In this document: in pieces, positions 1 to 64,000 of the stretch
How the letters are laid out: the number at the start of each line of letters is the position of its first letter
Numbering within the stretch: position 1 is the stretch's first letter
Source of the DNA: Candidatus Gastranaerophilales bacterium
Lineage (GTDB): Bacteria > Cyanobacteriota > Vampirovibrionia > Gastranaerophilales > Gastranaerophilaceae
DNA length: 64,000 bases
Direction: 5' to 3'
NCBI GenBank assembly: GCA_944322725.1
Contig: CALUPU010000001.1
Location: forward strand, 62,001 to 126,000
Notes under the pieces: model-generated
The model's input: only the letters and a program-made list of their open reading frames with translations
Database searches by the model: none
Told to the model about the DNA's origin: nothing
Translations under genes and position numbers: made by a program

Positions 1-1861
1 CTCTTATTTTAAAGATGTCGTGTGCTGCTTTCCCAAAACCACCATGAGATGCAATTTCCATACCATATTGTTCTGATACTGGAATCAACATATCGGAATA
101 ATTTGCTGCCATCAGTTGAGGATGTATATTCTGACCGTCCATCAAAGCGTTCCAAAGATTGCCGGGCAATCCTTGGGCTTTTAATACTTTTGAATCAGTT
201 GCCGCATTGTAGACTTCTAGATGTGTATTAGGCATATGCGCATTTTCTACTATTCTTGCAGCATGTTCCCCAAACATTATATTAAATAATTTTTCATGAG
301 AATGGTCTACGCTTCCGGCAAGTTCTGCATTATGCATTAGTGTTACAATTGGTGTGTTATGCAGTTTATCCGCGAGTTCGGGATTCATTCCGTATGCCTT
401 TTTCACGGTTGTTAGTTGTCTAAGTATTGCGGAAATAGGGCCTGTCTGCCAATCATTACCTATTATCAAGTCTGCTTTTAAAGGTGTTTTTGCAGATTCG
501 TTCATCAAACTTTCTGTAAAGAATTTTGAAAAATATATAAACCTTTCTGTTTCACCTGTTGCTATTGCATCATTTCTGTATATGTTTATATTTCTGTCTT
601 CAACTATTCTTCCGTTCATATTAAATTTGGGTGAATCATAAAATACAGCTTTATATTTTGCTTTTGCAACTATGTCGCCAACTTCTTCTTTGATTACAAC
701 TTTTTCAGGATCTTTGCCGTGAGATTTTGCATTATTTCTGGCGTTTGCAAGCATAAGGTCATATTCTTCTTTTGTGATTTTATGAATTTCAATCAAATCA
801 CTTTCAAAAGTTTTATTTTCTGCCAGAGTTTTTTCTACTTCCGCCCGAACTTCAGGTGTTAACCTTTTAGAAAGAAGATTGTAATCTATACGGTCTTTAA
901 TCACATTGGACATATACATTGTTACTTCTTCATTTTGAACACCTTTATCCGTATAAATAGGAATATGCATTTTTTCAATTTCTTTGATGATTGTGGCAGG
1001 ACCTGCATCTTTGTATACACCATTATCAAATGTTCTTTTTACATATTTGTATGTTCCGTCAAATACCCCTTTTTCGTTCAGGTTTGCAATTTTGCTGTAA
1101 GTTGTATTGTTGGCTGCATTGCCGAGATACAAAGGGGTATCAAGGAACAAGTTTGCTTTTTGTTTTGTGTTAATCATCGCTGCAATGTTTGCAATAAGTT
1201 CTTTAGGTACAATAGCCATACCTCCAGTACTTGAGAATGGTTTTACTTCAGAGGTTGGTACTCTTATTGTTATTTTTTCAGGTACAGGCTGTTTTCTTTC
1301 TATTGCTCCGAGTATCCTTATGGCTGCTTCTTTTCTTAGAGAGGCATTCAATTTTTCTTCCTTTGCTCCGTAAACTTCGTTATAAACAGAAGCAAGCTTC
1401 ATTTTCTTTCCATTTACATCAACTATTTTGGTAATGAAGTTATCCGTCTTATTGTTCGCTGCAGCAGCAATAGAAAGAATTTCTCCATGCAGGTCTTTCT
1501 TTACACCGTCTATTACTCCATCGTGAAATTTCCCCAAATCTTTTATCTGTGTATCAAGTTTGTTGTTAGTTGCCTTGAGGTTTTCATTAAGTATATTTAA
1601 TGTGTTTTCAAGCTTATTGATTTGTTTAAAGGATGTCTTACCTCTACGCAAAGCAATACCGGCTACTCCTAAAGATGCCAGTGCTATTGCAGAGGATATG
1701 TATATTGCACTTTTAAGTTTTTGAGGTTTTTTTAATTTGGGCTGTTTTTCCAGATTTGCAGTTTGTGCGTTAGTGATTGTCGGAGTGCTTGAAGTATTGT
1801 TGTAGAATCCGGTTTTTAATAAACTTTCTCCTGTAAATGAGATTCTTTTAATTGCACACAT
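1..1861 (-). CDS. Membrane-anchored glycogen/starch synthase-like glycosyltransferase (GT5), partial
   Basis: Runs off the left edge; 620 residues are visible from ATG 1861. GT5 enzymes transfer glucose from ADP- or UDP-glucose to alpha-glucans. Seen: near residues 207-217 'EVKPFSSTGGM' matches the N-terminal KTGGL sugar-nucleotide loop of GT5, with K replaced by S. Later 'ERFIYFSK' and 'IIGNDWQTGPI' match the conserved GT5 NDWQT block, and 'TLMHNAEL' matches the TIHN block. The C-terminal GT-B half lies outside the window. Unusual: about 200 residues precede the catalytic domain, with a hydrophobic segment at about 51-71, RRGK after it, then a predicted helical region. The N-terminus 'ISFTGES' looks like no Sec signal. 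Start chosen because AAAGAGGGAAAGTT precedes the ATG. The family is clear; enzyme activity and topology are inferred. Confidence 0.8.
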   Translation of the reverse strand, partial: MCAIKRISFTGESLLKTGFYNNTSSTPTITNAQTANLEKQPKLKKPQKLKSAIYISSAIALASLGVAGIALRRGKTSFKQINKLENTLNILNENLKATNNKLDTQIKDLGKFHDGVIDGVKKDLHGEILSIAAAANNKTDNFITKIVDVNGKKMKLASVYNEVYGAKEEKLNASLRKEAAIRILGAIERKQPVPEKITIRVPTSEVKPFSSTGGMAIVPKELIANIAAMINTKQKANLFLDTPLYLGNAANNTTYSKIANLNEKGVFDGTYKYVKRTFDNGVYKDAGPATIIKEIEKMHIPIYTDKGVQNEEVTMYMSNVIKDRIDYNLLSKRLTPEVRAEVEKTLAENKTFESDLIEIHKITKEEYDLMLANARNNAKSHGKDPEKVVIKEEVGDIVAKAKYKAVFYDSPKFNMNGRIVEDRNINIYRNDAIATGETERFIYFSKFFTESLMNESAKTPLKADLIIGNDWQTGPISAILRQLTTVKKAYGMNPELADKLHNTPIVTLMHNAELAGSVDHSHEKLFNIMFGEHAARIVENAHMPNTHLEVYNAATDSKVLKAQGLPGNLWNALMDGQNIHPQLMAANYSDMLIPVSEQYGMEIASHGGFGKAAHDIFKIR

Positions 1862-2148
1862 AACTTTCCCTCTTTTTCTATAAATAAATGCAGAATTTTA
1901 CACGTACTAAAACGCGTAATTTATTATTTTTGCTGTTTCCCCAAAGAAAATATATAAATATTTACATTAGTGTAATATGCAGTAAAATAATAAATATTAA
2001 TTCAAGAATAATCCCAAACTATTTATAATTATAATTAGCCATGCAGGCAGTTGTCAATAAACGAAGATAGTAATTCTTTTTTGCTTTACTATTCATCATG
2101 TTTTTATGAAAATAGTACTGTACGGATGATAAAAACATGAGGTGTATT
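1862..2148. other. Divergent intergenic region, GT5-like gene / pgk
   Basis: About 290 bases without a gene. It must hold the promoters of two divergent genes. A small dyad TTACA-TTAG-TGTAA lies near 1961-1974, on the GT5 side. No convincing consensus sigma70 promoter or structured RNA is visible. Confidence 0.4.
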
Positions 2149-3354
2149 ATGAAAAAATCAGTTCACGATCTTGGTGACATCAAAGGTAAAAGAGCGCTGG
2201 TGCGTGTTGATGTAAATGTCCCTATGGACGAAAACAAAAATGTTACTGATGATACAAGAATCAAAGCAATTCTGCCTACATTACAATTCTTAAAAGATAA
2301 AGGTGCAAAAATTATTCTTATGGCACACCTTGGCAGACCTAAAGGAGAATGGAAAGTTGAAGAATTTTCTCTTGAACCTGTTGCAAAATATTTGTCAAAA
2401 GTTCTTGGTGAAGAAGTATTGTTTGTAAAATCTCCGGTCGGCGAAGGTGCAGACAAAGAACTTGAAGCACTCAAAGACGGTCAGGTTGCATTGCTTGAAA
2501 ATATCAGATTCTACAAAGCAGAAGAAGCAAAAGATGATGATATGACTTTTGCTAACGAACTCGCAAAACTTGGTGACTTCTATGTCAACGATGCTTTTGG
2601 TGCTGCTCACAGAAACCACACTTCAACAGCTAAACTGGCAAAAGTTTTGAAACCCGCTGTATCAGGTCTTTTGATGGAAAAAGAATTAAGATGTCTTTCT
2701 CAAGCACTTGATAATCCTGTAAGACCTTTCACAGCTGTTGTCGGCGGAGCAAAAGTTTCTTCTAAAATCGGTGTTTTAGAAAACTTAATCGACAAAGTCG
2801 ACAATCTTATTATTGGCGGCGGTATGGCTTATACATTTGTAAAAGCTAACGGCGGTAAAATAGGAAACTCTATCTGTGAAGATGACCAGATGTATGTTGC
2901 AAAGGCTATTGAAAAAAAAGCTGCTGATAAAGGCGTAAAAATTGTTATGGCTACAGATGTTCTTGCTGCTGATGATTTCTCTGGCAACGGAACAAATAAA
3001 TTCGTTAAAATTAACGAAATACCTGACGGATTTGAAGGCGTAGATGCAGGTGAAGAATCAAGAAAAGCTTTTGCTGATGTTCTTAAATCTTCAAAAACAA
3101 TTCTTATGAACGGTCCTGTCGGTGCTTTTGAAAATCCTAAATTTGCTGAAGGTACAAAAGCTGTATTGGAAGCTATTGTAGAAGCTACTAAAAACGGTGC
3201 TGTGTCAGTTATAGGCGGTGGTGATTCTGTTAGCGCAGCTAAAAAATTCTGCAATTCAGATGACTTTACTCACGTTTCTACAGGCGGCGGTGCTTCTCTT
3301 GAATTTATTGAAGGTAAAGTTCTTCCGGGCGTAGCAGCTCTTGATGACAAGTAA
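2149..3354 (+). CDS. pgk: Phosphoglycerate kinase
   Basis: Catalyses 1,3-bisphosphoglycerate + ADP to 3-phosphoglycerate + ATP in cytosolic glycolysis. The 401 residues are a normal length. RVDVNVP is at about 19-25, HLGRPKGE at 60-67, NDAFGAAHRNHTS is the mid-domain substrate loop, GPVGAFE and GGGDSVSA form the C-terminal nucleotide site, and STGGGASLEF closes the protein. Start: an upstream in-frame ATG exists at 2137, but GAGGT at 2139-2143 sits 5 nt before ATG 2149, which begins MKKSVHDLGD, so 2149 is preferred. Monocistronic, ending at the hairpin at 3380. Confidence 0.97.
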   Translation: MKKSVHDLGDIKGKRALVRVDVNVPMDENKNVTDDTRIKAILPTLQFLKDKGAKIILMAHLGRPKGEWKVEEFSLEPVAKYLSKVLGEEVLFVKSPVGEGADKELEALKDGQVALLENIRFYKAEEAKDDDMTFANELAKLGDFYVNDAFGAAHRNHTSTAKLAKVLKPAVSGLLMEKELRCLSQALDNPVRPFTAVVGGAKVSSKIGVLENLIDKVDNLIIGGGMAYTFVKANGGKIGNSICEDDQMYVAKAIEKKAADKGVKIVMATDVLAADDFSGNGTNKFVKINEIPDGFEGVDAGEESRKAFADVLKSSKTILMNGPVGAFENPKFAEGTKAVLEAIVEATKNGAVSVIGGGDSVSAAKKFCNSDDFTHVSTGGGASLEFIEGKVLPGVAALDDK

Positions 3355-3379
3355 TTAAAATTTACTTAATAATTAAAGA

Positions 3380-3407
3380 GACCTCTTTGTATAAAGAGGT
3401 CCTTTTT
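3380..3407. terminator. Rho-independent terminator between convergent pgk and trpB
   Basis: Perfect 9-bp stem GACCTCTTT/AAAGAGGTC with loop GTAT, followed on the + strand by CTTTTT. It serves pgk and may also stop trpB transcripts. Confidence 0.85.
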
Positions 3408-3422
3408 ATCTGATATTTCTTC

Positions 3423-4625
3423 TTATACAAGAAGCTGCAGCAGTCTTTCCGTATCTTTGTCGCCTCTTCCGGAGAGATTGACGACAACAATATCATTTTT
3501 AGTTGTTTCAGGCATGAGTTTTTCAAGATAAGCAACAGCATGGGCTGATTCTATTGCTGGGATAATACCCTCTAGTCTGGAAAGTCTTGCAAATGCCTGT
3601 ACTGCTTCATCATCTGTAATTGGTTCATATTTTGCTTTGCCTGTGTCGTGAAGATAGCAGTGTTCCGGTCCGCAGCCGGGATAATCAAGACCTGCTGAGA
3701 TTGAATATGATTCTCCAACATTTCCGTCTTTGTCGCACAGCACATACTGGCGTTTTCCGTGAAGAATCATTTTTCTGCCTTTTGCCAGACTTGCGGCGGT
3801 TTTGCCGGTATCAACACCTTCACCTGCTGCTTCCAGCCCTATAAGCTTTACTTCGGGATTATCCATAAAAGCGTGAAATGCTCCGATTGCATTACTTCCT
3901 CCGCCTATACAGGCAAGAACATAATCGGGTAATCTGCCTTCTTTTTCCATACACTGGTGTTTGATTTCATTTCCTATTATTGATTGGAAAAATCTTACAA
4001 TCTTTGGATACGGATGCGGTCCTACAGCAGAACCCAGTATGTAGAATACCTCATCACTGTGTCTTATCCAGTAGTCAATCGCTGCATCGCAGGCATCTGA
4101 GAGTGTTTTGGTTCCTGTGTCTACTGAGTGAACTTTGGCTCCTAGAAGTTTCATTCTTTCGACATTTAAATGCTGTCGAATTATGTCTTTTTCGCCCATA
4201 AATACATCGCAATCAAGACCGAGTAAGGTCGCTGCCGTGGCAGAGGCAACACCATGCTGACCTGCGCCTGTTTCTGCAATAACTTTTTTTGCTCCCATTC
4301 TTTTGGCAAGCAGAGCCTGACCGATGACGTTGTTGATTTTGTGGGCACCTGTATGGTTAAGGTCTTCTCTTTTTAGATAAATTTTGCCTTTGCCATAGTG
4401 ATTTGTCAGATTTTTGGCAAAATACAAAGGTGTAGGACGTCCCGAATAGTCCTTGAGCAAGTCATAAACTTGTTTTAAAAAGTTTTGGTCATTGATTGCT
4501 TTTTCAAATTCTTCATTCAGCCTGTTTAATACATTTTTAAAATCTTCCGGCACAAATGCTCCGCCAAATTCTCCAAAAAAGCCGTCTTTGTCAGGCAAAT
4601 TATATTTTAAATCTTTTACAAACAT
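3423..4625 (-). CDS. trpB: Tryptophan synthase beta chain
   Basis: PLP enzyme joining indole and serine to give tryptophan, normally in an alpha2beta2 complex with TrpA. 400 residues from ATG 4625; CGGAG lies 7 nt upstream, whereas the longer frame from 4661 adds 12 unconserved residues. PLP lysine K96 is in [17 protein letters not shown] and the phosphate loop GGGSNAIG are intact, as is the C-terminal NLSGRGDKD. trpA and the other trp genes are not in the window, so trpB is a singleton here. Confidence 0.96.
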
Positions 4626-4670
4626 ATTTAACTCCGTTTTTGGATATGGATATTGGAGCATTGTAACAAA

Positions 4671-4700
4671 AAAAGAGCAGATATTACATCTGCTCTTTTT
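4671..4700 (-). terminator. Terminator downstream of the winged-helix gene
   Basis: Perfect 12-bp stem AAAAGAGCAGAT/ATCTGCTCTTTT, loop ATTAC. It lies after the stop of the minus-strand gene at 4717 and before the trpB start, so trpB probably has its own promoter in the short space below it. Confidence 0.85.
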
Positions 4701-4716
4701 AATTTTATTTCAAAAA

Positions 4717-4935
4717 CTAGTTGTTAACTTCTTCTGTAAGTCTAACTTTTGTTCTTGCACCTTTACCTGATAAATCAGCTTTACCTTCATGTGATAACCA
4801 GCCGATACCCATGTTTACAAAGTTTTCGCTTAAATCTAATTCTTTTTGGATTTTAGAAATAGTTGCTTCACTATTTTTTTGATCTGCTAAAAATTCATAA
4901 ACTTTTCCAGCTGCTTCGCCAATGTAATAATTCAT
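4717..4935 (-). CDS. Small winged helix-turn-helix protein (DUF2582-like)
   Basis: 72 residues, resembling the DUF2582 single winged-helix family found in many anaerobes. Seen: 'IGEAAGKVYEFL' opens helix 1, 'SKIQKELDLSENFVNMGIGWL' is the HTH pair, and 'GKADLSGKGARTKVRL' would be the beta wing. GAAGGAG sits about 10 nt before the ATG. Neighbours give no functional hint; the gene is monocistronic between a terminator and the divergent leuD promoter. A DNA-binding role is inferred from fold only. Confidence 0.75.
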   Translation of the reverse strand: MNYYIGEAAGKVYEFLADQKNSEATISKIQKELDLSENFVNMGIGWLSHEGKADLSGKGARTKVRLTEEVNN

Positions 4936-4993
4936 CTCTTAAATCTCCTTCTTCTTGTATCACAAACAGATAAATTTATATTACTATTTATAG

Positions 4994-4999
4994 TATAAT
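4994..4999 (+). promoter_or_regulatory. -10 box of the leuD-leuB operon
   Basis: TATAAT, 28 nt before the leuD ATG and upstream of TGGAG (5016-5020). No good -35 is visible at normal spacing. Confidence 0.5.
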
Positions 5000-5027
5000 T
5001 TTGGATATTTGTAAATGGAGTTTAGTC

Positions 5028-5528
5028 ATGAATACACCACTTGTAGGAAATTGTTTTAAATATAGTGACAATATTGATACTGATGTTATAATACCGGCTC
5101 GATATTTGAATACATCCGATGAAAAAGAACTTGCATCACATTGTCTGGAGGATATTGATGCAGAATTTATAAAGGAAGTCAGACAGGGGGATATCATAGT
5201 TGCCGGAGAAAACTTCGGCTGTGGAAGTTCCAGAGAACACGCCCCAATAGCTATTAAAGCCAGTGGTATATCTGTAGTAATTGCAAAATCTTTTGCAAGA
5301 ATATTTTTTAGAAATGCTATTAATATAGGTCTTCCTATTTTGGAAAATTCTCAACTTGCGGATGATTGTGATAAAGGTGATAAAATTTCTGTGGATTTGC
5401 AAAACGGTATAGTCAAAAATCTAACCCAAAATAAAGAATACAAATGCGAAAAATTTCCGCCTGAAATTCAAGAATTGATTGCACAGGGCGGGTTGATTAA
5501 TTACACCAAGAAAAAGTTAGGAGTATAA
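5028..5528 (+). CDS. leuD: 3-isopropylmalate dehydratase small subunit
   Basis: Small (swivel) subunit of the aconitase-type enzyme that isomerises 2- to 3-isopropylmalate in leucine synthesis. 166 residues from ATG 5028 with TGGAG 7 nt upstream. Signature: '[14 protein letters not shown]', '[14 protein letters not shown]', and '[18 protein letters not shown]'. This short form pairs with the LeuC type found in anaerobes. leuB follows after 1 nt; the essential large subunit leuC is not in the window. Confidence 0.95.
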
Positions 5529-5529
5529 A

Positions 5530-6606
5530 GTGAGATATAAAATAGCATTGCTTGGCGGAGATGGTATAGGTCCTGCTGTAATTAATGAAGGTGTAAAAGT
5601 TTTAAATGCCGTAGGAAAAAAGTTTGGCATAGATTTTGAATATGAAAAAGCGCTGATTGGCGGATGTGCGTATGATGATTGCGGCACACCTTTGCCGGTT
5701 TCTACAATAGCTGCTGCAAAAGAGGCGGATGCTGTTTATCTTGGTGCTGTAGGAGATTGGAAATATGACTCGCTGCCTGCTGATGTACGACCTGAAAAAG
5801 CACTGCTCGGTATAAGAAAAGAACTTAACCTTTTTGCCAATTTGAGACCCGCAATTGTTTTTGATGAACTGGTTGCGTCATCTACATTGAAGCCGGAAGT
5901 TGTTAAAGGTGTGGATATCATGATGGTAAGAGAACTCACCGGTGATGTTTATTTTGGACAGCCTCGCGGCATAGAGATGAGAGATGGACAACGTGCAGGT
6001 TTTAACAATATGATTTATTATGAAAGTGAAATTGAACGAATCGCCAATGTTGCTTTTGAAACAGCAATGAAGCGTAATAAAAAATTGTGCTCCGTTGACA
6101 AGGCAAATGTTCTTGATTGTTCTCGTCTATGGAGAGAGGTTGTAACAAAAGTATCTGAACAATATCCGGATGTTGAACTGTCTCATATGTATGTAGACAA
6201 TGCTGCAATGCAATTAATCAGAAATCCTAAACAATTTGATGTTGTTGTGACAGGCAATATATTCGGTGATATTTTGTCTGATGAAGCTTCTATGCTTTCA
6301 GGTTCTTTAGGAATGCTTCCAAGTGCAAGCCTGTCCGATAGCAGAAAAGGTATGTATGAGCCGATACACGGTTCCGCACCTGATTTGAAAGGTAAAAATA
6401 TTGTAAATCCTATTGCAACAATACTCTCGGCGGCAATGATGTTAAGATACAGTTTTTCCAAAAATGAGGAAGCCTTGACTATTGAAAATGCAGTGAAGTC
6501 TGTCTTAAAAAAAGGTTACAGAACACAGGATATTTATACATCCGGCTTAACCCTTGTCTCTACTGATAAAATGGGTGATTTGATTGCATCAGAAATATTA
6601 AATTAA
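5530..6606 (+). CDS. leuB: 3-isopropylmalate dehydrogenase
   Basis: NAD-dependent oxidative decarboxylation of 3-isopropylmalate, the step after LeuCD. 358 residues, usual length. GTG start at 5530, with AGGAG at 5519-5523 overlapping the end of leuD. Motifs: 'GGDGIGPAV' at the N-terminus, 'GAVGDWKYD', '[10 protein letters not shown]', the metal-binding '[10 protein letters not shown]', and the NAD-binding '[18 protein letters not shown]'. Translationally coupled to leuD. Confidence 0.97.
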
Positions 6607-6765
6607 AGAATTAGGTAAAAAAGATGTTTAAAAAATATCTCAAACGGGTATTATATAAATAGCGGGTTAGATTACATCCAGGCACTTTTTTCGGGGTTGC
6701 GATAAAAAAAAGTTTGCGGGCTTGGTCTAAAAGTTTTCTGACCTGCTTCTTTTTTTGTAAAAAAA

Positions 6766-6785
6766 TGGGCATAAAATTATGCCCA
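6766..6785 (-). terminator. Terminator overlapping the stop of the radical-SAM-like gene
   Basis: TGGGCATA/TATGCCCA 8-bp stem with loop AAAT. On the minus strand it is followed by a U-run (complement of A-run 6760-6765). The stop codon at 6777-6779 lies inside the hairpin. The rest of 6607-6765 holds only a weak imperfect hairpin (about 6725-6750) followed by TTCTTTTTTT that may end leuB. Confidence 0.75.
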
Positions 6786-7637
6786 GCTGTTTGTATATAT
6801 TCTTTTGCCAAATGCTTTGCATTGCAGACATTCTTCCGTTTCAAGGTAGCATTTTTTGCTGAAATCATTTAAAGTTGCTCCGGAACGTCCTCTGTAATCG
6901 TTTATTAAAAGCGGGCAATTATATACACCTGATTTTGTTAAAAGTCTTGATGACATACAATCAAGGTTGAATTCATCAGTAATTTCTTTTTCGTTTAAAT
7001 CTGTATTTTGATTTTCTCTGCCTGCTTTGATATCAGGAATAAAACAAAAATTTATATCTTCTGTTTCAAATTTGAATTTTTTACCGAGTTCTATAAAACC
7101 CTCTTTTAATTGTTCAATATTTTTCGAGTTTGATTTAATAACAAGTATTGGGTTGAATCCGTATTTATTCAAGGATGTTACTGCATGGAGCGCTTTTCTG
7201 AAAGAACCTCTGCCTGCAATTTCGTCATTTGTTTTTTCATCGTAATGATTAAATTCAATCTTAAAAACAATTTCGTTTGTTCCTTCTTCTTCGACTCTTT
7301 TTAAGAATCTTGATTTTTTATCATTGATACAACTCCCGTCCGAAAATATTGTTACGGACGATACAGCCAGGCATAATCTCAGTATATGATTAAATTCAGG
7401 ATGGGACATTGAGTTTTTACCCGTAAGATATATATATTTTAATTTTGTTTTATCAATCTGTTTTAATGCATCTTTTATTTCATCAAGTTGAAGATATTTT
7501 TTATTCTTCTGGTTAAAGCTTCTGCTTCTGTATACGTTAAAATTTTTGTCCTGCGGTTTTGAGTATTCTAAATCTATAAAAAGGTGATTTAATTCCCCAA
7601 GGTTTACGCATTCTGCTTGAATAATGGAATTATTCAT
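6777..7637 (-). CDS. Radical-SAM-like protein lacking the CX3CX2C motif
   Basis: 286 residues. The layout follows radical SAM/SPASM proteins: an N-terminal strand 'NHLFIDLEY' (residues 17-25), then 'IYLTGKNSMSHPEF' where active enzymes have the GGEP strand, then 'GRGSFRKALHAVTSL', and a C-terminal Cys cluster with C241, C263, C270 and C273 around 'NCPLLINDYRGRSG'. What is missing is the CX3CX2C loop that should follow residue 25: residues 26-50 contain no cysteine. GGEP is also replaced by GKNS. The C-terminal, twitch/SPASM-like cysteines are kept. AGGAGGA precedes the ATG. I infer a non-catalytic relative or a protein that uses only an auxiliary cluster. Confidence 0.6.
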   Translation of the reverse strand: MNNSIIQAECVNLGELNHLFIDLEYSKPQDKNFNVYRSRSFNQKNKKYLQLDEIKDALKQIDKTKLKYIYLTGKNSMSHPEFNHILRLCLAVSSVTIFSDGSCINDKKSRFLKRVEEEGTNEIVFKIEFNHYDEKTNDEIAGRGSFRKALHAVTSLNKYGFNPILVIKSNSKNIEQLKEGFIELGKKFKFETEDINFCFIPDIKAGRENQNTDLNEKEITDEFNLDCMSSRLLTKSGVYNCPLLINDYRGRSGATLNDFSKKCYLETEECLQCKAFGKRIYTNSWA

Positions 7638-7863
7638 TCTTACTATTCCTCCTTATGTGCTCAAATCTTTGTTAAGATTCTAGTTTGAATACTAAATTTA
7701 ATAAATAGCACAGGTGTATATAAAATTTTTAATCCTTTTGCTATGTACAAAATAAATTTTTGTAGTTTTTTGCATTTGAAAAGACTTTTCTAAATATTAT
7801 CAATGATATTTTTAAAGAAAATTATCTAAAAGCCGACTCTTTAATTATAAAAGGAGGGCTTTT

Positions 7864-8034
7864 ATGGCTGAAATAATAGAAAATATGCATGGAAGAAGAT
7901 TGATACGGATGTCTACGGATGATGTTATATCTCTTGTAAAAACATATCAGACTTTTGCCTGCGAATCTTTATCATATTCTGAAATAAGAGAAAAATTGGA
8001 TAAATCCGATATATATATTCCAGAAGATTTTTAA
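7864..8034 (+). CDS. Small acidic protein, 56 residues, unknown
   Basis: ATG at 7864 behind a strong AAGGAGGG (about 7850-7857). The product begins MAEIIENMHGRR and ends with DIYIPEDF. It is helical and charged, with one Cys, no signal peptide and no membrane segment. Family not recognised. The strong ribosome binding site, independent position and protein-like composition support a real gene. The 226 bases before it, back to the divergent radical-SAM-like gene, show no other gene. Confidence 0.6.
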   Translation: MAEIIENMHGRRLIRMSTDDVISLVKTYQTFACESLSYSEIREKLDKSDIYIPEDF

Positions 8035-8090
8035 CTTGCTAACTCAAATAAATATTGCTATAATCTAGCCAAAGGAAATGGAGGATTGCA

Positions 8091-8405
8091 ATGAAAAAAC
8101 TTTCTACAATCTTATTGGCAGCAGTATTTATGTTTGGTGCAGGTGCATCATTTGCAGCTACAAATCCGCTTGCAGAATATCAGGCAAAAAGAGATGCTGC
8201 TATAAAAAAACAAGATGCTAAAATAAATGAAATTCAGAAAAAACAACTCGAAGCACAAAAGAAAAGAGAAGCTGACAAAGAAGCATACCGAAAAAAACAA
8301 GAAGCTTATAAAAAACAGCAGCAGGCTAAAAAAGAAGCATATCAAAAGAAACAACAGCAGAGAAAAGATGCTATAAAAAATTTAAAAGATTCTTTTAAAT
8401 TTTAA
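8091..8405 (+). CDS. Secreted Lys/Gln-rich coiled-coil protein
   Basis: 104 residues. A Sec signal peptide (about 1-22, cleavage near ASFAA) is followed by an almost uninterrupted charged helix built of K, Q, E and A with imperfect repeats such as EAYKKQQQAKK and EAYQKKQQQRK. GGAGG lies before the ATG and a terminator follows directly. No enzymatic motif. The next gene encodes a Skp/OmpH-like chaperone, so an envelope role is plausible. Confidence 0.65.
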   Translation: MKKLSTILLAAVFMFGAGASFAATNPLAEYQAKRDAAIKKQDAKINEIQKKQLEAQKKREADKEAYRKKQEAYKKQQQAKKEAYQKKQQQRKDAIKNLKDSFKF

Positions 8406-8411
8406 TAAATT

Positions 8412-8442
8412 AAAAGCGGGTAAAAAATTACCCGCTTTTTTT
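8412..8442 (+). terminator. Rho-independent terminator
   Basis: Perfect 12-bp stem AAAAGCGGGTAA/TTACCCGCTTTT, loop AAAA, followed by a T-run. It ends the coiled-coil gene. Confidence 0.9.
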
Positions 8443-8519
8443 AATAAGTTTATATTTACTATTTTCAATAAATATGCTAATCTTATTAAAAATCAGAATA
8501 AAAGAAAAGAGAGAGTTTA

Positions 8520-8957
8520 ATGAAAAAATTATTTGCTTTAATTGCAGTTCTTGCTATGGCTGCACCTGTATTTGCCGCAGACAAGTATGCCTCTGTTGAC
8601 ATTGATAAGGTTTTAAAAGGTTATAAAAAAACTGAAACTATAAACAAAACTTTCCAAAAGCGTGAAGCGGATATCAGAGTATTTATTGTTGATGCCCAGA
8701 AAAGTGTTGTAGGCGCTACAACTGATGCGGAAAGAAAAAAACTTGAAGATAAATATGCAAAAGAATTAAAAGCAAAAATGGACAAACTCCAAAAAGATAA
8801 AATAGCAGCACTTCAAGGGCTTGAAAAAGATGTAAGAAATGCAATTAATGCTGAAGGTAAAAAAGGTATTTATGCTTTGATTTTAACAAGCAATAACGCT
8901 CTTTACGGTGCGGTTGACATTTCTGACAGCATAATAAAGACATTAAATGCTCAATAG
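8520..8957 (+). CDS. OmpH/Skp-like periplasmic chaperone
   Basis: 145 residues with a signal peptide (about 1-19, ending VFAA). The mature start 'YASVDIDKVLKGYKK' matches the OmpH/Skp N-terminal strand and first helix turn. The middle is a long charged coiled coil and the end 'GAVDISDSIIKTLN' matches the usual DIT..Vl..LN tail. Skp-family proteins hold unfolded outer-membrane proteins in the periplasm, which implies an outer membrane. GAGAGAG precedes the ATG; a terminator follows. Confidence 0.8.
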   Translation: MKKLFALIAVLAMAAPVFAADKYASVDIDKVLKGYKKTETINKTFQKREADIRVFIVDAQKSVVGATTDAERKKLEDKYAKELKAKMDKLQKDKIAALQGLEKDVRNAINAEGKKGIYALILTSNNALYGAVDISDSIIKTLNAQ

Positions 8958-8973
8958 AAGAAAAAATCATATA

Positions 8974-9002
8974 AAAAAGCCTCTGATTTTCAGAGGCTTT
9001 TT
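8974..9002. terminator. Bidirectional terminator
   Basis: Stem GCCTCTGA/TCAGAGGC extended by A/T pairs, loop TTT, U-runs on both strands. It lies between convergent genes ending at 8957 and 9003. Confidence 0.85.
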
Positions 9003-10223
9003 CTATATTCCCAATTCTTTTAATACTCCGTCCAGTGCTATTTTTACGTGAGCATAATTCAATCCGCCCTGCATATACGCTGCAAATGGCTCTCTCATCG
9101 GACCGTCAGCAGAAAGTTCTATAGTAGAACCCTCTATAAAACTTCCTCCTGCCATAATCAGTTTATCATCATAGCCCGGCACTTCATCAGGTATGGGGGT
9201 GAGATAAGATTCTATCGGTGAATTGTGCTGTAGTGCCTTACAAAAAGCCAGCAATGGCTCCGGTTTGCCGAACTCTATTGTTTGAATTAAATCGGTTCTT
9301 TGTTCAAATGGTTTTGGTGTTGAAATAAACCCAATATCTTCAAAAACCTGAGATGCAAGTATAGAACCTTTTATTGCTTCTGAAACAATGGAAGGCGCCA
9401 TAAATAATCCCTGAAAGATTAAACGAGTTTGATTCAGCATAGCACCGCCGTCAGGACCTATTCCCGGGGCTGTCAGTCTGTAAGCAGCCTGTTCTACAAA
9501 TTCCTCTTTGCCTGCAATGTATCCGCCTGTTTCAACTATGCCTCCGCCCGGATTTTTAATCAAAGAGCCTGCAACAATATCTGCACCGATTTCCAGAGGT
9601 TCTTTTTCCTCTACAAATTCGCAGTAGCAGTTGTCTACAAAACATATGCAGTCAGGATTTTTTGATTTAACTATATCTATGACTTTTTTCGTTGTCTCAA
9701 TATTAAGCGATTTTCTTGTTGAATAGCCACGTGAACGTTGAATTGTTACCATGTTTACGGATTTATCAATAACTTTTTCCAGCTTTTCAAAATCTACATC
9801 TTGATTGTTAACAAGAGGAATCTCTTCATATAATACACCGTGTCCCATTAAGGAGGCTCTGTAATTCCCTCTTGTTCCTATTACTTCTTCCATTGTGTCA
9901 TAAGGTGTTCCTACAACTGAAACAAGCTTTTCTCCATGTCTTAAATTACCAAACAGTGCACAGGCAATAGCGTGTGTACCTGAGACAAAATGATTGCGTA
10001 CAATAGCTGCTTCTGTCTTAAAAACATTGGCAAAAACATTGTCAAGCGCTTCTCTTCCCATATCGTCATGACCGTATCCGCTAACAGTTGAAAAATGCTC
10101 CAGTCCTATTTTATATTTTCTGAAAGCAGAAAGAACTTTTTCCTGATTGTATTCTTTTATCTTATCAACACGTTTAAAATACTCTTGAACCTTTTCTTCG
10201 GCCTGTTCAATAATCTTATTCAT
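9003..10223 (-). CDS. Methionine gamma-lyase family / aluminium-resistance-type PLP protein
   Basis: 406 residues of the PF06838 family (YnbB-like), fold-type I PLP enzymes related to cystathionine lyases. Seen: 'GYGHDDMGREALD', 'VSGTHAIA', 'GTPYDTMEEVIG', 'FVDNCYCEFVE' (PLP-binding Asp region), 'AGSLIKNPGGGIVETGGYIAG' (PLP lysine in SLIKN) and 'APGIGPDGG'. The exact substrate is unknown for most members. AGGAAT lies before the ATG. Single gene. Confidence 0.85.
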   Translation of the reverse strand: MNKIIEQAEEKVQEYFKRVDKIKEYNQEKVLSAFRKYKIGLEHFSTVSGYGHDDMGREALDNVFANVFKTEAAIVRNHFVSGTHAIACALFGNLRHGEKLVSVVGTPYDTMEEVIGTRGNYRASLMGHGVLYEEIPLVNNQDVDFEKLEKVIDKSVNMVTIQRSRGYSTRKSLNIETTKKVIDIVKSKNPDCICFVDNCYCEFVEEKEPLEIGADIVAGSLIKNPGGGIVETGGYIAGKEEFVEQAAYRLTAPGIGPDGGAMLNQTRLIFQGLFMAPSIVSEAIKGSILASQVFEDIGFISTPKPFEQRTDLIQTIEFGKPEPLLAFCKALQHNSPIESYLTPIPDEVPGYDDKLIMAGGSFIEGSTIELSADGPMREPFAAYMQGGLNYAHVKIALDGVLKELGI

Positions 10224-10358
10224 AATATTCCTTCAATCCCTATTGTTACATAATAATAGCAAAAAAATATCTGCAATATACGCTTTTAAGGCAATAATTT
10301 AGAGAAATCTGTTTTTATATATATAGCAAAACACGAAAAAATGAGTTAAAATAATACA

Positions 10359-10535
10359 ATGGACAAAGTGGTTGATATAACGAAAGTATTAAAGAAAACA
10401 GGCAATGACGTTGAAGAAAAAGCGCCTCAAAAGCCTGTTGTCAATAAAACAACCAATCCGATTTTAAAAAAACTTGCAAAGTTTAAAAATGACAATTTGT
10501 CCAAAAAGTTCGATATAAATGACCTTTTAAGATAA
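10359..10535 (+). CDS. Small basic protein, 58 residues, unknown
   Basis: ATG at 10359; the product starts MDKVVDITKVLKK and ends KFDINDLLR. It is Lys-rich with no signal or membrane segment. No Shine-Dalgarno is visible. TAAAAT (10347-10352) ends 6 nt before the ATG, suggesting a leaderless transcript. It is the first gene of a probable operon: 6 nt separate it from the next gene, which overlaps prmC. Family not recognised. Confidence 0.55.
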   Translation: MDKVVDITKVLKKTGNDVEEKAPQKPVVNKTTNPILKKLAKFKNDNLSKKFDINDLLR

Positions 10536-10541
10536 AATTTT

Positions 10542-11042
10542 ATGTATTATTTGAAAAATACTCTTTTTTTAGATTTAACAAAAAATCAGAAAGCCTCTCT
10601 TTTCAGCTTTCTGAAAAGTTTTGTAAAAAAACATAATGACAAAACAACGGATGAAATTTTGTCACTCTTTATCGAAGATGAGCAATACTATTTTGAACAA
10701 AATAACCCGCATTTTGAGTGGATTATTGCTGAATTTGAAAAAGATAAATTCTTGAAAGAACTTAAAACTCTTATAAACGAGAACAAAAAACAGCTGGAAA
10801 TAAAAGAAGCACAGCGCCCGTTTCTTGAAAAACAAAAAGCTTATGCAAAGGAACAGCGTAAAAAAGCTTCTGAATTTAAGATGTCTAAAGAGCCTCCTAC
10901 AAAAAAACAGCTTTACTATTATGATAAATTGTGCGAAAAATATAAACTGGAAAAAGTTGATACAAATAATTTGTCCAGACTGGATTTAAAAAATTTGATA
11001 GGAAAAATTATAGAAGATGAGCAGCAATCTGAAAAAATCTGA
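10542..11042 (+). CDS. Conserved-looking charged protein upstream of prmC, unknown
   Basis: 166 residues. Residues 1-90 are mixed helical and aromatic; about 80-115 is a charged coiled coil (KEAQRPFLEKQKAYAKEQRKK is split by a proline). The tail 'PTKKQLYYYDKLCEKYKL' resembles a small helical module seen at protein C-termini. No catalytic motif, signal or membrane span. Its last 26 nt overlap prmC, so the two are probably translated together. Function unknown. Confidence 0.6.
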   Translation: MYYLKNTLFLDLTKNQKASLFSFLKSFVKKHNDKTTDEILSLFIEDEQYYFEQNNPHFEWIIAEFEKDKFLKELKTLINENKKQLEIKEAQRPFLEKQKAYAKEQRKKASEFKMSKEPPTKKQLYYYDKLCEKYKLEKVDTNNLSRLDLKNLIGKIIEDEQQSEKI

Positions 11043-11868
11043 TTTAATAAAAAGTTATATTGAGAACGGGTTTTCTCCGGAAGAAGCTGGTGCTGAAATA
11101 GATTTTGCTATAGATATTATGTGCGGTCTTACGCCCAAAGACCTTATAATCGGCATTATGCCTTCGCCTAAAGATATACAAAAACTGCAAGACATAATAA
11201 AAATCAGACTGAGTACCAGAGCGCCTATTGCACAGATATTGGGATATGCATATTTTATGGGTAAGAAATTTGAAGTCTCAAAAGATACGCTTATACCCCG
11301 TCCGGAGACAGAATTGCTTGTAAATAAGGCGGTTGAGATTGTTAGAGAAAAAGATTTTAAACAGATTCTTGATATAGGTACAGGTTCCGGATGTATTGCG
11401 TGTATGATTGCCAAAAATACTTCAGCACAGGTGCTGGGTGTGGATATTTCAAACGATGCTCTAAAAATTGCTTTGAATAATGCTATGCATTTTGATTTGA
11501 TGAACAGAGCTCTATTTAGAAAATCAGACCTGTTCTCAAAAATCAGAGAAGAAGAAAAATTTGATATGATAGTCTCTAATCCGCCGTACATACCGCTGCA
11601 AATTAAAGATACTCTGCAAATAGAAGTCAAAGATTATGAACCATACTGTGCGTTGTTTACTCAAGATGACAGGGGGTTAGAGTTCTATAAAAAAATTACA
11701 CAAATGGCTCCTCTTTATTTGAATAAAAACGGATACCTTCTGTTTGAAATGGGTATTGGACAGTCGGATGATATTTCTGCTGTCATGGCAGAAAACGGAT
11801 TTTCCAATATAGAAATTTTGGAAGATGTTTCAGGTGTAAAAAGGGTTATTTCAGGCTGTTTGGCGTGA
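11017..11868 (+). CDS. prmC: Release factor glutamine methyltransferase
   Basis: Methylates the GGQ glutamine of release factors RF1 and RF2 using SAM. 283 residues. 'PIAQILGYAYFMGKKF' and 'TLIPRPETE' form the N-terminal half. SAM motif I is 'ILDIGTGSGCIA', the catalytic 'VSNPPYIP' is intact, and 'FEMGIGQ' follows. The start overlaps the preceding gene (ATG 11017, with GAAG just upstream). prfA, often adjacent in other genomes, is not here. Confidence 0.95.
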   Translation: MSSNLKKSDLIKSYIENGFSPEEAGAEIDFAIDIMCGLTPKDLIIGIMPSPKDIQKLQDIIKIRLSTRAPIAQILGYAYFMGKKFEVSKDTLIPRPETELLVNKAVEIVREKDFKQILDIGTGSGCIACMIAKNTSAQVLGVDISNDALKIALNNAMHFDLMNRALFRKSDLFSKIREEEKFDMIVSNPPYIPLQIKDTLQIEVKDYEPYCALFTQDDRGLEFYKKITQMAPLYLNKNGYLLFEMGIGQSDDISAVMAENGFSNIEILEDVSGVKRVISGCLA

Positions 11869-11892
11869 GTTAATCTTAAATTAATAAAATGC

Positions 11893-11921
11893 TTGCAATT
11901 TATAATAATCATGTTTATAAT
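11893..11921 (+). promoter_or_regulatory. Sigma70-type promoter of the reverse rubrerythrin gene
   Basis: TTGCAA (11893-11898), 17-bp spacer, TATAAT (11916-11921). The predicted +1 is near 11928, giving a leader of about 70 nt. Confidence 0.75.
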
Positions 11922-11955
11922 AGTCTTATTAAGAATAGTTCTTAATAAGACTATT
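11919..11955. promoter_or_regulatory. 17-bp perfect palindrome overlapping the rubrerythrin -10 and +1
   Basis: AATAGTCTTATTAAGAA-TAG-TTCTTAATAAGACTATT, perfect arms, starting inside the -10 box. A T-run after it (TTTTTA) would also let it end prmC. Because initiation would fall inside the left arm, an operator reading fits the rubrerythrin gene better. Confidence 0.65.
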
Positions 11956-11998
11956 TTTAGAGTATGAATTATGGTAGACAAAAGAAACGAGGTAAATT

Positions 11999-12553
11999 AT
12001 GGCTAAATTTGTATGCACAGTATGCGGATACGTACATGAAGGAGATACTCCTCCGGCTAAATGCCCTATGTGCGGCGTTCCTGCTGAAAAATTTAATAAA
12101 ATGGAAGAAGGCGCAGGCGTAATAGGCTGGGCTGATGAACATAGAATTGGTGTTGGTGCTGATGTTGATGCAGAAGTTAAACAGGGCTTAAAAGACCACT
12201 TCTTAGGTGAATGCACAGAAGTAGGTATGTACCTTGCAATGAGCAGACAGGCTGACAGAGAAGGCTATCCGGAAGTAGCTGAAGCTTATAAAAGAATCGC
12301 ATGGGAGGAAGCCGAACACGCTGCAAAATTTGCAGAATTGCTCGGTGAAGTTGTTACTAACTCTACTAAGAAGAACCTTGAAATGCGTGTAGAAGCAGAA
12401 TCAGGTGCCTGTGCGGCTAAAAAAGCTATTGCATCACGTGCTAAAGAACTCAATCTTGACGCTATTCATGATACAGTTCACGAAATGTGCAAAGACGAAG
12501 CACGCCACGGTCAAGCATTCCAGGGCTTGTTAAAAAGATACTTCGGTGCATAA
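11999..12553 (+). CDS. Reverse rubrerythrin (N-terminal rubredoxin domain, C-terminal diiron domain)
   Basis: 184 residues. The rubredoxin-like domain comes first, with C6-X2-C9 and C22-X2-C25 around '[10 protein letters not shown]', then a ferritin-like four-helix domain with 'GECTE', 'WEEAEHA' and 'DEARHG' carboxylate/His iron ligands. This inverted order is known from clostridial reverse rubrerythrins, which act as NADH-linked H2O2/O2 reductases protecting anaerobes. It has its own promoter and terminator, and the palindrome at its promoter suggests regulation. Confidence 0.93.
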
Positions 12554-12560
12554 AACAATA

Positions 12561-12593
12561 AAAAAGAGCCTGTCTTGTTACAGGCTCTTTTTT
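12561..12593 (+). terminator. Terminator of the rubrerythrin gene
   Basis: Perfect 13-bp stem AAAAAGAGCCTGT/ACAGGCTCTTTTT, loop CTTGTT, then T-run. Confidence 0.9.
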
Positions 12594-12612
12594 ATGCATA
12601 CAATTTATAAAC

Positions 12613-12647
12613 AAAAATACCTGAACCGTTTGGCTCAGGTATTTTTT
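12613..12647 (-). terminator. Terminator of the HU gene
   Basis: Stem AAAAATACCTGA/TCAGGTATTTTT with inner ACC/GGC region; lies just after the HU stop on the minus strand. Confidence 0.8.
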
Positions 12648-12662
12648 GTTTTAATGAAAAAA

Positions 12663-12956
12663 CTATTTTTTAGCAGCTACTTTGCCGTTAACAGCTTCTT
12701 TGAATTTTTTACCGGCAGAGAAAGCGGGAACTGTTTTAGCAGCAATTTTGATTTCTTTACCAGTTTGAGGGTTGCGGCCAGTTCTAGCAGCTCTTTTTCT
12801 AGCTTCAAAAGTACCGAAGCCAACTAAAGTAACTTTTTTACCTTTAGCAACTGTTTTTTCAATAGTTTCCATCAAAGCATTGATGATTTCAGCTGTTTCT
12901 TTTTGAGTAACTTTAGATTTTTTTGAAACTTCTTGTACTAATTCTTCTTTGTTCAT
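12663..12956 (-). CDS. hup: HU-family DNA-binding protein
   Basis: 97-residue histone-like protein that bends and compacts DNA. 'MNKEELVQEVSKKSKV' helix, 'VTLVGFGTFEARKRAARTGRNPQTG' contains the GFGTF turn and the RNPQTG tip of the DNA-embracing arm, and 'FSAGKKFKEAVN' is the C-terminal helix. Slightly longer than 90-residue HU because of a basic tail. GGGG lies upstream of ATG 12956. Confidence 0.95.
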   Translation of the reverse strand: MNKEELVQEVSKKSKVTQKETAEIINALMETIEKTVAKGKKVTLVGFGTFEARKRAARTGRNPQTGKEIKIAAKTVPAFSAGKKFKEAVNGKVAAKK

Positions 12957-13164
12957 AGTATTTAAACCCCTTTTCTTAAAATGTACATTTCTTATTATAT
13001 TGAAATACTGAATTATAGCAAGTACTTTTTTCCTTTTTTTTTCATCTGTTTGTTGGTTTTTTTTATTTGATTCTAAGATAAAATCCTTTACTTTAGGGCA
13101 AAATGCAAATAAAATAGTTACATGTTCAGTAATATTGTGGAATTTAGATATAAGGAAGAAATAA

Positions 13165-13614
13165 ATGATTAAACCATGGAATGAATACTTTTTAGAAATT
13201 GCAAAGACATGCTCATGCCGTTCAAACTGCTTTAGAGCAAAAGTCGGTGCTGTTATAGTCGGTGAAGATAAAAAAATAAAAGCAACAGGCTATAACGGAA
13301 CACCTTCAAAGGTTACTTCCTGTTATGAAATAGGTAAATGTTACCGTATTGAGAATAATATACCCTCAGGCACAATGTATGAAACCTGCCGCAGCATCCA
13401 TGCCGAACAAAATGCCATTATTCAGGCAGGGCAGGACAGATGCAAAGATGCAACAATGTATATTTACGGACACAATTTCATTTGTATTCTTTGTAAGAGA
13501 TTTATTGTTCAGGCAGGTATAAAAGATGTGTATCTTCAAAAAGATGAAAAATCTCCTGTTGAATATGTAACCGTAGAGCAGATTCGTCAGGAGTTGGATG
13601 CTCAGCGTCCATAA
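13165..13614 (+). CDS. dCMP deaminase family protein (ComEB-like)
   Basis: Zinc deaminase probably converting dCMP to dUMP for dTTP supply. 149 residues. The zinc ligand and catalytic pair H79-A-E81 are in 'SIHAEQNAI', and the second zinc motif C107-X2-C110 is in 'ICILCKR', where the usual Pro before the first Cys is Ile. 'NGTPS' and 'MYETCRSIHAE' are typical of the dCMP subgroup. AAGGAAG precedes the ATG. Followed by def after 56 nt. Confidence 0.88.
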   Translation: MIKPWNEYFLEIAKTCSCRSNCFRAKVGAVIVGEDKKIKATGYNGTPSKVTSCYEIGKCYRIENNIPSGTMYETCRSIHAEQNAIIQAGQDRCKDATMYIYGHNFICILCKRFIVQAGIKDVYLQKDEKSPVEYVTVEQIRQELDAQRP

Positions 13615-13670
13615 TAAAAGATATTTGTGTGTTATCATCTTTATTAAGATAACATTTAAAGAGGAATATT

Positions 13671-14282
13671 ATGTCTATTAAGAAAATTGTAAAATACGGT
13701 TCAGAAACATTGAGAAAACCATCTAAAGAGGTTTCAAAAGTTTCTAAAAAAATACAGACTCTTGTGCATGATTTGCTTGATACAATGTATGCTCAAAACG
13801 GTGTAGGTCTTGCTGCTCCGCAGATTGGTGAAAACCTCAGAGTATTTGTAATAGATGTTTCCACCGGCAATGAGCCATTGAATCCGATAGTATTTATCAA
13901 TCCTAAAATTATTAAAAAATCAGGTGCATGCAGCAGCTACGAAGGGTGTTTGAGTTTTCCCGAGGCTTATACAGATGTCAAAAGATATGCTGATGTGACT
14001 GTCAAAGCTCTTAATATCCATGGTAAGCCCTTTGTTATGGAAGGTAAAGGCGGAAGCCTTCTTGCACGTGCGATACAGCATGAGTTTGACCACCTCGACG
14101 GTATTTTATTTATAGACCACTGCAGAAATCGCTTTGAAGCAGACAGAATACTTGCCGAAAAAGGTCTGGAACCGGTTGAATCCGAAAGAATCCTTGAAGA
14201 GCCCGAACTGGATAAAGCTCTGGAATCTATTCCTGCTAACCCCGGTGAAACAGTTGTTCCGGAGGATAATAAAGTTGATTAA
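13671..14282 (+). CDS. def: Peptide deformylase
   Basis: Removes the formyl group from nascent proteins. 203 residues. Motif I GVGLAAPQIG (44-53), motif II EGCLSFP (91-97, metal ligand C93), motif III QHEFDHLDG (136-144, H137, E138, H141). A C-terminal tail of about 35 acidic residues is longer than minimal PDFs. AGAGG lies before the ATG. fmt follows with overlapping ends, the classical def-fmt pair. Confidence 0.97.
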   Translation: MSIKKIVKYGSETLRKPSKEVSKVSKKIQTLVHDLLDTMYAQNGVGLAAPQIGENLRVFVIDVSTGNEPLNPIVFINPKIIKKSGACSSYEGCLSFPEAYTDVKRYADVTVKALNIHGKPFVMEGKGGSLLARAIQHEFDHLDGILFIDHCRNRFEADRILAEKGLEPVESERILEEPELDKALESIPANPGETVVPEDNKVD

Positions 14283-15213
14283 TGTTGTTTATATGGCAAC
14301 ACCTGAGATTGCCGTTAATTGTCTGCAAAAATTGCTTAACTTTAACGATATTAATATTCAGGCTGTTGTAACACAGCCTGACAGACCGTGTGGAAGAGGT
14401 AAAAAACTCACTGCTCCGCCTGTCAAAGATTTTGCTCTTGCTCATAATATTGAAGTATTTCAGACAGAGTCCATTAAAAATGATGAGAATTTAAAAGAGC
14501 AATTAAGAGAATTGAAACCTGATTTCTTTATAACTTTTGCTTTTGGTCAGCTTTTGACACAAGAGGTACTCGATATTCCCAAAATAGCAACAATAAACCT
14601 TCATGCTTCATTATTGCCGGAGTACAGAGGTGCAAATCCTATACAGCGTGCTATATATGACGGCAAAACTGAAACCGGAATAACTACAATGCTAACTGTG
14701 CTTGCTCTTGATGCGGGGGATATTTGTATACAGGAAAAAATCACAATAACTCCTGATATGACGGATAAAGAATTAATGGACATTATAAGTGATAAAGCTC
14801 CTTTTATAATGTATCCGACTATAAAACAGCTTTATAACAAAATTCTGACTCCTCAAAAGCAGGATGAAAGTAAAGTCACTATAGCCAAAAAATTCAAAAA
14901 AGAAGATGCGGTTTTAGACTGGACAAAAACTGCACATCAGCTTCACAACCATGTCCGTTCAATGACAACGTGGCCCTGTGCTTGTTCTAATATAAACAAT
15001 GTTAATGTGAAAATTCTTAAAACTTCAGTTATGGATGAAGCTTTCAGTGCACAATACGGTGAGATTGTAAAAATATCAAAAGAAGGTATTGCGGTAGCAA
15101 CGGCAGAAGGTTTATTATTAATAAAAGAATTAAAACCGGAAGGTAAGCCTAAAATGGATGCTTATGCCTGGACAAACGGTGCAAAGCTGAAAATAGGTGA
15201 TAGTTTTAATTAA
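14275..15213 (+). CDS. fmt: Methionyl-tRNA formyltransferase
   Basis: Formylates initiator Met-tRNA; partner of def. 312 residues from a TTG start at 14275, with GGAGG at 14261-14265 (9-nt spacing). The start overlaps the def stop (TTGATTAA). An ATG at 14134 lies far inside def and would add 47 unrelated residues. 'INVVYMATPEIAV' matches the Fmt N-terminus, 'TQPDRPCGRGKKL' the mobile loop, and 'NLHASLLPEYRGANPIQRAI' the folate/catalytic block. The C-terminal OB-like domain is present. Confidence 0.93.
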   Translation: MINVVYMATPEIAVNCLQKLLNFNDINIQAVVTQPDRPCGRGKKLTAPPVKDFALAHNIEVFQTESIKNDENLKEQLRELKPDFFITFAFGQLLTQEVLDIPKIATINLHASLLPEYRGANPIQRAIYDGKTETGITTMLTVLALDAGDICIQEKITITPDMTDKELMDIISDKAPFIMYPTIKQLYNKILTPQKQDESKVTIAKKFKKEDAVLDWTKTAHQLHNHVRSMTTWPCACSNINNVNVKILKTSVMDEAFSAQYGEIVKISKEGIAVATAEGLLLIKELKPEGKPKMDAYAWTNGAKLKIGDSFN

Positions 15214-15222
15214 GGAGTATAT

Positions 15223-15591
15223 ATGTTTTCAAGAGGAATCAGAGGCGCAATTACTGTAGATGAAGATTCGCAGGACTTACTTGAAAAAGCGGCTGTCGAA
15301 CTTTATTCTAAAATGATTGAAGCAAACAGTGTAAACACAGAAGATATCTCTCATATAATTTTTACAATGACAAAAGACCTAAAGAGTGCTTTCCCTGCAA
15401 AGTTTATAAGAAGAAATTTTAAAATTCAGTATGTTCCCCTTTTATGTGTGAATGAGATGGATATCGAACCGAGTTTGAAAAAATGCCTGCGTATTCTTAT
15501 GGTTGTAAATACAGACAAAAAACAGGATGAAATAAAGCATATCTATCTCGGTGCGACAAAGATTCTTCGTTCTGACCTTGTAAACAATTAA
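15223..15591 (+). CDS. aroH: Chorismate mutase, AroH type
   Basis: Converts chorismate to prephenate, the branch to Phe and Tyr. 122 residues of the trimeric AroH fold. 'RGIRGAITVDEDS' N-terminus with the active-site Arg, 'FTMTKDLKSAFPAKFIR', 'YVPLLCVNEMDI' and 'CLRILMVVNTD' with the catalytic Arg, and 'HIYLGATKILRSDL'. AAGGAG before the ATG, 9 nt after fmt, so it reads as the last gene of def-fmt-aroH. Its stop interlocks with the opposing gene. Confidence 0.95.
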   Translation: MFSRGIRGAITVDEDSQDLLEKAAVELYSKMIEANSVNTEDISHIIFTMTKDLKSAFPAKFIRRNFKIQYVPLLCVNEMDIEPSLKKCLRILMVVNTDKKQDEIKHIYLGATKILRSDLVNN

Positions 15592-16313
15592 TTACAAAGT
15601 TTTTTTATTTTTTCTTTGTAAAATCCTATAATATCTATCAACGCGTAGAGTGTAAGAGCGGTTATGTTTACTTCTTCTTTCCATTCATTGTACGAACATT
15701 TTTCCGGCAGAGCAACAAGCGGGTTGTTAGGAAAATCTCTGCATATTCCGGGTCTGTTTTCATAATCCGTACAAAGTCCGTCCTTGCCTAACTTTGGACA
15801 GTAGTAAAAATGTAGTTGTGCCTGGTCTTTAAACTTTTCTTCAAGAAGATTTATATAATCAGGATAAAGCTTTCTGGGTTCTTCAATTGACTTGTACGGT
15901 ACAAAAACAGATATAAACTCTTTAGAAAATTTATCACCGTTTTTTGCACGTTCTTTTAATTCTTCATATGAATATTCAGAACTTGCCAGCCTGCAGCATG
16001 AGGCACATCTTACGCAGGTAAAACATTGTCTTCGTTTTTCTATAAGCTGTATTTTTTCATAAATATCTTTTGATATTTTGTTCTCCAATAAATCAAGAGC
16101 AGCTTCCTGCCAGAATTTGTAGCGGCAGCCGTCAGGAAATTTCTGAAAAACATTAATCTTATTAAAATCAATGTCGCAATTTTTTTTGCAGTGATTGCAC
16201 AGAGATGCTCTTTTAAGGTTATTTATCCGTGTATCTATTGCCTTTTGCGCGTTGCTGAAAAGTTCCCTGTATATTTTAGCAGTGCTAATTATTTCATTTT
16301 GTAAGGTATTCAT
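15588..16313 (-). CDS. YkgJ-like zinc/iron-chelating domain protein
   Basis: 241 residues from ATG 16313. A longer frame to 16361 overlaps mutL and is unlikely. Cys-rich: 'CNHCKKNC' near the N-terminus, 'CFTCVRCASCCR' in the middle, then 'YCPKLGKDGLCTDYENRPGICRDFP', the hallmark of the PF03692 CxxCxxCC family of metal- or cluster-binding proteins. Biochemical role unknown. No Shine-Dalgarno; TGCTATATT ends 6 nt before the ATG, suggesting a leaderless transcript. Confidence 0.8.
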   Translation of the reverse strand: MNTLQNEIISTAKIYRELFSNAQKAIDTRINNLKRASLCNHCKKNCDIDFNKINVFQKFPDGCRYKFWQEAALDLLENKISKDIYEKIQLIEKRRQCFTCVRCASCCRLASSEYSYEELKERAKNGDKFSKEFISVFVPYKSIEEPRKLYPDYINLLEEKFKDQAQLHFYYCPKLGKDGLCTDYENRPGICRDFPNNPLVALPEKCSYNEWKEEVNITALTLYALIDIIGFYKEKIKKLCN

Positions 16314-16317
16314 CACA

Positions 16318-16352
16318 ATAATATAGCACATCCATAAGGATTGAGATAGAAT
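16318..16352. promoter_or_regulatory. Compact divergent promoter region ykgJ-like / mutL
   Basis: 46 bp separate the two start codons. Minus: extended -10 TGC-TATATT ending 6 nt before ATG 16313. Plus: TAGAAT (16347-16352) ending 7 nt before ATG 16360. Neither start has a Shine-Dalgarno, and -35 boxes are poor. Confidence 0.5.
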
Positions 16353-16359
16353 AATAAAC

Positions 16360-18150
16360 ATGGGGAAAACAGTTAAACAAAATCGTATAAATCAACTGTC
16401 TAGACAGCTTATAAACCAGATTGCAGCGGGAGAGGTTATTGAACGTCCTGCTTCTGTTGTAAAAGAACTTGTTGAAAACTCTATTGATGCCGGAGCAAAC
16501 CGTATAGAAGTTGAAATCAGTAAGGATTGCCTTTCTATCCGTGTTTCTGATAACGGGTGCGGTATTCATCCTGAGGATATAGAACTTGCTTTTTCAAAGC
16601 ATGCCACAAGCAAAATATCAAATGCTGATGACCTTTTTGATATTCATACTATGGGCTTTCGCGGTGAAGCACTGGCAAGTATCATATCTATTGCAAAAGT
16701 TGTCTGTACTACACGCACAAAGGACTTTGAAACAGGTACACGTGTTGAATGTGAAGAATCTAATGTTAAATCATCTCCTGCAGCGTGTTCAGTCGGTACC
16801 ACTATGGAGGTTAACGACCTTTTTTATAATACACCTGTTCGTCAGAAATTTTTAAAATCAGAAAGAGTAGAACTTTCATATATAGCAGAAATTTTACAAA
16901 GTATTGCAATTGCAAATCCGGATGTTTCTATTACTCTTATTAATGACGGAAAAACACCCGTAAAAACCTCGGGCAGCGGTGATTTATTGTGTGTGTTAAC
17001 AGAGATTTATTCTAACTCTATTGCCGGTGAACTTAAGAAAATAAACAAATCGGATGAACTCTCTCATCTGCATGCTTCAGGATTTTGTTCTACACCGGAA
17101 TTTACCCGTTCTACCAAAAAATCCATATATGTTTTTGTAAATAACAGAGTAGTAAAATGTCCTGTTATTCTAAAAGCAGTTGATACCGCTTACAAAAACA
17201 TGCTTCCTGCAGGCAAGTATCCGTTTGTTTGTATCAATCTTTCCATACCGGCAAATGATGTGGATGTTAACGTACACCCCACCAAAAAAGAGGTTCGATA
17301 CAAAAATCCTAACCAAATATTCAATTTTGTTTATGCCTCAATTATTGATGCACTGTCTTCGTTTAAACTTCCGGATATTCCGAAAAATGATGTAATAATA
17401 CCTTTTTGGGGCAATTATAACAGCATAAATACTTCTGAATCTGAAATCAGGCAGGATACGGAAGATGATGATACAGTTTATGTGTCAGAACAGAAATTTG
17501 AAGAAATTAAGGAAACTAATACCCGTCAGTTTGAATTAAACATAAAGCAGATTGACCTTGATATTCCCGCACCTGTTCAGGTTGAGGAAACCATTAATAT
17601 TATCGGACAATACAGGAACACTTATATTATTTTTGAAGAGAATACGGAACTCAAAATCGTTGACCAGCATATTGCTGACGAAAGATTTATCTTTGAAAAA
17701 CTGCAGGAAAACCTGAAAAAAGAAGATATTCCGTCACAGCTGCTCCTTATATCTGATATTTTGTCTCTTGAAGCTGCGGATGTTGAACTTATTATGGAAA
17801 ACAGCGAAAAACTTAAAAAATTCGGCTACGCGATAGAAAAAATATCAGATACAGAAATAATATTCAAAAAAATTCCTCAGGTTATATCGCATATTAAAGT
17901 AAGAGATATTCTTGCGGATATTTTAGAAAATTTGCACGGTGATTTGAACAATCTTGAAGAAAAAATGCTTGTTACAATGTCCTGCAAAGCTGCTGTCAAA
18001 GCAGGGGCAGAACTTAACCTGTGGCAGATGGAAGAATTGATAAAAAAATGGAAAACCACAAAAATGCCTTATACCTGCCCGCATGGACGGCCGATTGTTC
18101 ATTCGTTCAGTGAAAAAGAAATAGCTTCTTTTTTCCACAGAAATGTGTAA
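16360..18150 (+). CDS. mutL: DNA mismatch repair protein MutL (endonuclease type)
   Basis: 596 residues. N-terminal GHKL ATPase: 'QIAAGEVIERPASVVKELVEN' (split by alignment gaps in no place), 'DNGCGI', 'TMGFRGEALASI'. The C-terminal half has the latent endonuclease motif DQHI-AD-E-RFIF-E at about 435-446 (consensus DQHAX2EX4E, with A changed to I), 'SCKAAVKAG' and 'CPHGRP'. This fits bacteria without MutH. mutS is not in the window. The start lacks a Shine-Dalgarno and sits 7 nt after a -10 box. Confidence 0.95.
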   Translation: MGKTVKQNRINQLSRQLINQIAAGEVIERPASVVKELVENSIDAGANRIEVEISKDCLSIRVSDNGCGIHPEDIELAFSKHATSKISNADDLFDIHTMGFRGEALASIISIAKVVCTTRTKDFETGTRVECEESNVKSSPAACSVGTTMEVNDLFYNTPVRQKFLKSERVELSYIAEILQSIAIANPDVSITLINDGKTPVKTSGSGDLLCVLTEIYSNSIAGELKKINKSDELSHLHASGFCSTPEFTRSTKKSIYVFVNNRVVKCPVILKAVDTAYKNMLPAGKYPFVCINLSIPANDVDVNVHPTKKEVRYKNPNQIFNFVYASIIDALSSFKLPDIPKNDVIIPFWGNYNSINTSESEIRQDTEDDDTVYVSEQKFEEIKETNTRQFELNIKQIDLDIPAPVQVEETINIIGQYRNTYIIFEENTELKIVDQHIADERFIFEKLQENLKKEDIPSQLLLISDILSLEAADVELIMENSEKLKKFGYAIEKISDTEIIFKKIPQVISHIKVRDILADILENLHGDLNNLEEKMLVTMSCKAAVKAGAELNLWQMEELIKKWKTTKMPYTCPHGRPIVHSFSEKEIASFFHRNV

Positions 18151-18202
18151 TATAATTTTTTGCTACAATAGCTTTAGAAACATAGTTAGAGGATATAGAT
18201 AA

Positions 18203-19429
18203 ATGGAAGAGAAATTTGTATTAAAAGATGAATTTATAAAACAGGCTCAGGAAATATCAAGAGGTGCAGAACTGCTCCCCGGTGGAGTTAAAGAACTTGC
18301 AATAAAGCTGCAAAAATCAAAGGAATCCGGAAAACCTATCCGTGTAAAACTGGGTATGGATCCTACGCGTCCTGACCTTCATCTCGGTCATACTGTTGTA
18401 ATGAAAAAGCTTAAAAAATTTCAGGAACTCGGTCATCAGATTGTACTTCTTGTAGGCGGAGCAACAGCAATGGTCGGTGACCCGTCCGGAAAGTCAGAAA
18501 CACGCCCTGCTTTAACAAAAGAACAGGTGGAAGAAAACGCAAAAACATACTTTGAGCAAATGTCGAAGGTTCTTGATACAAGCAAAGCCGAAGTTGTAAA
18601 TAACGCGGACTGGCTTCATCCCATGCAGCTTACAGACCTTTTAAAACTTGCATCTAATGTTACTGTTGCCCAGATGATGACACGTGATGACTTTGCAAAA
18701 CGTTATGCTGAGGGTAAACCTATTTCTATTCACGAATTTTTCTATCCTTTGATGCAGGCATATGATTCTGTTGCGATAGATGCTGATATAGAGCTGGGAG
18801 GCACTGACCAGAGATTTAATGTTCTTCTCGGACGTGAAATACAGACTGCTTACGGTAAGCCTAATCCGCAGATGGTTATGCTTCTTCCTTTGATTGAAGG
18901 TACTGACGGACTTGTTAAAATGTCAAAAACTTATCCGGAACACTGTATCTCGCTTACAGACAGTGCTAAAGATATGTACGGCAAATTAATGTCTATTCCT
19001 GATACATTGATTATTAAGTATTTTAGCCTTTTGACAGATATTACTGATGACGAACTGAAAAATATCGAAGAACGACTGAAAACAGAAAATCCGCGTAATA
19101 TAAAAATGGAATTGGCTTATACTATTACAAACGAATACTACAGTGATGAAGAAACTAAAAAAGCTCAGGATGAGTTTGTTAATGTTGTTCAAAATAAGGG
19201 AATACCGGAAGATATTCAGACTTTTGAAATTAAAGAAGAAAAAAATATTCTTGATTTGCTTTTGGAATTAGGTTTTGTAGCCAGCAAAGGCGAGGCCAAG
19301 AGGCTAATTGCCGGAGGCGGTGTAAAAATAGATAATGAAAAAATCTCAGACACTGCATACGTTGTTAATAAACCGGCACAACCGGTTGTTTTACAGGCAG
19401 GAAAAAGAAAGTACATGAGGCTTGTATAA
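18203..19429 (+). CDS. tyrS: Tyrosyl-tRNA synthetase
   Basis: Class I synthetase charging tRNA-Tyr. 408 residues. HIGH motif 'DLHLGH' near residue 55, 'GDPSGKSETRP', tyrosine pocket 'GGTDQRFN', KMSKS variant 'VKMSKT' near 240, and a C-terminal S4 RNA-binding domain (about 342-408, 'ASKGEAKRLIAGGGVKID'). AGAGGATA before the ATG. Its TAA overlaps the cysK ATG (TAATG), so the genes are co-translated. Confidence 0.96.
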   Translation: MEEKFVLKDEFIKQAQEISRGAELLPGGVKELAIKLQKSKESGKPIRVKLGMDPTRPDLHLGHTVVMKKLKKFQELGHQIVLLVGGATAMVGDPSGKSETRPALTKEQVEENAKTYFEQMSKVLDTSKAEVVNNADWLHPMQLTDLLKLASNVTVAQMMTRDDFAKRYAEGKPISIHEFFYPLMQAYDSVAIDADIELGGTDQRFNVLLGREIQTAYGKPNPQMVMLLPLIEGTDGLVKMSKTYPEHCISLTDSAKDMYGKLMSIPDTLIIKYFSLLTDITDDELKNIEERLKTENPRNIKMELAYTITNEYYSDEETKKAQDEFVNVVQNKGIPEDIQTFEIKEEKNILDLLLELGFVASKGEAKRLIAGGGVKIDNEKISDTAYVVNKPAQPVVLQAGKRKYMRLV

Positions 19430-20355
19430 TGGCAAATATCCATAACAGTATTCTTGATTTGATAGGCAATACACCTCTTGTACGTCTTAACAAAATTAAT
19501 GATGGTTTTGCTGATATTCTTGTGAAGCTTGAATACTTTAATCCGGGTAACTCTGTTAAAGACAGACCCGCCTTGAATATGATTGAAAAAGCAGAGCAAG
19601 AGGGGCTTATTAATAAAGATACAGTTATAATTGAACCGACAAGCGGTAATACCGGCATCGGGCTTGCTTTAGTATGTGCTGTTAGGGGCTATAAACTTAT
19701 TCTCACTATGCCTGAGAGCATGAGTGCCGAAAGAAGAAAAATGCTTTCTGCTTACGGGGCGGATCTTGTGCTTACACCTGCAGAAGCAGGAATGAAAGGT
19801 GCCGTTAATGAAGCATTAAAAATTTCCGAGCATTTTGAAAACAGTTTTATCCCGTCTCAATTTTCAAATCCGGCGAATCCTGAAATACACGAACAAACTA
19901 CGGCTCAGGAAATAATAAATGATACTGACGGAAAAATTGATATTTTTGTTGCTTCTTTTGGTACAGGCGGCACAATATCGGGTACGGGTAAAGCGCTGAA
20001 GGCATTTAATCCTGATATACAGATTGTTGGTGTTGAACCTTTCGAAAGCCCTCTTGTTACCCAAGGCAAAGCCGGTTCCCACGGAATTCAGGGAATTGGG
20101 GCAAACTTTATTCCTCAGAACCTTCATAGAGAATTTATTGATGAAATTATGACGGTTACAACCAAAGATGCAATTGAAACTGCAATTAATATGTCTAAAA
20201 AAGAAGGCATATGCTGCGGTATTTCATCGGGCGCAAATGTTAAAGCTGCAATTGAGTTGTCTAAACAACCTGAAAACAAAGGAAAGTTAATCGTTGCAAT
20301 GACTTGTGACTATGGTGAAAGATACCTTTCTACCCCTTTATGTGAAATAAAATAG
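19429..20355 (+). CDS. cysK: Cysteine synthase A
   Basis: PLP O-acetylserine sulfhydrylase making cysteine from O-acetylserine and sulfide. 308 residues. PLP lysine K44 in 'NSVKDRPAL'; 'EPTSGNTGIGLA', 'GTGGTISGTGK' phosphate loop, and C-terminal 'GISSGANV'. Coupled to tyrS upstream and followed by cysE after 8 nt, forming a complete serine-to-cysteine pair. Confidence 0.96.
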   Translation: MANIHNSILDLIGNTPLVRLNKINDGFADILVKLEYFNPGNSVKDRPALNMIEKAEQEGLINKDTVIIEPTSGNTGIGLALVCAVRGYKLILTMPESMSAERRKMLSAYGADLVLTPAEAGMKGAVNEALKISEHFENSFIPSQFSNPANPEIHEQTTAQEIINDTDGKIDIFVASFGTGGTISGTGKALKAFNPDIQIVGVEPFESPLVTQGKAGSHGIQGIGANFIPQNLHREFIDEIMTVTTKDAIETAINMSKKEGICCGISSGANVKAAIELSKQPENKGKLIVAMTCDYGERYLSTPLCEIK

Positions 20356-20363
20356 GACTAATA

Positions 20364-21026
20364 ATGTTAATAAAACGCGCATTAGAGCAAATTAAAGAAG
20401 ACATTAATACTATATATGACAAAGACCCTGCCGCAGATAATATAGTGGAGGTGTTACTATGCTACCCCGGGCTTCATGCTCTTATTCTGCACAGAATAGC
20501 ACATAAATTGAGATACTGGGGCATACCCGTCATTCCTCGTATGATTTCGTATTTTTCAAGAATTATTACGGGTATTGAGATTCATCCGGGTGCAAGAATC
20601 GGAAGAAGATTTTTTATTGATCACGGGATGGGTGTTGTTATTGGAGAAACGACTTATATCGGTGATGATGTTCTGATTTATCAGGGAGTAACATTAGGCG
20701 GAACAGGAAAAGAACATGGCAAACGTCACCCGACTTTAGATGACAATGTTATTGTCGGAGCAGGTGCAAAGGTGCTTGGTAACTTAAAAATAGGCAAAAA
20801 TTCCAGAATCGGTGCAGGTTCCGTTGTTGTTGATGATGTTCCTGAAAACTCTACAGTGGTTGGCATACCGGGGCGTGTTGTTCATCAAAGAGTAATGGTT
20901 GACGGTCAATTGCAGCATAACAGAATGCCTGATCCTGTCAAATGCCAGCTTAACAGGCTTACTTATGAGGTTCAGGAAATAAAAGAGAAGTTGAATATAA
21001 CAACCTCCGGTAAAACAGACTGCTAA
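20364..21026 (+). CDS. cysE: Serine O-acetyltransferase
   Basis: Acetylates serine to the CysK substrate. 220 residues: helical N-terminus, then left-handed beta-helix with hexapeptide repeats. 'IHPGARIGRRFFIDHGMGVVIGET' carries the catalytic Asp-His, 'GVTLGGTGKEHGKRHPT' is the loop. The tail ends TSGKTDC and lacks the C-terminal Ile by which many CysE proteins insert into CysK. No membrane segment. Last gene of tyrS-cysK-cysE. Confidence 0.95.
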   Translation: MLIKRALEQIKEDINTIYDKDPAADNIVEVLLCYPGLHALILHRIAHKLRYWGIPVIPRMISYFSRIITGIEIHPGARIGRRFFIDHGMGVVIGETTYIGDDVLIYQGVTLGGTGKEHGKRHPTLDDNVIVGAGAKVLGNLKIGKNSRIGAGSVVVDDVPENSTVVGIPGRVVHQRVMVDGQLQHNRMPDPVKCQLNRLTYEVQEIKEKLNITTSGKTDC

Positions 21027-21086
21027 TTTTTACACTTTTTAAAATTACAGGTGTATATTTTTTCAATTTTTTTGTATAATATTCAT

Positions 21087-21102
21087 TGTGATTTTATTCA
21101 CA
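21087..21102. promoter_or_regulatory. CRP-type palindrome upstream of the ferredoxin gene
   Basis: TGTGA-TTTTAT-TCACA, a perfect match to the CRP/SyCRP1 consensus TGTGA-N6-TCACA. It lies between two -10 candidates, TATAAT at 21075-21080 and TATAAA at 21104-21109, so binding would be expected to repress either. Confidence 0.55.
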
Positions 21103-21130
21103 TTATAAATTATGGTAAAAGGAGAAAGAA

Positions 21131-21310
21131 ATGAAAGTAAAAATTAATGACGGATGCATAGCTTGCGGTGCTTGCGAATCTGTATGCGATGCAGTATTTT
21201 CTATCGAAGACACAGCAGTAGTTAACGAAGCTGCTGTTGCAGGTAACGAAGACTGCGTTAAAGAAGCAGCTGAATCTTGCCCTGTAGGCGTTATCGAAGT
21301 TGAAGAATAA
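21131..21310 (+). CDS. Single-cluster [4Fe-4S] ferredoxin, Thermotoga type
   Basis: 59 residues. Cluster ligands C9, C12, C15 in 'GCIACGACESVC' and C50 in 'SCPVGVI'. C19 and C42 remain and occupy the positions that form the disulfide in the Thermotoga maritima ferredoxin. Acidic, cytosolic electron carrier, suited to partner hydrogenase or pyruvate:ferredoxin oxidoreductase. AAGGAG lies 7 nt before ATG 21131. Own promoter region and terminator. Confidence 0.92.
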   Translation: MKVKINDGCIACGACESVCDAVFSIEDTAVVNEAAVAGNEDCVKEAAESCPVGVIEVEE

Positions 21311-21330
21311 TTGAATTATTCAATATACAA

Positions 21331-21362
21331 AAATCTCCGGAGTTTTACTTCGGGGATTTTTT
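21331..21362 (+). terminator. Ferredoxin terminator
   Basis: 12-bp stem AAATCTCCGGAG/CTTCGGGGATTT with two G-U pairs, loop TTTTA, then TTT. Confidence 0.8.
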
Positions 21363-21379
21363 GTTATAAAAATAGAGTT

Positions 21380-22030
21380 ATGAAAGACAGTAAAAAAAAT
21401 ATAGATAAAATAATCAAAGGCATAAAAGACGCAAATCTTCCGCAAAGAGACTTTGTTAAAATGATGGAAACCTTTCACGACCCTTTCAAAGTGCTCATTT
21501 GCTGCATTTTGAGTCTTAGAACAAATGATCTGACGACATATCCTTGTTCTTTAAGAATGCTGGAACTTGGCACAAAGCCCGAGGATTTTTTAAATATTGA
21601 TGTTGATACGCTGGCAAAAGCTATTTATCCTGTCGGCTTTTATAGAAACAAAGCACAGCAGATTCTTGATATTTCAAAAGAAATAGTTGAAAAATATAAT
21701 GGCAAGGTGCCTGACTCTATAGACGAACTTGTAAAGTTTAAAGGCGTCGGCAGAAAAACAGCTAATCTTGTAATGGCAAAAGGCTTTGATAAACCAGCAA
21801 TCTGCGTGGATGTGCATGTACATAGGATTTCAAACAGATTGGGATGGGTTAAGACAAAAACTCCGGAAGAAACAGAAATGGCTTTGCGTGAACTTCTTCC
21901 TGTAAAATACTGGCTTGATATAAATACTATACTTGTTACATTCGGACAAAACCTCTGCAAACCGCAAAGACCAATGTGTGAAACCTGTCCTGTTAGAGAA
22001 TTTTGTGAAAATTGCCCTCTTGTCAACTGA
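21380..22030 (+). CDS. nth: Endonuclease III
   Basis: Base-excision glycosylase/AP lyase for oxidised pyrimidines. 216 residues from ATG 21380. The in-frame TTG at 21311 would run through the ferredoxin terminator and is rejected. HhH motif '[11 protein letters not shown]' with catalytic Lys K126, Asp D144 in 'VDVHVHR', and the C-X6-C-X2-C-X5-C [4Fe-4S] loop at the C-terminus. TATAAA at 21365-21370 lies 9 nt before the ATG; no clear Shine-Dalgarno. Confidence 0.95.
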
Positions 22031-22047
22031 TATTGTTGCTCTATAAT
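22020..22047 (+). promoter_or_regulatory. Promoter of rpsT
   Basis: TTGTCA (22020-22025), 16-bp spacer, TATAAT (22042-22047). It overlaps the end of nth. Predicted leader about 107 nt. Confidence 0.65.
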
Positions 22048-22050
22048 AAG

Positions 22051-22146
22051 ATTACTCACCAAACCTCATTGCAGATTTTAGAGGGTTGCGGTTTTGAGTC
22101 GGACGATGTTCCGGAAACATAATGGCAATCCTATAGAATGCAAATG
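22051..22146 (+). promoter_or_regulatory. Structured leader of rpsT (candidate autoregulatory element)
   Basis: A stem ACTCA-cc-AAACC pairs with GGTTT-TGAGT (about 22053-22100), followed by a small CGGA/TCCG hairpin. It lies between the rpsT promoter and its ribosome binding site. Ribosomal protein leaders of this kind often bind the encoded protein; that is an inference here. Confidence 0.4.
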
Positions 22147-22160
22147 AAAGGAAAAACAAA

Positions 22161-22430
22161 ATGGCTAATATTAAATCCGCTAAAAAAAGAGTTCTTATCG
22201 CTGAAAGAAACAGACAAAGAAACGTTGCTGTAAAGTCTGAAATCAAAACTGCAGTAAGAAAAACTTTAGAATTAGCACAGGCCAAAAATGAAGCAGAATT
22301 GAAACCTGCGCTGAGCCATGCATACAAACTGTGTGACAAAGCAGTTTCAAAAGGTGTTTTACATAAAAATACCGCTGCTAGAAAAAAATCAAGATTGACA
22401 CTTGCTGTTAACAAACTGTTAGCTAAGTAG
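22161..22430 (+). CDS. rpsT: 30S ribosomal protein S20
   Basis: 89-residue, Lys/Arg-rich three-helix protein binding the 5' domain of 16S rRNA. 'MANIKSAKKRVLIAERNR' start, 'HKNTAARKKSRL' near the end, as in bacterial S20. GAAAGG lies before the ATG. Monocistronic with its own promoter, leader and terminator. Confidence 0.96.
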   Translation: MANIKSAKKRVLIAERNRQRNVAVKSEIKTAVRKTLELAQAKNEAELKPALSHAYKLCDKAVSKGVLHKNTAARKKSRLTLAVNKLLAK

Positions 22431-22443
22431 TTCAAAAAGATTA

Positions 22444-22479
22444 AAAAAATACCGCTTATTAATTTAAGCGGTATTTTTT
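22444..22479 (+). terminator. rpsT terminator
   Basis: 15-bp stem AAAAAATACCGCTTA/TAAGCGGTATTTTTT with loop TTAATT. Confidence 0.9.
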
Positions 22480-22498
22480 ATTTGTATTAAAACTTATT

Positions 22499-22744
22499 TT
22501 AACCTACAAGTCTACTTTCATCAGATTCTGATGCTTTTACCATAATTGCGTGTTCAACCGGATTTTCTTTTTTGATTGAATTGTCAAAACCGTAATCTTC
22601 AAAACCGAGTTCGTCTTTAGGCTTTTTCATCTGGTATTCATCAACAAGCTTTTTAGCCAGTTCTGCGATTTCATAAACAAGCTGGTATCTGTTTTCGGAA
22701 TTTTCATTAAGTTCCCATGCTACTTTGATTATTTGATGAGTCAT
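22499..22744 (-). CDS. rpoZ: RNA polymerase omega subunit, cyanobacterial-like
   Basis: 81 residues from ATG 22744 (GGAG 5 nt upstream; the TTG at 22756 adds four residues). 'SENRYQLVYEIAELAKKL' aligns with the NRY..v..vA.RAK helix of cyanobacterial omega, and 'NPVEHAIMVKASE' with its KPV.RAI.EMSDE block. Omega helps assemble and stabilise beta'. An insert of about 15 residues separates the blocks. Assignment rests on pattern similarity, so it is good but not certain. Confidence 0.7.
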   Translation of the reverse strand: MTHQIIKVAWELNENSENRYQLVYEIAELAKKLVDEYQMKKPKDELGFEDYGFDNSIKKENPVEHAIMVKASESDESRLVG

Positions 22745-22831
22745 CTTTTTCTCCAATTTTCAATAATTATCTTATTAATAATAACTATAATATAAGAATA
22801 TGTTAATATCAATAAAAATTTAAAAAGCCTT

Positions 22832-23998
22832 TTAAATATCTGTGTTAACCATATAATTGTAGATTAAAGAAGAGGCGGATACGATAAAGTCTTTACCTTC
22901 AACGGAGTTATACGGCCTATTGACGAGCATAACAACAATGTATTTTTTACCGTTCGGTGTGTATACGATACCTGCATCACCGAGCATTTTACCTATGTCA
23001 CCTGTTTTGTGGATAAATATAGCACTTGGCGGCAAACCTGCTTGAATAAGTCTGTTGTTATGAACATGGCTCATATAATCCACCATCTTTTCTCTGGAAT
23101 TAAGAGTTAAAAAGTTCGGGTTATCCAGATTATATAAAAGTGTAGCCATTTCTTTTGAAGTAGTTACATTTGTTCCTTTTAAATCAGGAAGCCAGTCATT
23201 TATACGGGTTTCTTTCATTCCCCATTTTCTCAAAGACTGGTTCATTGCATTCATACCGCCTGTTGCATCAAGAAGCATATTTGTTGCGGAATTATCAGAC
23301 TCGGTAATCATTACTCTGGCAAGTTCATCAACAGTGTAAACCGCATTTACACCCTTGAACTGCAAGCTTCCCGAACCTTCTGATTTATAGTAAGGAGTCA
23401 TTGCAATTTTGTCATCGAGTTTTATCATGCCCATTTCTATAGCTTTGAAAAGCTGTATCAAAACAGGGATTTTTATAATACTTGCAGTAGAATAGACTTC
23501 ATTTGCATTTATATCTGCAAATTTGCCTGATTCATAATCCCACACGTAAATAGAGGGTTTTAGTGCCGGATGCGCCAAAGCAAGATGTTTGAGATTGTTC
23601 TCAAGGACATTCAGATGATATGTTTCATATAATGACTGCATTTCAGATTTTTTAACGTTAGTACCTGAAAGCAGGTTTACACCCAGTACATGATTATTGT
23701 GTAAATATGCTGTCGTCGGATGGGCAAGCATATTAATATCCGTTTTTATAGCAGGATATTTTTCAGTCTGTAAGAATACAGGCCGCGTAATCTGGTCAAT
23801 GTATACCGGCGAAATGTATAAAAAGAATATTGCTGCAAATACAAGCCTGAAAATAAAAACAAAAGGATTAGTCTTTTTTTTGATGACTTTTCTCTTCCTG
23901 ATAGCAGGTTTTACATTTTGTGCATATTTATTATGATTTGTATAATAACCGTATTTATAGTCTTGAACATAAGACTGTTTGTACTGTGGCACTGCCAA
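22832..23998 (-). CDS. Membrane-anchored serine hydrolase of class A beta-lactamase fold, general base missing
   Basis: 388 residues. TTG start at 23998 with GAGGGGG 8 nt upstream. A basic Tyr-rich N-terminus, one membrane span (about 46-63), then the hydrolase. S173-X2-K176 in 'TASIIK', S224-D225-N226, and K331-T-G are all present. The omega-loop, normally WEPELN, reads W259-L-P-D-L-K264, so the deacylating Glu (E166) is Leu and N170 is Lys. Such a protein may acylate but should not turn over beta-lactams well. A peptidoglycan or PBP-like role is inferred. Confidence 0.82.
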   Translation of the reverse strand: MAVPQYKQSYVQDYKYGYYTNHNKYAQNVKPAIRKRKVIKKKTNPFVFIFRLVFAAIFFLYISPVYIDQITRPVFLQTEKYPAIKTDINMLAHPTTAYLHNNHVLGVNLLSGTNVKKSEMQSLYETYHLNVLENNLKHLALAHPALKPSIYVWDYESGKFADINANEVYSTASIIKIPVLIQLFKAIEMGMIKLDDKIAMTPYYKSEGSGSLQFKGVNAVYTVDELARVMITESDNSATNMLLDATGGMNAMNQSLRKWGMKETRINDWLPDLKGTNVTTSKEMATLLYNLDNPNFLTLNSREKMVDYMSHVHNNRLIQAGLPPSAIFIHKTGDIGKMLGDAGIVYTPNGKKYIVVMLVNRPYNSVEGKDFIVSASSLIYNYMVNTDI

Positions 23999-24156
23999 AG
24001 TAAAATCCCCCTCTAATCTAATACCAATATGATAAACTCAAGCCTTTTATTGTTCCATCCTGCATATGGAGTATATGATTACTTTTTGTCTGTAATCAGT
24101 GTTTAAATTGGTTCAAATGAGTTATATACATTTCTAAATACATTTGGTATTATATT

Positions 24157-24162
24157 TATAAT
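24157..24162 (+). promoter_or_regulatory. -10 box of the GGDEF gene
   Basis: TATAAT, 23 nt before the start codon, with AAGGA in between. Confidence 0.45.
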
Positions 24163-24184
24163 AGTAAACACAAGGATAATTCTT

Positions 24185-25063
24185 ATGAAAAATATTGTGA
24201 TTTTTAGTGACAAAGCTTCTTCCGAACTGGAAAATATTCTTGCGGTTAATGAAGATTGCGATGTTCGCGTAATTGGTATTGACGAAGTAAAAGACGCGCA
24301 AAAATTCAACCCTTCTGTTATAGTTTTTGATTGTTCGGATGAAAAACTTAAAGAAGTTTCTATGGTAACGAAGCTTCCTGCACCTGCATTGATAGTTGCA
24401 GACAAATTTAAAGACGATATTATTTTTAGAGGCGATGCGTATGATTATGTAACTTCTCCTCTTGATGAAAAAGAACTTAATCTCAGATTGAAAAATCTTC
24501 TTAAAATTAAGGAACTGGCAGAAACTATAAATCAGGTTTCAACAACTGATGCTTTAACAGGGCTTCACAACAGAAAATTCCTTCATGAACGGCTTGAAGC
24601 TGAAATCTCGCGTTCAAAAAGATATGACACAAAATTAAGCTGTCTTCTTCTGGATATTGACTTTTTTAAAGTCGTAAACGATATGTACGGTTATGACTGG
24701 GGAGATGTTCTGCTTAAAAAGATTGCGGAAATGCTTAAATCTTTTATCAGAAAAGAAGATATTCTCACCCGCTACGGCGATGAAGAATTTATAGTTATCC
24801 TTCCAAACACTCCTGAAGAAAATGCATTTATCTTTGCTGAAAGATTCAGAAGAGAAATTGAAAAGATGGAATTTATTCCTGCCGGTGAAGAAGAAAGACA
24901 CCCGATTACCATATCTGGCGGTATATCTTCTTATCCGTTTCTGCAAAATGTTGAAGAGGACGCAAATACTCTTATACGTTATGCGGAACATGCTTTATAT
25001 AATGCAAAAAAACGCGGAAAGAACAAAATTGTTCAGTTCTCGCAGATTAATATCGAATATTAA
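24185..25063 (+). CDS. Degenerate GGDEF-domain response protein
   Basis: 292 residues. N-terminal receiver-like domain (about 1-110) keeps Asp at position 49 but has only one residue of the acidic pair and no clear Lys, so phosphorylation is doubtful. The GGDEF domain (about 115-285) has 'TDALTGLHNRKFL', DIDFFK at 157 and the inhibitory I-site R189-K-E-D192. The signature reads GDEEF (198-202), with the second Gly replaced by Asp. I infer reduced or no diguanylate cyclase activity and possible c-di-GMP binding through the I-site. Confidence 0.85.
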   Translation: MKNIVIFSDKASSELENILAVNEDCDVRVIGIDEVKDAQKFNPSVIVFDCSDEKLKEVSMVTKLPAPALIVADKFKDDIIFRGDAYDYVTSPLDEKELNLRLKNLLKIKELAETINQVSTTDALTGLHNRKFLHERLEAEISRSKRYDTKLSCLLLDIDFFKVVNDMYGYDWGDVLLKKIAEMLKSFIRKEDILTRYGDEEFIVILPNTPEENAFIFAERFRREIEKMEFIPAGEEERHPITISGGISSYPFLQNVEEDANTLIRYAEHALYNAKKRGKNKIVQFSQINIEY

Positions 25064-25096
25064 AAAAGAAACCTCCTTAATCGGAGGTTCTTTTTT
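25062..25096. terminator. Terminator after the GGDEF gene
   Basis: ACCTCC/GGAGGT core extended by A/T pairs with one bulged A, followed by TTTTTT; shared with the convergent TOPRIM gene. Confidence 0.75.
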
Positions 25097-25101
25097 GACA
25101 T

Positions 25102-26181
25102 TTAACAATTTTTGATTTTATCAATAATTTGCAGAATTTCATCTGTTAAATCGGTTTTATATTTTAAATTTTCTGCCAATTCTCTTGCAAAATCCGATTT
25201 TTGAAAATCTCCTAATTCATGCAGTCTGAAAAATTCCGACAGAGTTTTTGTCATTGGCTGTGTTTGTTTAAAATCTGCAATGCAGCATTCGCATATGTTT
25301 TTAAATCGTTTATTTATTGTTCTTTTTATCAGATTTAACGAAAATATGTCTTCAAACTCACCGTGTTTTATAAGATACATGGAGTCTGTGTTTCTTAATA
25401 CGCAATGGATTTTTTCTGATATTTCAGCTGCATCTGCATCCAGAAGTATAAAAATCGGGATTTTTAGTTCATCTTTTAATTCGCAGTAGAGTTTTGCAAC
25501 CTGGTTTTTGCCGCCTGCACTTATCAGTTTTATACCGTTTCTGTCAAAGTCATATCCTGCAAGCCTTGCAAAACCTGGCATTAAGATTTCTTCCGTAATA
25601 CCTTCACATAATATAACTTTTTCAACAGGGAATCTGAGTGCAAATTTTTTTCGTTTTTCTTTTAGATTTTTTGTGTCGTTTTCTATAGCAAGCAGCCTTG
25701 TTAGGTTAACAGGAATCCCGGATTTGTTTTTTATCAGGTCAAGCACTGCATTTATATTGATATTTATATCAACAAGATTTTTTATTTCTTCGTTTAAATT
25801 GTAAGTAGCCAGAATCTCTTTTAACAGAGTCCTGTTAAGGGTTTTATCCTGTTTAATGCAGGGTCTGTGCAGCTTTGCTGATTCATTCCATATTTTTTCG
25901 ACAAGGAGTTTTAAAACATTAATATCAAGTTCTTTAATCTGATTTTTGGTTAACTTCGGTTTTTTCAGATATTTGCACAATAATTCTGAAAAAACTCTGT
26001 AATATTTAATTTCAGGATATTTAAAACGTGTCAGTCTGTCTAATGCCAGTATCAAATCTTCAGGCGTGACAGGCAAAAATTCAATTTTTTTTATATCAAT
26101 ATCTTTTATCAAAACTTCTGCAATATAACAATTTCTTAATATTCTGTATAAATTATAAACGAAAAAAGCAATTTTTGACAT
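25102..26181 (-). CDS. Stand-alone TOPRIM-domain protein (OLD-like)
   Basis: 359 residues. The first about 185 are helical and charged with no recognisable motif. From about 186: 'KVILCEGITEEILMPGFARLAG' with the TOPRIM Glu E193, 'LISAGGKNQVAKLY', and 'FILLDADAAEI' with Asp pair D248/D250, then 'HGEFEDIFSL'. This is the arrangement of OLD-family nucleases, but the ABC-type ATPase half is absent. The start has no Shine-Dalgarno. Divergent from the cysteine-protease-like gene, 39 bp apart. Nuclease activity is inferred. Confidence 0.75.
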   Translation of the reverse strand: MSKIAFFVYNLYRILRNCYIAEVLIKDIDIKKIEFLPVTPEDLILALDRLTRFKYPEIKYYRVFSELLCKYLKKPKLTKNQIKELDINVLKLLVEKIWNESAKLHRPCIKQDKTLNRTLLKEILATYNLNEEIKNLVDINININAVLDLIKNKSGIPVNLTRLLAIENDTKNLKEKRKKFALRFPVEKVILCEGITEEILMPGFARLAGYDFDRNGIKLISAGGKNQVAKLYCELKDELKIPIFILLDADAAEISEKIHCVLRNTDSMYLIKHGEFEDIFSLNLIKRTINKRFKNICECCIADFKQTQPMTKTLSEFFRLHELGDFQKSDFARELAENLKYKTDLTDEILQIIDKIKNC

Positions 26182-26220
26182 GTTCGGTTTTTAATAAAAT
26201 TAACAAGGCGGAAGTGTAAC

Positions 26221-27615
26221 GTGAATAATATTTCATTATTAAACAGTATAAATAGAGGCTATGTTTCTCATCTTCAGCAGACATCTGTAAAAACATCGCA
26301 GATTGATACTTCTGCCGTGACAAAACCTGTTTCAAATAATTATAAATCCGCTTATGTACAGTCTTTTGGCGCTTCACAAATCAGAACATCACTTTCGGGC
26401 AGAGATGAACATGCTAAATTCAATGAAGTTTCTTCACTGGTTGATAAAAGAGTGAGAAAAGATTTGCAGGAACTTTTAAAAACAGGGAAACTCCTGAGCA
26501 CAAATTCAAATGATAACTCAACAACTCTGGATAATCTGTATAAAATTGCAACAACAAAAAGGGTTGAAGGTTTGGACAAAAAAAATATTCTTGAGGAAAC
26601 TATAAAGACAATTAAACACCCTTTCAAAATTACTCAAAAATTCGGGGATATTCCCTCTCATCTGCAAGGTCAGGTAATAAATGAAGAATTAAAATCCGGT
26701 AAACAGATTTCTGCTATGGACTTGGATGTAAAATCCAGTACATGTCCCGCAGCAAGTATAGAATTTAATCTCGCACATAAGATGCCTGCAGAATTTGCGA
26801 GAATGGCAGAGGGTCTTACTTCTGAAAATATCAGTGTCAGCAAAAAAATCAATGTAAATGACCTGTCGCAGGGACTTGTTAATACACTCTGGATGCTTAA
26901 CGAATTCGGTACTGAATATAAAATGGATGATTGGAATACTCTCAGGGTAAATCTTAAACCGGACAGAAATGCTATTATACGTGCAAGAATCCAAAATACA
27001 TACAAAGACGCGGATGAACGCTCTATGCTTGATGTTTTGATGCAGTCCACTTTTATGAACATAGGTGCACAAAATACCTATGATTCTTTGGTAGATAAAA
27101 GAATCCCAAAATACAATGATGATGACAGTGGTCTTATTGATATAGAAAAGAACTTTGCTGAAGAACTTGCTACAGGAAAAGGCAAGGTATGTGTTACTTA
27201 TCAGAAAATCGATGATAACGGAAAATTGGTTGGTTACGAGTGTGAACATGATGAAACTCTTGCTCATATCCAGAATACGCTAAATCAAGGTGATAATGTA
27301 ATCATAGGCTATACCTACTGTGATAAAGATAACAATGTAATAGGCGGTCACGAGATTACTATTATAGGTATTGAATCTGATAAAAAAGGCAATAAATATT
27401 TTGTATGTAATGATACTGACGATGGTATTTCTGAACCTATTACTTACCCTGTGTTGGAACTTTTGCCTAAAATTCACCATGCCGGTATTCCTAAGTCTGT
27501 GCTTGTTGATAATGTTGAATTTATCGAAGGATGGAAAGAACTTATACAGGCTTATAAGGATATGAAAACGCAACTGCAGATTCAGCAGCCGGTTTATTAC
27601 AATGTTGCTGCTTAG
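26221..27615 (+). CDS. Cysteine-protease-like protein with disordered N-terminus
   Basis: 464 residues from GTG 26221 (GGCGGAAG upstream). Residues 1-60 are Ser/Asn/Gln-rich without a signal peptide. A papain/C39-like triad pattern can be read: C175 in 'SSTCPAASIEFNLA', H377 in 'IGGHEITIIGIE' and N397 in 'FVCNDTDD'. The spacing between Cys and His (about 200 residues) fits a papain-like fold with an inserted helical region. Family not recognised by name. Activity and location are inferred from motifs only. Confidence 0.6.
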   Translation: MNNISLLNSINRGYVSHLQQTSVKTSQIDTSAVTKPVSNNYKSAYVQSFGASQIRTSLSGRDEHAKFNEVSSLVDKRVRKDLQELLKTGKLLSTNSNDNSTTLDNLYKIATTKRVEGLDKKNILEETIKTIKHPFKITQKFGDIPSHLQGQVINEELKSGKQISAMDLDVKSSTCPAASIEFNLAHKMPAEFARMAEGLTSENISVSKKINVNDLSQGLVNTLWMLNEFGTEYKMDDWNTLRVNLKPDRNAIIRARIQNTYKDADERSMLDVLMQSTFMNIGAQNTYDSLVDKRIPKYNDDDSGLIDIEKNFAEELATGKGKVCVTYQKIDDNGKLVGYECEHDETLAHIQNTLNQGDNVIIGYTYCDKDNNVIGGHEITIIGIESDKKGNKYFVCNDTDDGISEPITYPVLELLPKIHHAGIPKSVLVDNVEFIEGWKELIQAYKDMKTQLQIQQPVYYNVAA

Positions 27616-27637
27616 TTTTTATTTATTTAATAATTAA

Positions 27638-27667
27638 TTTACATTGAGCCTTCATTTTGACTATAAT
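27638..27667 (+). promoter_or_regulatory. Promoter of the alcohol dehydrogenase - hydF run
   Basis: TTTACA (27638-27643), 18-bp spacer, TATAAT (27662-27667). Confidence 0.5.
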
Positions 27668-27696
27668 AATTAAAGAATTAGGATTAAGGAGAGAAG

Positions 27697-28653
27697 ATGA
27701 AAGCAGTAGTTTTTGATGAGGGTCTCAAACTGGATAAAAATTATCCGATGCCGGCATCTGTTGCAGGAGAGGCACTTATTAAGGTTGATACAATCGGTAT
27801 TTGTAATACAGATTATGAAATAACAAAAGGTTATATGGGCTATAAAGGTATTCTCGGACACGAATTTACAGGAGTAGTTGAAAAAGCACAGAATAAAGAT
27901 TTAATAGGCAAAAGAGTAGTCGGTGAAATCAATTGCGGCTGCGGAAAATGCGACTGGTGTGTGCAGGGGCTTGAAAGACACTGCTTTAACCGCTCTACCC
28001 TTGGTATATGGCAAAGAGAGGGCTGTTTTGCCGAGTATGTCAGCCTTCCGGAGAAAAATCTGCTGGTTATTCCTGATAATGTTACGGATAACGAGGCAGT
28101 ATTTGTAGAACCTCTTGCTGCTGCACTTGAAATTCTTGAACAGGTGCACATCCCTCCTTACAAGAAAGTTGTTGTATTGGGTGACGGTAAACTGGGTTTG
28201 ATTATTGCACTTGCTCTTAATGCAGCCGGGCTTGATATTCTGCTTGTCGGCAAACATGAAGAAAAACTTGCTATTGCTGCTGCCCAGGGTGTAAAAACTA
28301 AACTTTTAAGTGAATTAAAGATAGAAAAAGCTTACGATTTTGTTGTGGAAGCAACAGGTTCAATAACAGGCTTTGAAACATCACTTGCTCTGACAAAACC
28401 AAGAGGTACGCTTATTTTAAAAAGCACAATAGCTGCCTCCAAAGAATTTAATCTTGCACCGATTGTAATTGACGAAATTACTGTTGTAGGTTCAAGATGC
28501 GGTCAGTTTGCACCTGCATTGAGAATGCTTGAGCAGAAAAGAATTGATGTAAATCCTTTGATTTCGGATATCTATTCTATTGATGATGCAGTGGAAGCGT
28601 TTGAAAGAAATAAAGAAAAATCATCTGTAAAAGTACTGGTAAAGGTAAGATAG
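27697..28653 (+). CDS. Zinc-dependent medium-chain alcohol/polyol dehydrogenase
   Basis: 318 residues of the MDR family. Catalytic zinc ligands C36 and H55-E56 ('GHEFTG'); structural zinc lobe C82, C85, C88, C96 with the classical C-X2-C-X2-C-X7-C spacing; Rossmann 'VLGDGKLGLIIA'. Substrate not predictable. The chain is on the short side for the family (about 340). GGAGAG before the ATG. The next gene starts immediately after the stop. Confidence 0.88.
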   Translation: MKAVVFDEGLKLDKNYPMPASVAGEALIKVDTIGICNTDYEITKGYMGYKGILGHEFTGVVEKAQNKDLIGKRVVGEINCGCGKCDWCVQGLERHCFNRSTLGIWQREGCFAEYVSLPEKNLLVIPDNVTDNEAVFVEPLAAALEILEQVHIPPYKKVVVLGDGKLGLIIALALNAAGLDILLVGKHEEKLAIAAAQGVKTKLLSELKIEKAYDFVVEATGSITGFETSLALTKPRGTLILKSTIAASKEFNLAPIVIDEITVVGSRCGQFAPALRMLEQKRIDVNPLISDIYSIDDAVEAFERNKEKSSVKVLVKVR

Positions 28654-29673
28654 TTGGATTGGATAAAAAAACACAAAGATAAAATTTTAGGTCTTATTGT
28701 CAGCCTTGTATTTATCGGACTGATACTGTGGAACCTTGATTTTAATCAGCTTTTAGAAACCTTCAAGGTCTTTGATTACCGTGTTTTGCTGCTCTTTATA
28801 CCTTTGTATGTTTTGGGGTTATATATTAGAGGTTTCAGGTGGAAATATCTGTTATGCGATGAGAGTAAAATTTCTGTGAAGGAGGCTTTTCTGTCTTTTA
28901 CTGCAGGAAACACTCTGAACAGCTACCTGCCTGCACGTGCCGGTGATTTTTGGCGTGCGTATCATGTTGGTAACAAACTCAAAGAAAGCAGAATGAAGCT
29001 TCTCGGGTCTATTATTCTGGAGAGAATTATTGACGGAATATCAGTTTTGTTGATTTTATTTTTCGCTGTCCTAACTTATTTTAAACATCAGTGGGTGCTT
29101 AATATTACTTATGTTTCGGCTGCTCTGTTTTTTGGGAGTCTTGCCTTTTTTTTCTTTATATTTAAATTTAATAAAATTGACTGGTTTTTTAATAAACTTT
29201 CAAAATTACCATTATTATCAAAATTTGAACCTCAATTTTTGAATATTGCTTGTTTATTGAATAAGTTTATGCAGGGCTTTGAGGCTCTCAATAATCCGAA
29301 GTGTTTTACATATGCATTTATTGCAAGCTGTGTTGCGTGGGGAATTGAATGCATAATGACTTATCTTTTGATAATAGGTTTTGGTCAGCATTACGGTATA
29401 TCAGTGGCATTTTTTGTAATCAGTTTTATCGCGCTTTCTACCATAATACCTTCATCATCTGTATTTGTAGGACCTTATCAGTACGCATATATTCTTGCGC
29501 TTGGAATTTATCATATAGAAAAAGCAAACGCTCTCGGCATTGCATTCATTCACCAGATTACAATTATGGTTATAATAACAGTTATCTCAATAATTTATTT
29601 TACTGCTTCTGATACAAAATTAGATGAAATTAAAGCTGAAATAGAGGAAAAGGAATATGCAGGCAACACCTAA
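28654..29673 (+). CDS. Lysylphosphatidylglycerol synthase TM-region / flippase-like membrane protein
   Basis: 339 residues with about 8 membrane segments, matching the UPF0104/LPG_synthase_TM family. 'FIPLYVLGLYIRGFRWKYLL', 'NTLNSYLPARAGDFWRAY' (the family's PARAGE-like motif) and 'LERIIDG' are typical. TTG start directly after the alcohol dehydrogenase stop, with AAAGG upstream. There is no soluble aminoacyltransferase domain, so it is the membrane part only, probably moving or modifying a lipid or lipid-linked sugar. Its end overlaps hydF by 17 nt. Confidence 0.82.
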   Translation: MDWIKKHKDKILGLIVSLVFIGLILWNLDFNQLLETFKVFDYRVLLLFIPLYVLGLYIRGFRWKYLLCDESKISVKEAFLSFTAGNTLNSYLPARAGDFWRAYHVGNKLKESRMKLLGSIILERIIDGISVLLILFFAVLTYFKHQWVLNITYVSAALFFGSLAFFFFIFKFNKIDWFFNKLSKLPLLSKFEPQFLNIACLLNKFMQGFEALNNPKCFTYAFIASCVAWGIECIMTYLLIIGFGQHYGISVAFFVISFIALSTIIPSSSVFVGPYQYAYILALGIYHIEKANALGIAFIHQITIMVIITVISIIYFTASDTKLDEIKAEIEEKEYAGNT

Positions 29674-30874
29674 AGCCAACAGACTGCACATTGGAATTTT
29701 TGGTAAGAGAAATGCAGGGAAATCGTCACTTTTAAATGTCCTTGTAAATCAAGATATCTCCATAGTTTCCGATGTTGCCGGAACAACAACCGACCCTGTC
29801 GAAAAAACAATGGAATTTCTTCCTTTAGGTCCTGTTGTGTTTATTGATACGGCGGGTGTTGATGATACAGGTGTACTCGGCTCACAGAGAATTGAAAAAA
29901 CTCAAAAAATCTTTGACAGGACAGATATTGCTGTAATCGTTTGCGACTCAACAGGATGGGGCGAGTATGAAATTGCTTTGTATGAAGAATTTTTATCAAG
30001 AAAAATACCTGTTCTTGCAGTGGTAAATAAACAGGATATTGAGCCGATAAGTGCAGATAAGCTGGATGAAATTACAAAATTCGTAAAATTTCCGATTTTA
30101 ACAAGCCTTACAGACAGTAGAGAAGTAGTGTTCAGGCTGAAAGAACAGCTTGTTTCTGTCTGTCCTGACGATTTTATTACACCGCCGTCAATACTTGGTG
30201 ATTTAGTTAATAATGGGGATACGGTTGTGCTTGTTATACCTGTTGATAAAGAAGCACCGAAAGGCAGAATCATTCTCCCTCAGGTCCAGGTGCTGCGAGA
30301 TATTCTGGATAACAGATGTAAGGCTTTTGTATCGCAGGAAACAGAGTTAAAAGATACACTTAATGATTTAAAACAGTGCCCCAAACTTGTTATCACAGAC
30401 TCACAGGCTTTTAAACAGGTAGCGCAGGATGTACCCGAAACAATTCCTATGACGTCTTTTTCTATACTCTTTGCAAGAATGAAAGGTGATTTAAAAGAGT
30501 TTTATAACGGTGCTGCTGCAATAAGTACGTTAAAAGACAATGACAGGGTTCTTATCTGTGAAAGCTGTTCTCATCATCAGATAGAGGATGATATAGCACG
30601 CGTGAAAATTCCTAATCTTATAAAGAATAAAACAGGAAAAAATATAGAATTTGTTTATCATTCAGGTCATGATTTCCCTGACAATCTTCAAGAGTATTCT
30701 ATATTAATACACTGCGGAGCTTGTATGACAAATCGAAGAGAAGTTCTGTCTCGCATAATGAAATGTAAAAAAGCCTGTTTGCCGATAACAAACTACGGAA
30801 TTGCAATTGCTCATTGTCTCGGTATACTCAATCGCGCAGTTGCTCCGTTTAACATAATAGACACAGTGGAATAA
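29657..30874 (+). CDS. hydF: [FeFe]-hydrogenase H-cluster maturation GTPase HydF
   Basis: Scaffold on which the H-cluster 2Fe subcluster is built before transfer to HydA. 405 residues. P-loop 'GKRNAGKSS' (16-24), G3 'DTAG', G4 'NKQD'. The C-terminal cluster domain has C304-S-H306 and H352-C353-G-A-C356, the HydF CxH...HCxxC signature. GAGG and AAGGA lie before the ATG. hydE, hydG and the hydrogenase are not in the window. This shows the host makes an [FeFe]-hydrogenase, as expected of a fermentative anaerobe. Confidence 0.96.
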   Translation: MQATPKANRLHIGIFGKRNAGKSSLLNVLVNQDISIVSDVAGTTTDPVEKTMEFLPLGPVVFIDTAGVDDTGVLGSQRIEKTQKIFDRTDIAVIVCDSTGWGEYEIALYEEFLSRKIPVLAVVNKQDIEPISADKLDEITKFVKFPILTSLTDSREVVFRLKEQLVSVCPDDFITPPSILGDLVNNGDTVVLVIPVDKEAPKGRIILPQVQVLRDILDNRCKAFVSQETELKDTLNDLKQCPKLVITDSQAFKQVAQDVPETIPMTSFSILFARMKGDLKEFYNGAAAISTLKDNDRVLICESCSHHQIEDDIARVKIPNLIKNKTGKNIEFVYHSGHDFPDNLQEYSILIHCGACMTNRREVLSRIMKCKKACLPITNYGIAIAHCLGILNRAVAPFNIIDTVE

Positions 30875-30913
30875 AACTAATATAATAAGAAAAACAGTAA
30901 CGAGGATTTTATA

Positions 30914-31246
30914 ATGACAGAAGCAAGACGCTGGTATGACAAAGACCCGGTTTTAAAAGAAGCATTGGAACTGTTAAGGCTGCAGACAGATGATACAAAG
31001 GCAGAGGCAGCAGATTATATTTTGAGCCTGCAAGAACAGGTTGCAGCAGATGTTATTGAGCATTTATATGACACAATATCCAAGTATCAGGGCAAAGGCA
31101 ACCGCTGGTATGACAATGACCCTGTTATGATGAAAGCTATTGAGATGCTTCGCCTTGCTCCTCCCAAGATGCAGAGAATTGCTGCTTTAAAGCTTCTTCT
31201 TGCACTTGAGCAAAAATCCTCTGAAAATCTGGAAGACCCTAGTTAA
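30914..31246 (+). CDS. Small internally duplicated protein, unknown
   Basis: 110 residues made of two similar halves: 'RRWYDKDPVLKEALELLRL' (5-23) and 'NRWYDNDPVMMKAIEMLRL' (63-81), each followed by a helix ending in LxxxEQ. All-helical, no signal, no catalytic motif. AACGAGG before the ATG. It lies between hydF and folE2, 18 nt before the latter, and is probably co-transcribed. Family not recognised. Confidence 0.7.
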   Translation: MTEARRWYDKDPVLKEALELLRLQTDDTKAEAADYILSLQEQVAADVIEHLYDTISKYQGKGNRWYDNDPVMMKAIEMLRLAPPKMQRIAALKLLLALEQKSSENLEDPS

Positions 31247-31263
31247 TCTTTATAGAGGAAATA

Positions 31264-32073
31264 ATGAAAAGCCACATAAAAGATGTACCTCTTCGCGATG
31301 TACAAAATCTCCTTGATAACAGAGGCATTGATATTCAAAAAGTCGGAATAAAAAATGTTGATGTGCCTTTGATTATTCAAAGAAAGGGAATGGACAATCA
31401 GGTCGTATATTCTACAGCACAAATTTGTGCATCTCTTGATTCAAGTTTTAAAGGAACTCATATGTCCCGTTTTATGGAGATATTGAACGAATGGAGAGAA
31501 AAAGAACTTCTTGGTGTTGATATTAAAGGTTGTCTTGAGGCAATACAGAAGAAACTCGGAGCAAGAAGTGCACAGGTGAAATTTTCTTTTAAATATTTTA
31601 TGGAAAAAACAGCGCCTGTGTCAGAACAAAAATCACTCATGGCTTATGATTGTTCTTTTGAAGGCAAACTTGATGCAGAAGATTACAAATTCTTTCTTGG
31701 TGTAAAGGTGCCTGTAACTACACTTTGTCCTTGCTCAAAAGAGATTTCTGATTACTCTGCACATAACCAGAGAGCACTTATAAAAGTTTTAATCAGTTAT
31801 GATGAAAATGAGCATATATGGCTTGAGGATTTGATATCTCAAATAGAAAAGAAAGCTTCATGTGAAGTATATCCTCTTTTAAAACGTGAAGATGAGAAGT
31901 TTGTAACAGAGCATGCTTACGATAACCCGAAATTTGTTGAAGATGTTTTAAGAGATGTTGTCTTAATGTTTAGAGAGGATAAGAGAATTAAATACTTCGA
32001 GGCGGAGGTAGAGTCTCTTGAAAGTATTCACAATCACAGTGCATGGGCTTATCAGCTTGAATCAAAAGGATAA
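31264..32073 (+). CDS. folE2: GTP cyclohydrolase IB
   Basis: Makes 7,8-dihydroneopterin triphosphate, the first step to folate and queuosine-type pterins. 269 residues. 'TAQICASLDSSFKGTHMSRF' (metal and substrate region), 'TLCPCSKEISDYSAHNQR' with C155, C157 and H167, and 'VEDVLRDVV'. This family uses metals other than zinc and often replaces FolE in anaerobes. GAGG before the ATG. Followed by an aminotransferase after 4 nt. Confidence 0.95.
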   Translation: MKSHIKDVPLRDVQNLLDNRGIDIQKVGIKNVDVPLIIQRKGMDNQVVYSTAQICASLDSSFKGTHMSRFMEILNEWREKELLGVDIKGCLEAIQKKLGARSAQVKFSFKYFMEKTAPVSEQKSLMAYDCSFEGKLDAEDYKFFLGVKVPVTTLCPCSKEISDYSAHNQRALIKVLISYDENEHIWLEDLISQIEKKASCEVYPLLKREDEKFVTEHAYDNPKFVEDVLRDVVLMFREDKRIKYFEAEVESLESIHNHSAWAYQLESKG

Positions 32074-32077
32074 AAAT

Positions 32078-33316
32078 ATGCAAGAGTTTAATGAATATGT
32101 TAAATCAATAGAAACATATATAATGTTTCAGATTAAACAGGAGGCTACGAGACTGGCTCCTGAATTGACGGCTAAAAACAGAACTCCGATTGCTCTTGCA
32201 ATGGGTGCACCTGTTGCACCTCCTCCGGAATTTGTATATAACAAACTTACAGAGGCTCTTAAAATTCCTCAAATACATACATATTCTTCACCTAAAGGAG
32301 AATCTTTTTATCTTGAAGCAATTGCAAAAAGAATGAAAAATCGTTTCGGTGTTAACTTAGACCCGAATACGGAGATATTCTCTTTAATCGGTTCTAAAGA
32401 GGGGATTGCTAATTTTATAAGAGCACTCATTAATCCGACGACCGTTGAGGCGGACAAAGATATCATACTTGTGCCTGATCCGGGGTATGCTTCTTATACA
32501 CAGATGATTAAGACAAACGGCGGGATTAGTTATGGTATACCTTTGAACAAAAACAATAATTATATGCCGGATATGTATCAAATCTGGGAACAGCTGGAAA
32601 AAGACGGTTATAACCCTTCAAAAGTCAAAGCAATGATGATTAATTATCCGTCAAATCCTCTGGGGGCTACCTGTACAAAAGATTATCTTAAACATGTTGT
32701 AGATTTCTGTAAAGAAAAACAAATCTGGCTTATGAGCGATGCTGCATATTGCGATTTGTATTTTAATGAATCTGATAAACCTCACAGTATTTTGGAAATA
32801 GAAGGTGCAAAAGATGTTGCAGTTGAATTTTTCAGTTTTTCAAAGCCTTATTCAATGACAGGCTTCCGCCTTGGATGGATATGCGGCAACAAAGACGCTG
32901 TTGGCACATTTGGCAGACTGAAATCAACAATAGATACAGGTCTTTTCAAAGTCCTGCAAAAATGTGCGGCAGATGTACTTAATTCAAAAGAGGGTGATGA
33001 CTACATTGCAGATTCCAATAAAGGATTTAAGAAAAAGCAGGAAATTGTAATAAACGGATTTAGAGAACTCGGCTGGGAGATAAAAGACGAGGATATTCCA
33101 CGTGCAACTTTTTATATCTGGCTCCCAATCTCGTCTCGTTACAAAACTTCAAAAGATTTTACGGATGATTTGTTGAGAAAATCCGGTATTGTTGTTGTTC
33201 CCGGCAGCGGTTTTGGCAAAAACGGAGAAGGGTTCTTCAGACTTTCTGCTGTTGCTACGGATGAACAGTTGAAAGAAGTTATAGACAGAATGAAAACAGA
33301 CGGGTTTTATTTTTAA
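32078..33316 (+). CDS. Class I/II aminotransferase, possibly LL-diaminopimelate aminotransferase
   Basis: 412 residues from ATG 32078 (AAAAGGA in the folE2 end; the longer frame is rejected). PLP enzyme of fold type I: 'HTYSSPKGESFYLEAIAKRM', 'PDPGYASY', 'NYPSNPLGAT', PLP lysine in 'SFSKPYSMTGFRLGW', C-terminal 'FFRLSAVA'. DapL-like enzymes are used for lysine and peptidoglycan synthesis in cyanobacteria and their relatives, which would fit, but an aspartate- or aromatic-type substrate cannot be excluded. hisH follows after 1 nt. Confidence 0.82.
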   Translation: MQEFNEYVKSIETYIMFQIKQEATRLAPELTAKNRTPIALAMGAPVAPPPEFVYNKLTEALKIPQIHTYSSPKGESFYLEAIAKRMKNRFGVNLDPNTEIFSLIGSKEGIANFIRALINPTTVEADKDIILVPDPGYASYTQMIKTNGGISYGIPLNKNNNYMPDMYQIWEQLEKDGYNPSKVKAMMINYPSNPLGATCTKDYLKHVVDFCKEKQIWLMSDAAYCDLYFNESDKPHSILEIEGAKDVAVEFFSFSKPYSMTGFRLGWICGNKDAVGTFGRLKSTIDTGLFKVLQKCAADVLNSKEGDDYIADSNKGFKKKQEIVINGFRELGWEIKDEDIPRATFYIWLPISSRYKTSKDFTDDLLRKSGIVVVPGSGFGKNGEGFFRLSAVATDEQLKEVIDRMKTDGFYF

Positions 33317-33317
33317 T

Positions 33318-33914
33318 ATGAAACTCAAAACAGTTATTGTAGATTATGACGCAGGGAATCTAAAGAGCATAGGCAATATGCTTAATTATCTTGGTGAGGA
33401 TTTTTTGATTTCTTCCAAAGAACAGGATATAAAAGATGCTGCGCGTATTATTTTCCCGGGGCAGGGTCATTTTTTGCAGGCAATGCAAAATCTTGATAAT
33501 AAAAATTTAATTGAGCCTATAAAAACTTCAATAGCAAATGGCAAACCTTTTTTGGGGATATGCCTCGGGCTGCAGATTCTTTTTGAAAAAAGTGAGGAAG
33601 CACCATCTATTGAAGGTTTAAGTGTTTTAAAAGGTGAAGTTAAAAAGTTTACATTAGGAAAAGTTCCGCAAATAGGCTGGAATAAAATTAAAACAACAAA
33701 AAATAATTCCTTTTTAAAAGATGATTTCTTTTATTTTGTAAACTCTTATTATGTAAAACCTGAAGATAAATCAATTGTTTCATCGGTGACAAATTATAAT
33801 ATAGATTTTTGTTCCTCCATACAAAAAGATAACCTTGCTGCTGTACAGTTTCATCCTGAAAAAAGCGCAGAGGCAGGCATGGAATTTTTTAAATTATGGG
33901 TTGGAAAGTCTTAG
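33318..33914 (+). CDS. hisH: Imidazole glycerol phosphate synthase, glutaminase subunit HisH
   Basis: Supplies ammonia to HisF in histidine synthesis. 198 residues, class I glutamine amidotransferase. 'VDYDAGNLKS' start, nucleophile C82 in 'GICLGLQ', H179 and E181 in 'QFHPEKS'. ATG two codons after the aminotransferase stop. hisF and other his genes are absent from the window. The 3' end overlaps a small opposing gene. Confidence 0.95.
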   Translation: MKLKTVIVDYDAGNLKSIGNMLNYLGEDFLISSKEQDIKDAARIIFPGQGHFLQAMQNLDNKNLIEPIKTSIANGKPFLGICLGLQILFEKSEEAPSIEGLSVLKGEVKKFTLGKVPQIGWNKIKTTKNNSFLKDDFFYFVNSYYVKPEDKSIVSSVTNYNIDFCSSIQKDNLAAVQFHPEKSAEAGMEFFKLWVGKS

Positions 33915-34061
33915 TTTGCTTCCTTCTACAAAATTTAGCAATGCATTAACACTGTCTTTGAATGCATTTTTGTTCTTTATTTGTGATGCCAGCAAGCCTA
34001 AATCAAACATAATAAGGTTGGATTCGTATATTGTTTTGTTGTATTTTTTCTCGTTTGCCAT
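33894..34061 (-). CDS. Small protein, 55 residues, overlapping hisH 3' end
   Basis: ATG at 34061, weak AAGAAGAG upstream. Product MANEKKYNKTIYESN...LIMFDLGLLAS... is amphipathic and ends SKLRLSNP. No signal or membrane segment. Its last 21 nt overlap hisH antisense. Family not recognised; the composition and the otherwise empty interval support coding. Confidence 0.45.
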   Translation of the reverse strand: MANEKKYNKTIYESNLIMFDLGLLASQIKNKNAFKDSVNALLNFVEGSKLRLSNP

Positions 34062-34167
34062 TTGACTCTTCTTATTCTGCTAAAACCTTACATATTTATA
34101 AAAACAATTTAATGTTTGAAAAATCAAAGTCAAAGTAATTTGTAATATTTATTTACATAGGTGCAAT

Positions 34168-34196
34168 TTGTTAAATGAATGGCATTAGATTATAAT
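34168..34196 (+). promoter_or_regulatory. Promoter for a leaderless TPR-protein transcript
   Basis: TTGTTA (34168-34173), 17-bp spacer, TATAAT (34191-34196). The ATG at 34203 is 6 nt further, at the expected +1, and no Shine-Dalgarno exists. Confidence 0.65.
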
Positions 34197-34202
34197 TTTG
34201 GT

Positions 34203-34889
34203 ATGAAAAAAATATTTTTTATTCTTATGTTTTTCGTTTTTCCTATCGTACAATCTGCATGTGCGGTACCTGTACCACAGGTATTTTCTTCGCTTAACTC
34301 TTCTGCCGATATTAAAAAAGAACCAACTGCAGCAAAAAAAGAAATACCGATTGTACAAAAAACACAGGCTCAGATTGATGCAATAAACGAATTGAGAGTA
34401 CAGGCTAAATTTCTTTATAACTCTAATAAACTCAACGAAAGTATGGAGTTATACAATAAAATTGCCGATGCAGACAAGATTTCCGATGATTGGCTTTTTC
34501 TTGCGAATATTGCTCAGGATAACGGAAAAATTGTCGATGCTGTATTTTATCTGAAAAAAGCTATAGAATGTGATGATAAAAACTACAAAGCACATTATAA
34601 TCTTGGAAATATTTATTATTCGGATAATAAAATAAATATGGCTATAAGTGAATATAATAAGGCTATAAGAATAAAAAAAGATTTTGCTTATGCATATTAC
34701 AATAAAGGGTGCTGTTATTTAAAGAAAAAAAGCTGGTATAACGCAAGGTATGAATTTGGTCTTGCAATAAAAGCAAATCCGGAAGAACCGTCATTCTACT
34801 ATAATCTGGCTTATACCAATAAAATGATGAAAAGGCATAAAAAAGCACAGGAAGCTCTGGATATGTATAATAAGCTGATGACTCAATAA
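34203..34889 (+). CDS. Secreted tetratricopeptide-repeat protein
   Basis: 228 residues from ATG 34203; an upstream ATG at 34179 lies inside the promoter and is rejected. Signal peptide (about 1-22; a Cys at the end of 'VQSAC' leaves a lipoprotein possible). A Lys/Ala-rich linker is followed by about four TPR units, e.g. 'KAHYNLGNIYYSDNKINMAI' and 'AYAYYNKGCCYLKKKSW'. TPRs mediate protein contacts; the partner is unknown. Confidence 0.8.
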   Translation: MKKIFFILMFFVFPIVQSACAVPVPQVFSSLNSSADIKKEPTAAKKEIPIVQKTQAQIDAINELRVQAKFLYNSNKLNESMELYNKIADADKISDDWLFLANIAQDNGKIVDAVFYLKKAIECDDKNYKAHYNLGNIYYSDNKINMAISEYNKAIRIKKDFAYAYYNKGCCYLKKKSWYNARYEFGLAIKANPEEPSFYYNLAYTNKMMKRHKKAQEALDMYNKLMTQ

Positions 34890-34899
34890 TTTAAAAAAA

Positions 34900-35013
34900 T
34901 CCGACAGTCGGGTAATATACGTGGAAGATTCAACCGGTAATATAAATATAACATTTAATTACCCAGACACGATCCAGCTATTTACCCGATGGTTTATCCT
35001 CGGGTTTCTTTTT
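34900..35013 (+). ncRNA. Structured RNA candidate with alternative pairings ending in a terminator
   Basis: TCGGGTAA (34908-34915) can pair with TTACCCGA (34982-34989). Inside it CGTG/CACG (34920-34923/34968-34971) and GGTAAT/ATTACC (34936-34941/34958-34963) nest. The same ACCCGA (34984-34989) is the left arm of a terminator ACCCGA-t-GG/CC-TCGGGT (34984-35005) followed by TTCTTTTT. The two folds exclude each other, as in attenuators and riboswitches. No known class recognised. It may instead be the TPR gene 3' UTR. Confidence 0.45.
34984..35013 (+). terminator. Terminator after the TPR gene / structured RNA
   Basis: ACCCGA/TCGGGT with inner GG/CC and one bulged T, loop TTTAT, then TTCTTTTT. 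Confidence 0.75.
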
Positions 35014-35036
35014 ATTAAGTTCTTTGTATTCCACTG

Positions 35037-35065
35037 TTGACACTACATTATGTGCTTGTTAGACT
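35037..35065 (+). promoter_or_regulatory. rplU-rpmA promoter
   Basis: TTGACA (35037-35042), 17-bp spacer, TAGACT (35060-35065). Predicted leader about 76 nt. Confidence 0.7.
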
Positions 35066-35071
35066 AATTTT

Positions 35072-35140
35072 ACTAATGTTAGATAGGCAAGCTGCCATAA
35101 AATGTTCAAAAAATGAACTGCAGCCCCTCAAATGAAAGGA
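35072..35140 (+). promoter_or_regulatory. rplU leader with two small hairpins
   Basis: GGCA-AGC-TGCC (about 35087-35097) and GTTCA-AAAAA-TGAAC (about 35103-35117) precede the ribosome binding site GAAAGG. L21 leaders are known in other phyla; whether this is one is unproven. Confidence 0.35.
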
Positions 35141-35147
35141 AATACAA

Positions 35148-35510
35148 ATGTACGCAATAGTAGAAACAGGCGGAAAACAGTACAAATTAGAAGAAGGTCG
35201 CTACGTTGATATTGAACTCGTAGACGGCGAAGAAAATGACAAAGTCGTATTTGACAAAGTTGTTATGCTCGTAAACGGAGCAAAATCAAAAGTCGGTGCA
35301 CCATACGTAGAAAAAGCTTCTGTAGAAGGCAAAATTGTAAAACACGATAAAGATAAAAAAGTTATTGTATTTAAACAAAGAGCGAAAAAAGGCTACAGAA
35401 AAAAACAGGGGCACAGACAATTCTTCACAAGAGTTATGGTTACAAAAATCAGAACAACTGCTCCTAAAGCAAAAGCAGCAGAAGTTGAAGTTCCAGCAGA
35501 AGAAAACTAA
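35148..35510 (+). CDS. rplU: 50S ribosomal protein L21
   Basis: 120 residues binding 23S rRNA. '[17 protein letters not shown]' start and '[14 protein letters not shown]'-like basic region '[15 protein letters not shown]' are diagnostic. A C-terminal Ala/Glu/Lys tail extends past the usual end. GAAAGG before the ATG. rpmA follows after 27 nt, the standard rplU-rpmA pair; obg does not follow. Confidence 0.97.
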
Positions 35511-35537
35511 AATAATAATAACAAAGGAGATATAAAA

Positions 35538-35792
35538 ATGGCACATAAGAAGGGCGTAGGCTCATCAAAAAACGGTCGTGACAGCGAAAGTAAGCGATTA
35601 GGCGTAAAAAAATTCGGCGGTGAACAGGTTCTTGCCGGCAACATTATTGTTCGTCAAAGAGGTACAAAATTTCACCCCGGTAACAATGTAGGTATTGGTA
35701 AAGATGATACATTGTTTGCTCTTATCGACGGTAAAGTTCAATTTGAACCTCACAGAAGAGACAGAAAACAAGTAAGCGTTTACGCTGTTTAA
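35538..35792 (+). CDS. rpmA: 50S ribosomal protein L27
   Basis: 84 residues. Begins '[22 protein letters not shown]', the N-terminal arm that reaches the peptidyl-transferase centre. There is no Firmicutes-type cleavable N-terminal extension. '[19 protein letters not shown]' follows. AAGGAG before the ATG. Confidence 0.97.
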
Positions 35793-35805
35793 TTTTAGTT
35801 TTAAT

Positions 35806-35844
35806 AAAAGAAAGACTCTGAATTAATCAGAGTCTTTCTTTTTT
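35806..35844. terminator. Bidirectional terminator after rpmA
   Basis: Perfect 16-bp stem AAAAGAAAGACTCTGA/TCAGAGTCTTTCTTTT, loop ATTAA. It ends rpmA and the opposing small gene. Confidence 0.9.
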
Positions 35845-36133
35845 ATTCCCATGGTTTTGGTGCATCAGGGTCTCTTTGCATACCTTTTGTACCATGGAAT
35901 AATCTGTACATTTTTCCTTTAAAATTTTGCCATCGGTCTTTCATGCTGAGTTTGTCCCCTGCACTATCAGTTTTATTTTCTGAATCTTTGGGTAGAATTT
36001 CTTTTTCTTCAATAATTTTATTTTCAGGATTAAGAATATTGATAGAGTCTTTTACCTGTGCCTTTTTACCGTTGACAGGTTTGTTGCCTTCAAGCCCGTT
36101 TATGGAATTGATACCGTTTATTCCGCCTGACAT
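35843..36133 (-). CDS. Small Gly/Asn-rich-N-terminus protein, unknown
   Basis: 96 residues. Starts 'MSGGINGINSINGLEGNKP', then a Lys/Glu/Asp-rich linker and a basic helix 'KDRWQNFKGKMYRLFHG', ending PDAPKPWE. No signal peptide. AAGG lies before the ATG. Family not recognised; its N-terminus resembles other unusual N-termini in this window. Confidence 0.6.
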   Translation of the reverse strand: MSGGINGINSINGLEGNKPVNGKKAQVKDSINILNPENKIIEEKEILPKDSENKTDSAGDKLSMKDRWQNFKGKMYRLFHGTKGMQRDPDAPKPWE

Positions 36134-36319
36134 TGTTCTTACCTTCTGCTTTGTGAGTACATTTTACATAACGGTATTTTTGTATAAAAACTTTATGGTT
36201 ACCTTGAATTAATTTACATTGCTTAACTATGTTAAAAAATTGAATGCTTATTATGTTTAATATATACTTTTAAAGAACACAGTAAAAGTGCAAAAGTAGA
36301 AAGAAAAAAGGAAAAAAAC

Positions 36320-38449
36320 ATGGTAGATGTTAAAAAAATTGAAATTCCTGTAGGTGACAAGATTGTTACTATCGAAACAGGAAAGTATGCCAAATCAGCG
36401 AGTGGTTCGGTAGTTGTACGCTGCGGCGACACAATGTTATTGGTTCATGCTGTTGTCAGCCCTGAACCGAGAGTAGGGATAGATTTCTTCCCGTTACTTA
36501 TTGATTACGAAGAAAGAATGTCCGCTGTAGGCAGAATCCCCGGCGGTTACAACAGAAGCGAAGGTAAAGCTTCTGATAAAGCAATCTTGATTTCAAGACT
36601 TATAGACAGACCTATCAGACCTTTATTCCCTAAAGGTTACAGAAACGACGTCCAAATCGTTTCTCAATTAATAAGCTTAGATCACGAATGCCAGCCTGAT
36701 ACATTGGCTATGTTAGGCTCTTCAGCTGCTTTGATGTTAACAGAAGCACCTTTTGAAGGTCCTATCGGCGCCGTAAGAGTCGGCAGAATTGACGGACAAT
36801 TCATAGCTAACCCTTCTTATGCAGATGCTGCTAAATCTGATATTGATATTGTTGTGGCAGGTACGCATGATTCTGTAATCATGGTTGAAGCAGGTGCTAA
36901 ATTTGTTACAGAAGATGATATTATGAATGCTGTTGAATTTGCACAAAAAGAAATTGCAAGACAATGCGAACTTCAAGAGCAGTTTGCAAAAGAATGCGGT
37001 ATAGAAAAACCTGAATTTGTAAATCCTTATGATACTACAATGATTGCAAAAATCATTAATGATATTGCTTATGACAAGGTTACAGAAGCTTACCATGACT
37101 TTGACAGAGAAGGAAGAAAAGCTAAACTTGATGAAGCTAAAAAAATGGTTAAAGCAGAGTTCGACTCATACGGCGATGACCACGAAGCTAAAATCATGAT
37201 GGCAGAAACAGGAATTGACTTTGTTGCAGAAGAATTTAAGGCTCTTGAAAAGAAAATCATGAGAAAAATGATTAAAGAAGAAGGCGTAAGAGCAGACGGC
37301 AGAAAATACAATGAAGTTCGTCCTATCTGGTGCGAAGTAGGAGTTGTACCAAGAGCTCACGGTTCAGCAGTATTTACAAGAGGTCAGACTCAAATCTTGT
37401 CTGTTGCAACTCTTGCAGGTCCGGGAATGGCTCAAGAACTTGATGGTGTAGACCCTGAAACTAAAAAAACATTTATGCACAAATATATCTTCCCCGGATT
37501 CTCTGTTGGTGAAGTTAAACCGTTAAGAGGCCCCGGCAGACGTGAGGTTGGTCACGGACACTTAGCAGAAAGAGCTAATGTGCCTGCGCTTCCTTCTCAA
37601 GATGAATTCGGCTACACAATCAGAGTTACTTCAGATGTTTTGGAATCGAACGGTTCAACATCTATGGGTTCAACCTGTGCAACATCAATGGCATTGATGA
37701 ATGCAGGTGTTCCTGTTAAATGCATGATTGGCGGCGTTGCAATGGGTCTTATCAAAGAAGGCGGCGAAGATATTGTATTGACAGATATTCAAGGTATCGA
37801 AGACTTCCTTGGCGATATGGACTTCAAAGTTACAGGTAACGACACCGGTATTACAGCACTTCAAATGGACATGAAAGCAAAAGGCATTTCTAATGATACT
37901 TTAAGAAGAGCATTAGAACAGGCTAAAGAAGGCAGATTACACATCCTCGGTAAAATGAGAGAAGTAATCACTGAACCGGCAAAAGAAATGTCACCTTATG
38001 CACCGAGAATCCACACAATGAAGATTGCTAACGAAGATATAGGCGCTGTAATCGGACCCGGCGGTAAAAATATCAGACACATCATTGAATGTTCAGGTGC
38101 AGAAATCGACATCCAAGATGACGGCACTGTTACTATAACTAGCAACGACAAAGAAGGTACTGATATTGCTATCAGAATGATTGACGCAATCACTTTCAAA
38201 CCTGAAGTTGGTATGGTTAAAAAAGGAAAAGTTGTAAGAATCATTCCTATCGGTGCTTTCGTAGAACTCGCACCGGGCAAAGACGGTATGGTGCACATTT
38301 CTCAAGTTTGCAACGAGAGAATTGAAACAATCGAACCACACCTCAATGTTGGTGATGAAGTTATTGTAAAAGTTATTAAAATTGATGACAAAGGCAGAGT
38401 AAACCTTACTGTAAAAGGTGTAACTGACGAAGAAAAAGCATCAGTTTAA
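36320..38449 (+). CDS. pnp: Polyribonucleotide nucleotidyltransferase
   Basis: Phosphorolytic 3'-5' exoribonuclease of RNA turnover. 709 residues, usual length. Two RNase PH domains (second carries 'RGPGRREVGHGHLAERA'), KH domain near 560-620 ('VIGPGGKNIRHIIE'), and S1 domain at the end ('GKVVRIIPIGAFVEL'). AAAAAGG before the ATG. Monocistronic with a terminator. rpsO, the usual neighbour, is absent. Confidence 0.98.
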   Translation: MVDVKKIEIPVGDKIVTIETGKYAKSASGSVVVRCGDTMLLVHAVVSPEPRVGIDFFPLLIDYEERMSAVGRIPGGYNRSEGKASDKAILISRLIDRPIRPLFPKGYRNDVQIVSQLISLDHECQPDTLAMLGSSAALMLTEAPFEGPIGAVRVGRIDGQFIANPSYADAAKSDIDIVVAGTHDSVIMVEAGAKFVTEDDIMNAVEFAQKEIARQCELQEQFAKECGIEKPEFVNPYDTTMIAKIINDIAYDKVTEAYHDFDREGRKAKLDEAKKMVKAEFDSYGDDHEAKIMMAETGIDFVAEEFKALEKKIMRKMIKEEGVRADGRKYNEVRPIWCEVGVVPRAHGSAVFTRGQTQILSVATLAGPGMAQELDGVDPETKKTFMHKYIFPGFSVGEVKPLRGPGRREVGHGHLAERANVPALPSQDEFGYTIRVTSDVLESNGSTSMGSTCATSMALMNAGVPVKCMIGGVAMGLIKEGGEDIVLTDIQGIEDFLGDMDFKVTGNDTGITALQMDMKAKGISNDTLRRALEQAKEGRLHILGKMREVITEPAKEMSPYAPRIHTMKIANEDIGAVIGPGGKNIRHIIECSGAEIDIQDDGTVTITSNDKEGTDIAIRMIDAITFKPEVGMVKKGKVVRIIPIGAFVELAPGKDGMVHISQVCNERIETIEPHLNVGDEVIVKVIKIDDKGRVNLTVKGVTDEEKASV

Positions 38450-38464
38450 ATACTTGTTGTTAAT

Positions 38465-38497
38465 AAAAAGGGAACTTAGTAATAAGTTCCCTTTTTT
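38465..38497 (+). terminator. pnp terminator
   Basis: Perfect 14-bp stem AAAAAGGGAACTTA/TAAGTTCCCTTTTT, loop GTAA. Confidence 0.9.
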
Positions 38498-38550
38498 CGT
38501 ATTTTTCTGTATAATTGTTTATAAAATAAAATTTAAAATAGGATAAACAA

Positions 38551-39276
38551 ATGGATAGTAACCTAAAATTTAAAAGGGTATTGTTAAAAGTCAGCGGGGA
38601 AGCATTATTAGGAGAACAGGAATTCGGTATAGACCAGAAACCTGTTGAAATGATAGCTAAAGAAATAAAAGAAGCCCATGATATGGGTGCTGAAATTGCT
38701 GTTGTCGTAGGCGGCGGAAATATTTTTAGAGGTATGAAAAATTCAGCTAAGCTCGGTATGGATCAAGCATCTGGCGATTATGTCGGAATGCTGGCTACTG
38801 TTATGAATGCTATTGCTTTACAGAGTGCACTGAGGAAACTAAATGTCTCCTGTCGTGTTCAGACAGCAATTGATATGGATAAAATAGCAGAGCCTTATAT
38901 AAGATTTAAAGCTATCAGACATCTCGAAAAAAACAGAGTTGTTATTTTTGCTGCAGGTACAGGCAATCCGTTCTTTACTACAGATACCGCAGCCGCGTTG
39001 AGAGCATCCGAGATTGATGCTGAGGTTATGCTTATGGCAAAAAATGGTGTAGACGGTGTATACTCTGATGACCCACGAACAAATCCGGATGCAAAAAAAT
39101 ATGACAAAATATCTTATGATGATATAATTGTTAAAGGTCTAAAAGTTATGGATACTGCATCCTGTGCTTTATGCAAACAGAATAATATTCCGATTATTGT
39201 ATTTGATTTTGCAGCAAAAGGCAGTATAGCAAAACTTTTACATGGAGAAAATTTAGGCACTTTTGTAGGAGAATAA
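38551..39276 (+). CDS. pyrH: UMP kinase
   Basis: Hexameric amino-acid-kinase-fold enzyme, UMP to UDP. 241 residues. '[13 protein letters not shown]', '[11 protein letters not shown]', '[17 protein letters not shown]', '[15 protein letters not shown]'. TATAAT at 38510-38515 is the probable -10 for the whole pyrH-frr-cdsA-rnc-rpe operon. frr follows after 2 nt. Confidence 0.97.
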
Positions 39277-39278
39277 AA

Positions 39279-39839
39279 ATGACAGTTGATGAAATGTTAT
39301 CAAATGGTACAGAAAAAATGGAAAAAGCTGTTGCCGCATTAAAAAAAGAATTCGGACAAATCCGTACAGGCAGAGCAAATCCGCTTATTTTAGATAAAGT
39401 TGTTGTTGATTATTACGGCGTACCTACACCTTTAAGACAAATGTCTCAAGTATCCGTGCAGGATGGTCAAACACTTGTTATTACACCGTATGATAAATCA
39501 ATTTTAAAAGAAATTGAAAAAGCAATGATTAAGGCAGAACTCGGCATTACGCCAAACTCTGACGGCCTTGTTATCAGACTGACTTTCCCGCCTTTGACAG
39601 AAGACAGAAGAAAAGAAATCTGCAAAGATGTTAAAAAGACTGCAGAAGATGCTAAAGTCGCAGTAAGAAATATCAGAAGAGATATGACTGATGATTTGAA
39701 AAAAATTGAAAAGGAAGAAAATCTTCCGGAAGATGCAGTAAAAGATAATCAGGATAAAATCCAAAAAATTACTGATAAATATGTAAAAATCATTGATGAA
39801 ACTGCGTCAGAAAAAGAAAAAGAGGTTATGACCGTATAG
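39279..39839 (+). CDS. frr: Ribosome recycling factor
   Basis: Splits post-termination ribosomes with EF-G. 186 residues, three-helix bundle plus small domain. 'LKKEFGQIRTGRANPLILDKV', 'TPLRQMSQVSVQDGQTLVITP' and 'TEDRRKEICKDVKKTAEDAKVAVRNIRRD' style blocks. The standard pyrH-frr pair. The stop TAG overlaps the cdsA GTG. Confidence 0.97.
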   Translation: MTVDEMLSNGTEKMEKAVAALKKEFGQIRTGRANPLILDKVVVDYYGVPTPLRQMSQVSVQDGQTLVITPYDKSILKEIEKAMIKAELGITPNSDGLVIRLTFPPLTEDRRKEICKDVKKTAEDAKVAVRNIRRDMTDDLKKIEKEENLPEDAVKDNQDKIQKITDKYVKIIDETASEKEKEVMTV

Positions 39840-40747
39840 TGAATATATTGAGTCTTTTTAATAATACTACATTACGTATAATTACAGGTACAGCTATAGG
39901 AATGTTTGTACTTGCCTGTGTTATAGCAGGCGGTATTCCTCTTATGCTTCTTGTAATGTATGTTGCTTATATCGGTTCAAGAGAATATGTTGATATTCTG
40001 CAAAAGAAAGGCTTTAGACCATTCTTGCACTTGATAATTGTTGCCGATATTTGCTTTGTTATACTGACGGCATTAAAAAGATTTGACCTTGTGCCGGTGG
40101 TTCTTACTTTTGGAACTATCGGTGCATTCACTCTTGTTTTATGGAAAGGAAGACAACCTTATATTGCAAATGTTGCAACAACTGTTCTCGGTTTTATATA
40201 CGGCGGTTGGCTTCCGTGTTATGTAATACTTTTAAGGCAATTAAATCAAGATTCCTTAGGATTTTTCTCAATAAAAATGTGTTCAGGTCTTGGATTTTTG
40301 ATTTTACTGTTTTTTACTATTTTGATGACGGATGTCGGCGGGTATGTGTTCGGTTCAAAATTTGGCAAACACCCTCTTGCTCCTGTAGTAAGCCCTAAGA
40401 AAACAATAGAAGGTTCAATCGGCGGCTCTGTACTTGCTATACTTACAGCATTATTGATAGGTTGGATAATACATATTGAATGGTATCAAGCTTTAATTGC
40501 AGGTTTATTAATTACAACTTTTGCTCAGATTGGCGATCTTGCCGAATCTTTGATTAAAAGAGATGCAGGGGTAAAAGATTCTGGTAATTCACTGCCAGGT
40601 CACGGCGGTTTCTTGGATAGAGCAGACAGCTATTTGTTCAGCACGCCTGTTGCATATTTTTACTTTAATTATTTTGTGGTAAGCGATCAGTTGGCTATTG
40701 ATTTTCTAAGCTTTGCCAGAAAGGCGATACATGCAGTCGGACTGTAG
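39839..40747 (+). CDS. cdsA: Phosphatidate cytidylyltransferase
   Basis: Makes CDP-diacylglycerol for phospholipid synthesis. 302 residues, about 8 membrane spans. GTG start in TAGTG overlap with frr. Signature 'PKKTIEGSIGGS' and 'KRDAGVKDSGNSLPGHGGFLDRADS', including the metal-binding Asp residues. Its end overlaps rnc. Confidence 0.95.
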   Translation: MNILSLFNNTTLRIITGTAIGMFVLACVIAGGIPLMLLVMYVAYIGSREYVDILQKKGFRPFLHLIIVADICFVILTALKRFDLVPVVLTFGTIGAFTLVLWKGRQPYIANVATTVLGFIYGGWLPCYVILLRQLNQDSLGFFSIKMCSGLGFLILLFFTILMTDVGGYVFGSKFGKHPLAPVVSPKKTIEGSIGGSVLAILTALLIGWIIHIEWYQALIAGLLITTFAQIGDLAESLIKRDAGVKDSGNSLPGHGGFLDRADSYLFSTPVAYFYFNYFVVSDQLAIDFLSFARKAIHAVGL

Positions 40748-41450
40748 TGAGCAGAGTTTAAAAACATTTATACAAAAATTGGGATTTGATAAATTTTCAC
40801 CGGAACTTGTTGAAATTGCATTTACCCATAGTTCTTATGCACAAGAAAATGACCTTGAATACCTGAAGTGTTATGAAAGACTCGAGTTTCTCGGTGATGC
40901 TGTATTGAAAATGGCAGTAACAGATTATTTATATAAAAAATATCCTGAAGCACATGAAGGCGAACTTACTAAGATTAGAGCCGTTGTTGTAAGCGATGAA
41001 ATTCTGCATAAAATAGCACAGAAGCTTGGTATTGAGTCATATATAAAAGTCAGCAAAGCTGAAGATAAATGCGGCGGCAGAAAACTTGAATCAATACAGG
41101 CTTGTGTAATGGAGGCATTGTTTGGTGCATTGTATTTATCATCCGACAAAGATGCATTAAAAGAATTTATTACAAAAGAACTTTCTCAGATTATTGAAGA
41201 TATTGCACAAAATAAAACAGTTTATAATGCCAAAGCACTGTTACAGGAATATACTCAAGGTAAAAGTAAAGAATTACCTGAATACACTGTTGTTGAAGAA
41301 TCAGGAGCAGCGCATGATAAGACTTTTACTATTGCTGTGTCCTATAATGGCAATCAGCTTGCTCAAGCCAGCGGAAAAACTAAAAAGCAAGCACAACAGG
41401 AGGCTGCTTTTATTGCATGTAAACAATTAGGGTTAATCAAGGAGGACTAA
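40731..41450 (+). CDS. rnc: Ribonuclease III
   Basis: Cleaves double-stranded RNA, including rRNA precursors. 239 residues from ATG 40731, with GAAAGG upstream inside cdsA; a TTG six codons earlier is less likely. 'ERLEFLGDAVL' carries the catalytic acidic residues and 'EALFGALYL' the second set. C-terminal dsRNA-binding domain from about 165 ('AKALLQEYTQG'). rpe follows after 7 nt. Confidence 0.96.
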   Translation: MQSDCSEQSLKTFIQKLGFDKFSPELVEIAFTHSSYAQENDLEYLKCYERLEFLGDAVLKMAVTDYLYKKYPEAHEGELTKIRAVVVSDEILHKIAQKLGIESYIKVSKAEDKCGGRKLESIQACVMEALFGALYLSSDKDALKEFITKELSQIIEDIAQNKTVYNAKALLQEYTQGKSKELPEYTVVEESGAAHDKTFTIAVSYNGNQLAQASGKTKKQAQQEAAFIACKQLGLIKED

Positions 41451-41457
41451 ATAACCT

Positions 41458-42102
41458 ATGAGTAAAATTATCGTCTCACCGTCTATATTGTCAGCAGATT
41501 TTGCAAATCTTGAACGTGATGTTAAAGAACTGCAAAAATGTGGTGCTGATTGGATTCATGTAGATGTAATGGACGGTCATTTTGTCCCTAATTTAACTAT
41601 AGGTGCTCCTGTTGTTAAGGCAATAAAACCTTATTGTAATATACCGCTGGATGTGCATCTTATGATAGATAATCCACAGAATTATGTTGAGGATTTTGTA
41701 AAGGCAGGGGCTGATATTATTACATTCCATTATGAAGCAACAAAGGACATGACAGAAGATGTAATAAATCATATCAAATCTCATGACATTCTCTGCGGAA
41801 TTTCTATAAAGCCTAAAACACCGCCGCAGGAAATTTTGAAGTATCTTTTGATGGTGGATATGGTTCTTGTAATGACAGTAGAACCCGGTTTTGGCGGACA
41901 ATCTTTTATGACGGACTGTGCGGAAAAAATTCCTGTAATACGTCAAAATGCTCCGGAAAATCTTATTATTCAGGTTGATGGCGGTATAAATGAGCAAACC
42001 GGCAGATTCTGTAAAGAATCCGGTGCAAATTCACTTGTTGCAGGTTCTTATATATTTAATTCAACAGATATGGAAGATGCTATTAAATCTTTAAAAAACT
42101 AA
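41458..42102 (+). CDS. rpe: Ribulose-phosphate 3-epimerase
   Basis: Interconverts ribulose-5-P and xylulose-5-P. 214-residue TIM barrel. 'SPSILSADFANLE', 'WIHVDVMDGHFVPN', 'VHLMI', 'MTVEPGFGGQSFM', 'VDGGIN'. AGGAGG before the ATG. Last gene of its operon. Its TAA interlocks with the TAG of gcvPA on the other strand and no terminator is visible. Confidence 0.97.
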   Translation: MSKIIVSPSILSADFANLERDVKELQKCGADWIHVDVMDGHFVPNLTIGAPVVKAIKPYCNIPLDVHLMIDNPQNYVEDFVKAGADIITFHYEATKDMTEDVINHIKSHDILCGISIKPKTPPQEILKYLLMVDMVLVMTVEPGFGGQSFMTDCAEKIPVIRQNAPENLIIQVDGGINEQTGRFCKESGANSLVAGSYIFNSTDMEDAIKSLKN

Positions 42103-43352
42103 ACTGCGAAATACGCATAGTTTTCGATTTCTTCATCTGTGTTCATTTCCGTAACACATACAAGAACTCTGTTTTCATCAAGTTTAATACCGCCTAAAAT
42201 ATTGTTTTCTTTTAAGTTTGCAAGGAATTCATCAGCGTTGTTTACTTTTAATACAAATTCATTAAAGAAATTTTTTGATTGTAATTCAAAGCCTTTGTCC
42301 ATTAGTTTTTGTGCCAGTTTATGTGCATTATTTGCGCTAATCATAGCAACCTGTTTGAGTCCTTTTGTGCCGAGCAATGTGAGGTAAACGGTTGTTTGCA
42401 ATGCAATAAGAGCCTGATTGGAGCAGATGTTGCTGGTTGCTTTTTCACGTCTTATATGCTGTTCTCTTGTTTGCAAAGTCAGACAAAATGCCTGATTGCC
42501 GTCTGCATCAGTTGTCCTGCCTACAACCCTGCCCGGAATTTGTCTTTTGTACTTGTCTAAACACGCCAGAAATCCGCCGTACGGTCCGCCAAATGAAAGA
42601 CTGTTACCAGCAGGCTGTAAATCACCGACAATTACATCACATTTCGGCGGTTCAAGCACTGATAATGCTATTAAATCGCAGCAGCAAATAAGCAGGGTTT
42701 GGGTGTCAGTGATATTTTCTTTTAATTTTTCAACATCGTGAATTGCTCCGAAATAATCAGGAGTCTGCAGAATAACACAGGCTATATCGCTGCCGATTTG
42801 AGATAAGTCATTTGAAATTTCAATATCTGCAGCCTGAGCGTATGTTTTTATTACCTCTTGATATTGCGGGTTCATTCTTTTGCATACAAGGGCTTTATTC
42901 CTTCCTGTTATTCTGGCAGACATTAAAACAGCTTCTGCACAAGCAGTTGCGGCATCATACATTGAAGCATTTGATACATCCATATTTGTGAGATTACAAA
43001 TCATAGACTGATATTCATATATAGATTGTAATGTGCCCTGTGAAATTTCTGCCTGATATGGTGTGTATGCGGTATTGAATTCGAAACGCGATGCTATTTG
43101 TGAAACAGCTGCGGGAATAAATCTTTTTGAAGCACCGCCGCCAATAAAAGATGCATAATTGGTTTTGTTTAGTTCTGAGAGGCGCTTTATTTCCTGTGTG
43201 ACTTTTAACTCTGAATACGGTTGAGCAAGGTTTAGACCGTTTGTTCTTATGTCTGTCGGAAGATTTTTATATAGTTCTTCTACATTGTTCAATCCTATTG
43301 AATTGAGCATTTCTTTTCGTTCATCTTTTGTATGTGCTTCAAAATTAATCAT
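42099..43352 (-). CDS. gcvPA: Glycine dehydrogenase (decarboxylating) subunit 1
   Basis: N-terminal half of the split P-protein of the glycine cleavage system. 417 residues, somewhat short (about 440 usual). 'SFIGGGASKRFIPAAV', 'YTPYQAEISQGTLQ', 'NASMYDAATACAEA', 'FGGPYGGFLAC'. Starts directly after the gcvH stop. The PLP-lysine subunit gcvPB, normally next, is missing because the operon runs into rpe. Confidence 0.93.
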   Translation of the reverse strand: MINFEAHTKDERKEMLNSIGLNNVEELYKNLPTDIRTNGLNLAQPYSELKVTQEIKRLSELNKTNYASFIGGGASKRFIPAAVSQIASRFEFNTAYTPYQAEISQGTLQSIYEYQSMICNLTNMDVSNASMYDAATACAEAVLMSARITGRNKALVCKRMNPQYQEVIKTYAQAADIEISNDLSQIGSDIACVILQTPDYFGAIHDVEKLKENITDTQTLLICCCDLIALSVLEPPKCDVIVGDLQPAGNSLSFGGPYGGFLACLDKYKRQIPGRVVGRTTDADGNQAFCLTLQTREQHIRREKATSNICSNQALIALQTTVYLTLLGTKGLKQVAMISANNAHKLAQKLMDKGFELQSKNFFNEFVLKVNNADEFLANLKENNILGGIKLDENRVLVCVTEMNTDEEIENYAYFAV

Positions 43353-43736
43353 TTATTCTATTTCTTCTTTGTAGTCATTATATTCCAGCAGGTCACCGGA
43401 ATCTGCATGCGCATCTTCGCTTTCAATTTTTATGAGCCATCCTTCTTCGTAAGGGCTCTCATTGAGAATTTCCGGTGATTCTACAATTTTTTCATTAATT
43501 TCAATAACTCTTCCTCTGACCGGCATATAGATTTCAGATGCTGCTTTTACCGACTCTACAGTGGCAAAAACTTCGCCCTTGGTAAATTCTGAACCGACTT
43601 CCGGCAACTCTACAAAAACAATATCTCCAAGCTGTTCTACAGCATAATCGGTAAGACCTACCGTATAGACATTATTTTCACCTTCTAACAAATACTCGTG
43701 GCTTTTTGAACATAAAATACCATCAGGTACCATCAT
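43353..43736 (-). CDS. gcvH: Glycine cleavage system H protein
   Basis: Lipoyl carrier shuttling the aminomethyl group between P, T and L proteins. 127 residues. Lipoylated lysine K64 in 'ESVKAASE', 'DIVFVELPEVG', 'NESPYEEGWL'. AGGAG 9 nt before ATG 43736. Confidence 0.96.
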   Translation of the reverse strand: MMVPDGILCSKSHEYLLEGENNVYTVGLTDYAVEQLGDIVFVELPEVGSEFTKGEVFATVESVKAASEIYMPVRGRVIEINEKIVESPEILNESPYEEGWLIKIESEDAHADSGDLLEYNDYKEEIE

Positions 43737-43763
43737 TGTCGCTTTCTCCTATATGTCTGATAA

Positions 43764-44867
43764 CTATTTTTTATAATTCTTTTTTATAAACGGTCGTTTG
43801 ACAACTTTTGCATTGTATAATTTATTTCTTACCATAATTTGTATATCAGAGTCCAGCTTGATATCATCTTTTGTATTAACATATCCCATCCCTATGTTTT
43901 TGTCCAGAGATGGAGCATATCCGCCGCTTGTTACTGTCCCGGTTTTGTGTCCTTTGTAGTATATGTCATACTCATGTCTTGGTATTGCCCTTTCTGTCAT
44001 TTCAAAACCGATAAGCTTTTTGGATGTGCCGTTATGTAGCTGCGTAATTATTTCATCTTTTCCGTTGTAATCTTCACTTTTATCAGACGGAATAGACCAT
44101 TTGAGACCTGCTTCAACCGGGGTCGTTGTCTCATTTAAATCATTGCCGTACAACATAAGCGCTGCCTCAAGACGAAGCGTATCTCTTGCACCCAGCCCTA
44201 TTGGCTTTAAACCGAATAAATTCCCTGCTTCAAAAATATCATTCCATATTTTTAAAGCATATTCGTTTTTTACAATTATTTCAAAGCCGTCCTCACCTGT
44301 ATAGCCTGTTCTTGCAAGTAATACAGGTGTGCTATTTATCATATCTTCCTGTATCGTAAAAAATGCAGGCTGTTTTGTTTTATCAATACCCAGATTTTCT
44401 ATTATTTCACAGGCTGTTGGTCCCTGTATGGCAAGCATTGAATATTCTGATGATTTGTTGTCAATTTTAACATCGTATCCATTTTTTTCAGTGATAAACC
44501 AGTTGCAATCTTTTTCGATATTTGCTGCATTAACAATGATTAAGTAATTGCTTTCCTTCAATTTGTATATTATCAAATCATCGACTAAGCCGCCGTTATT
44601 CATCGTAAGCTGGCAATATACGGCTTTTTTATCAGTCAGTTTTGAAATATCCTGAGGAACTATTTTTTGTAGGAATGCTAAGGCATCTTTGCCGGATACA
44701 AAAACCTGACCCATATGTGATACATCAAACAACCCAGCTTTTTCTCTCACAGTTTTGTGTTCGTCAATGATTCCCGAATACTGGACAGGCATTTCCCAGC
44801 CGCCGAATTCTACCATTTTTGCGCCTAATTGTATATGTTTATCATAAAGGATAGTTTTTTTACCCAT
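43764..44867 (-). CDS. gcvT: Glycine cleavage system T protein (aminomethyltransferase)
   Basis: Releases ammonia and passes the one-carbon unit to tetrahydrofolate. 367 residues. 'GGWEMPVQYSGIIDEH', 'GLFDVSHMGQ', 'YTGEDGFEI', 'LGARDTLRLEAAL'. First gene of gcvT-gcvH-gcvPA. Only 68 bp separate it from rnhC, with a promoter inside, so there is no room for a full glycine riboswitch. Confidence 0.96.
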   Translation of the reverse strand: MGKKTILYDKHIQLGAKMVEFGGWEMPVQYSGIIDEHKTVREKAGLFDVSHMGQVFVSGKDALAFLQKIVPQDISKLTDKKAVYCQLTMNNGGLVDDLIIYKLKESNYLIIVNAANIEKDCNWFITEKNGYDVKIDNKSSEYSMLAIQGPTACEIIENLGIDKTKQPAFFTIQEDMINSTPVLLARTGYTGEDGFEIIVKNEYALKIWNDIFEAGNLFGLKPIGLGARDTLRLEAALMLYGNDLNETTTPVEAGLKWSIPSDKSEDYNGKDEIITQLHNGTSKKLIGFEMTERAIPRHEYDIYYKGHKTGTVTSGGYAPSLDKNIGMGYVNTKDDIKLDSDIQIMVRNKLYNAKVVKRPFIKKNYKK

Positions 44868-44896
44868 AACCTGCCCCGTAATGTCCGTATTACTTA

Positions 44897-44925
44897 TTTG
44901 TAGTTTATTTTTCGGTACATGTCAA
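44897..44925 (-). promoter_or_regulatory. gcvT promoter
   Basis: On the minus strand TTGACA (44925-44920), 17-bp spacer, TACAAA (44902-44897). Confidence 0.6.
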
Positions 44926-44935
44926 GGATAATTTT

Positions 44936-45823
44936 TTAAATTTGGGCATATGTTTTAAAGTGTGTTTTGACAGCATTTTTTAATTCGTCTTTTGAATATT
45001 TTTTGCTTATTATTTTTGCTGTTTGAAGGACTTTGTCTGACGATCCTTTGGGTATTTCGATACCGTATTTTACGGATATTTCGGCAATGCCTGTAAGAAA
45101 ATGTGCTCTTGCCAGTATTGAAGCAGCGGCGACTGCTATGTCGCTCTCTGCTTTGCAGCGTTGTTCAAGACGGATATTTTTACCTCTTTTTAAAAGAGCG
45201 TTTTTAATAAGTTTTTCATCACCGAATTTATCAGAAAGTGCAAAATCACATTCTTTTTTCTCTAAAATATTTTCAATGGCTCTTGCATGCCCCCAGGCAA
45301 GAAGAAGATTAAGGTTTTTAAGCTTTGCATAAAGTTCGTTATATTTTGCTGGATTTATTGTTATAACAGAGAAAGGGCAGTTATTTTTAATAACTGCTGT
45401 CATTTTATTTATGTTTTTATCATCAACTTTTTTGCAGTCTTTTATACCGGCTTTTTGTAATATTTCTATATTTGTTTCATCTACCATAACTGCAGCAATA
45501 ACAAGCGGACCGAAAAAATCCCCCTTGCCTGATTCATCGCTGCCTATATGTTTTATAGGAATATCCAAAGATAACTCATTGTTGGCGCTTGGCGAAGACA
45601 CAGGCGTAATACCGAGAAATTGTTCAACTCTTTTTGCTATATCACTTACATCAGAACCTTGAATTAAAAATTTACCCGTATTGTAAAAAATTGCGGAATA
45701 TTTTGATGTTCTTGCCCTCCACAAAGCATTTTGCTGAGGTGAAATTTCTGCTCCATCGTCTATAAAAAAGGTTTTCAGCTTTGATGATGTAGATTTTTCA
45801 AATTTATTTGAATAATAATTCAT
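44936..45823 (-). CDS. rnhC: Ribonuclease HIII
   Basis: Removes RNA from RNA-DNA hybrids. 295 residues from ATG 45823 (GGGGAAGAG upstream; a longer frame to 45856 is rejected). N-terminal TBP-like substrate domain (about 1-85) and catalytic domain with 'GSDESGKGDFFGPLV' (D96, E97), 'ALSDKFGDE' and 'AESDIAVAAASILAR', the HIII-specific signature. Confidence 0.95.
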   Translation of the reverse strand: MNYYSNKFEKSTSSKLKTFFIDDGAEISPQQNALWRARTSKYSAIFYNTGKFLIQGSDVSDIAKRVEQFLGITPVSSPSANNELSLDIPIKHIGSDESGKGDFFGPLVIAAVMVDETNIEILQKAGIKDCKKVDDKNINKMTAVIKNNCPFSVITINPAKYNELYAKLKNLNLLLAWGHARAIENILEKKECDFALSDKFGDEKLIKNALLKRGKNIRLEQRCKAESDIAVAAASILARAHFLTGIAEISVKYGIEIPKGSSDKVLQTAKIISKKYSKDELKNAVKTHFKTYAQI

Positions 45824-45868
45824 AACTCTTCCCCGATAATACTGATTTTTTAACACTATATCACAATA

Positions 45869-45897
45869 ATGACAGGGATTGAAAAATATTATATAAT
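45869..45897 (+). promoter_or_regulatory. Promoter of the AsmA-like gene
   Basis: ATGACA (45869-45874), 17-bp spacer, TATAAT (45892-45897); CGGAG follows before the ATG. Confidence 0.6.
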
Positions 45898-45913
45898 CTT
45901 TTCGGAGTAAGTA

Positions 45914-48900
45914 ATGAGTATTCTGAAAAAAACAGCCGTTTTCTTATTAATCTGTCTGGTGATATGTTATCTTGGGCTTTATCTTGCTATGCCTTATTTT
46001 TTAAACAGAAAAGATTATTCCGGATTACTGACAAAAAACATAAAAAATCAAACAGGGCTGACTCTTGTTGTGCACAAATATAAATTTTCTGTAGCTCCAA
46101 ATCTTGATGTTTCATTGAAGGCTGAAGAAATACAGGGCTTTTATCCTGACAAAAAACAATTTATGGATATAAAGAATCCCGATATAAGTATTTCTACTAT
46201 TTATTTGTTAAAAAAAGAATTTAAGATAAATAAAATAAAAGCAGATGAGTTTCAATTTTCAACAAAGCTGCTTAAAAACGGCAAAACCACTTTCCAGCAA
46301 TATATGGAAAAACATTTAAAACAGGATAAGTCTGATTTTAATTTTTCCAAAATTTTTCCCAAAATCAATATAAAAAAATATGTAATAAAATTAAAAGACG
46401 ATGAATCAGGTCAAAAATTCACTCTGAGAGGTGATAATTTTAAAATAACTCAAAATATTGATTTTAACTATGTTAATTTTGATACCGGAGGGGAATTATA
46501 CTGCTTTGATAAAAAATTTGTGAAATATTCAATAAAACTGGCTGTGCCTAAAGTATTGTTCTCAGATATAAATAATCAATTTTTTGATTTAACTGTTGAT
46601 GAACTTTATAAATATAACCTTTATGCAGAAATGAATGCGGATGTAAAAGTTCATGAAAAAGATGAAAAAATAACATATCTGAGCGGAAAAATCAATATAG
46701 ATAATTTTTCTTTACAGCTTGGTGCCCAAAAACTGCCTCCTAGTTACTTTCATATAAATCTTGATAAAGGTCGTGCCGCTTTAAGTTCAAAATTTTATAC
46801 GGCAAAAAACGAAAGTTCTGATATCACTGCTGATATAAAATTGACAAAACCTTTTGATATTAATATGAAATGCAAATGTGAAAAGGCACAGCTGGCTAAC
46901 CTCCAAAAACTGGCAATACCGGTAATGGAACTTTTAAAGATTAAAAATAATCTTAACGAGTTTAAAACAAACGGTACAATAAGTGCGGATTTTGAAGTTA
47001 AGACTGATTTTAAGACTCTGCATTCGAATGGATCTTTAAAGATTAAAAACGCAAATATTACTCATAATAGTATACCTTTAAAAATAAGCGGAATTAACGC
47101 GCTTGTGGATTTTTCAAACAACAGTGTGAAAATAAAACAGTCTGACATTCTTATAAATAATCAACCCGTAAAAGTCAGCGGAACAATTGACTCCGATGCA
47201 AACGGAGATATTATAGTGGTTTCGAAAAATCTTGATTTAAATCATATATTGAATGCCTTTCCTTTTTTAAAACTGCAAAAAAATCTTGTGATTAAAAGCG
47301 GTAAACTATCATTCACAACAAAAATTAAAGGCAAACTCTCTGCTGCAGTCCCTCAGATTAATGCTCTTGTTACTGATTTTTGTGCAGCGGATACGGTTAA
47401 GAATATAAAGTTAACAGTTAAAGAAATATTGATTGATGCAAAAACAAACAAAGATAAGTATTCAGGAGTCATAACCCTAAAAAATATATTGTGTTATTCA
47501 AAATCAATACCTGCTTCTTCTAACACAATAAGCATTCCAAATCTCAGTGCAAAATTTGATAATAAAAATCTTGATATTAATCCCTCAAAAATTAATGCAG
47601 GTAATGCAAAGCTTATTATATCAGGAGGTGTAAAGGACTATAGCACTGCTCCTAAAATAATCCTCAATGCTTCAGGTACGGTTGATACAACGCTGATAAA
47701 AAGTTTTGCGCCTGTTGATATAAAACTGTTTTCAAAGGGATATTTGCCTGTTAAAGCACTTTTGCTTTCAGATACAAAGGATACAAAATTAAAACTTGAT
47801 GCACTTGCGAATCCTGACAATTACATTACGCCTGTTTTAGTCAAAAGTTTTGATAAAACCAATACACTTACGTCACTGCAGGCTAAAATATCATCCGGCG
47901 ATATTATCGTGGAGGATTTGTCGCTTTATTACGCAAACGGAATTAACGGGCTTACAAGGGATATTAATAAACTTAAACTCAAAAAAGCAATTAGTGTCAA
48001 AGGAAAAATTCATAATGCAGGGCAGAAATTTGATAATTTTCATATTTATATTCCTGATAGTTTGAGTATTTCTATCCCGGGAATAAATTCTTCCAATGCC
48101 CTGCTGAGTGCTGATATTACTGTTAACGGAAACATGAAAAAGCCTGTTTTAAACGGTGTTTTAGCGGTTTCGGCTCTTGATATACCTCAATATTATATAA
48201 AAGCACAGAGTGCTGTTGTTACTTTAAATAAATCGCTGATTAATGCTCAGATTAAAAATTTGAAAATAAAAGGGATGGACATTTCTGTTGATGCTGCTGC
48301 ACCTTATGATGCTTTAACAACAAAACAGATAAGCAGCCTTAAATTAAGTGCTGGATATGTGGATATGGATTATCTTATGGCTTTGATGCAGATTTTGCCG
48401 TTTCTTGAACAATCAAAATATGCTCCGGGTGCTGAATTTCCATATATAATAAATAACGGAAAACTCAATATTAAATCATTTAAAATGGGGCAGATTAAAG
48501 CAAATAACGTAACTGCTGATTTGTCTTCAAAAAAGAATATTCTTTACATAAAAAAAATGTTTTCGGATGCATACGGTGGAAAAGCAGCGGGAAATATAAC
48601 ATACAACTTCCCATATAATTCTATACACGCAGAGATACAGGGCAGGAATATGGATGCGGCTTCCGCAGCAAAAGACTTTTTGCCAAAGGAACAAAAAATT
48701 ACCGGCAGATTAAATTTTGATGCTTCTGTGGATATGCTCGGTACATCTTATGAGCAGCAGATGAAAACGCTTAAAGGCAAAGCGGATGTTCTTGTAAATA
48801 ACGCTCATCTCGGTCAATTAGGCAGATTTGAACACTTTTTGTATGCACAAAATCTTTTATCACAAAGGCTTATCTATGCCAGTTTAAATAGTGCAAAGCA

Positions 48901-49528
48901 AGCTATAAGTCCTAAAGATACAGGGTTTGTTACTTACTTAAAAGGTGTTATACGATTTTCTTCTGGATATGCACATCTCAATCCTGTTTTAACCGCAGGA
49001 CCACAAATGAGTATGTATATCACAGGTTATATAAATCTTTTGAACAATTATACAGATTTGCAAATTCTTGGAAAAGTCTCATCAGAAGTTTCTAGTTCTA
49101 CAGGTTTACTGGGTTCGATGACAATAAAAGATTTTCTTGATGAACACACAAAATACGGGTCTGCTGCTGCAAAATTATTTAATTCCTGTAACTCGGAAAT
49201 ACCGGAGATGGATTTATCCAAAATACCTTCCTTGAGTCCTGACTATAAGTATCAAACAAAGAATTTTCGCGTGTTGATAGAAGGCGACCCTGATAATGTT
49301 AGTTCCGTAAAATCCTTTACATGGGTAAACCCTATAGGAACTAAAAGGAAACTGATTGAACAGAATAATATTAAATCAACTGAAACGAAAATTGAAAATA
49401 ATCAGCGTCAATCACAGGAAAACACCACTGCAGAGCAGAATACTCAGCCTCGTCAAAAAACTGTTACTGCTGTTCCCTCTTCACAACCCGGGTTTTTGGA
49501 TTCGATTCCGGATTATTTTCATGACTGA
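45914..49528 (+). CDS. AsmA/TamB-like envelope protein
   Basis: 1204 residues. One N-terminal membrane span (about 6-28) and then a long beta-rich, Lys/Asn-rich periplasmic body with many short strands, as in AsmA-like bridge proteins that line a hydrophobic groove for lipid transport between membranes. The C-terminal region ('GKLNIKSFKMGQIKANNVTADL', 'YGGKAAGNITYNF', 'LKGVIRFSSGYAHL', 'KDFLDEHTKYG') matches the AsmA-like C-terminal domain. A low-complexity Gln/Thr tail ends the protein. The last 65 bp overlap the opposing nucleotidase gene. Confidence 0.8.
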   Translation: MSILKKTAVFLLICLVICYLGLYLAMPYFLNRKDYSGLLTKNIKNQTGLTLVVHKYKFSVAPNLDVSLKAEEIQGFYPDKKQFMDIKNPDISISTIYLLKKEFKINKIKADEFQFSTKLLKNGKTTFQQYMEKHLKQDKSDFNFSKIFPKINIKKYVIKLKDDESGQKFTLRGDNFKITQNIDFNYVNFDTGGELYCFDKKFVKYSIKLAVPKVLFSDINNQFFDLTVDELYKYNLYAEMNADVKVHEKDEKITYLSGKINIDNFSLQLGAQKLPPSYFHINLDKGRAALSSKFYTAKNESSDITADIKLTKPFDINMKCKCEKAQLANLQKLAIPVMELLKIKNNLNEFKTNGTISADFEVKTDFKTLHSNGSLKIKNANITHNSIPLKISGINALVDFSNNSVKIKQSDILINNQPVKVSGTIDSDANGDIIVVSKNLDLNHILNAFPFLKLQKNLVIKSGKLSFTTKIKGKLSAAVPQINALVTDFCAADTVKNIKLTVKEILIDAKTNKDKYSGVITLKNILCYSKSIPASSNTISIPNLSAKFDNKNLDINPSKINAGNAKLIISGGVKDYSTAPKIILNASGTVDTTLIKSFAPVDIKLFSKGYLPVKALLLSDTKDTKLKLDALANPDNYITPVLVKSFDKTNTLTSLQAKISSGDIIVEDLSLYYANGINGLTRDINKLKLKKAISVKGKIHNAGQKFDNFHIYIPDSLSISIPGINSSNALLSADITVNGNMKKPVLNGVLAVSALDIPQYYIKAQSAVVTLNKSLINAQIKNLKIKGMDISVDAAAPYDALTTKQISSLKLSAGYVDMDYLMALMQILPFLEQSKYAPGAEFPYIINNGKLNIKSFKMGQIKANNVTADLSSKKNILYIKKMFSDAYGGKAAGNITYNFPYNSIHAEIQGRNMDAASAAKDFLPKEQKITGRLNFDASVDMLGTSYEQQMKTLKGKADVLVNNAHLGQLGRFEHFLYAQNLLSQRLIYASLNSAKQAISPKDTGFVTYLKGVIRFSSGYAHLNPVLTAGPQMSMYITGYINLLNNYTDLQILGKVSSEVSSSTGLLGSMTIKDFLDEHTKYGSAAAKLFNSCNSEIPEMDLSKIPSLSPDYKYQTKNFRVLIEGDPDNVSSVKSFTWVNPIGTKRKLIEQNNIKSTETKIENNQRQSQENTTAEQNTQPRQKTVTAVPSSQPGFLDSIPDYFHD

Positions 49529-51131
49529 TTCGTCCTGTTTTATCAATTGAAAGCGGTTTGTTGTTAAAAGATTTAAAGTAATCAATTAACAAATCTGTTT
49601 CGTTCTTGTCAAAGGTTTTAATGAGTTTTTCCGGTGCATGTAATATCTCTAGACCTTCTGTTCCTCCGCTTAAGAATGAGTTGTAAGCTACTGTGTAGAA
49701 TTTGTCCTCACGGGGATTTTGTACATTCATAGGCTCTTTTGTTCCATCATCTTTTAAAAGGTATGCTTCTTTGATTTTTCCGTCATGACCTATTATGTAT
49801 GACATACCAGCAACCTGTAATGCGCCTGTTCTGTGATATTTTTTAGTAGCTTCAATGCCGTTATTAATAGCTGTGAGGATATCTTTTTCACTTAATCTGT
49901 ATGTAGAAATATTGTTGTAGTACGGCATCATATCAATAATGACCCTGTCTGTTACATCACCCTGCTGGAGAGTATTTCTCATTGTGCCTGCATTATTTAA
50001 TACAATATCTGCCCCTGTGTATTCTTTATATGCATCACATAGGAATGAACACATAGGACTTTCATCGAGTACTGCCTCTGACATTGATTTTACTTCATGA
50101 ACCAAATTGCCGATTTTTACAGGATGACCTATCATCATTCTTTCGGCTAAAACTGCTTTTAAACTGTCTTTTTCTGCGTCTAAAGATTTTACATCATTAC
50201 TGGCATTAATAATTTTTCCGTTTTTATCATATACAACATCAAGGATTCCGTACCAGTGACCATTTTTACTTGCCTGTGTAATAATTATCGGTTCACCCCT
50301 TTGGGAAAGAAAATAGTTTACATTTGGCTGCAAACCTTTTAATAAATCGTGTGAATGCGCACCATGTATAATGTCAACACCGTTTACAGCCTTTGCAATT
50401 GCAATATCTGCATCATAACCCATATGGGAAAGTACTGTAATCTTATTCACACCCTGCGCTTCCATTTTATTAACTTCCTGTTGAAGTGCTTTAATTGTGT
50501 CGCTGAGGTTTAATACATCTATATCCTTACTCTTATCCTTGCTCTGCTGGTTAATTCTCATATATAAATCTGACGGTATAAGACCGATTACGCCGAATTT
50601 TTGGCCGTTTTCTTCAAAAATCATTGACTTGGCAAGCCTGCCTGCATCTATATCATCCTGCAAAGAAGAATTTGGTGCTGTAACAAGGTTTAGAGCGAGT
50701 GTTTTAACCTTAGAGTTATCCATAAGTTTGGACAAACCTTGTGAGCCTTCATCGTCAAACTCGTGGTTCCCCGGAGTTTTTGCTCTTGCATTGATAAAAT
50801 TTTCTAAAAGTATTATAAGATTATTTTTCTGTCTGTTTGCACCTACTGAACCGTCACCTGAAAGGTATGTAGAATAAACAATATCAGGGTTATTTTTGCT
50901 TTCTGCATCAAACCTCTCTTTTACTGTAATAAGTTTTCTGTAGCCTTTCAAAATTCCGTGTAAATCATTAGCATATAGATTCCGTGTTCTTACTTCTCCG
51001 TTTTGATACGGTGATTGTGTTTTTGGCTGCGGGGCGGATGAGGTTTGAACATTGTAATTATTTCCGATATTGTTGCCAATATTCTGTTTAAACCCGATAT
51101 TATAACGATTAAAATTATTGTTAATAAACAT
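49464..51131 (-). CDS. 5'-nucleotidase/2',3'-cyclic phosphodiesterase family metallophosphatase
   Basis: 555 residues from ATG 51131 (GGAAG upstream; the longer frame adds 19 residues). Metal motifs: D56-L-H58 in 'ANDLHG', 'SGDGSVG', 'PGNHEFD' (120-126), 'LSHMGYDAD' and 'HGAHSHD'. C-terminal 5'-nucleotidase domain 'VLNNAGTMRNTLQQGDVT'. Such enzymes are usually periplasmic, but the N-terminus here is Asn-rich ('MFINNNFNRYNIGFKQNIG') with no Sec signal. Confidence 0.88.
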   Translation of the reverse strand: MFINNNFNRYNIGFKQNIGNNIGNNYNVQTSSAPQPKTQSPYQNGEVRTRNLYANDLHGILKGYRKLITVKERFDAESKNNPDIVYSTYLSGDGSVGANRQKNNLIILLENFINARAKTPGNHEFDDEGSQGLSKLMDNSKVKTLALNLVTAPNSSLQDDIDAGRLAKSMIFEENGQKFGVIGLIPSDLYMRINQQSKDKSKDIDVLNLSDTIKALQQEVNKMEAQGVNKITVLSHMGYDADIAIAKAVNGVDIIHGAHSHDLLKGLQPNVNYFLSQRGEPIIITQASKNGHWYGILDVVYDKNGKIINASNDVKSLDAEKDSLKAVLAERMMIGHPVKIGNLVHEVKSMSEAVLDESPMCSFLCDAYKEYTGADIVLNNAGTMRNTLQQGDVTDRVIIDMMPYYNNISTYRLSEKDILTAINNGIEATKKYHRTGALQVAGMSYIIGHDGKIKEAYLLKDDGTKEPMNVQNPREDKFYTVAYNSFLSGGTEGLEILHAPEKLIKTFDKNETDLLIDYFKSFNNKPLSIDKTGRISHENNPESNPKTRVVKREQQ

Positions 51132-51288
51132 AAAAACTTCCACTATTCTGACACTTGTATAAAACACGTAAAAAGAAATTTTTGCCATGATTTTAACATT
51201 TGTTTACAAATTGCAGTTGTGAGTAAATTTTATAAATCTAATCGTTTTTATATATATAAGGTTAGATAATTTATTAGGTAGTTTAATT

Positions 51289-52521
51289 ATGGTAAACGGT
51301 ATTTCAGGTTATAACGGCAATTCATCAGCATTCTACAGAGCAGCTGCAGGTACTGCTGTTGCGCACAAAAATGATGTTGAAAATATGATTAGATTTGTTA
51401 ACGGGCAGCCTCTTAATACCGTAACAGAACCCGGCATTGCTGAATCGACAATGGGCGTATTGCCTTTTGCAGGCATTTTCGGTGCTTTTCAGGGTATAGG
51501 TGCTTTAAAAAATAATGGTCTTACAGGCAGTGAACTTGAAAAGTTTAAAGCAGACAAAAAGGCAGGTACTGCAAAAGGCTGGAATATCAAAGAAACAATA
51601 AAAAATGTAAATGCAAGGTATCCTTATGCTAAAGGTGATGCAATTAAAGCCGGCAAAGACTTTTTAAACAGAGAATACGGAGACTTCTTTAAAAAGACAA
51701 CTACTCCTAACGAAACAAGAATTCCTCTTATCAGTAAATTCTTGGATAAAATTCCAGGTTATACAAAATTAAGAGCAACCGGTTTTGGTAAAGCAATGGG
51801 TCGTTCAGGTGCAGGCTTTATGGCAGTAATGGACGGCGCTATAAAAACAATGACAGATGTTGTTCCTGCATTCCAGCAGCTTGGATTTAAAGCCGGTATG
51901 AAACAGCTGGCTAAAACAGGTACTGAAGTTGCAGTAGGTGCTGCAGGCTGGCTTGCCGGTGATGCAATTGGTATGGCTGCAGGTGCTGCTATCGGTACAG
52001 CAATATTCCCTGGTGTTGGTACTGCAATAGGCGGTTTCTTAGGAAGATTCCTCGGCGGTGCAATTGGCGGTGCTGTTGCCGCTAAAACAGCAAAGGCTAT
52101 TACCGGTAAAACAGAAATTGAAAAAGCAAGTGATGCACAAATCTCTCAGGCTGCACAACAGGTTAATTCTGATGAAGAAACAAAAATTGCTCTTGCTCAG
52201 GCAGCATTAGAACAGGCAAATCAGATTCTTGCTCAGTATCCGCAAAGTCCTGATGCTCTCGCTGCTAAAGAAGCAGCAGAAGCTGTTCTTCTGCAAGCTG
52301 CACAAAATATACAAACTGCTCAAACTACTCAGGTTCAACAGCCTGCTCTTCAACAGCCGCAAACTGGATTTAATCCTGCATTTCAGGGTATCCCGGAGGT
52401 TCCAGGTTTTAACGGATACGGTTATGATATGAATGTATATAACCAGGCAATGGCTAATGCATCTATGCCCTATGTATCCTGCCAGACTTACTCAAATCCA
52501 TTTATGTCAAAATTAGGCTAG
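51289..52521 (+). CDS. Glycine-zipper protein, unknown
   Basis: 410 residues. N-terminus 'MVNGISGYNGNSSAF' without a signal. A hydrophobic small-residue block at about 213-268 ('GDAIGMAAGAAIGTAIFPGVG', 'GGFLGRFLGGAIGGAV') is a strong glycine zipper, a membrane-inserting motif known from bacteriocins, pore formers and some effectors. It is followed by an Ala/Gln-rich helical repeat region and a Tyr/Asn/Pro tail with two Cys... residues near the end. AGGTAG before the ATG; divergent from the nucleotidase gene. Function not recognised. Confidence 0.65.
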   Translation: MVNGISGYNGNSSAFYRAAAGTAVAHKNDVENMIRFVNGQPLNTVTEPGIAESTMGVLPFAGIFGAFQGIGALKNNGLTGSELEKFKADKKAGTAKGWNIKETIKNVNARYPYAKGDAIKAGKDFLNREYGDFFKKTTTPNETRIPLISKFLDKIPGYTKLRATGFGKAMGRSGAGFMAVMDGAIKTMTDVVPAFQQLGFKAGMKQLAKTGTEVAVGAAGWLAGDAIGMAAGAAIGTAIFPGVGTAIGGFLGRFLGGAIGGAVAAKTAKAITGKTEIEKASDAQISQAAQQVNSDEETKIALAQAALEQANQILAQYPQSPDALAAKEAAEAVLLQAAQNIQTAQTTQVQQPALQQPQTGFNPAFQGIPEVPGFNGYGYDMNVYNQAMANASMPYVSCQTYSNPFMSKLG

Positions 52522-52570
52522 AAGAAATATTTCCATAAACTATTTACCATATAAACTAACCAAAAGAAAA

Positions 52571-52602
52571 GCGGTCCGATGTTGTCGTGACCGCATTTTT
52601 TT
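52571..52602 (+). terminator. Terminator of the glycine-zipper gene
   Basis: GCGGTC/GACCGC stem with inner CGA/TCG, then a 7-T run. A second hairpin TCTGAGA/TCTCAGA near 52657-52681 lies after the opposing RHH gene. Confidence 0.8.
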
Positions 52603-52693
52603 ATAAAAACCTATTTCCTTTTCCCCTATTAGTCCAGTATTGCGTCTAGTGTTGTCTGAGAATACTTTTTATATCTCAGATATTAAAGCTTTT

Positions 52694-52882
52694 TTAGTCA
52701 AGTAATGCTTCTAAAATTGATGCATTTTTTGCAGCAATTGTATTTTCACGAACTCTGTTTCTGTGAATGTAAGTTCTCAATGCTTCACGAATCAATTCAC
52801 TTCTTGAACGATTTTCGTTGTCTGCAACCTGGTCGATTTCATCTAAGAATTTTTCGGGCATTGAAATAAGTACTCTTGACAT
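52694..52882 (-). CDS. Orphan ribbon-helix-helix (CopG-like) DNA-binding protein
   Basis: 62 residues. Strand 'SRVLISMPEKFLDEIDQVA', turn 'DNENRSRSELIREALRTYI' are the CopG/ParD/NikR N-terminal RHH fold. The C-terminal 'AKNASILEALLD' is short. AAGGAGG before the ATG. There is no toxin gene beside it, so a free-standing repressor is more likely than an antitoxin. Its upstream region resembles that of the small gene at 59310. Confidence 0.85.
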   Translation of the reverse strand: MSRVLISMPEKFLDEIDQVADNENRSRSELIREALRTYIHRNRVRENTIAAKNASILEALLD

Positions 52883-53074
52883 AAGTTTTCCTCCTTGTGG
52901 ATTTTCTACTCTCTTTTTGTTTTTTGTCTCTTAATATCTCTCGTACTTATATAAACAATTTTTTGAAATAAAAATTGCGTCTTTTTTATATATTTTGTAT
53001 ATTCTTCTTAATAAAACTTAATATGTTACAAAAATATCAAGATATATCCGGCTCTACAGAGCCATTTTAATCTA

Positions 53075-53932
53075 TTATGAAATAAAACAGTTAGTTGCTG
53101 TATGGATAAATTCTATGATTTGTGAAAAATATTCAAGAGATGATGCTCCGTTTATGATAATGTCAGCTTCTGACTTTGAGGGTTTTATATATTTTTCTGC
53201 TGCCGTGCATACGTAATCCCAGTGTTTTAATGCATTTTCTTCGGACTGATTTCTTTTTGAGGCACGTTCCATAAACCATTTTTTCTGGATTTTCGGGTCA
53301 ATATCAATGTATATTTTAACGTCAAATAAATCTTTAATATCCTTATACATAGCCGCCATACCTTCTACAAGGATAAATTTTTCTGATGATATAGGGATAG
53401 ATTCCGGTACGCTTATACCTGTACCGTTAATAAGGTATTCCGGTGCTTTTATATTTTCACCGTCAGAGAGTTTTGTTAAATCCTTTTTTAACAGTTCAAG
53501 CTGAAAATTTTCCGGAGAATCTACATCATAGCCGTTGTCTCTCAGTTCATCAAAAGTACCGTATTTCCTTATTAAGTCTGATATATCATTAAAGTAATTG
53601 TCGATACTGAGGTATTCCAATGGAAATTTTAAATCAGAACTTGTTTTTTTTATTTGTTTACAGATAGTTGTCTTACCGCTGGCTGACTCACCTGTCACAC
53701 CTATAAGAAATTTTTTGTTGGGATTTTCTATCAAGCGTCTTGAAAATTTTGAAATAAAATTAGGATTGATTTCTTTAAATATAGGATTTTCAGTTTTTTT
53801 GTCATAAGAGAGTATTTGTTTGAACTTAGTTTGAAGATAAAACGCGAGAAATTCTCTTCCTGTTTTGGTTGAAAAATCAGGTTTAATTATTTTGTCTTTA
53901 GAAGTGTTTTCTTTGTCAATTAACATTTGCAT
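53075..53932 (-). CDS. Uridine kinase / phosphoribulokinase-like P-loop kinase
   Basis: 285 residues. An N-terminal extension of about 70 residues precedes Walker A 'GVTGESASGKTT' (78-89). 'YLSIDNYFND' is the substrate Asp region, 'YDVDSPENFQLELL' matches the uridine kinase YDHP-like block, and 'ILVEGMAAMY' matches the EG(I/F) strand. Walker A and order fit the uridine kinase family, but the extension and divergence leave the substrate open. Monocistronic. Confidence 0.8.
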   Translation of the reverse strand: MQMLIDKENTSKDKIIKPDFSTKTGREFLAFYLQTKFKQILSYDKKTENPIFKEINPNFISKFSRRLIENPNKKFLIGVTGESASGKTTICKQIKKTSSDLKFPLEYLSIDNYFNDISDLIRKYGTFDELRDNGYDVDSPENFQLELLKKDLTKLSDGENIKAPEYLINGTGISVPESIPISSEKFILVEGMAAMYKDIKDLFDVKIYIDIDPKIQKKWFMERASKRNQSEENALKHWDYVCTAAEKYIKPSKSEADIIINGASSLEYFSQIIEFIHTATNCFIS

Positions 53933-54026
53933 ATCATACCCAATACTTGTGAAAAAAATAATTTGCCATTTTTTTAATAAATATTAAGCGCCTTAAACTA
54001 AATGTTTTAAAGCGCTTAAAGATTAC

Positions 54027-55286
54027 TTATAAATTTGGCAGGTCTCCCATTACAACTGCAGTCTCTTTAGAGTCAAGATGGAACGCTGTATGAAGGGCTT
54101 TTATCGCTGCATCAGACTGGTCTTTTTCAACAAGACAGCTGATTTTTATTTCACTTGTAGAAATCATTTTGATATTTATACCGCTTTCTGCCAGAGCCTT
54201 AAACATAGAAGCAGCAATACCGGGGCGGTCTACCATTCCTGCACCGACTATAGATACTTTTGCAATATCTTCATCTACAAGAACGCCGGAAGCATTGATT
54301 TCTTTGATGATTTCTTTGACTATTTCCATAGTTTTGTCATAATCGGAAGCACATATTGTAAATGCAATATCATTTGTATCATCGCTTCTTCCGTAAGACT
54401 GGATAATCATATCAACACTTATATCTGATTTTGAAAGAAGTTCAAACAATTTTGCCGCGTTACCGGGTTTGTCAGGTACTTCTGTAATAACAATTCTGAT
54501 TTGAGACAAATCGGAGGCAACACCTGCTACCGGTTTATAAATTTCCATTTCGTCAACTCCTATAATATAAGTTCCTAAATCTTCTAATTTAAAAGTGCTT
54601 CTAACTCTTAAGGGCACCTGATATTGTTTTGCTGTTTCAACAGAGCGCGGGTGCAGTACATTTGCACCTACATGAGCGAGTTCCAGCATTTCTTCGTAAG
54701 ATATTTGTTTTAATTTTGTTGCGCAGGATACAATTCTCGGGTCTGTTGTGTAAACACCCTCAACATCAGTATAGATATCGCATCTGTCTGCTTTCATTGC
54801 ACCTGCAATTGCTACGGCTGATGTATCGGAACCGCCTCTTCCGAGTGTTGTAATTTCACCTTCCGGTGTAACACCCTGAAAGCCTGCTACTACAATTATT
54901 TCACCTTTATCAAGGTGTTCTTTTAATTTATTTGTTTTAATGTCAACAATTCTTGCTTTTGAATGTACGCATTCCGTAATTATGCCGACCTGCATAGCAT
55001 TCATGCTTACTGCTTTATAGCCTTGTGCTTGAATAGCCATTGTTAACAATGCTATAGAAACCTGTTCTCCTGTTGCAAGCAGCATATCCATCTCTCGGGA
55101 ATTAGGATTCGGAGTGATTTCGTTTGCCATCTTAACAAGATAATCAGTGGTATGCCCCATGGCAGAAACAACTACTATTACATCGTTTCCGTTTTCTTTT
55201 TCTCTTATGACGGCGGATGCTACATTTTTAATTTTGTCTGTATCTGCGACAGATGTTCCGCCAAATTTTTGAACAATTATTCCCAC
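54027..55286 (-). CDS. lysC: Aspartate kinase
   Basis: First step of Lys/Thr/Met and diaminopimelate synthesis. 419 residues. GTG start. 'VQKFGGTSVAD', 'VVVSAMGHTTD', 'TLGRGGSDTSAVA', 'DIYTDVEGVYTTDPR' form the kinase domain. Two ACT domains from about 265 suggest feedback control. The start overlaps the end of the TPR gene by 10 nt, so the two are translationally coupled. Confidence 0.97.
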   Translation of the reverse strand: MGIIVQKFGGTSVADTDKIKNVASAVIREKENGNDVIVVVSAMGHTTDYLVKMANEITPNPNSREMDMLLATGEQVSIALLTMAIQAQGYKAVSMNAMQVGIITECVHSKARIVDIKTNKLKEHLDKGEIIVVAGFQGVTPEGEITTLGRGGSDTSAVAIAGAMKADRCDIYTDVEGVYTTDPRIVSCATKLKQISYEEMLELAHVGANVLHPRSVETAKQYQVPLRVRSTFKLEDLGTYIIGVDEMEIYKPVAGVASDLSQIRIVITEVPDKPGNAAKLFELLSKSDISVDMIIQSYGRSDDTNDIAFTICASDYDKTMEIVKEIIKEINASGVLVDEDIAKVSIVGAGMVDRPGIAASMFKALAESGINIKMISTSEIKISCLVEKDQSDAAIKALHTAFHLDSKETAVVMGDLPNL

Positions 55287-57001
55287 TTTTGATTAGCCTC
55301 TGATTCAATTTTTTCTGATAATTTGTTTTTAATAGCCAGTACCTTATCGTTATTATACCTCTGCAAGAATTTATTACAATATTGAAATGCAATGTCTGTC
55401 AAAGTTGTGTATTCTTTGTCAATAACGGTTTCCAGTATTTTGTTTTGCAGTTCGCCAAATTCATTGTACTCAGCTGCTTTATCTTCTATTATTTCTAATG
55501 CAGAGAGTGCATCTTCAATATTACCAAGATAAAATAAAGCTTCTGCTTTGCCCAGATGTGCAAGGACATGCTCTGAATCTATGTTAATTGCATTTTCAAA
55601 TTTTTCTAATGCTTCATTAAACTTATCCAGTTTCATAAGTATTACTGCAAATGCAAAATTTGTGAAGGAGGAATTTTTATCCATAAGATAAGCTGTTCTG
55701 GCTTTTCTTAGTGCTTCCTGCTTTTCTCCCGTTTCTACAAGCAAATTGGCATAGTTTATATAAGCCTGAAGGTGGGAAGGGCAATATTCAATGCATTTTT
55801 TATAATGATTTTTTGCATTTTCATAATCCCCTTTTTTGTAGTAGCAGTTTGCTATATTGTAATTCAATGCATAATTTTTTCTGTCGTTTTCATATGAACT
55901 TTTATATAAATCAAGCGCTAGAGAGTAGTCTTTTCTGTTAAAGGCAAGTGCTGCCAGATTGAACAGTGCAGGTGCATAATTTGGATTTTTTTCAAGTACT
56001 TTATTGAAAAATTCTTCTGCCTGTGTGTATTCTTTTGATATCAAAAAGTTTATACCAAGATTAAACAGAATAATTTCTGATGAGGGGTTGAGCATTAAAG
56101 CTTTGTAGAATTTTTCTCTTGCTTCTTCTATAAAATTGTATTTTTGAAGTGCCATACCCCAGTTTGTATAAAAACTTACATCTGTCTGTGCATTCTTTTC
56201 TGCTGTTTCAAACGTTTCGAGGCACAGGTTTTCTTTACCCGTGTTCATATAACAGTCTGCAAGGATTGTGTAAGCTTCTAACTTTGTTTTATCAATTGAA
56301 ATAGCTTCTTTTGCGTGTTTCTCCGCAAATTTATAGTTGAGAAGTTTTAAATAGCATAAACCAAGATAATACAGACAGTCATATTTGTTTTCGGCATATA
56401 ACAAACTATGATTGAATTTGTGGATTGCCTCCTGATATTTTTCATCATCAAATAGCAACAATCCCCACAAAAACGGTGTTACAGGATTTAACGGATTCAA
56501 CATTAATGCTTTTTTGAATTTTTCTTCAGCCGCCTGTTTTTGCCCCGCTCTTGCAAGAGATATTCCCCAGTTTAGATAGATGTCAGCATCTCTTGGTTCG
56601 TATTTTTGCGCAATATTGTATATTTCAACAGCACCTTTCAAGTCGCCTATTTCAGAGAGCGCTGCTGCCCACATAGCATAAGCTTTGGAGTTGTATTTAT
56701 CTATTTTTACAGCATGTCTAAAATTTTTTATTGCTTCTTCATAATTTTGTTGTTTTAAAAGAGCAATTCCAAGATTAATGTATATAGCCGGATTTTGATT
56801 AGCCATTAATGCTGCGGTGCGAAGCTTTTCCATTGCTTCATCCGTCATGCCTTTTTTATCGAGTTCTATGCCCCAGTTCATGTAAGCAGTAGAAGGGATT
56901 TGAACAGTCTGTGAGATGTCTTTGTATTTTTTGACAAACTTATCCAGTTTATCAACCTGTTTTTTTATTTCATCTTTTATAATAACAAATTTGTTACTCA
57001 T
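55277..57001 (-). CDS. Large tetratricopeptide-repeat protein
   Basis: 574 residues, about 13-14 TPR units across almost the whole chain (for example 'AIYINLGIALLKQQNYEEAI', 'DIYLNWGISLARAGQKQAAE', 'ALNYNIANCYYKKGDYENA'). No signal peptide or membrane span, so cytosolic. The repeat consensus [Y/W].NWG.A/L is unusually uniform. It precedes lysC and follows the KdsC/NeuB pair. Partner unknown. Confidence 0.9.
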   Translation of the reverse strand: MSNKFVIIKDEIKKQVDKLDKFVKKYKDISQTVQIPSTAYMNWGIELDKKGMTDEAMEKLRTAALMANQNPAIYINLGIALLKQQNYEEAIKNFRHAVKIDKYNSKAYAMWAAALSEIGDLKGAVEIYNIAQKYEPRDADIYLNWGISLARAGQKQAAEEKFKKALMLNPLNPVTPFLWGLLLFDDEKYQEAIHKFNHSLLYAENKYDCLYYLGLCYLKLLNYKFAEKHAKEAISIDKTKLEAYTILADCYMNTGKENLCLETFETAEKNAQTDVSFYTNWGMALQKYNFIEEAREKFYKALMLNPSSEIILFNLGINFLISKEYTQAEEFFNKVLEKNPNYAPALFNLAALAFNRKDYSLALDLYKSSYENDRKNYALNYNIANCYYKKGDYENAKNHYKKCIEYCPSHLQAYINYANLLVETGEKQEALRKARTAYLMDKNSSFTNFAFAVILMKLDKFNEALEKFENAINIDSEHVLAHLGKAEALFYLGNIEDALSALEIIEDKAAEYNEFGELQNKILETVIDKEYTTLTDIAFQYCNKFLQRYNNDKVLAIKNKLSEKIESEANQKWE

Positions 57002-57020
57002 AGTTTGGCTGTATCCGCTG

Positions 57021-57521
57021 TTAAGTCTGCTGTTTCAGTTCAATAATGTTATCAACTATTTCTCTAAATGCACCGTTGCCTGCATTCGCCTGAGTAATCT
57101 GTATATGAGGAAGCATTTTTACTTTATAATTTGCTTCTTGTACTGTTACAGCATATTTTACGCTTTCAAGGCAAGGTATATCGTTAATGTCATCACCTAC
57201 ATATAATATTTCATCATTACTGAGGTTATATTTTTCTTTGATATTTTCAAGAACAGGCAGTTTGTTGCGTATTCCCTGATGAATATCCTGTAAATTAAAT
57301 TTTTGTGCAACATAATCTATCTCAGGACTGACTTCTCCCGAAATAACAGCTACCTTCAATCCGTTTTTTACTGCAACCGATACCCCCATTAAATCTTTGA
57401 AGCTCAGGCGTTTAAGCTTTGTGTTTTCATTCAATATATATACGGAATTGTCTGTAAAAATACCGTCAAAGTCACTTACAATAAGTTTTATATCAGGTGA
57501 AAGATTTAATGTTTTATACAT
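57021..57521 (-). CDS. KdsC-like HAD phosphatase
   Basis: 166 residues, cap-less HAD of the KDO-8-P / acylneuraminate-9-P phosphatase type. Nucleophile D17 and D19 in 'VSDFDGIFTDN', 'AVISGE' with the Ser motif II, Lys in 'IRNKLPVL', and 'YVGDDINDIPCL' with the metal Asp pair. It starts immediately after the NeuB-like gene stop, so the natural substrate is probably a nonulosonate phosphate made by that enzyme; KDO-8-P is the alternative. Confidence 0.88.
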   Translation of the reverse strand: MYKTLNLSPDIKLIVSDFDGIFTDNSVYILNENTKLKRLSFKDLMGVSVAVKNGLKVAVISGEVSPEIDYVAQKFNLQDIHQGIRNKLPVLENIKEKYNLSNDEILYVGDDINDIPCLESVKYAVTVQEANYKVKMLPHIQITQANAGNGAFREIVDNIIELKQQT

Positions 57522-58403
57522 TTACACAGAAACCTTATTATCTTTTCGTAATTTTTTCTTAATTGGAAGTTCCGAATCATATACGACTTTTTTGCCGTCT
57601 CCCAGAATAGTTTTAACTTCTCTGATATCTCTGACCATTCTTCTCAATCCTTCAGGTTCGAGACTTGCTGCCTGATCTGACCCCCAAAGTGTTCTGTCGA
57701 CTGTTATATGCCTTTCAACTGAGGCAGCCCCTAATTCTACGGAAAGGATTGATGGGAGAAGTCCTTTTTCATGCCCGCTGTATCCGATAGGACAGCTGAA
57801 TTCTTTTCTGAATTGCTCTATTACACGCAGATTTATTTCTTTGTGTTCATTAGGATATGTTGATGTACATTGAAATATTATAAGATTGTCTTCGCCCAGG
57901 ATATCCACAGCATGTCTTATTTCTTCCATTGTGCTCATTCCTGTTGACAGAAGTATCGGTTTGCCTGTTGATTTTACCTTTTTTAAAAATTCATCATTTG
58001 TCAAAAGGGCAGATGCTATTTTGTGGCACGGCACGTCAAACTGTTCAATAAAGTCAACAGAATCAATATCCCAGCATGATGCAAACCACATTATTTTTTT
58101 AGATTTACAGTATTTGTCAATCTCACAGTAATCCTCATAGCTTAATTCAAGTCCGAGTTTCAAATCTCTGTTCGTGCTGCCGTAATAATTGGGACGGTAT
58201 ACATCGAGTTCCTCCGGTGTGTATACTTTCGTAACTGTTCTTTTTTGAAATTTTACGGCATCACATCCTGCCATAACTGCTTCATCAATCATTTTTTTTG
58301 CAAGATCCACAGAGCCGTTATGATTGATACCGATTTCTGCAATTATGAAACAGGGTGAATTATCACCTACTGTTTTATTTCCTATTATCACTTCTTTTCT
58401 CAC
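57522..58403 (-). CDS. N-acetylneuraminate synthase-like (NeuB/LegI/PseI family), no SAF domain
   Basis: 293 residues. PEP-dependent sialic-acid-type synthase. 'IAEIGINHNGSVDLAKKMI', 'KFQKRT', 'ILLSTGMSTMEEIRHAV', 'GYSGHEKG', 'ERHITVDRTLWGSDQAASL'. Usual length is about 340-350: the C-terminal antifreeze/SAF domain is missing, the chain stopping after 'ELPIKKKLRK'. GTG start with GGGAG upstream. Adjacent KdsC-like phosphatase suggests a nonulosonic acid pathway. The specific sugar (sialic, legionaminic, pseudaminic) cannot be told. Confidence 0.87.
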   Translation of the reverse strand: MRKEVIIGNKTVGDNSPCFIIAEIGINHNGSVDLAKKMIDEAVMAGCDAVKFQKRTVTKVYTPEELDVYRPNYYGSTNRDLKLGLELSYEDYCEIDKYCKSKKIMWFASCWDIDSVDFIEQFDVPCHKIASALLTNDEFLKKVKSTGKPILLSTGMSTMEEIRHAVDILGEDNLIIFQCTSTYPNEHKEINLRVIEQFRKEFSCPIGYSGHEKGLLPSILSVELGAASVERHITVDRTLWGSDQAASLEPEGLRRMVRDIREVKTILGDGKKVVYDSELPIKKKLRKDNKVSV

Positions 58404-58426
58404 GATTAAACTCCCATTCGGACATT

Positions 58427-58927
58427 CTAGCTTTTGTATTTTTTATAAAGTTCATCTATATCAACAGATGATTGCGATGCACCGCTTTGTGTCTCTGTTT
58501 CTTCTGATTCGAAAAATACTTCTTTTTCTATTGATTCAGGCATATTTTCTTTGTCAAATTCTTTAATAAGATTGATATGACTCGGTGTTGAACCAACAAG
58601 AAGAATTTTACCGTTCATTTCAATTGTATAAATATGTCTTTGCTGTCCGAGTGACATAGACTGCAATACCGTGAATCTGCTTGTATCTCCGTTGTTTGAA
58701 GCGATTTTGCCGATTTTTTTACGGTTAACAATATTGAGTTTTGTGTAAATCCAGCCTGTAACATAAATCAAACCAATGACAAGAACCATTGATATAACAA
58801 GCTGCAATAGACTAGGCATACCGTAATTCTGAGCCATGGTTTCTTTCATTGCTGATGGAATATTTACGGCAAAAGAACAATTTGCGGCACCGAATATAGC
58901 AAATAATGATATAAACAATTTTTTCAT
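58427..58927 (-). CDS. fliO: FliO-like flagellar biosynthesis protein
   Basis: 166 residues from the preferred ATG 58927, which gives a clean signal peptide 'MKKLFISLFAIFGAANCSFA'; ATG 58945 is an alternative with AGAG upstream. One membrane span (about 38-60), then 'FTVLQSMSLGQQRHIYTIEMNG' (split) and 'LLVGSTPSHINLI', the FliO/MopB core. FliO assists assembly of the flagellar export gate (FliP). The acidic C-terminus is long. Other flagellar genes are not in the window. Confidence 0.75.
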   Translation of the reverse strand: MKKLFISLFAIFGAANCSFAVNIPSAMKETMAQNYGMPSLLQLVISMVLVIGLIYVTGWIYTKLNIVNRKKIGKIASNNGDTSRFTVLQSMSLGQQRHIYTIEMNGKILLVGSTPSHINLIKEFDKENMPESIEKEVFFESEETETQSGASQSSVDIDELYKKYKS

Positions 58928-59083
58928 AAATCCATTAAATCCCATTTTCTCTAATAACAAAAGTGTAATTATAATTTTACCACAATTACTCTGCTACTTC
59001 AAAAATATGAATTTACATAACATTAGCTTAATAAAGCATAGAAACAGCCGAATGTATTATTAATACATAATGAGGTTACAACT

Positions 59084-59302
59084 ATGCTCATGACGAATAT
59101 TCAGTATCCCGCGTTAATTTATAAAAGTAAAAAAAATAATGTTTTTGTAGCGAATTGCATAATAAAAAAACTTGTCGGGTACGGTCGTACGGAACAAGAC
59201 GCAATTACAAATCTTGAAGAAGTTCTCAATCGTTCAAATTCCGAGTATTTGATAAGAGTTAAGCCTGTTTATCAATTTTTGCCGGGTCTGGCAGGTGCTT
59301 AA
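59084..59302 (+). CDS. HicB-like (UPF0150 fold) small protein
   Basis: 72 residues. 'YPALIYKSKKNNVFVANCIIKKL' and 'GYGRTEQDAITNLEEVLNRS' follow the pattern of HicB/UPF0150 strands plus the 'T.EEA..n..e.l' helix. GAGG before the ATG. No HicA-like partner lies alongside, so the toxin-antitoxin label would be unsupported. Confidence 0.65.
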   Translation: MLMTNIQYPALIYKSKKNNVFVANCIIKKLVGYGRTEQDAITNLEEVLNRSNSEYLIRVKPVYQFLPGLAGA

Positions 59303-59309
59303 TTCCTGT

Positions 59310-59483
59310 TTAGCATATTGCCAGACTTAAGTTTTCACAAAAACTAAGTGAAATCTTTGGTAAAACCATTTTGATTTTTGGAAGTTTACCTATGGCTGCT
59401 GTCGTAAATTCAAATGAATTTTCTTTTTCATTTGAAACGTAACTGTAAGAATATCTTACGTTAGTTCTCTCTGTGCTTTTCAT
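59310..59483 (-). CDS. Small protein, 57 residues, unknown
   Basis: ATG 59483 with AGAGGG 5 nt upstream. Starts 'MKSTERTNVRYSYSYVSNE' and ends 'ENLSLAIC'. Rich in Ser, Lys and Tyr, no signal. It shares an upstream block with the RHH gene at 52882, which supports a real gene. Family not recognised. Confidence 0.55.
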   Translation of the reverse strand: MKSTERTNVRYSYSYVSNEKENSFEFTTAAIGKLPKIKMVLPKISLSFCENLSLAIC

Positions 59484-59610
59484 TTTTCCCTCTTAATATC
59501 TCTTTGTTGAAAGTCCAGTTTTTTTATCCTCATATATATAAACAAACAAATATATAAAATATTGCTTTTTTATATATTTATTTGTGAAGATTTATTACAA
59601 TAATCTTTAC

Positions 59611-59640
59611 TTGACCTGTTGCAAGTGTGTGGCCGATAAT
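59611..59640 (+). promoter_or_regulatory. glnA promoter giving a leaderless transcript
   Basis: TTGACC (59611-59616), 18-bp spacer, GATAAT (59635-59640). The ATG at 59647 lies at the expected +1; no Shine-Dalgarno. Confidence 0.7.
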
Positions 59641-59646
59641 AATATA

Positions 59647-60975
59647 ATGCTATCTGATGACCAAATTAAAGATATAATACAAAAAGAAAAGATTAAAACC
59701 ATCTACCTGCAGTTTATTGATATCAACGGCAGAATAAAAAATCTTAGTATGCCTTCTGCACAAATAGATGATATCCTGCAAAATAAAGTAATGTTTGATG
59801 GTTCATCCATAGGCGGATTCAGAGAAAATGAAACAATGGATTTAAGGTTTTTTCCTGATAAATCGACTTTTTTAACATTTCCGTTTAAATTTTCGAATTT
59901 GAAACAAACTGCTCGTTTTATTTGTGATATTCACAACGCCGACGGCACACCATTTGCAGGCTGTCCCCGTTCTAATCTAAAGCGCGTTATGGAAAATGCA
60001 AAAAAATACGGATATACTATGCAGATAGGTCCGGAGGTTGAGTTTTTCTTATTTAAAACAGATGAACAAAACAATATTCTAAATGTCGGTGCTGAGAAAA
60101 CAGGCTATTATGATGCGAATCAATCAAATAAATATGATGAAACACTTATTCTTGTGTTGACTGCACTGGAGGAAATGGGCTTTGAAATTGATGCACTTCA
60201 CCATGAAGGTGCTCCTTTCCAGCATGAAATTGATTTGGGTTATGATGATATTTTAAAAACTGCTGATAATTTAATTACTTTTAAATTTGTTACAAAGACT
60301 ATTGCTGATAACTTTGGATTCAAAGCTTCGTTTATGCCCAAACCTATATACGGACAAAACGGTTCCGGTCTGCATCTTAACATTTCCTTGTCTGATAAAA
60401 AAGGAAACAATGCTTTTTCTGATTCTACAAATATATATAAGCTTTCAGAACAGGCTTGTTATTCTATAGGTTCAATATTAAAAAATATTAAAGGTATTAC
60501 CGCTGTATTGAATCCTACAATAAACAGTTATAAACGTCTTGTAAAAGACTACGAAGCGCCTATTTATATTGTATGGTCAGTTGTAACAAGGAGTGCTCTT
60601 GTACGGATTCCTTCAAAGAGAGGCGAATCAACAAGACTGGAACTTCGGTCTCCGGATTTTGGTACTAATCCTTATCTGGCATTTGCAGTTATTCTGCAAA
60701 CATGTATGGACGGTTTAAGAAATAAGGTAGAACCGCCTTCACCAATGGAAAAGAATTTATTTTTGCTTTCAAGTAATGAGATTAAACAACGAAAGATAAA
60801 ATCTCTGCCGAGAAACCTATTTACTGCTCTTGAGGAATTTGAAAAGAGTATGGTGGCACGGGCTGCTCTGGGGGATTATATATTTAACGAATTTTTGAAT
60901 TCGAAAAGAAAAGAGTGGAATGACTACAGAAAACAGGTTACACCCTGGGAAATTAAAAAATATCTGGACATATAA
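59647..60975 (+). CDS. glnA: Glutamine synthetase, type I
   Basis: ATP + glutamate + ammonia to glutamine. 442 residues from ATG 59647, the length of GSI-alpha; the longer frame to 59584 would contain the promoter. 'MFDGSSIGGF', 'FICDIHNADGTPF', 'GPEVEFFLF', 'HHEGAPFQHEIDL', 'GSGLHLNISL', 'NPTINSYKRL' and 'RLELRSPDFGTNPYLAFA'. The adenylylation Tyr region is absent as in the alpha subtype. gltA follows: a nitrogen-assimilation pair. Confidence 0.96.
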   Translation: MLSDDQIKDIIQKEKIKTIYLQFIDINGRIKNLSMPSAQIDDILQNKVMFDGSSIGGFRENETMDLRFFPDKSTFLTFPFKFSNLKQTARFICDIHNADGTPFAGCPRSNLKRVMENAKKYGYTMQIGPEVEFFLFKTDEQNNILNVGAEKTGYYDANQSNKYDETLILVLTALEEMGFEIDALHHEGAPFQHEIDLGYDDILKTADNLITFKFVTKTIADNFGFKASFMPKPIYGQNGSGLHLNISLSDKKGNNAFSDSTNIYKLSEQACYSIGSILKNIKGITAVLNPTINSYKRLVKDYEAPIYIVWSVVTRSALVRIPSKRGESTRLELRSPDFGTNPYLAFAVILQTCMDGLRNKVEPPSPMEKNLFLLSSNEIKQRKIKSLPRNLFTALEEFEKSMVARAALGDYIFNEFLNSKRKEWNDYRKQVTPWEIKKYLDI

Positions 60976-61043
60976 TCAGCTGATTTTATATTATAATTTT
61001 GTTGTGAATTATGGAAATTTATACAAGAACGGAGAATATATAA

Positions 61044-62429
61044 ATGGATAAAGTAGACAGACAACATCCCGTAGAACAGGACCCTCAGATAAGAAGAACT
61101 AACTTTGATGCAGTAGAAAGCAATTTTACGGATGAACAGGCAAGATTAGAGGCATCAAGATGTCTTAACTGTAAAAATCCGAAATGTGTTAAAGGCTGTC
61201 CTGTAAATATTCATATCCCCGAGTTTATTGCTGCAATAAAAGAAGGCAATATAGACAAAGCGGGTGAAATAATAAGACAAACAAGTATGCTTCCGTCTGT
61301 CTGCGGTCGTGTCTGTCCTCAGGAGCGCCAGTGCGAAGGTAATTGTATTTTGGGCATAAAAGGCAAACCGGTTGCAATAGGTGCTCTTGAAAGATATGTG
61401 GGTGACAAAACATGTGCTAAAACCGGTGAAATCAGTGATTGCGGCAAAAAAGTCGCAATTGTCGGCTCGGGCTGTGCAGGAATCACTGCTGCTGCTGATT
61501 TGAGAAAAGCAGGTTATGATGTTACCGTATTTGAAGCACTACATGCTCTTGGCGGTGTTCTAAGATACGGAATACCTCCTTTTAGACTTCCCAGAACTGT
61601 TCTTGACAGAGAGATAAAAGGACTTAAAGATATTGGTGTAAAATTTGAAAAGAATGTTATTGTAGGTAAATCTATTACAATAAATCAACTTAAAGAAGAC
61701 GGCTTTGATGCAATATTCTTATGCTCGGGTGCAGGTCTGCCTAAGATGATGAATATTCCTGGGGAGAACCTCAACGGTGTATACAGTGCAAATGAATTTT
61801 TAACACGTGTAAATCTTATGCACGCAAATGAAACCACTACTCCCACACCTCTTAAAGTTGGGGAAAAAGCTGCGGTTATAGGCGGCGGAAATGTTGCGAT
61901 GGATGCAGCAAGAACTGCTGTCAGAGTGGGATACAAAGAAGTTTATATTGCATACAGAAGAACAGAAGCAGAACTTCCTGCCCGTCTTGAAGAAATTAGA
62001 CACGCAAAAGAAGAAGGTGTTATTTTCAAATTCTTACATGCTCCTGCAGAAATCATTGGTGAAGACGGATATGTGAAGGCAATGAAATTTGACCTTATGG
62101 AACTCGGGGAACCCGATGCTTCAGGAAGAAGAAGACCTGTTCCGACAGGTGAATCTGTTACCATGGAACTTGATGCTGTTATTGTCGCTCTCGGTACAGG
62201 TCCTAACCCTATAATTCAAACATCAGCAGAAAAAGAAGGTCTTGATTTGGAAACCAATAACAGGGGCTATATTATTGTAAACCAGGAAACCGGCGAAACA
62301 TCTATACCCGGTGTTTATGCAGGTGGAGATGTTGCTCCGACAGGCGAGTCAAATGCTATTAATGCAATGGGGGCAGGAAAACGCGCTGCAAAAGCAATTG
62401 ATGAGTATTTAAAAGAATTATGTAAATAG
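61044..62429 (+). CDS. gltA: NADPH-dependent glutamate synthase small subunit / NfnB-like flavoprotein
   Basis: 461 residues. N-terminal Cys-rich domain binds two [4Fe-4S] ('CLNCKNPKCVKGCPVNI' and 'CGRVCPQERQCEGNC'). Then FAD site 'VAIVGSGCAGITAAADLR' and NADPH site 'AAVIGGGNVAMDAARTA'. Ends with 'GVYAGGDVAPTGESNAINAMGAGKRAA'. It fits the homotetrameric archaeal/anaerobe-type glutamate synthase; NfnB is an alternative, but nfnA is not adjacent. CGGAG before the ATG. Confidence 0.92.
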   Translation: MDKVDRQHPVEQDPQIRRTNFDAVESNFTDEQARLEASRCLNCKNPKCVKGCPVNIHIPEFIAAIKEGNIDKAGEIIRQTSMLPSVCGRVCPQERQCEGNCILGIKGKPVAIGALERYVGDKTCAKTGEISDCGKKVAIVGSGCAGITAAADLRKAGYDVTVFEALHALGGVLRYGIPPFRLPRTVLDREIKGLKDIGVKFEKNVIVGKSITINQLKEDGFDAIFLCSGAGLPKMMNIPGENLNGVYSANEFLTRVNLMHANETTTPTPLKVGEKAAVIGGGNVAMDAARTAVRVGYKEVYIAYRRTEAELPARLEEIRHAKEEGVIFKFLHAPAEIIGEDGYVKAMKFDLMELGEPDASGRRRPVPTGESVTMELDAVIVALGTGPNPIIQTSAEKEGLDLETNNRGYIIVNQETGETSIPGVYAGGDVAPTGESNAINAMGAGKRAAKAIDEYLKELCK

Positions 62430-62464
62430 ATAAATTGAACCTGTAAAACAAATTCTTTTTATAA

Positions 62465-62494
62465 TAAAAAAGCCCTCAAATATTTGAGGGCTTT
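62465..62494 (-). terminator. Terminator after rplA
   Basis: AAAGCCCTCAA/TTGAGGGCTTT, loop ATAT, strong U-run on the minus strand; weaker on the plus side for gltA. Confidence 0.85.
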
Positions 62495-62511
62495 ATGATA
62501 TTAGATATTTT

Positions 62512-63234
62512 TTATACGTAATCTTTAACTTCTGCAGCCAGGTTTTTAGTATCAAGTTTGATACCGGGTCCCATTGTAGTTGTCAAGTATGCTGATTTAA
62601 CATATACACCTTTTGCAACAGACGGTTTTGCTCTTAAAACAGCGTCTGCAAGAGTTGCATAGTTTTTCATCAAATCTTCGTAAGAGAATTTGATTTTGCC
62701 GATAGGGCAGTGAATCATACCTTGTTTGTCTGCACGGAATTCAACTTTACCTGCTTTTGCATCTTTAACTGCTTTAGCAACGTCAAGAGTAACAGTGCCT
62801 GTTTTAGGGTTAGGCATTAAACCTTTCGGACCTAAAACTTTACCTAATTTACCGAGCATACCCATGCAGTCCGGTGTTGCAATCAAAGTATCAAATTCAA
62901 ACCAGCCGCCTGCAATTTTGTCGATAACTTCTTCCGCACCTGCTTCTTCAGCACCTGCAGCTTTTGCTTCGTCAGCTTTTGTACCTTTAGCAATAACGCA
63001 AACTCTTACGTCTTTACCAAGTCCTGCCGGTAAAACTACAGTTGAGCGGATTTGCTGGTCTGCTCTTTTTACATCTATACCGAGACGCATGTGGCATTCA
63101 ACTGTTTCGTCGAATTTAACTGTTGCTTCTGATATTTCCTGCAATTTTTTTAATGCATCAGCTGCGGATGAAGGCTGTACAAAACCTTCAAGCATTTCAG
63201 CCTGTTTTTGTTGTCTTTTAGTTAATTTACTCAT
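62512..63234 (-). CDS. rplA: 50S ribosomal protein L1
   Basis: 240 residues forming the L1 stalk. '[29 protein letters not shown]', '[11 protein letters not shown]', '[11 protein letters not shown]', 'GKIKFSYE'. The N-terminal about 40 residues are a basic extension typical of bacterial L1. GAAAGG before the ATG. Follows rplK in the nusG-rplK-rplA cluster; a structured leader precedes it. Confidence 0.97.
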
Positions 63235-63241
63235 TTTATTT

Positions 63242-63316
63242 CCTTTCTGTGGTGATATCGGGTTCTAATCCGTTTCGGGCTAATAAAGGTTTGCCCCGTA
63301 CGGCATCCCCTTCCAC
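63242..63316 (-). promoter_or_regulatory. rplA leader, related to the rplK leader
   Basis: On the minus strand GTGG-AAGGGG begins and CCAC-A-GAAAGG ends the element, and GTGG/CCAC can close a stem. Inside, CCGTACGG and GGGC/GCCC can pair. Confidence 0.4.
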
Positions 63317-63319
63317 TAA

Positions 63320-63745
63320 TTATTCTTCTACTGTAACACCCATTGCTCTTGCTGAGCCTTTAAGCATTTTTACAGCTGCTTCCATAGTAGTTGCGTTTAA
63401 ATCGTTCATTTTTGTTTTAGCGATTTCTTCGAGTTGTGCTACTGTGATTTTGCCGACTTTAGTTTTGTTCGGTGCAGCAGAACCTTTCGGTAAATTGATA
63501 GCTTTTTTAATCAATACAGCAGCCGGAGGGCTTTTGATAATGAAAGAAAAGCTTCTGTCTTCATATACATCAATGATTACAGGAATAATGTAACCTGCCT
63601 GTGATTCTGTTTTAGCATTGAATTGCTTACAGAAATCCATGATGTTAACACCATGCTGACCCAGAGCCGGACCAACCGGTGGTGATGGATTTGCTTTGCC
63701 TGCTTCGATTTGAAGCTTAATTTTGCCTACTACTTTTTTTGCCAT
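63320..63745 (-). CDS. rplK: 50S ribosomal protein L11
   Basis: 141 residues, GTPase-associated centre. '[24 protein letters not shown]', 'FCKQFNAKT', and '[20 protein letters not shown]' style C-terminal RNA-binding helix. AGGAG before the ATG. Between nusG and rplA. Confidence 0.97.
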
Positions 63746-63753
63746 TTTATTCT

Positions 63754-63789
63754 CCTTTCGTGGTATAGCGGGGCTTTGCCCCTTCCACC
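63754..63789 (-). promoter_or_regulatory. rplK leader hairpin
   Basis: On the minus strand GGTGG-AA-GGGGC-AAA-GCCCC-GCTATA-CCAC-GAAAGGAG: a GGGGC/GCCCC hairpin inside a GTGG/CCAC stem, ending at the ribosome binding site. Confidence 0.5.
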
Positions 63790-63883
63790 TTATTTATCTT
63801 TTATCTGTTTCCGCCTGTCAAATCAAAGATTTGTTCGTTTCATTAACTTCATTAATTTCACAACGGCGGTATTGAACGGTTGC

Positions 63884-63921
63884 AGCTTAAGAGTCTTTCA
63901 GTTCTGAAAGCCACTTAAGCT
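63884..63921. repeat. Nested perfect dyad between nusG and rplK
   Basis: AGCTTAAG/CTTAAGCT (63884-63891/63914-63921) encloses CTTTCAG/CTGAAAG (63895-63901/63904-63910). No U-run, so a processing site or protected structure is more likely than a terminator. Confidence 0.6.
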
Positions 63922-63932
63922 TTCACACACAT

Positions 63933-64000
63933 CTATACTTTTTGAATTTGTTTGTATTCAAGTTCTACAGGTGTTTCACGTCCAAAGATAGAAACTGTAG
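63933..64000 (-). CDS. nusG: Transcription antitermination protein NusG, C-terminal end only
   Basis: The right edge shows the last 22 residues. 'VSIFGRETPVELEY' and a following 'QIQKV' stop match the NusG KOW-domain terminus (typical VSIFGR-TPVEL). It heads the nusG-rplK-rplA cluster, the normal bacterial order. Confidence 0.88.
   Translation of the reverse strand, partial: TVSIFGRETPVELEYKQIQKV

What the first reader, a model, noticed from the sequence alone, without database searches (positions are those of the whole stretch)
59611..59649. Leaderless transcripts as a recurring gene start type
glnA has TTGACC-18-GATAAT with its ATG exactly 6 nt after the -10. The TPR gene at 34203 has TTGTTA-17-TATAAT-6-ATG. 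The 58-residue gene at 10359 (TAAAAT-6-ATG), mutL (TAGAAT-7-ATG) and the YkgJ-like gene (TATATT-6-ATG) share the layout, and none has a Shine-Dalgarno, while neighbours such as rpe or the RHH gene have strong ones. The organism may use two initiation modes.
Basis: partly seen in the sequence, partly recalled or inferred. Interest (0 to 1): 0.7.

Follow-up and report, generated by a model that had tools for sequence, protein, structure and literature searches.

The report
Leaderless gene starts in Gastranaerophilales
In this non-photosynthetic relative of cyanobacteria, a minority of genes (about 4-5% of starts above chance, including glutamine synthetase) have their promoter placed so that the RNA should begin at the start codon itself, a known way of starting genes that, in the literature searched, had not been described for this lineage.

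Summary
The five promoter/ATG layouts exist exactly as described. The genome is a Candidatus Gastranaerophilales MAG. Starts were called by coding signal only (1137 starts, 1.63 Mb). A -10 hexamer (>=5/6) lies 6-7 nt before 84 starts; dinucleotide shuffles give 33.4 (SD 5.4, max 51 of 200). These -10s have a -35 preferentially at 16-18 nt, excess TGN extended -10s, and a pyrimidine at -1 (82% against 49-54%), as expected if transcription begins at the A of ATG. TATAAT placement is bimodal: 6-7 nt before non-SD starts, about 25-40 nt before SD starts. Conservation is decisive for three reader genes: glnA (20 species), the 58-aa gene (22) and the TPR gene (a second species) keep -10 and ATG 5-7 nt apart while the bases between drift. 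mutL and the YkgJ-like gene are plausible but individually unproven. Two initiation modes are therefore supported, with leaderless the minority (about 50 starts above chance) and SD at 45%; about 41% are neither. Across the phylum the TANAAT-N6-ATG excess occurs in non-photosynthetic lineages and is absent in photosystem-bearing ones. Leaderless genes are known in many bacteria: new member of a known kind. No transcript ends were available.

The parts
59611..59616 (+). glnA promoter -35 TTGACC
   Evidence: TTGACC in 18 and TTGCAA in 2 of 20 congeneric glnA upstream regions, 17-18 nt before the -10
59635..59640 (+). glnA promoter -10 GATAAT, ending 6 nt before the ATG
   Evidence: GATAAT in 19 of 20 species, AATAAT in 1; distance to ATG 6 nt in 17, 5 in 2, 7 in 1
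59647..60975 (+). glnA, type I glutamine synthetase, predicted leaderless (transcription start at the A of 59647)
   Evidence: TIGR00653 above cut-off, PF00120/PF03951; start aligned in 20 species
34168..34173 (+). TPR gene promoter -35 TTGTTA
   Evidence: identical hexamer and 17-nt spacing in G021
34191..34196 (+). TPR gene promoter -10 TATAAT
   Evidence: same hexamer and same 6-nt distance to ATGAAAAA in G021
34203..34889 (+). TPR-repeat protein with N-terminal signal-like segment (MKKIFFILMFFVF...), predicted leaderless
   Evidence: Pfam TPR families; start supported by G021
10311..10326 (+). conserved GTTTTTATATATATAG element upstream of the 58-aa gene
   Evidence: columns -48 to -33 conserved in 17-22 of 22 species
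10347..10352 (+). 58-aa gene -10 TAAAAT (within conserved GAGTTAAAAT)
   Evidence: columns -16 to -7 identical in 20-22 of 22 species, always 6 nt before ATG
10359..10535 (+). 58-aa conserved protein of unknown family, predicted leaderless
   Evidence: homologue in 22 of 23 genomes of the genus searched, this one included; no Pfam or NCBIfam hit
16347..16352 (+). mutL candidate -10 TAGAAT, 7 nt before the ATG
   Evidence: sequence; no recognisable -35 (best 3/6); conservation not tested
16360..18150 (+). mutL; ATG 16360 is the first start codon of the open frame
   Evidence: TIGR00585 above cut-off; ORF list
16320..16325 (-). YkgJ-like gene candidate extended -10 TGCTATATT, 6 nt before the ATG
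   Evidence: sequence; conservation not tested
15588..16313 (-). YkgJ-like CxxCxxCC protein, divergent from mutL (46 bp between the two ATGs)
   Evidence: PF03692

Best explanation
A minority of first genes of transcription units in this Gastranaerophilales genome are leaderless. A housekeeping (sigma-70 type) promoter places its -10 hexamer 6-7 nt before the start codon, so RNA polymerase should start at, or within one nucleotide of, the A of ATG; the ribosome would then start on a 5'-terminal AUG without a Shine-Dalgarno. The other promoters lie far enough upstream (about 25-40 nt from -10 to ATG) to leave a leader, with an SD in many cases. Shown here: the non-random -10/ATG spacing, its promoter signature, its conservation within the genus, and its phylum distribution. 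Inferred: the actual 5' ends and the mode of ribosome binding.
For: Positional peak at spacer 6-7 only and excess over shuffles. -35 >=4/6 at 16-18 nt in 35 of 82 candidates against 9-13 at other spacings; TGN extended -10 in 25 of 82 against 2-11 at other offsets. Pyrimidine at -1 in 82% against 54% and 49%, the usual initiator preference. Bimodal TATAAT placement: non-SD first genes peak at 5-9 nt (32), SD first genes at 25-39 nt (58) with 0 at 5-9. First-in-unit enrichment: TANNNT at 6-7 in 106/787 first against 18/333 internal genes, p 4e-5. Enrichment in short divergent gaps: 22/114 starts at <150 bp against 9/190 at 150-600 bp, p 1e-4. Conservation: glnA 20 species, 58-aa gene 22 species, TPR, 9 of 12 leaderless-type starts shared with G021, p 1e-8.
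Against: No RNA data. About 40% of the 84 candidates are expected by chance. Lack of SD is partly geometric, because a -10 at -12..-7 fills the SD position. Orthologues outside the genus mostly do not keep the layout (G035 1 of 7, G061 0 of 2). ATG preference (79 of 82 against 890 of 979) is weak.
Confidence: 0.9

Rival explanations
1. Chance: -10-like hexamers are common in a 36% G+C genome and the five cases were picked by eye.
For: Shuffles give 33 such starts in 1137, so many individual matches are expected by chance; mutL and YkgJ lack conservation tests.
Against: 84 observed against a maximum of 51 in 200 shuffles; the peak is confined to spacers 6-7; conserved in 20 and 22 species for two genes.
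Confidence: 0.04
2. Very short leaders: transcription starts 1-5 nt upstream of the ATG, or slightly inside it, and translation is by an SD-independent leadered route.
For: Discriminator lengths vary between promoters; spacer 7 cases, and 5 or 7 in three glnA orthologues, allow a 1-nt leader or a start at the U.
Against: The strong T/C at -1 (82%) points to initiation at the A of ATG; spacers 8-12 show no excess.
Confidence: 0.08
3. The hexamers are not promoters but AT-rich translation-enhancer or S1-binding sequences, as proposed for non-SD genes elsewhere.
For: S1-like proteins are encoded (matches below the rpsA cut-off); Nakagawa 2017 raises S1 binding for U-rich upstream biases.
Against: A -35 at 16-18 nt, TGN and a pyrimidine at -1 are promoter features; glnA keeps TTGACC and GATAAT while the bases between drift.
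Confidence: 0.03
4. A regulator site overlaps the start codon and the true promoter is further upstream.
For: AT-rich upstream regions hold other -10-like strings; glnA and the 58-aa gene have conserved blocks upstream of the promoter region.
Against: It would not explain the same -10 spacing across unrelated genes (NAD kinase, RsgA, MnmG, RsmA, RadA), nor divergent pairs with 24 bp between ATGs.
Confidence: 0.03

Closest known systems
Deinococcus-Thermus -10-motif adjacent to ORFs (PMC12340547; de Groot 2014 and Zheng 2011 cited therein)
   Same: TANNNT about 6-7 bp before the ORF, together with an SD class in the same genome; no strong functional bias reported there
   Different: About one third of D. 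radiodurans genes there against 4-5% above chance here; here the hexamer is TATAAT-like, usually with TGN or a -35
TA-led (leaderless) genes of Zheng et al. 2011 (PMC3160421)
   Same: Same signal, and same test against dinucleotide-preserving shuffles
   Different: Their list of groups with leaderless genes does not include Cyanobacteria, and they say many Cyanobacteria use neither mode
GeneMarkS-2 leaderless class of bacterial genomes (Lomsadze 2018, as summarised in PMC9581028)
   Same: Mixed SD and leaderless genome; 21.6% of bacterial species were put in this class
   Different: Photosynthetic cyanobacteria are cited there as the example of an unknown mechanism; Gastranaerophilales is not named in the passages read

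Membership tests
Bacterial leaderless (TA-led) genes | -10 hexamer about 6-7 nt before the start codon, in excess over shuffled sequence | tested here: met
   84 against 33.4 +/- 5.4; positional peak
Bacterial leaderless (TA-led) genes | Hexamer is part of a working-type promoter (-35 or extended -10, initiator) | tested here: met
   -35 at 16-18 nt in 35/82, TGN in 25/82, pyrimidine at -1 in 82%
Bacterial leaderless (TA-led) genes | No Shine-Dalgarno at these starts | tested here: inconclusive
   SD tetramer in 1 of 59 TANAAT cases against 45% overall, but the -10 occupies the SD position, so part of this is geometric
Bacterial leaderless (TA-led) genes | Found at first genes of transcription units | tested here: met
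   TANNNT 106/787 first against 18/333 internal, p 4e-5; short divergent gaps enriched
Bacterial leaderless (TA-led) genes | Layout kept by selection between species | tested here: met
   glnA 20 species, 58-aa gene 22 species, 9 of 12 orthologues in G021, TPR; not kept outside the genus in the few pairs compared
Bacterial leaderless (TA-led) genes | Transcript 5' end at the start codon | not testable with these tools
   no RNA data held
Bacterial leaderless (TA-led) genes | Translation from a 5'-terminal AUG (70S initiation) | not testable with these tools
   needs in vitro translation or ribosome profiling

The most novel reading that the evidence does not exclude
Leaderless promoter placement is an old trait of the non-photosynthetic Cyanobacteriota lineages that the oxygenic, photosystem-bearing cyanobacteria lost or never had; Gastranaerophilales keep it beside SD initiation and use it to pack divergent genes closely.
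Probability: 0.35. Interest if true: 0.55.

Novelty: new member of a known kind. Interest (0 to 1): 0.42.

Why it matters
It extends mixed SD/leaderless initiation to a gut lineage of the cyanobacterial phylum that is known almost only from metagenomes, and shows a sharp contrast with photosynthetic cyanobacteria. Practically, gene callers that expect an SD will misplace some starts here (the TPR start differs by 24 nt), and the conserved -10/ATG spacing gives a way to correct them and to read promoters directly from sequence.

Tried and rejected
The exact 16S 3' end could not be read for this genus, being absent from all 23 assemblies; the canonical GGCTGGATCACCTCC is present in 58 of 117 class genomes, three of them in the same family, so loss of the anti-SD was rejected as an explanation. 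An excess of TANNNT at spacer 0-1 is only partly explained by stop codons of upstream genes (8 of 76) and was left open. My early note that the glnA distance is exactly 6 nt in all 20 species was wrong: it is 6 in 17, 5 in 2 and 7 in 1. Orthologue comparison with G035, G061 and G057 shows no retention of the layout at the level of single genes. Searches for papers naming leaderless together with Melainabacteria or Gastranaerophilales found none.

Full report
What was checked. The window lies in a 1.91 Mb, 32-contig assembly. Its closest GlnA relatives in named genomes are MAGs titled Candidatus Gastranaerophilales, and the Photo_RC search shows that neither this genome nor its family carries photosystem reaction-centre proteins.

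Genome-wide test. I stitched 1.63 Mb of the genome and called genes by in-frame hexamer statistics, choosing starts without any upstream motif. Among 1137 starts, TATAAT occurs 18 times at spacer 6 and 13 times at spacer 7, against about 2 per spacer from 8 to 25; TANAAT 38 and 21 against about 7; TANNNT 88 at spacer 6. An SD tetramer occurs at 45% of starts against 7-8% at internal or non-coding ATGs. With a >=5/6 match to TATAAT at spacer 6-7 there are 84 starts, while 200 dinucleotide-preserving shuffles give 33.4 +/- 5.4, maximum 51. The excess, about 50 starts or 4-5%, is the estimate of the leaderless class; start miscalls such as the TPR gene make it a lower bound.

Are these promoters? 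In the 82 candidates without SD, a -35 (>=4/6 of TTGACA) sits at 16-18 nt in 35 cases against 9-13 in other three-nucleotide windows, and TGN precedes the -10 in 25 against 2-11 at other offsets. The base before the start codon is T or C in 82%, against 54% in other non-SD and 49% in SD starts, which is the usual initiator preference if the A of ATG is +1. TATAAT placement is bimodal: for non-SD first genes 32 fall at 5-9 nt, for SD first genes none at 5-9 and 58 at 25-39 nt. So a promoter either abuts the ATG or leaves room for a leader.

Gene context. TANNNT at 6-7 is commoner at first genes (106/787) than internal genes (18/333, p 4e-5). Divergent starts less than 150 bp apart are of this type in 22/114 cases against 9/190 at 150-600 bp (p 1e-4). 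One conserved divergent pair (RsmA-like and spermidine-synthase-like) has 24 bp between its ATGs with a -10 on each strand. In the window, mutL and the YkgJ-like gene are a similar pair with 46 bp between ATGs. Genes in the class are ordinary housekeeping genes (NAD kinase, RsgA, MnmA, MnmG, LpxK, RadA-like, RarA-like, U32 peptidase).

Conservation. glnA of this type is found in 20 of 23 genomes of the genus. All 20 have TTGACC (18) or TTGCAA (2), 17-18 nt, GATAAT (19) or AATAAT (1), then 6 nt (17), 5 (2) or 7 (1) and ATG; the six intervening bases are poorly conserved except for T at -1 (17 of 20), and one has an SD tetramer in range. A more distant GlnA (64% identical, L128) has TATAAT-6-ATG instead. 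The 58-aa gene has GAGTTAAAAT, 6 nt, ATG in nearly all of 22 species, with a further conserved block GTTTTTATATATATAG at -48 to -33. The TPR gene in G021 has the same TTGTTA-17-TATAAT-6-ATG although the protein has grown by more than a hundred residues. Over all start-agreeing orthologues in G021, 9 of 12 keep TANNNT at 6-7 (p 1e-8); control spacers keep fewer.

Phylum distribution. Counting TANAAT-N6-ATG against the in-frame control TANAAT-N9-ATG in whole genomes, the family of this genome has ratios of 1.12-1.83 (median 1.56, 32 genomes tabulated), with a reversed-pattern control of 0.82-1.00. Of 57 same-phylum genomes outside the class that were screened for Photo_RC, the 18 without it total 2120 against 1521 (ratio 1.39) and the 39 with it 7126 against 7181 (0.99; Mann-Whitney p 1e-6). 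This is a genome-wide count, not restricted to gene starts, and genomes are not phylogenetically independent, so it is suggestive of an old split rather than a dated event. Members of another order (G057) use SD at only 21% of starts with a stronger leaderless excess, though only 101 starts were available.

What is known. Leaderless genes marked by a -10 at about this distance are described across many bacteria (Zheng 2011, PMC3160421), strongly in Deinococcus-Thermus (PMC12340547), and GeneMarkS-2 puts 21.6% of bacterial species in such a class (PMC9581028). Zheng's groups do not include Cyanobacteria. Nakagawa 2017 (PMC5397173) cites Cyanobacteria among phyla reported with leaderless mRNAs but leaves the upstream bias unresolved. 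No held paper joins leaderless with Melainabacteria or Gastranaerophilales. The mechanism is therefore known; the lineage, and the contrast within the phylum, are what is new here.

Limits. There is no RNA evidence, and about 40% of individual candidates are chance matches. Lack of SD at these starts is partly forced by the -10 occupying that position. About 41% of starts have neither signal and their initiation is unexplained.

Noticed in passing
window 10359-10535 (+) and upstream 10311-10352: A 58-aa protein conserved in 22 of 23 genomes of the genus, with no Pfam or NCBIfam hit and two conserved upstream blocks (GTTTTTATATATATAG and GAGTTAAAAT); the promoter type may not be the ordinary sigma-70 one.
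   Followed up: partly
G000:C4:155942/155967 (L048:15942 and L048:15967): Divergent RsmA-like and spermidine-synthase-like genes with only 24 bp between their ATGs and overlapping -10 boxes on both strands, kept in G021.
   Followed up: partly
window 59647-60975 and G000:C5:37472-38797: Two GlnA paralogues about 53% identical; the leaderless one was found in 20 of 23 genomes of the genus and not in other genera searched.
   Followed up: partly
G000 genome-wide: 467 of 1137 starts have neither an SD tetramer nor a -10 near the ATG; their initiation signal is unknown.
   Followed up: no
L185-L194 (G057): A member of another order of the class uses SD tetramers at only 21% of starts although its genome has the canonical 16S 3' end GGCTGGATCACCTCC.
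   Followed up: partly
G000 genome-wide: TANNNT directly abutting the start codon (spacer 0-1) is also in excess (76 and 49 of 1137); stop codons of upstream genes explain only a few.
   Followed up: partly
window 53926-53932 (-): Uridine-kinase-like gene with a double start ATGCAAATG and TATGAT 6 nt before the second ATG, kept in G021; which ATG is used is unclear.
   Followed up: no
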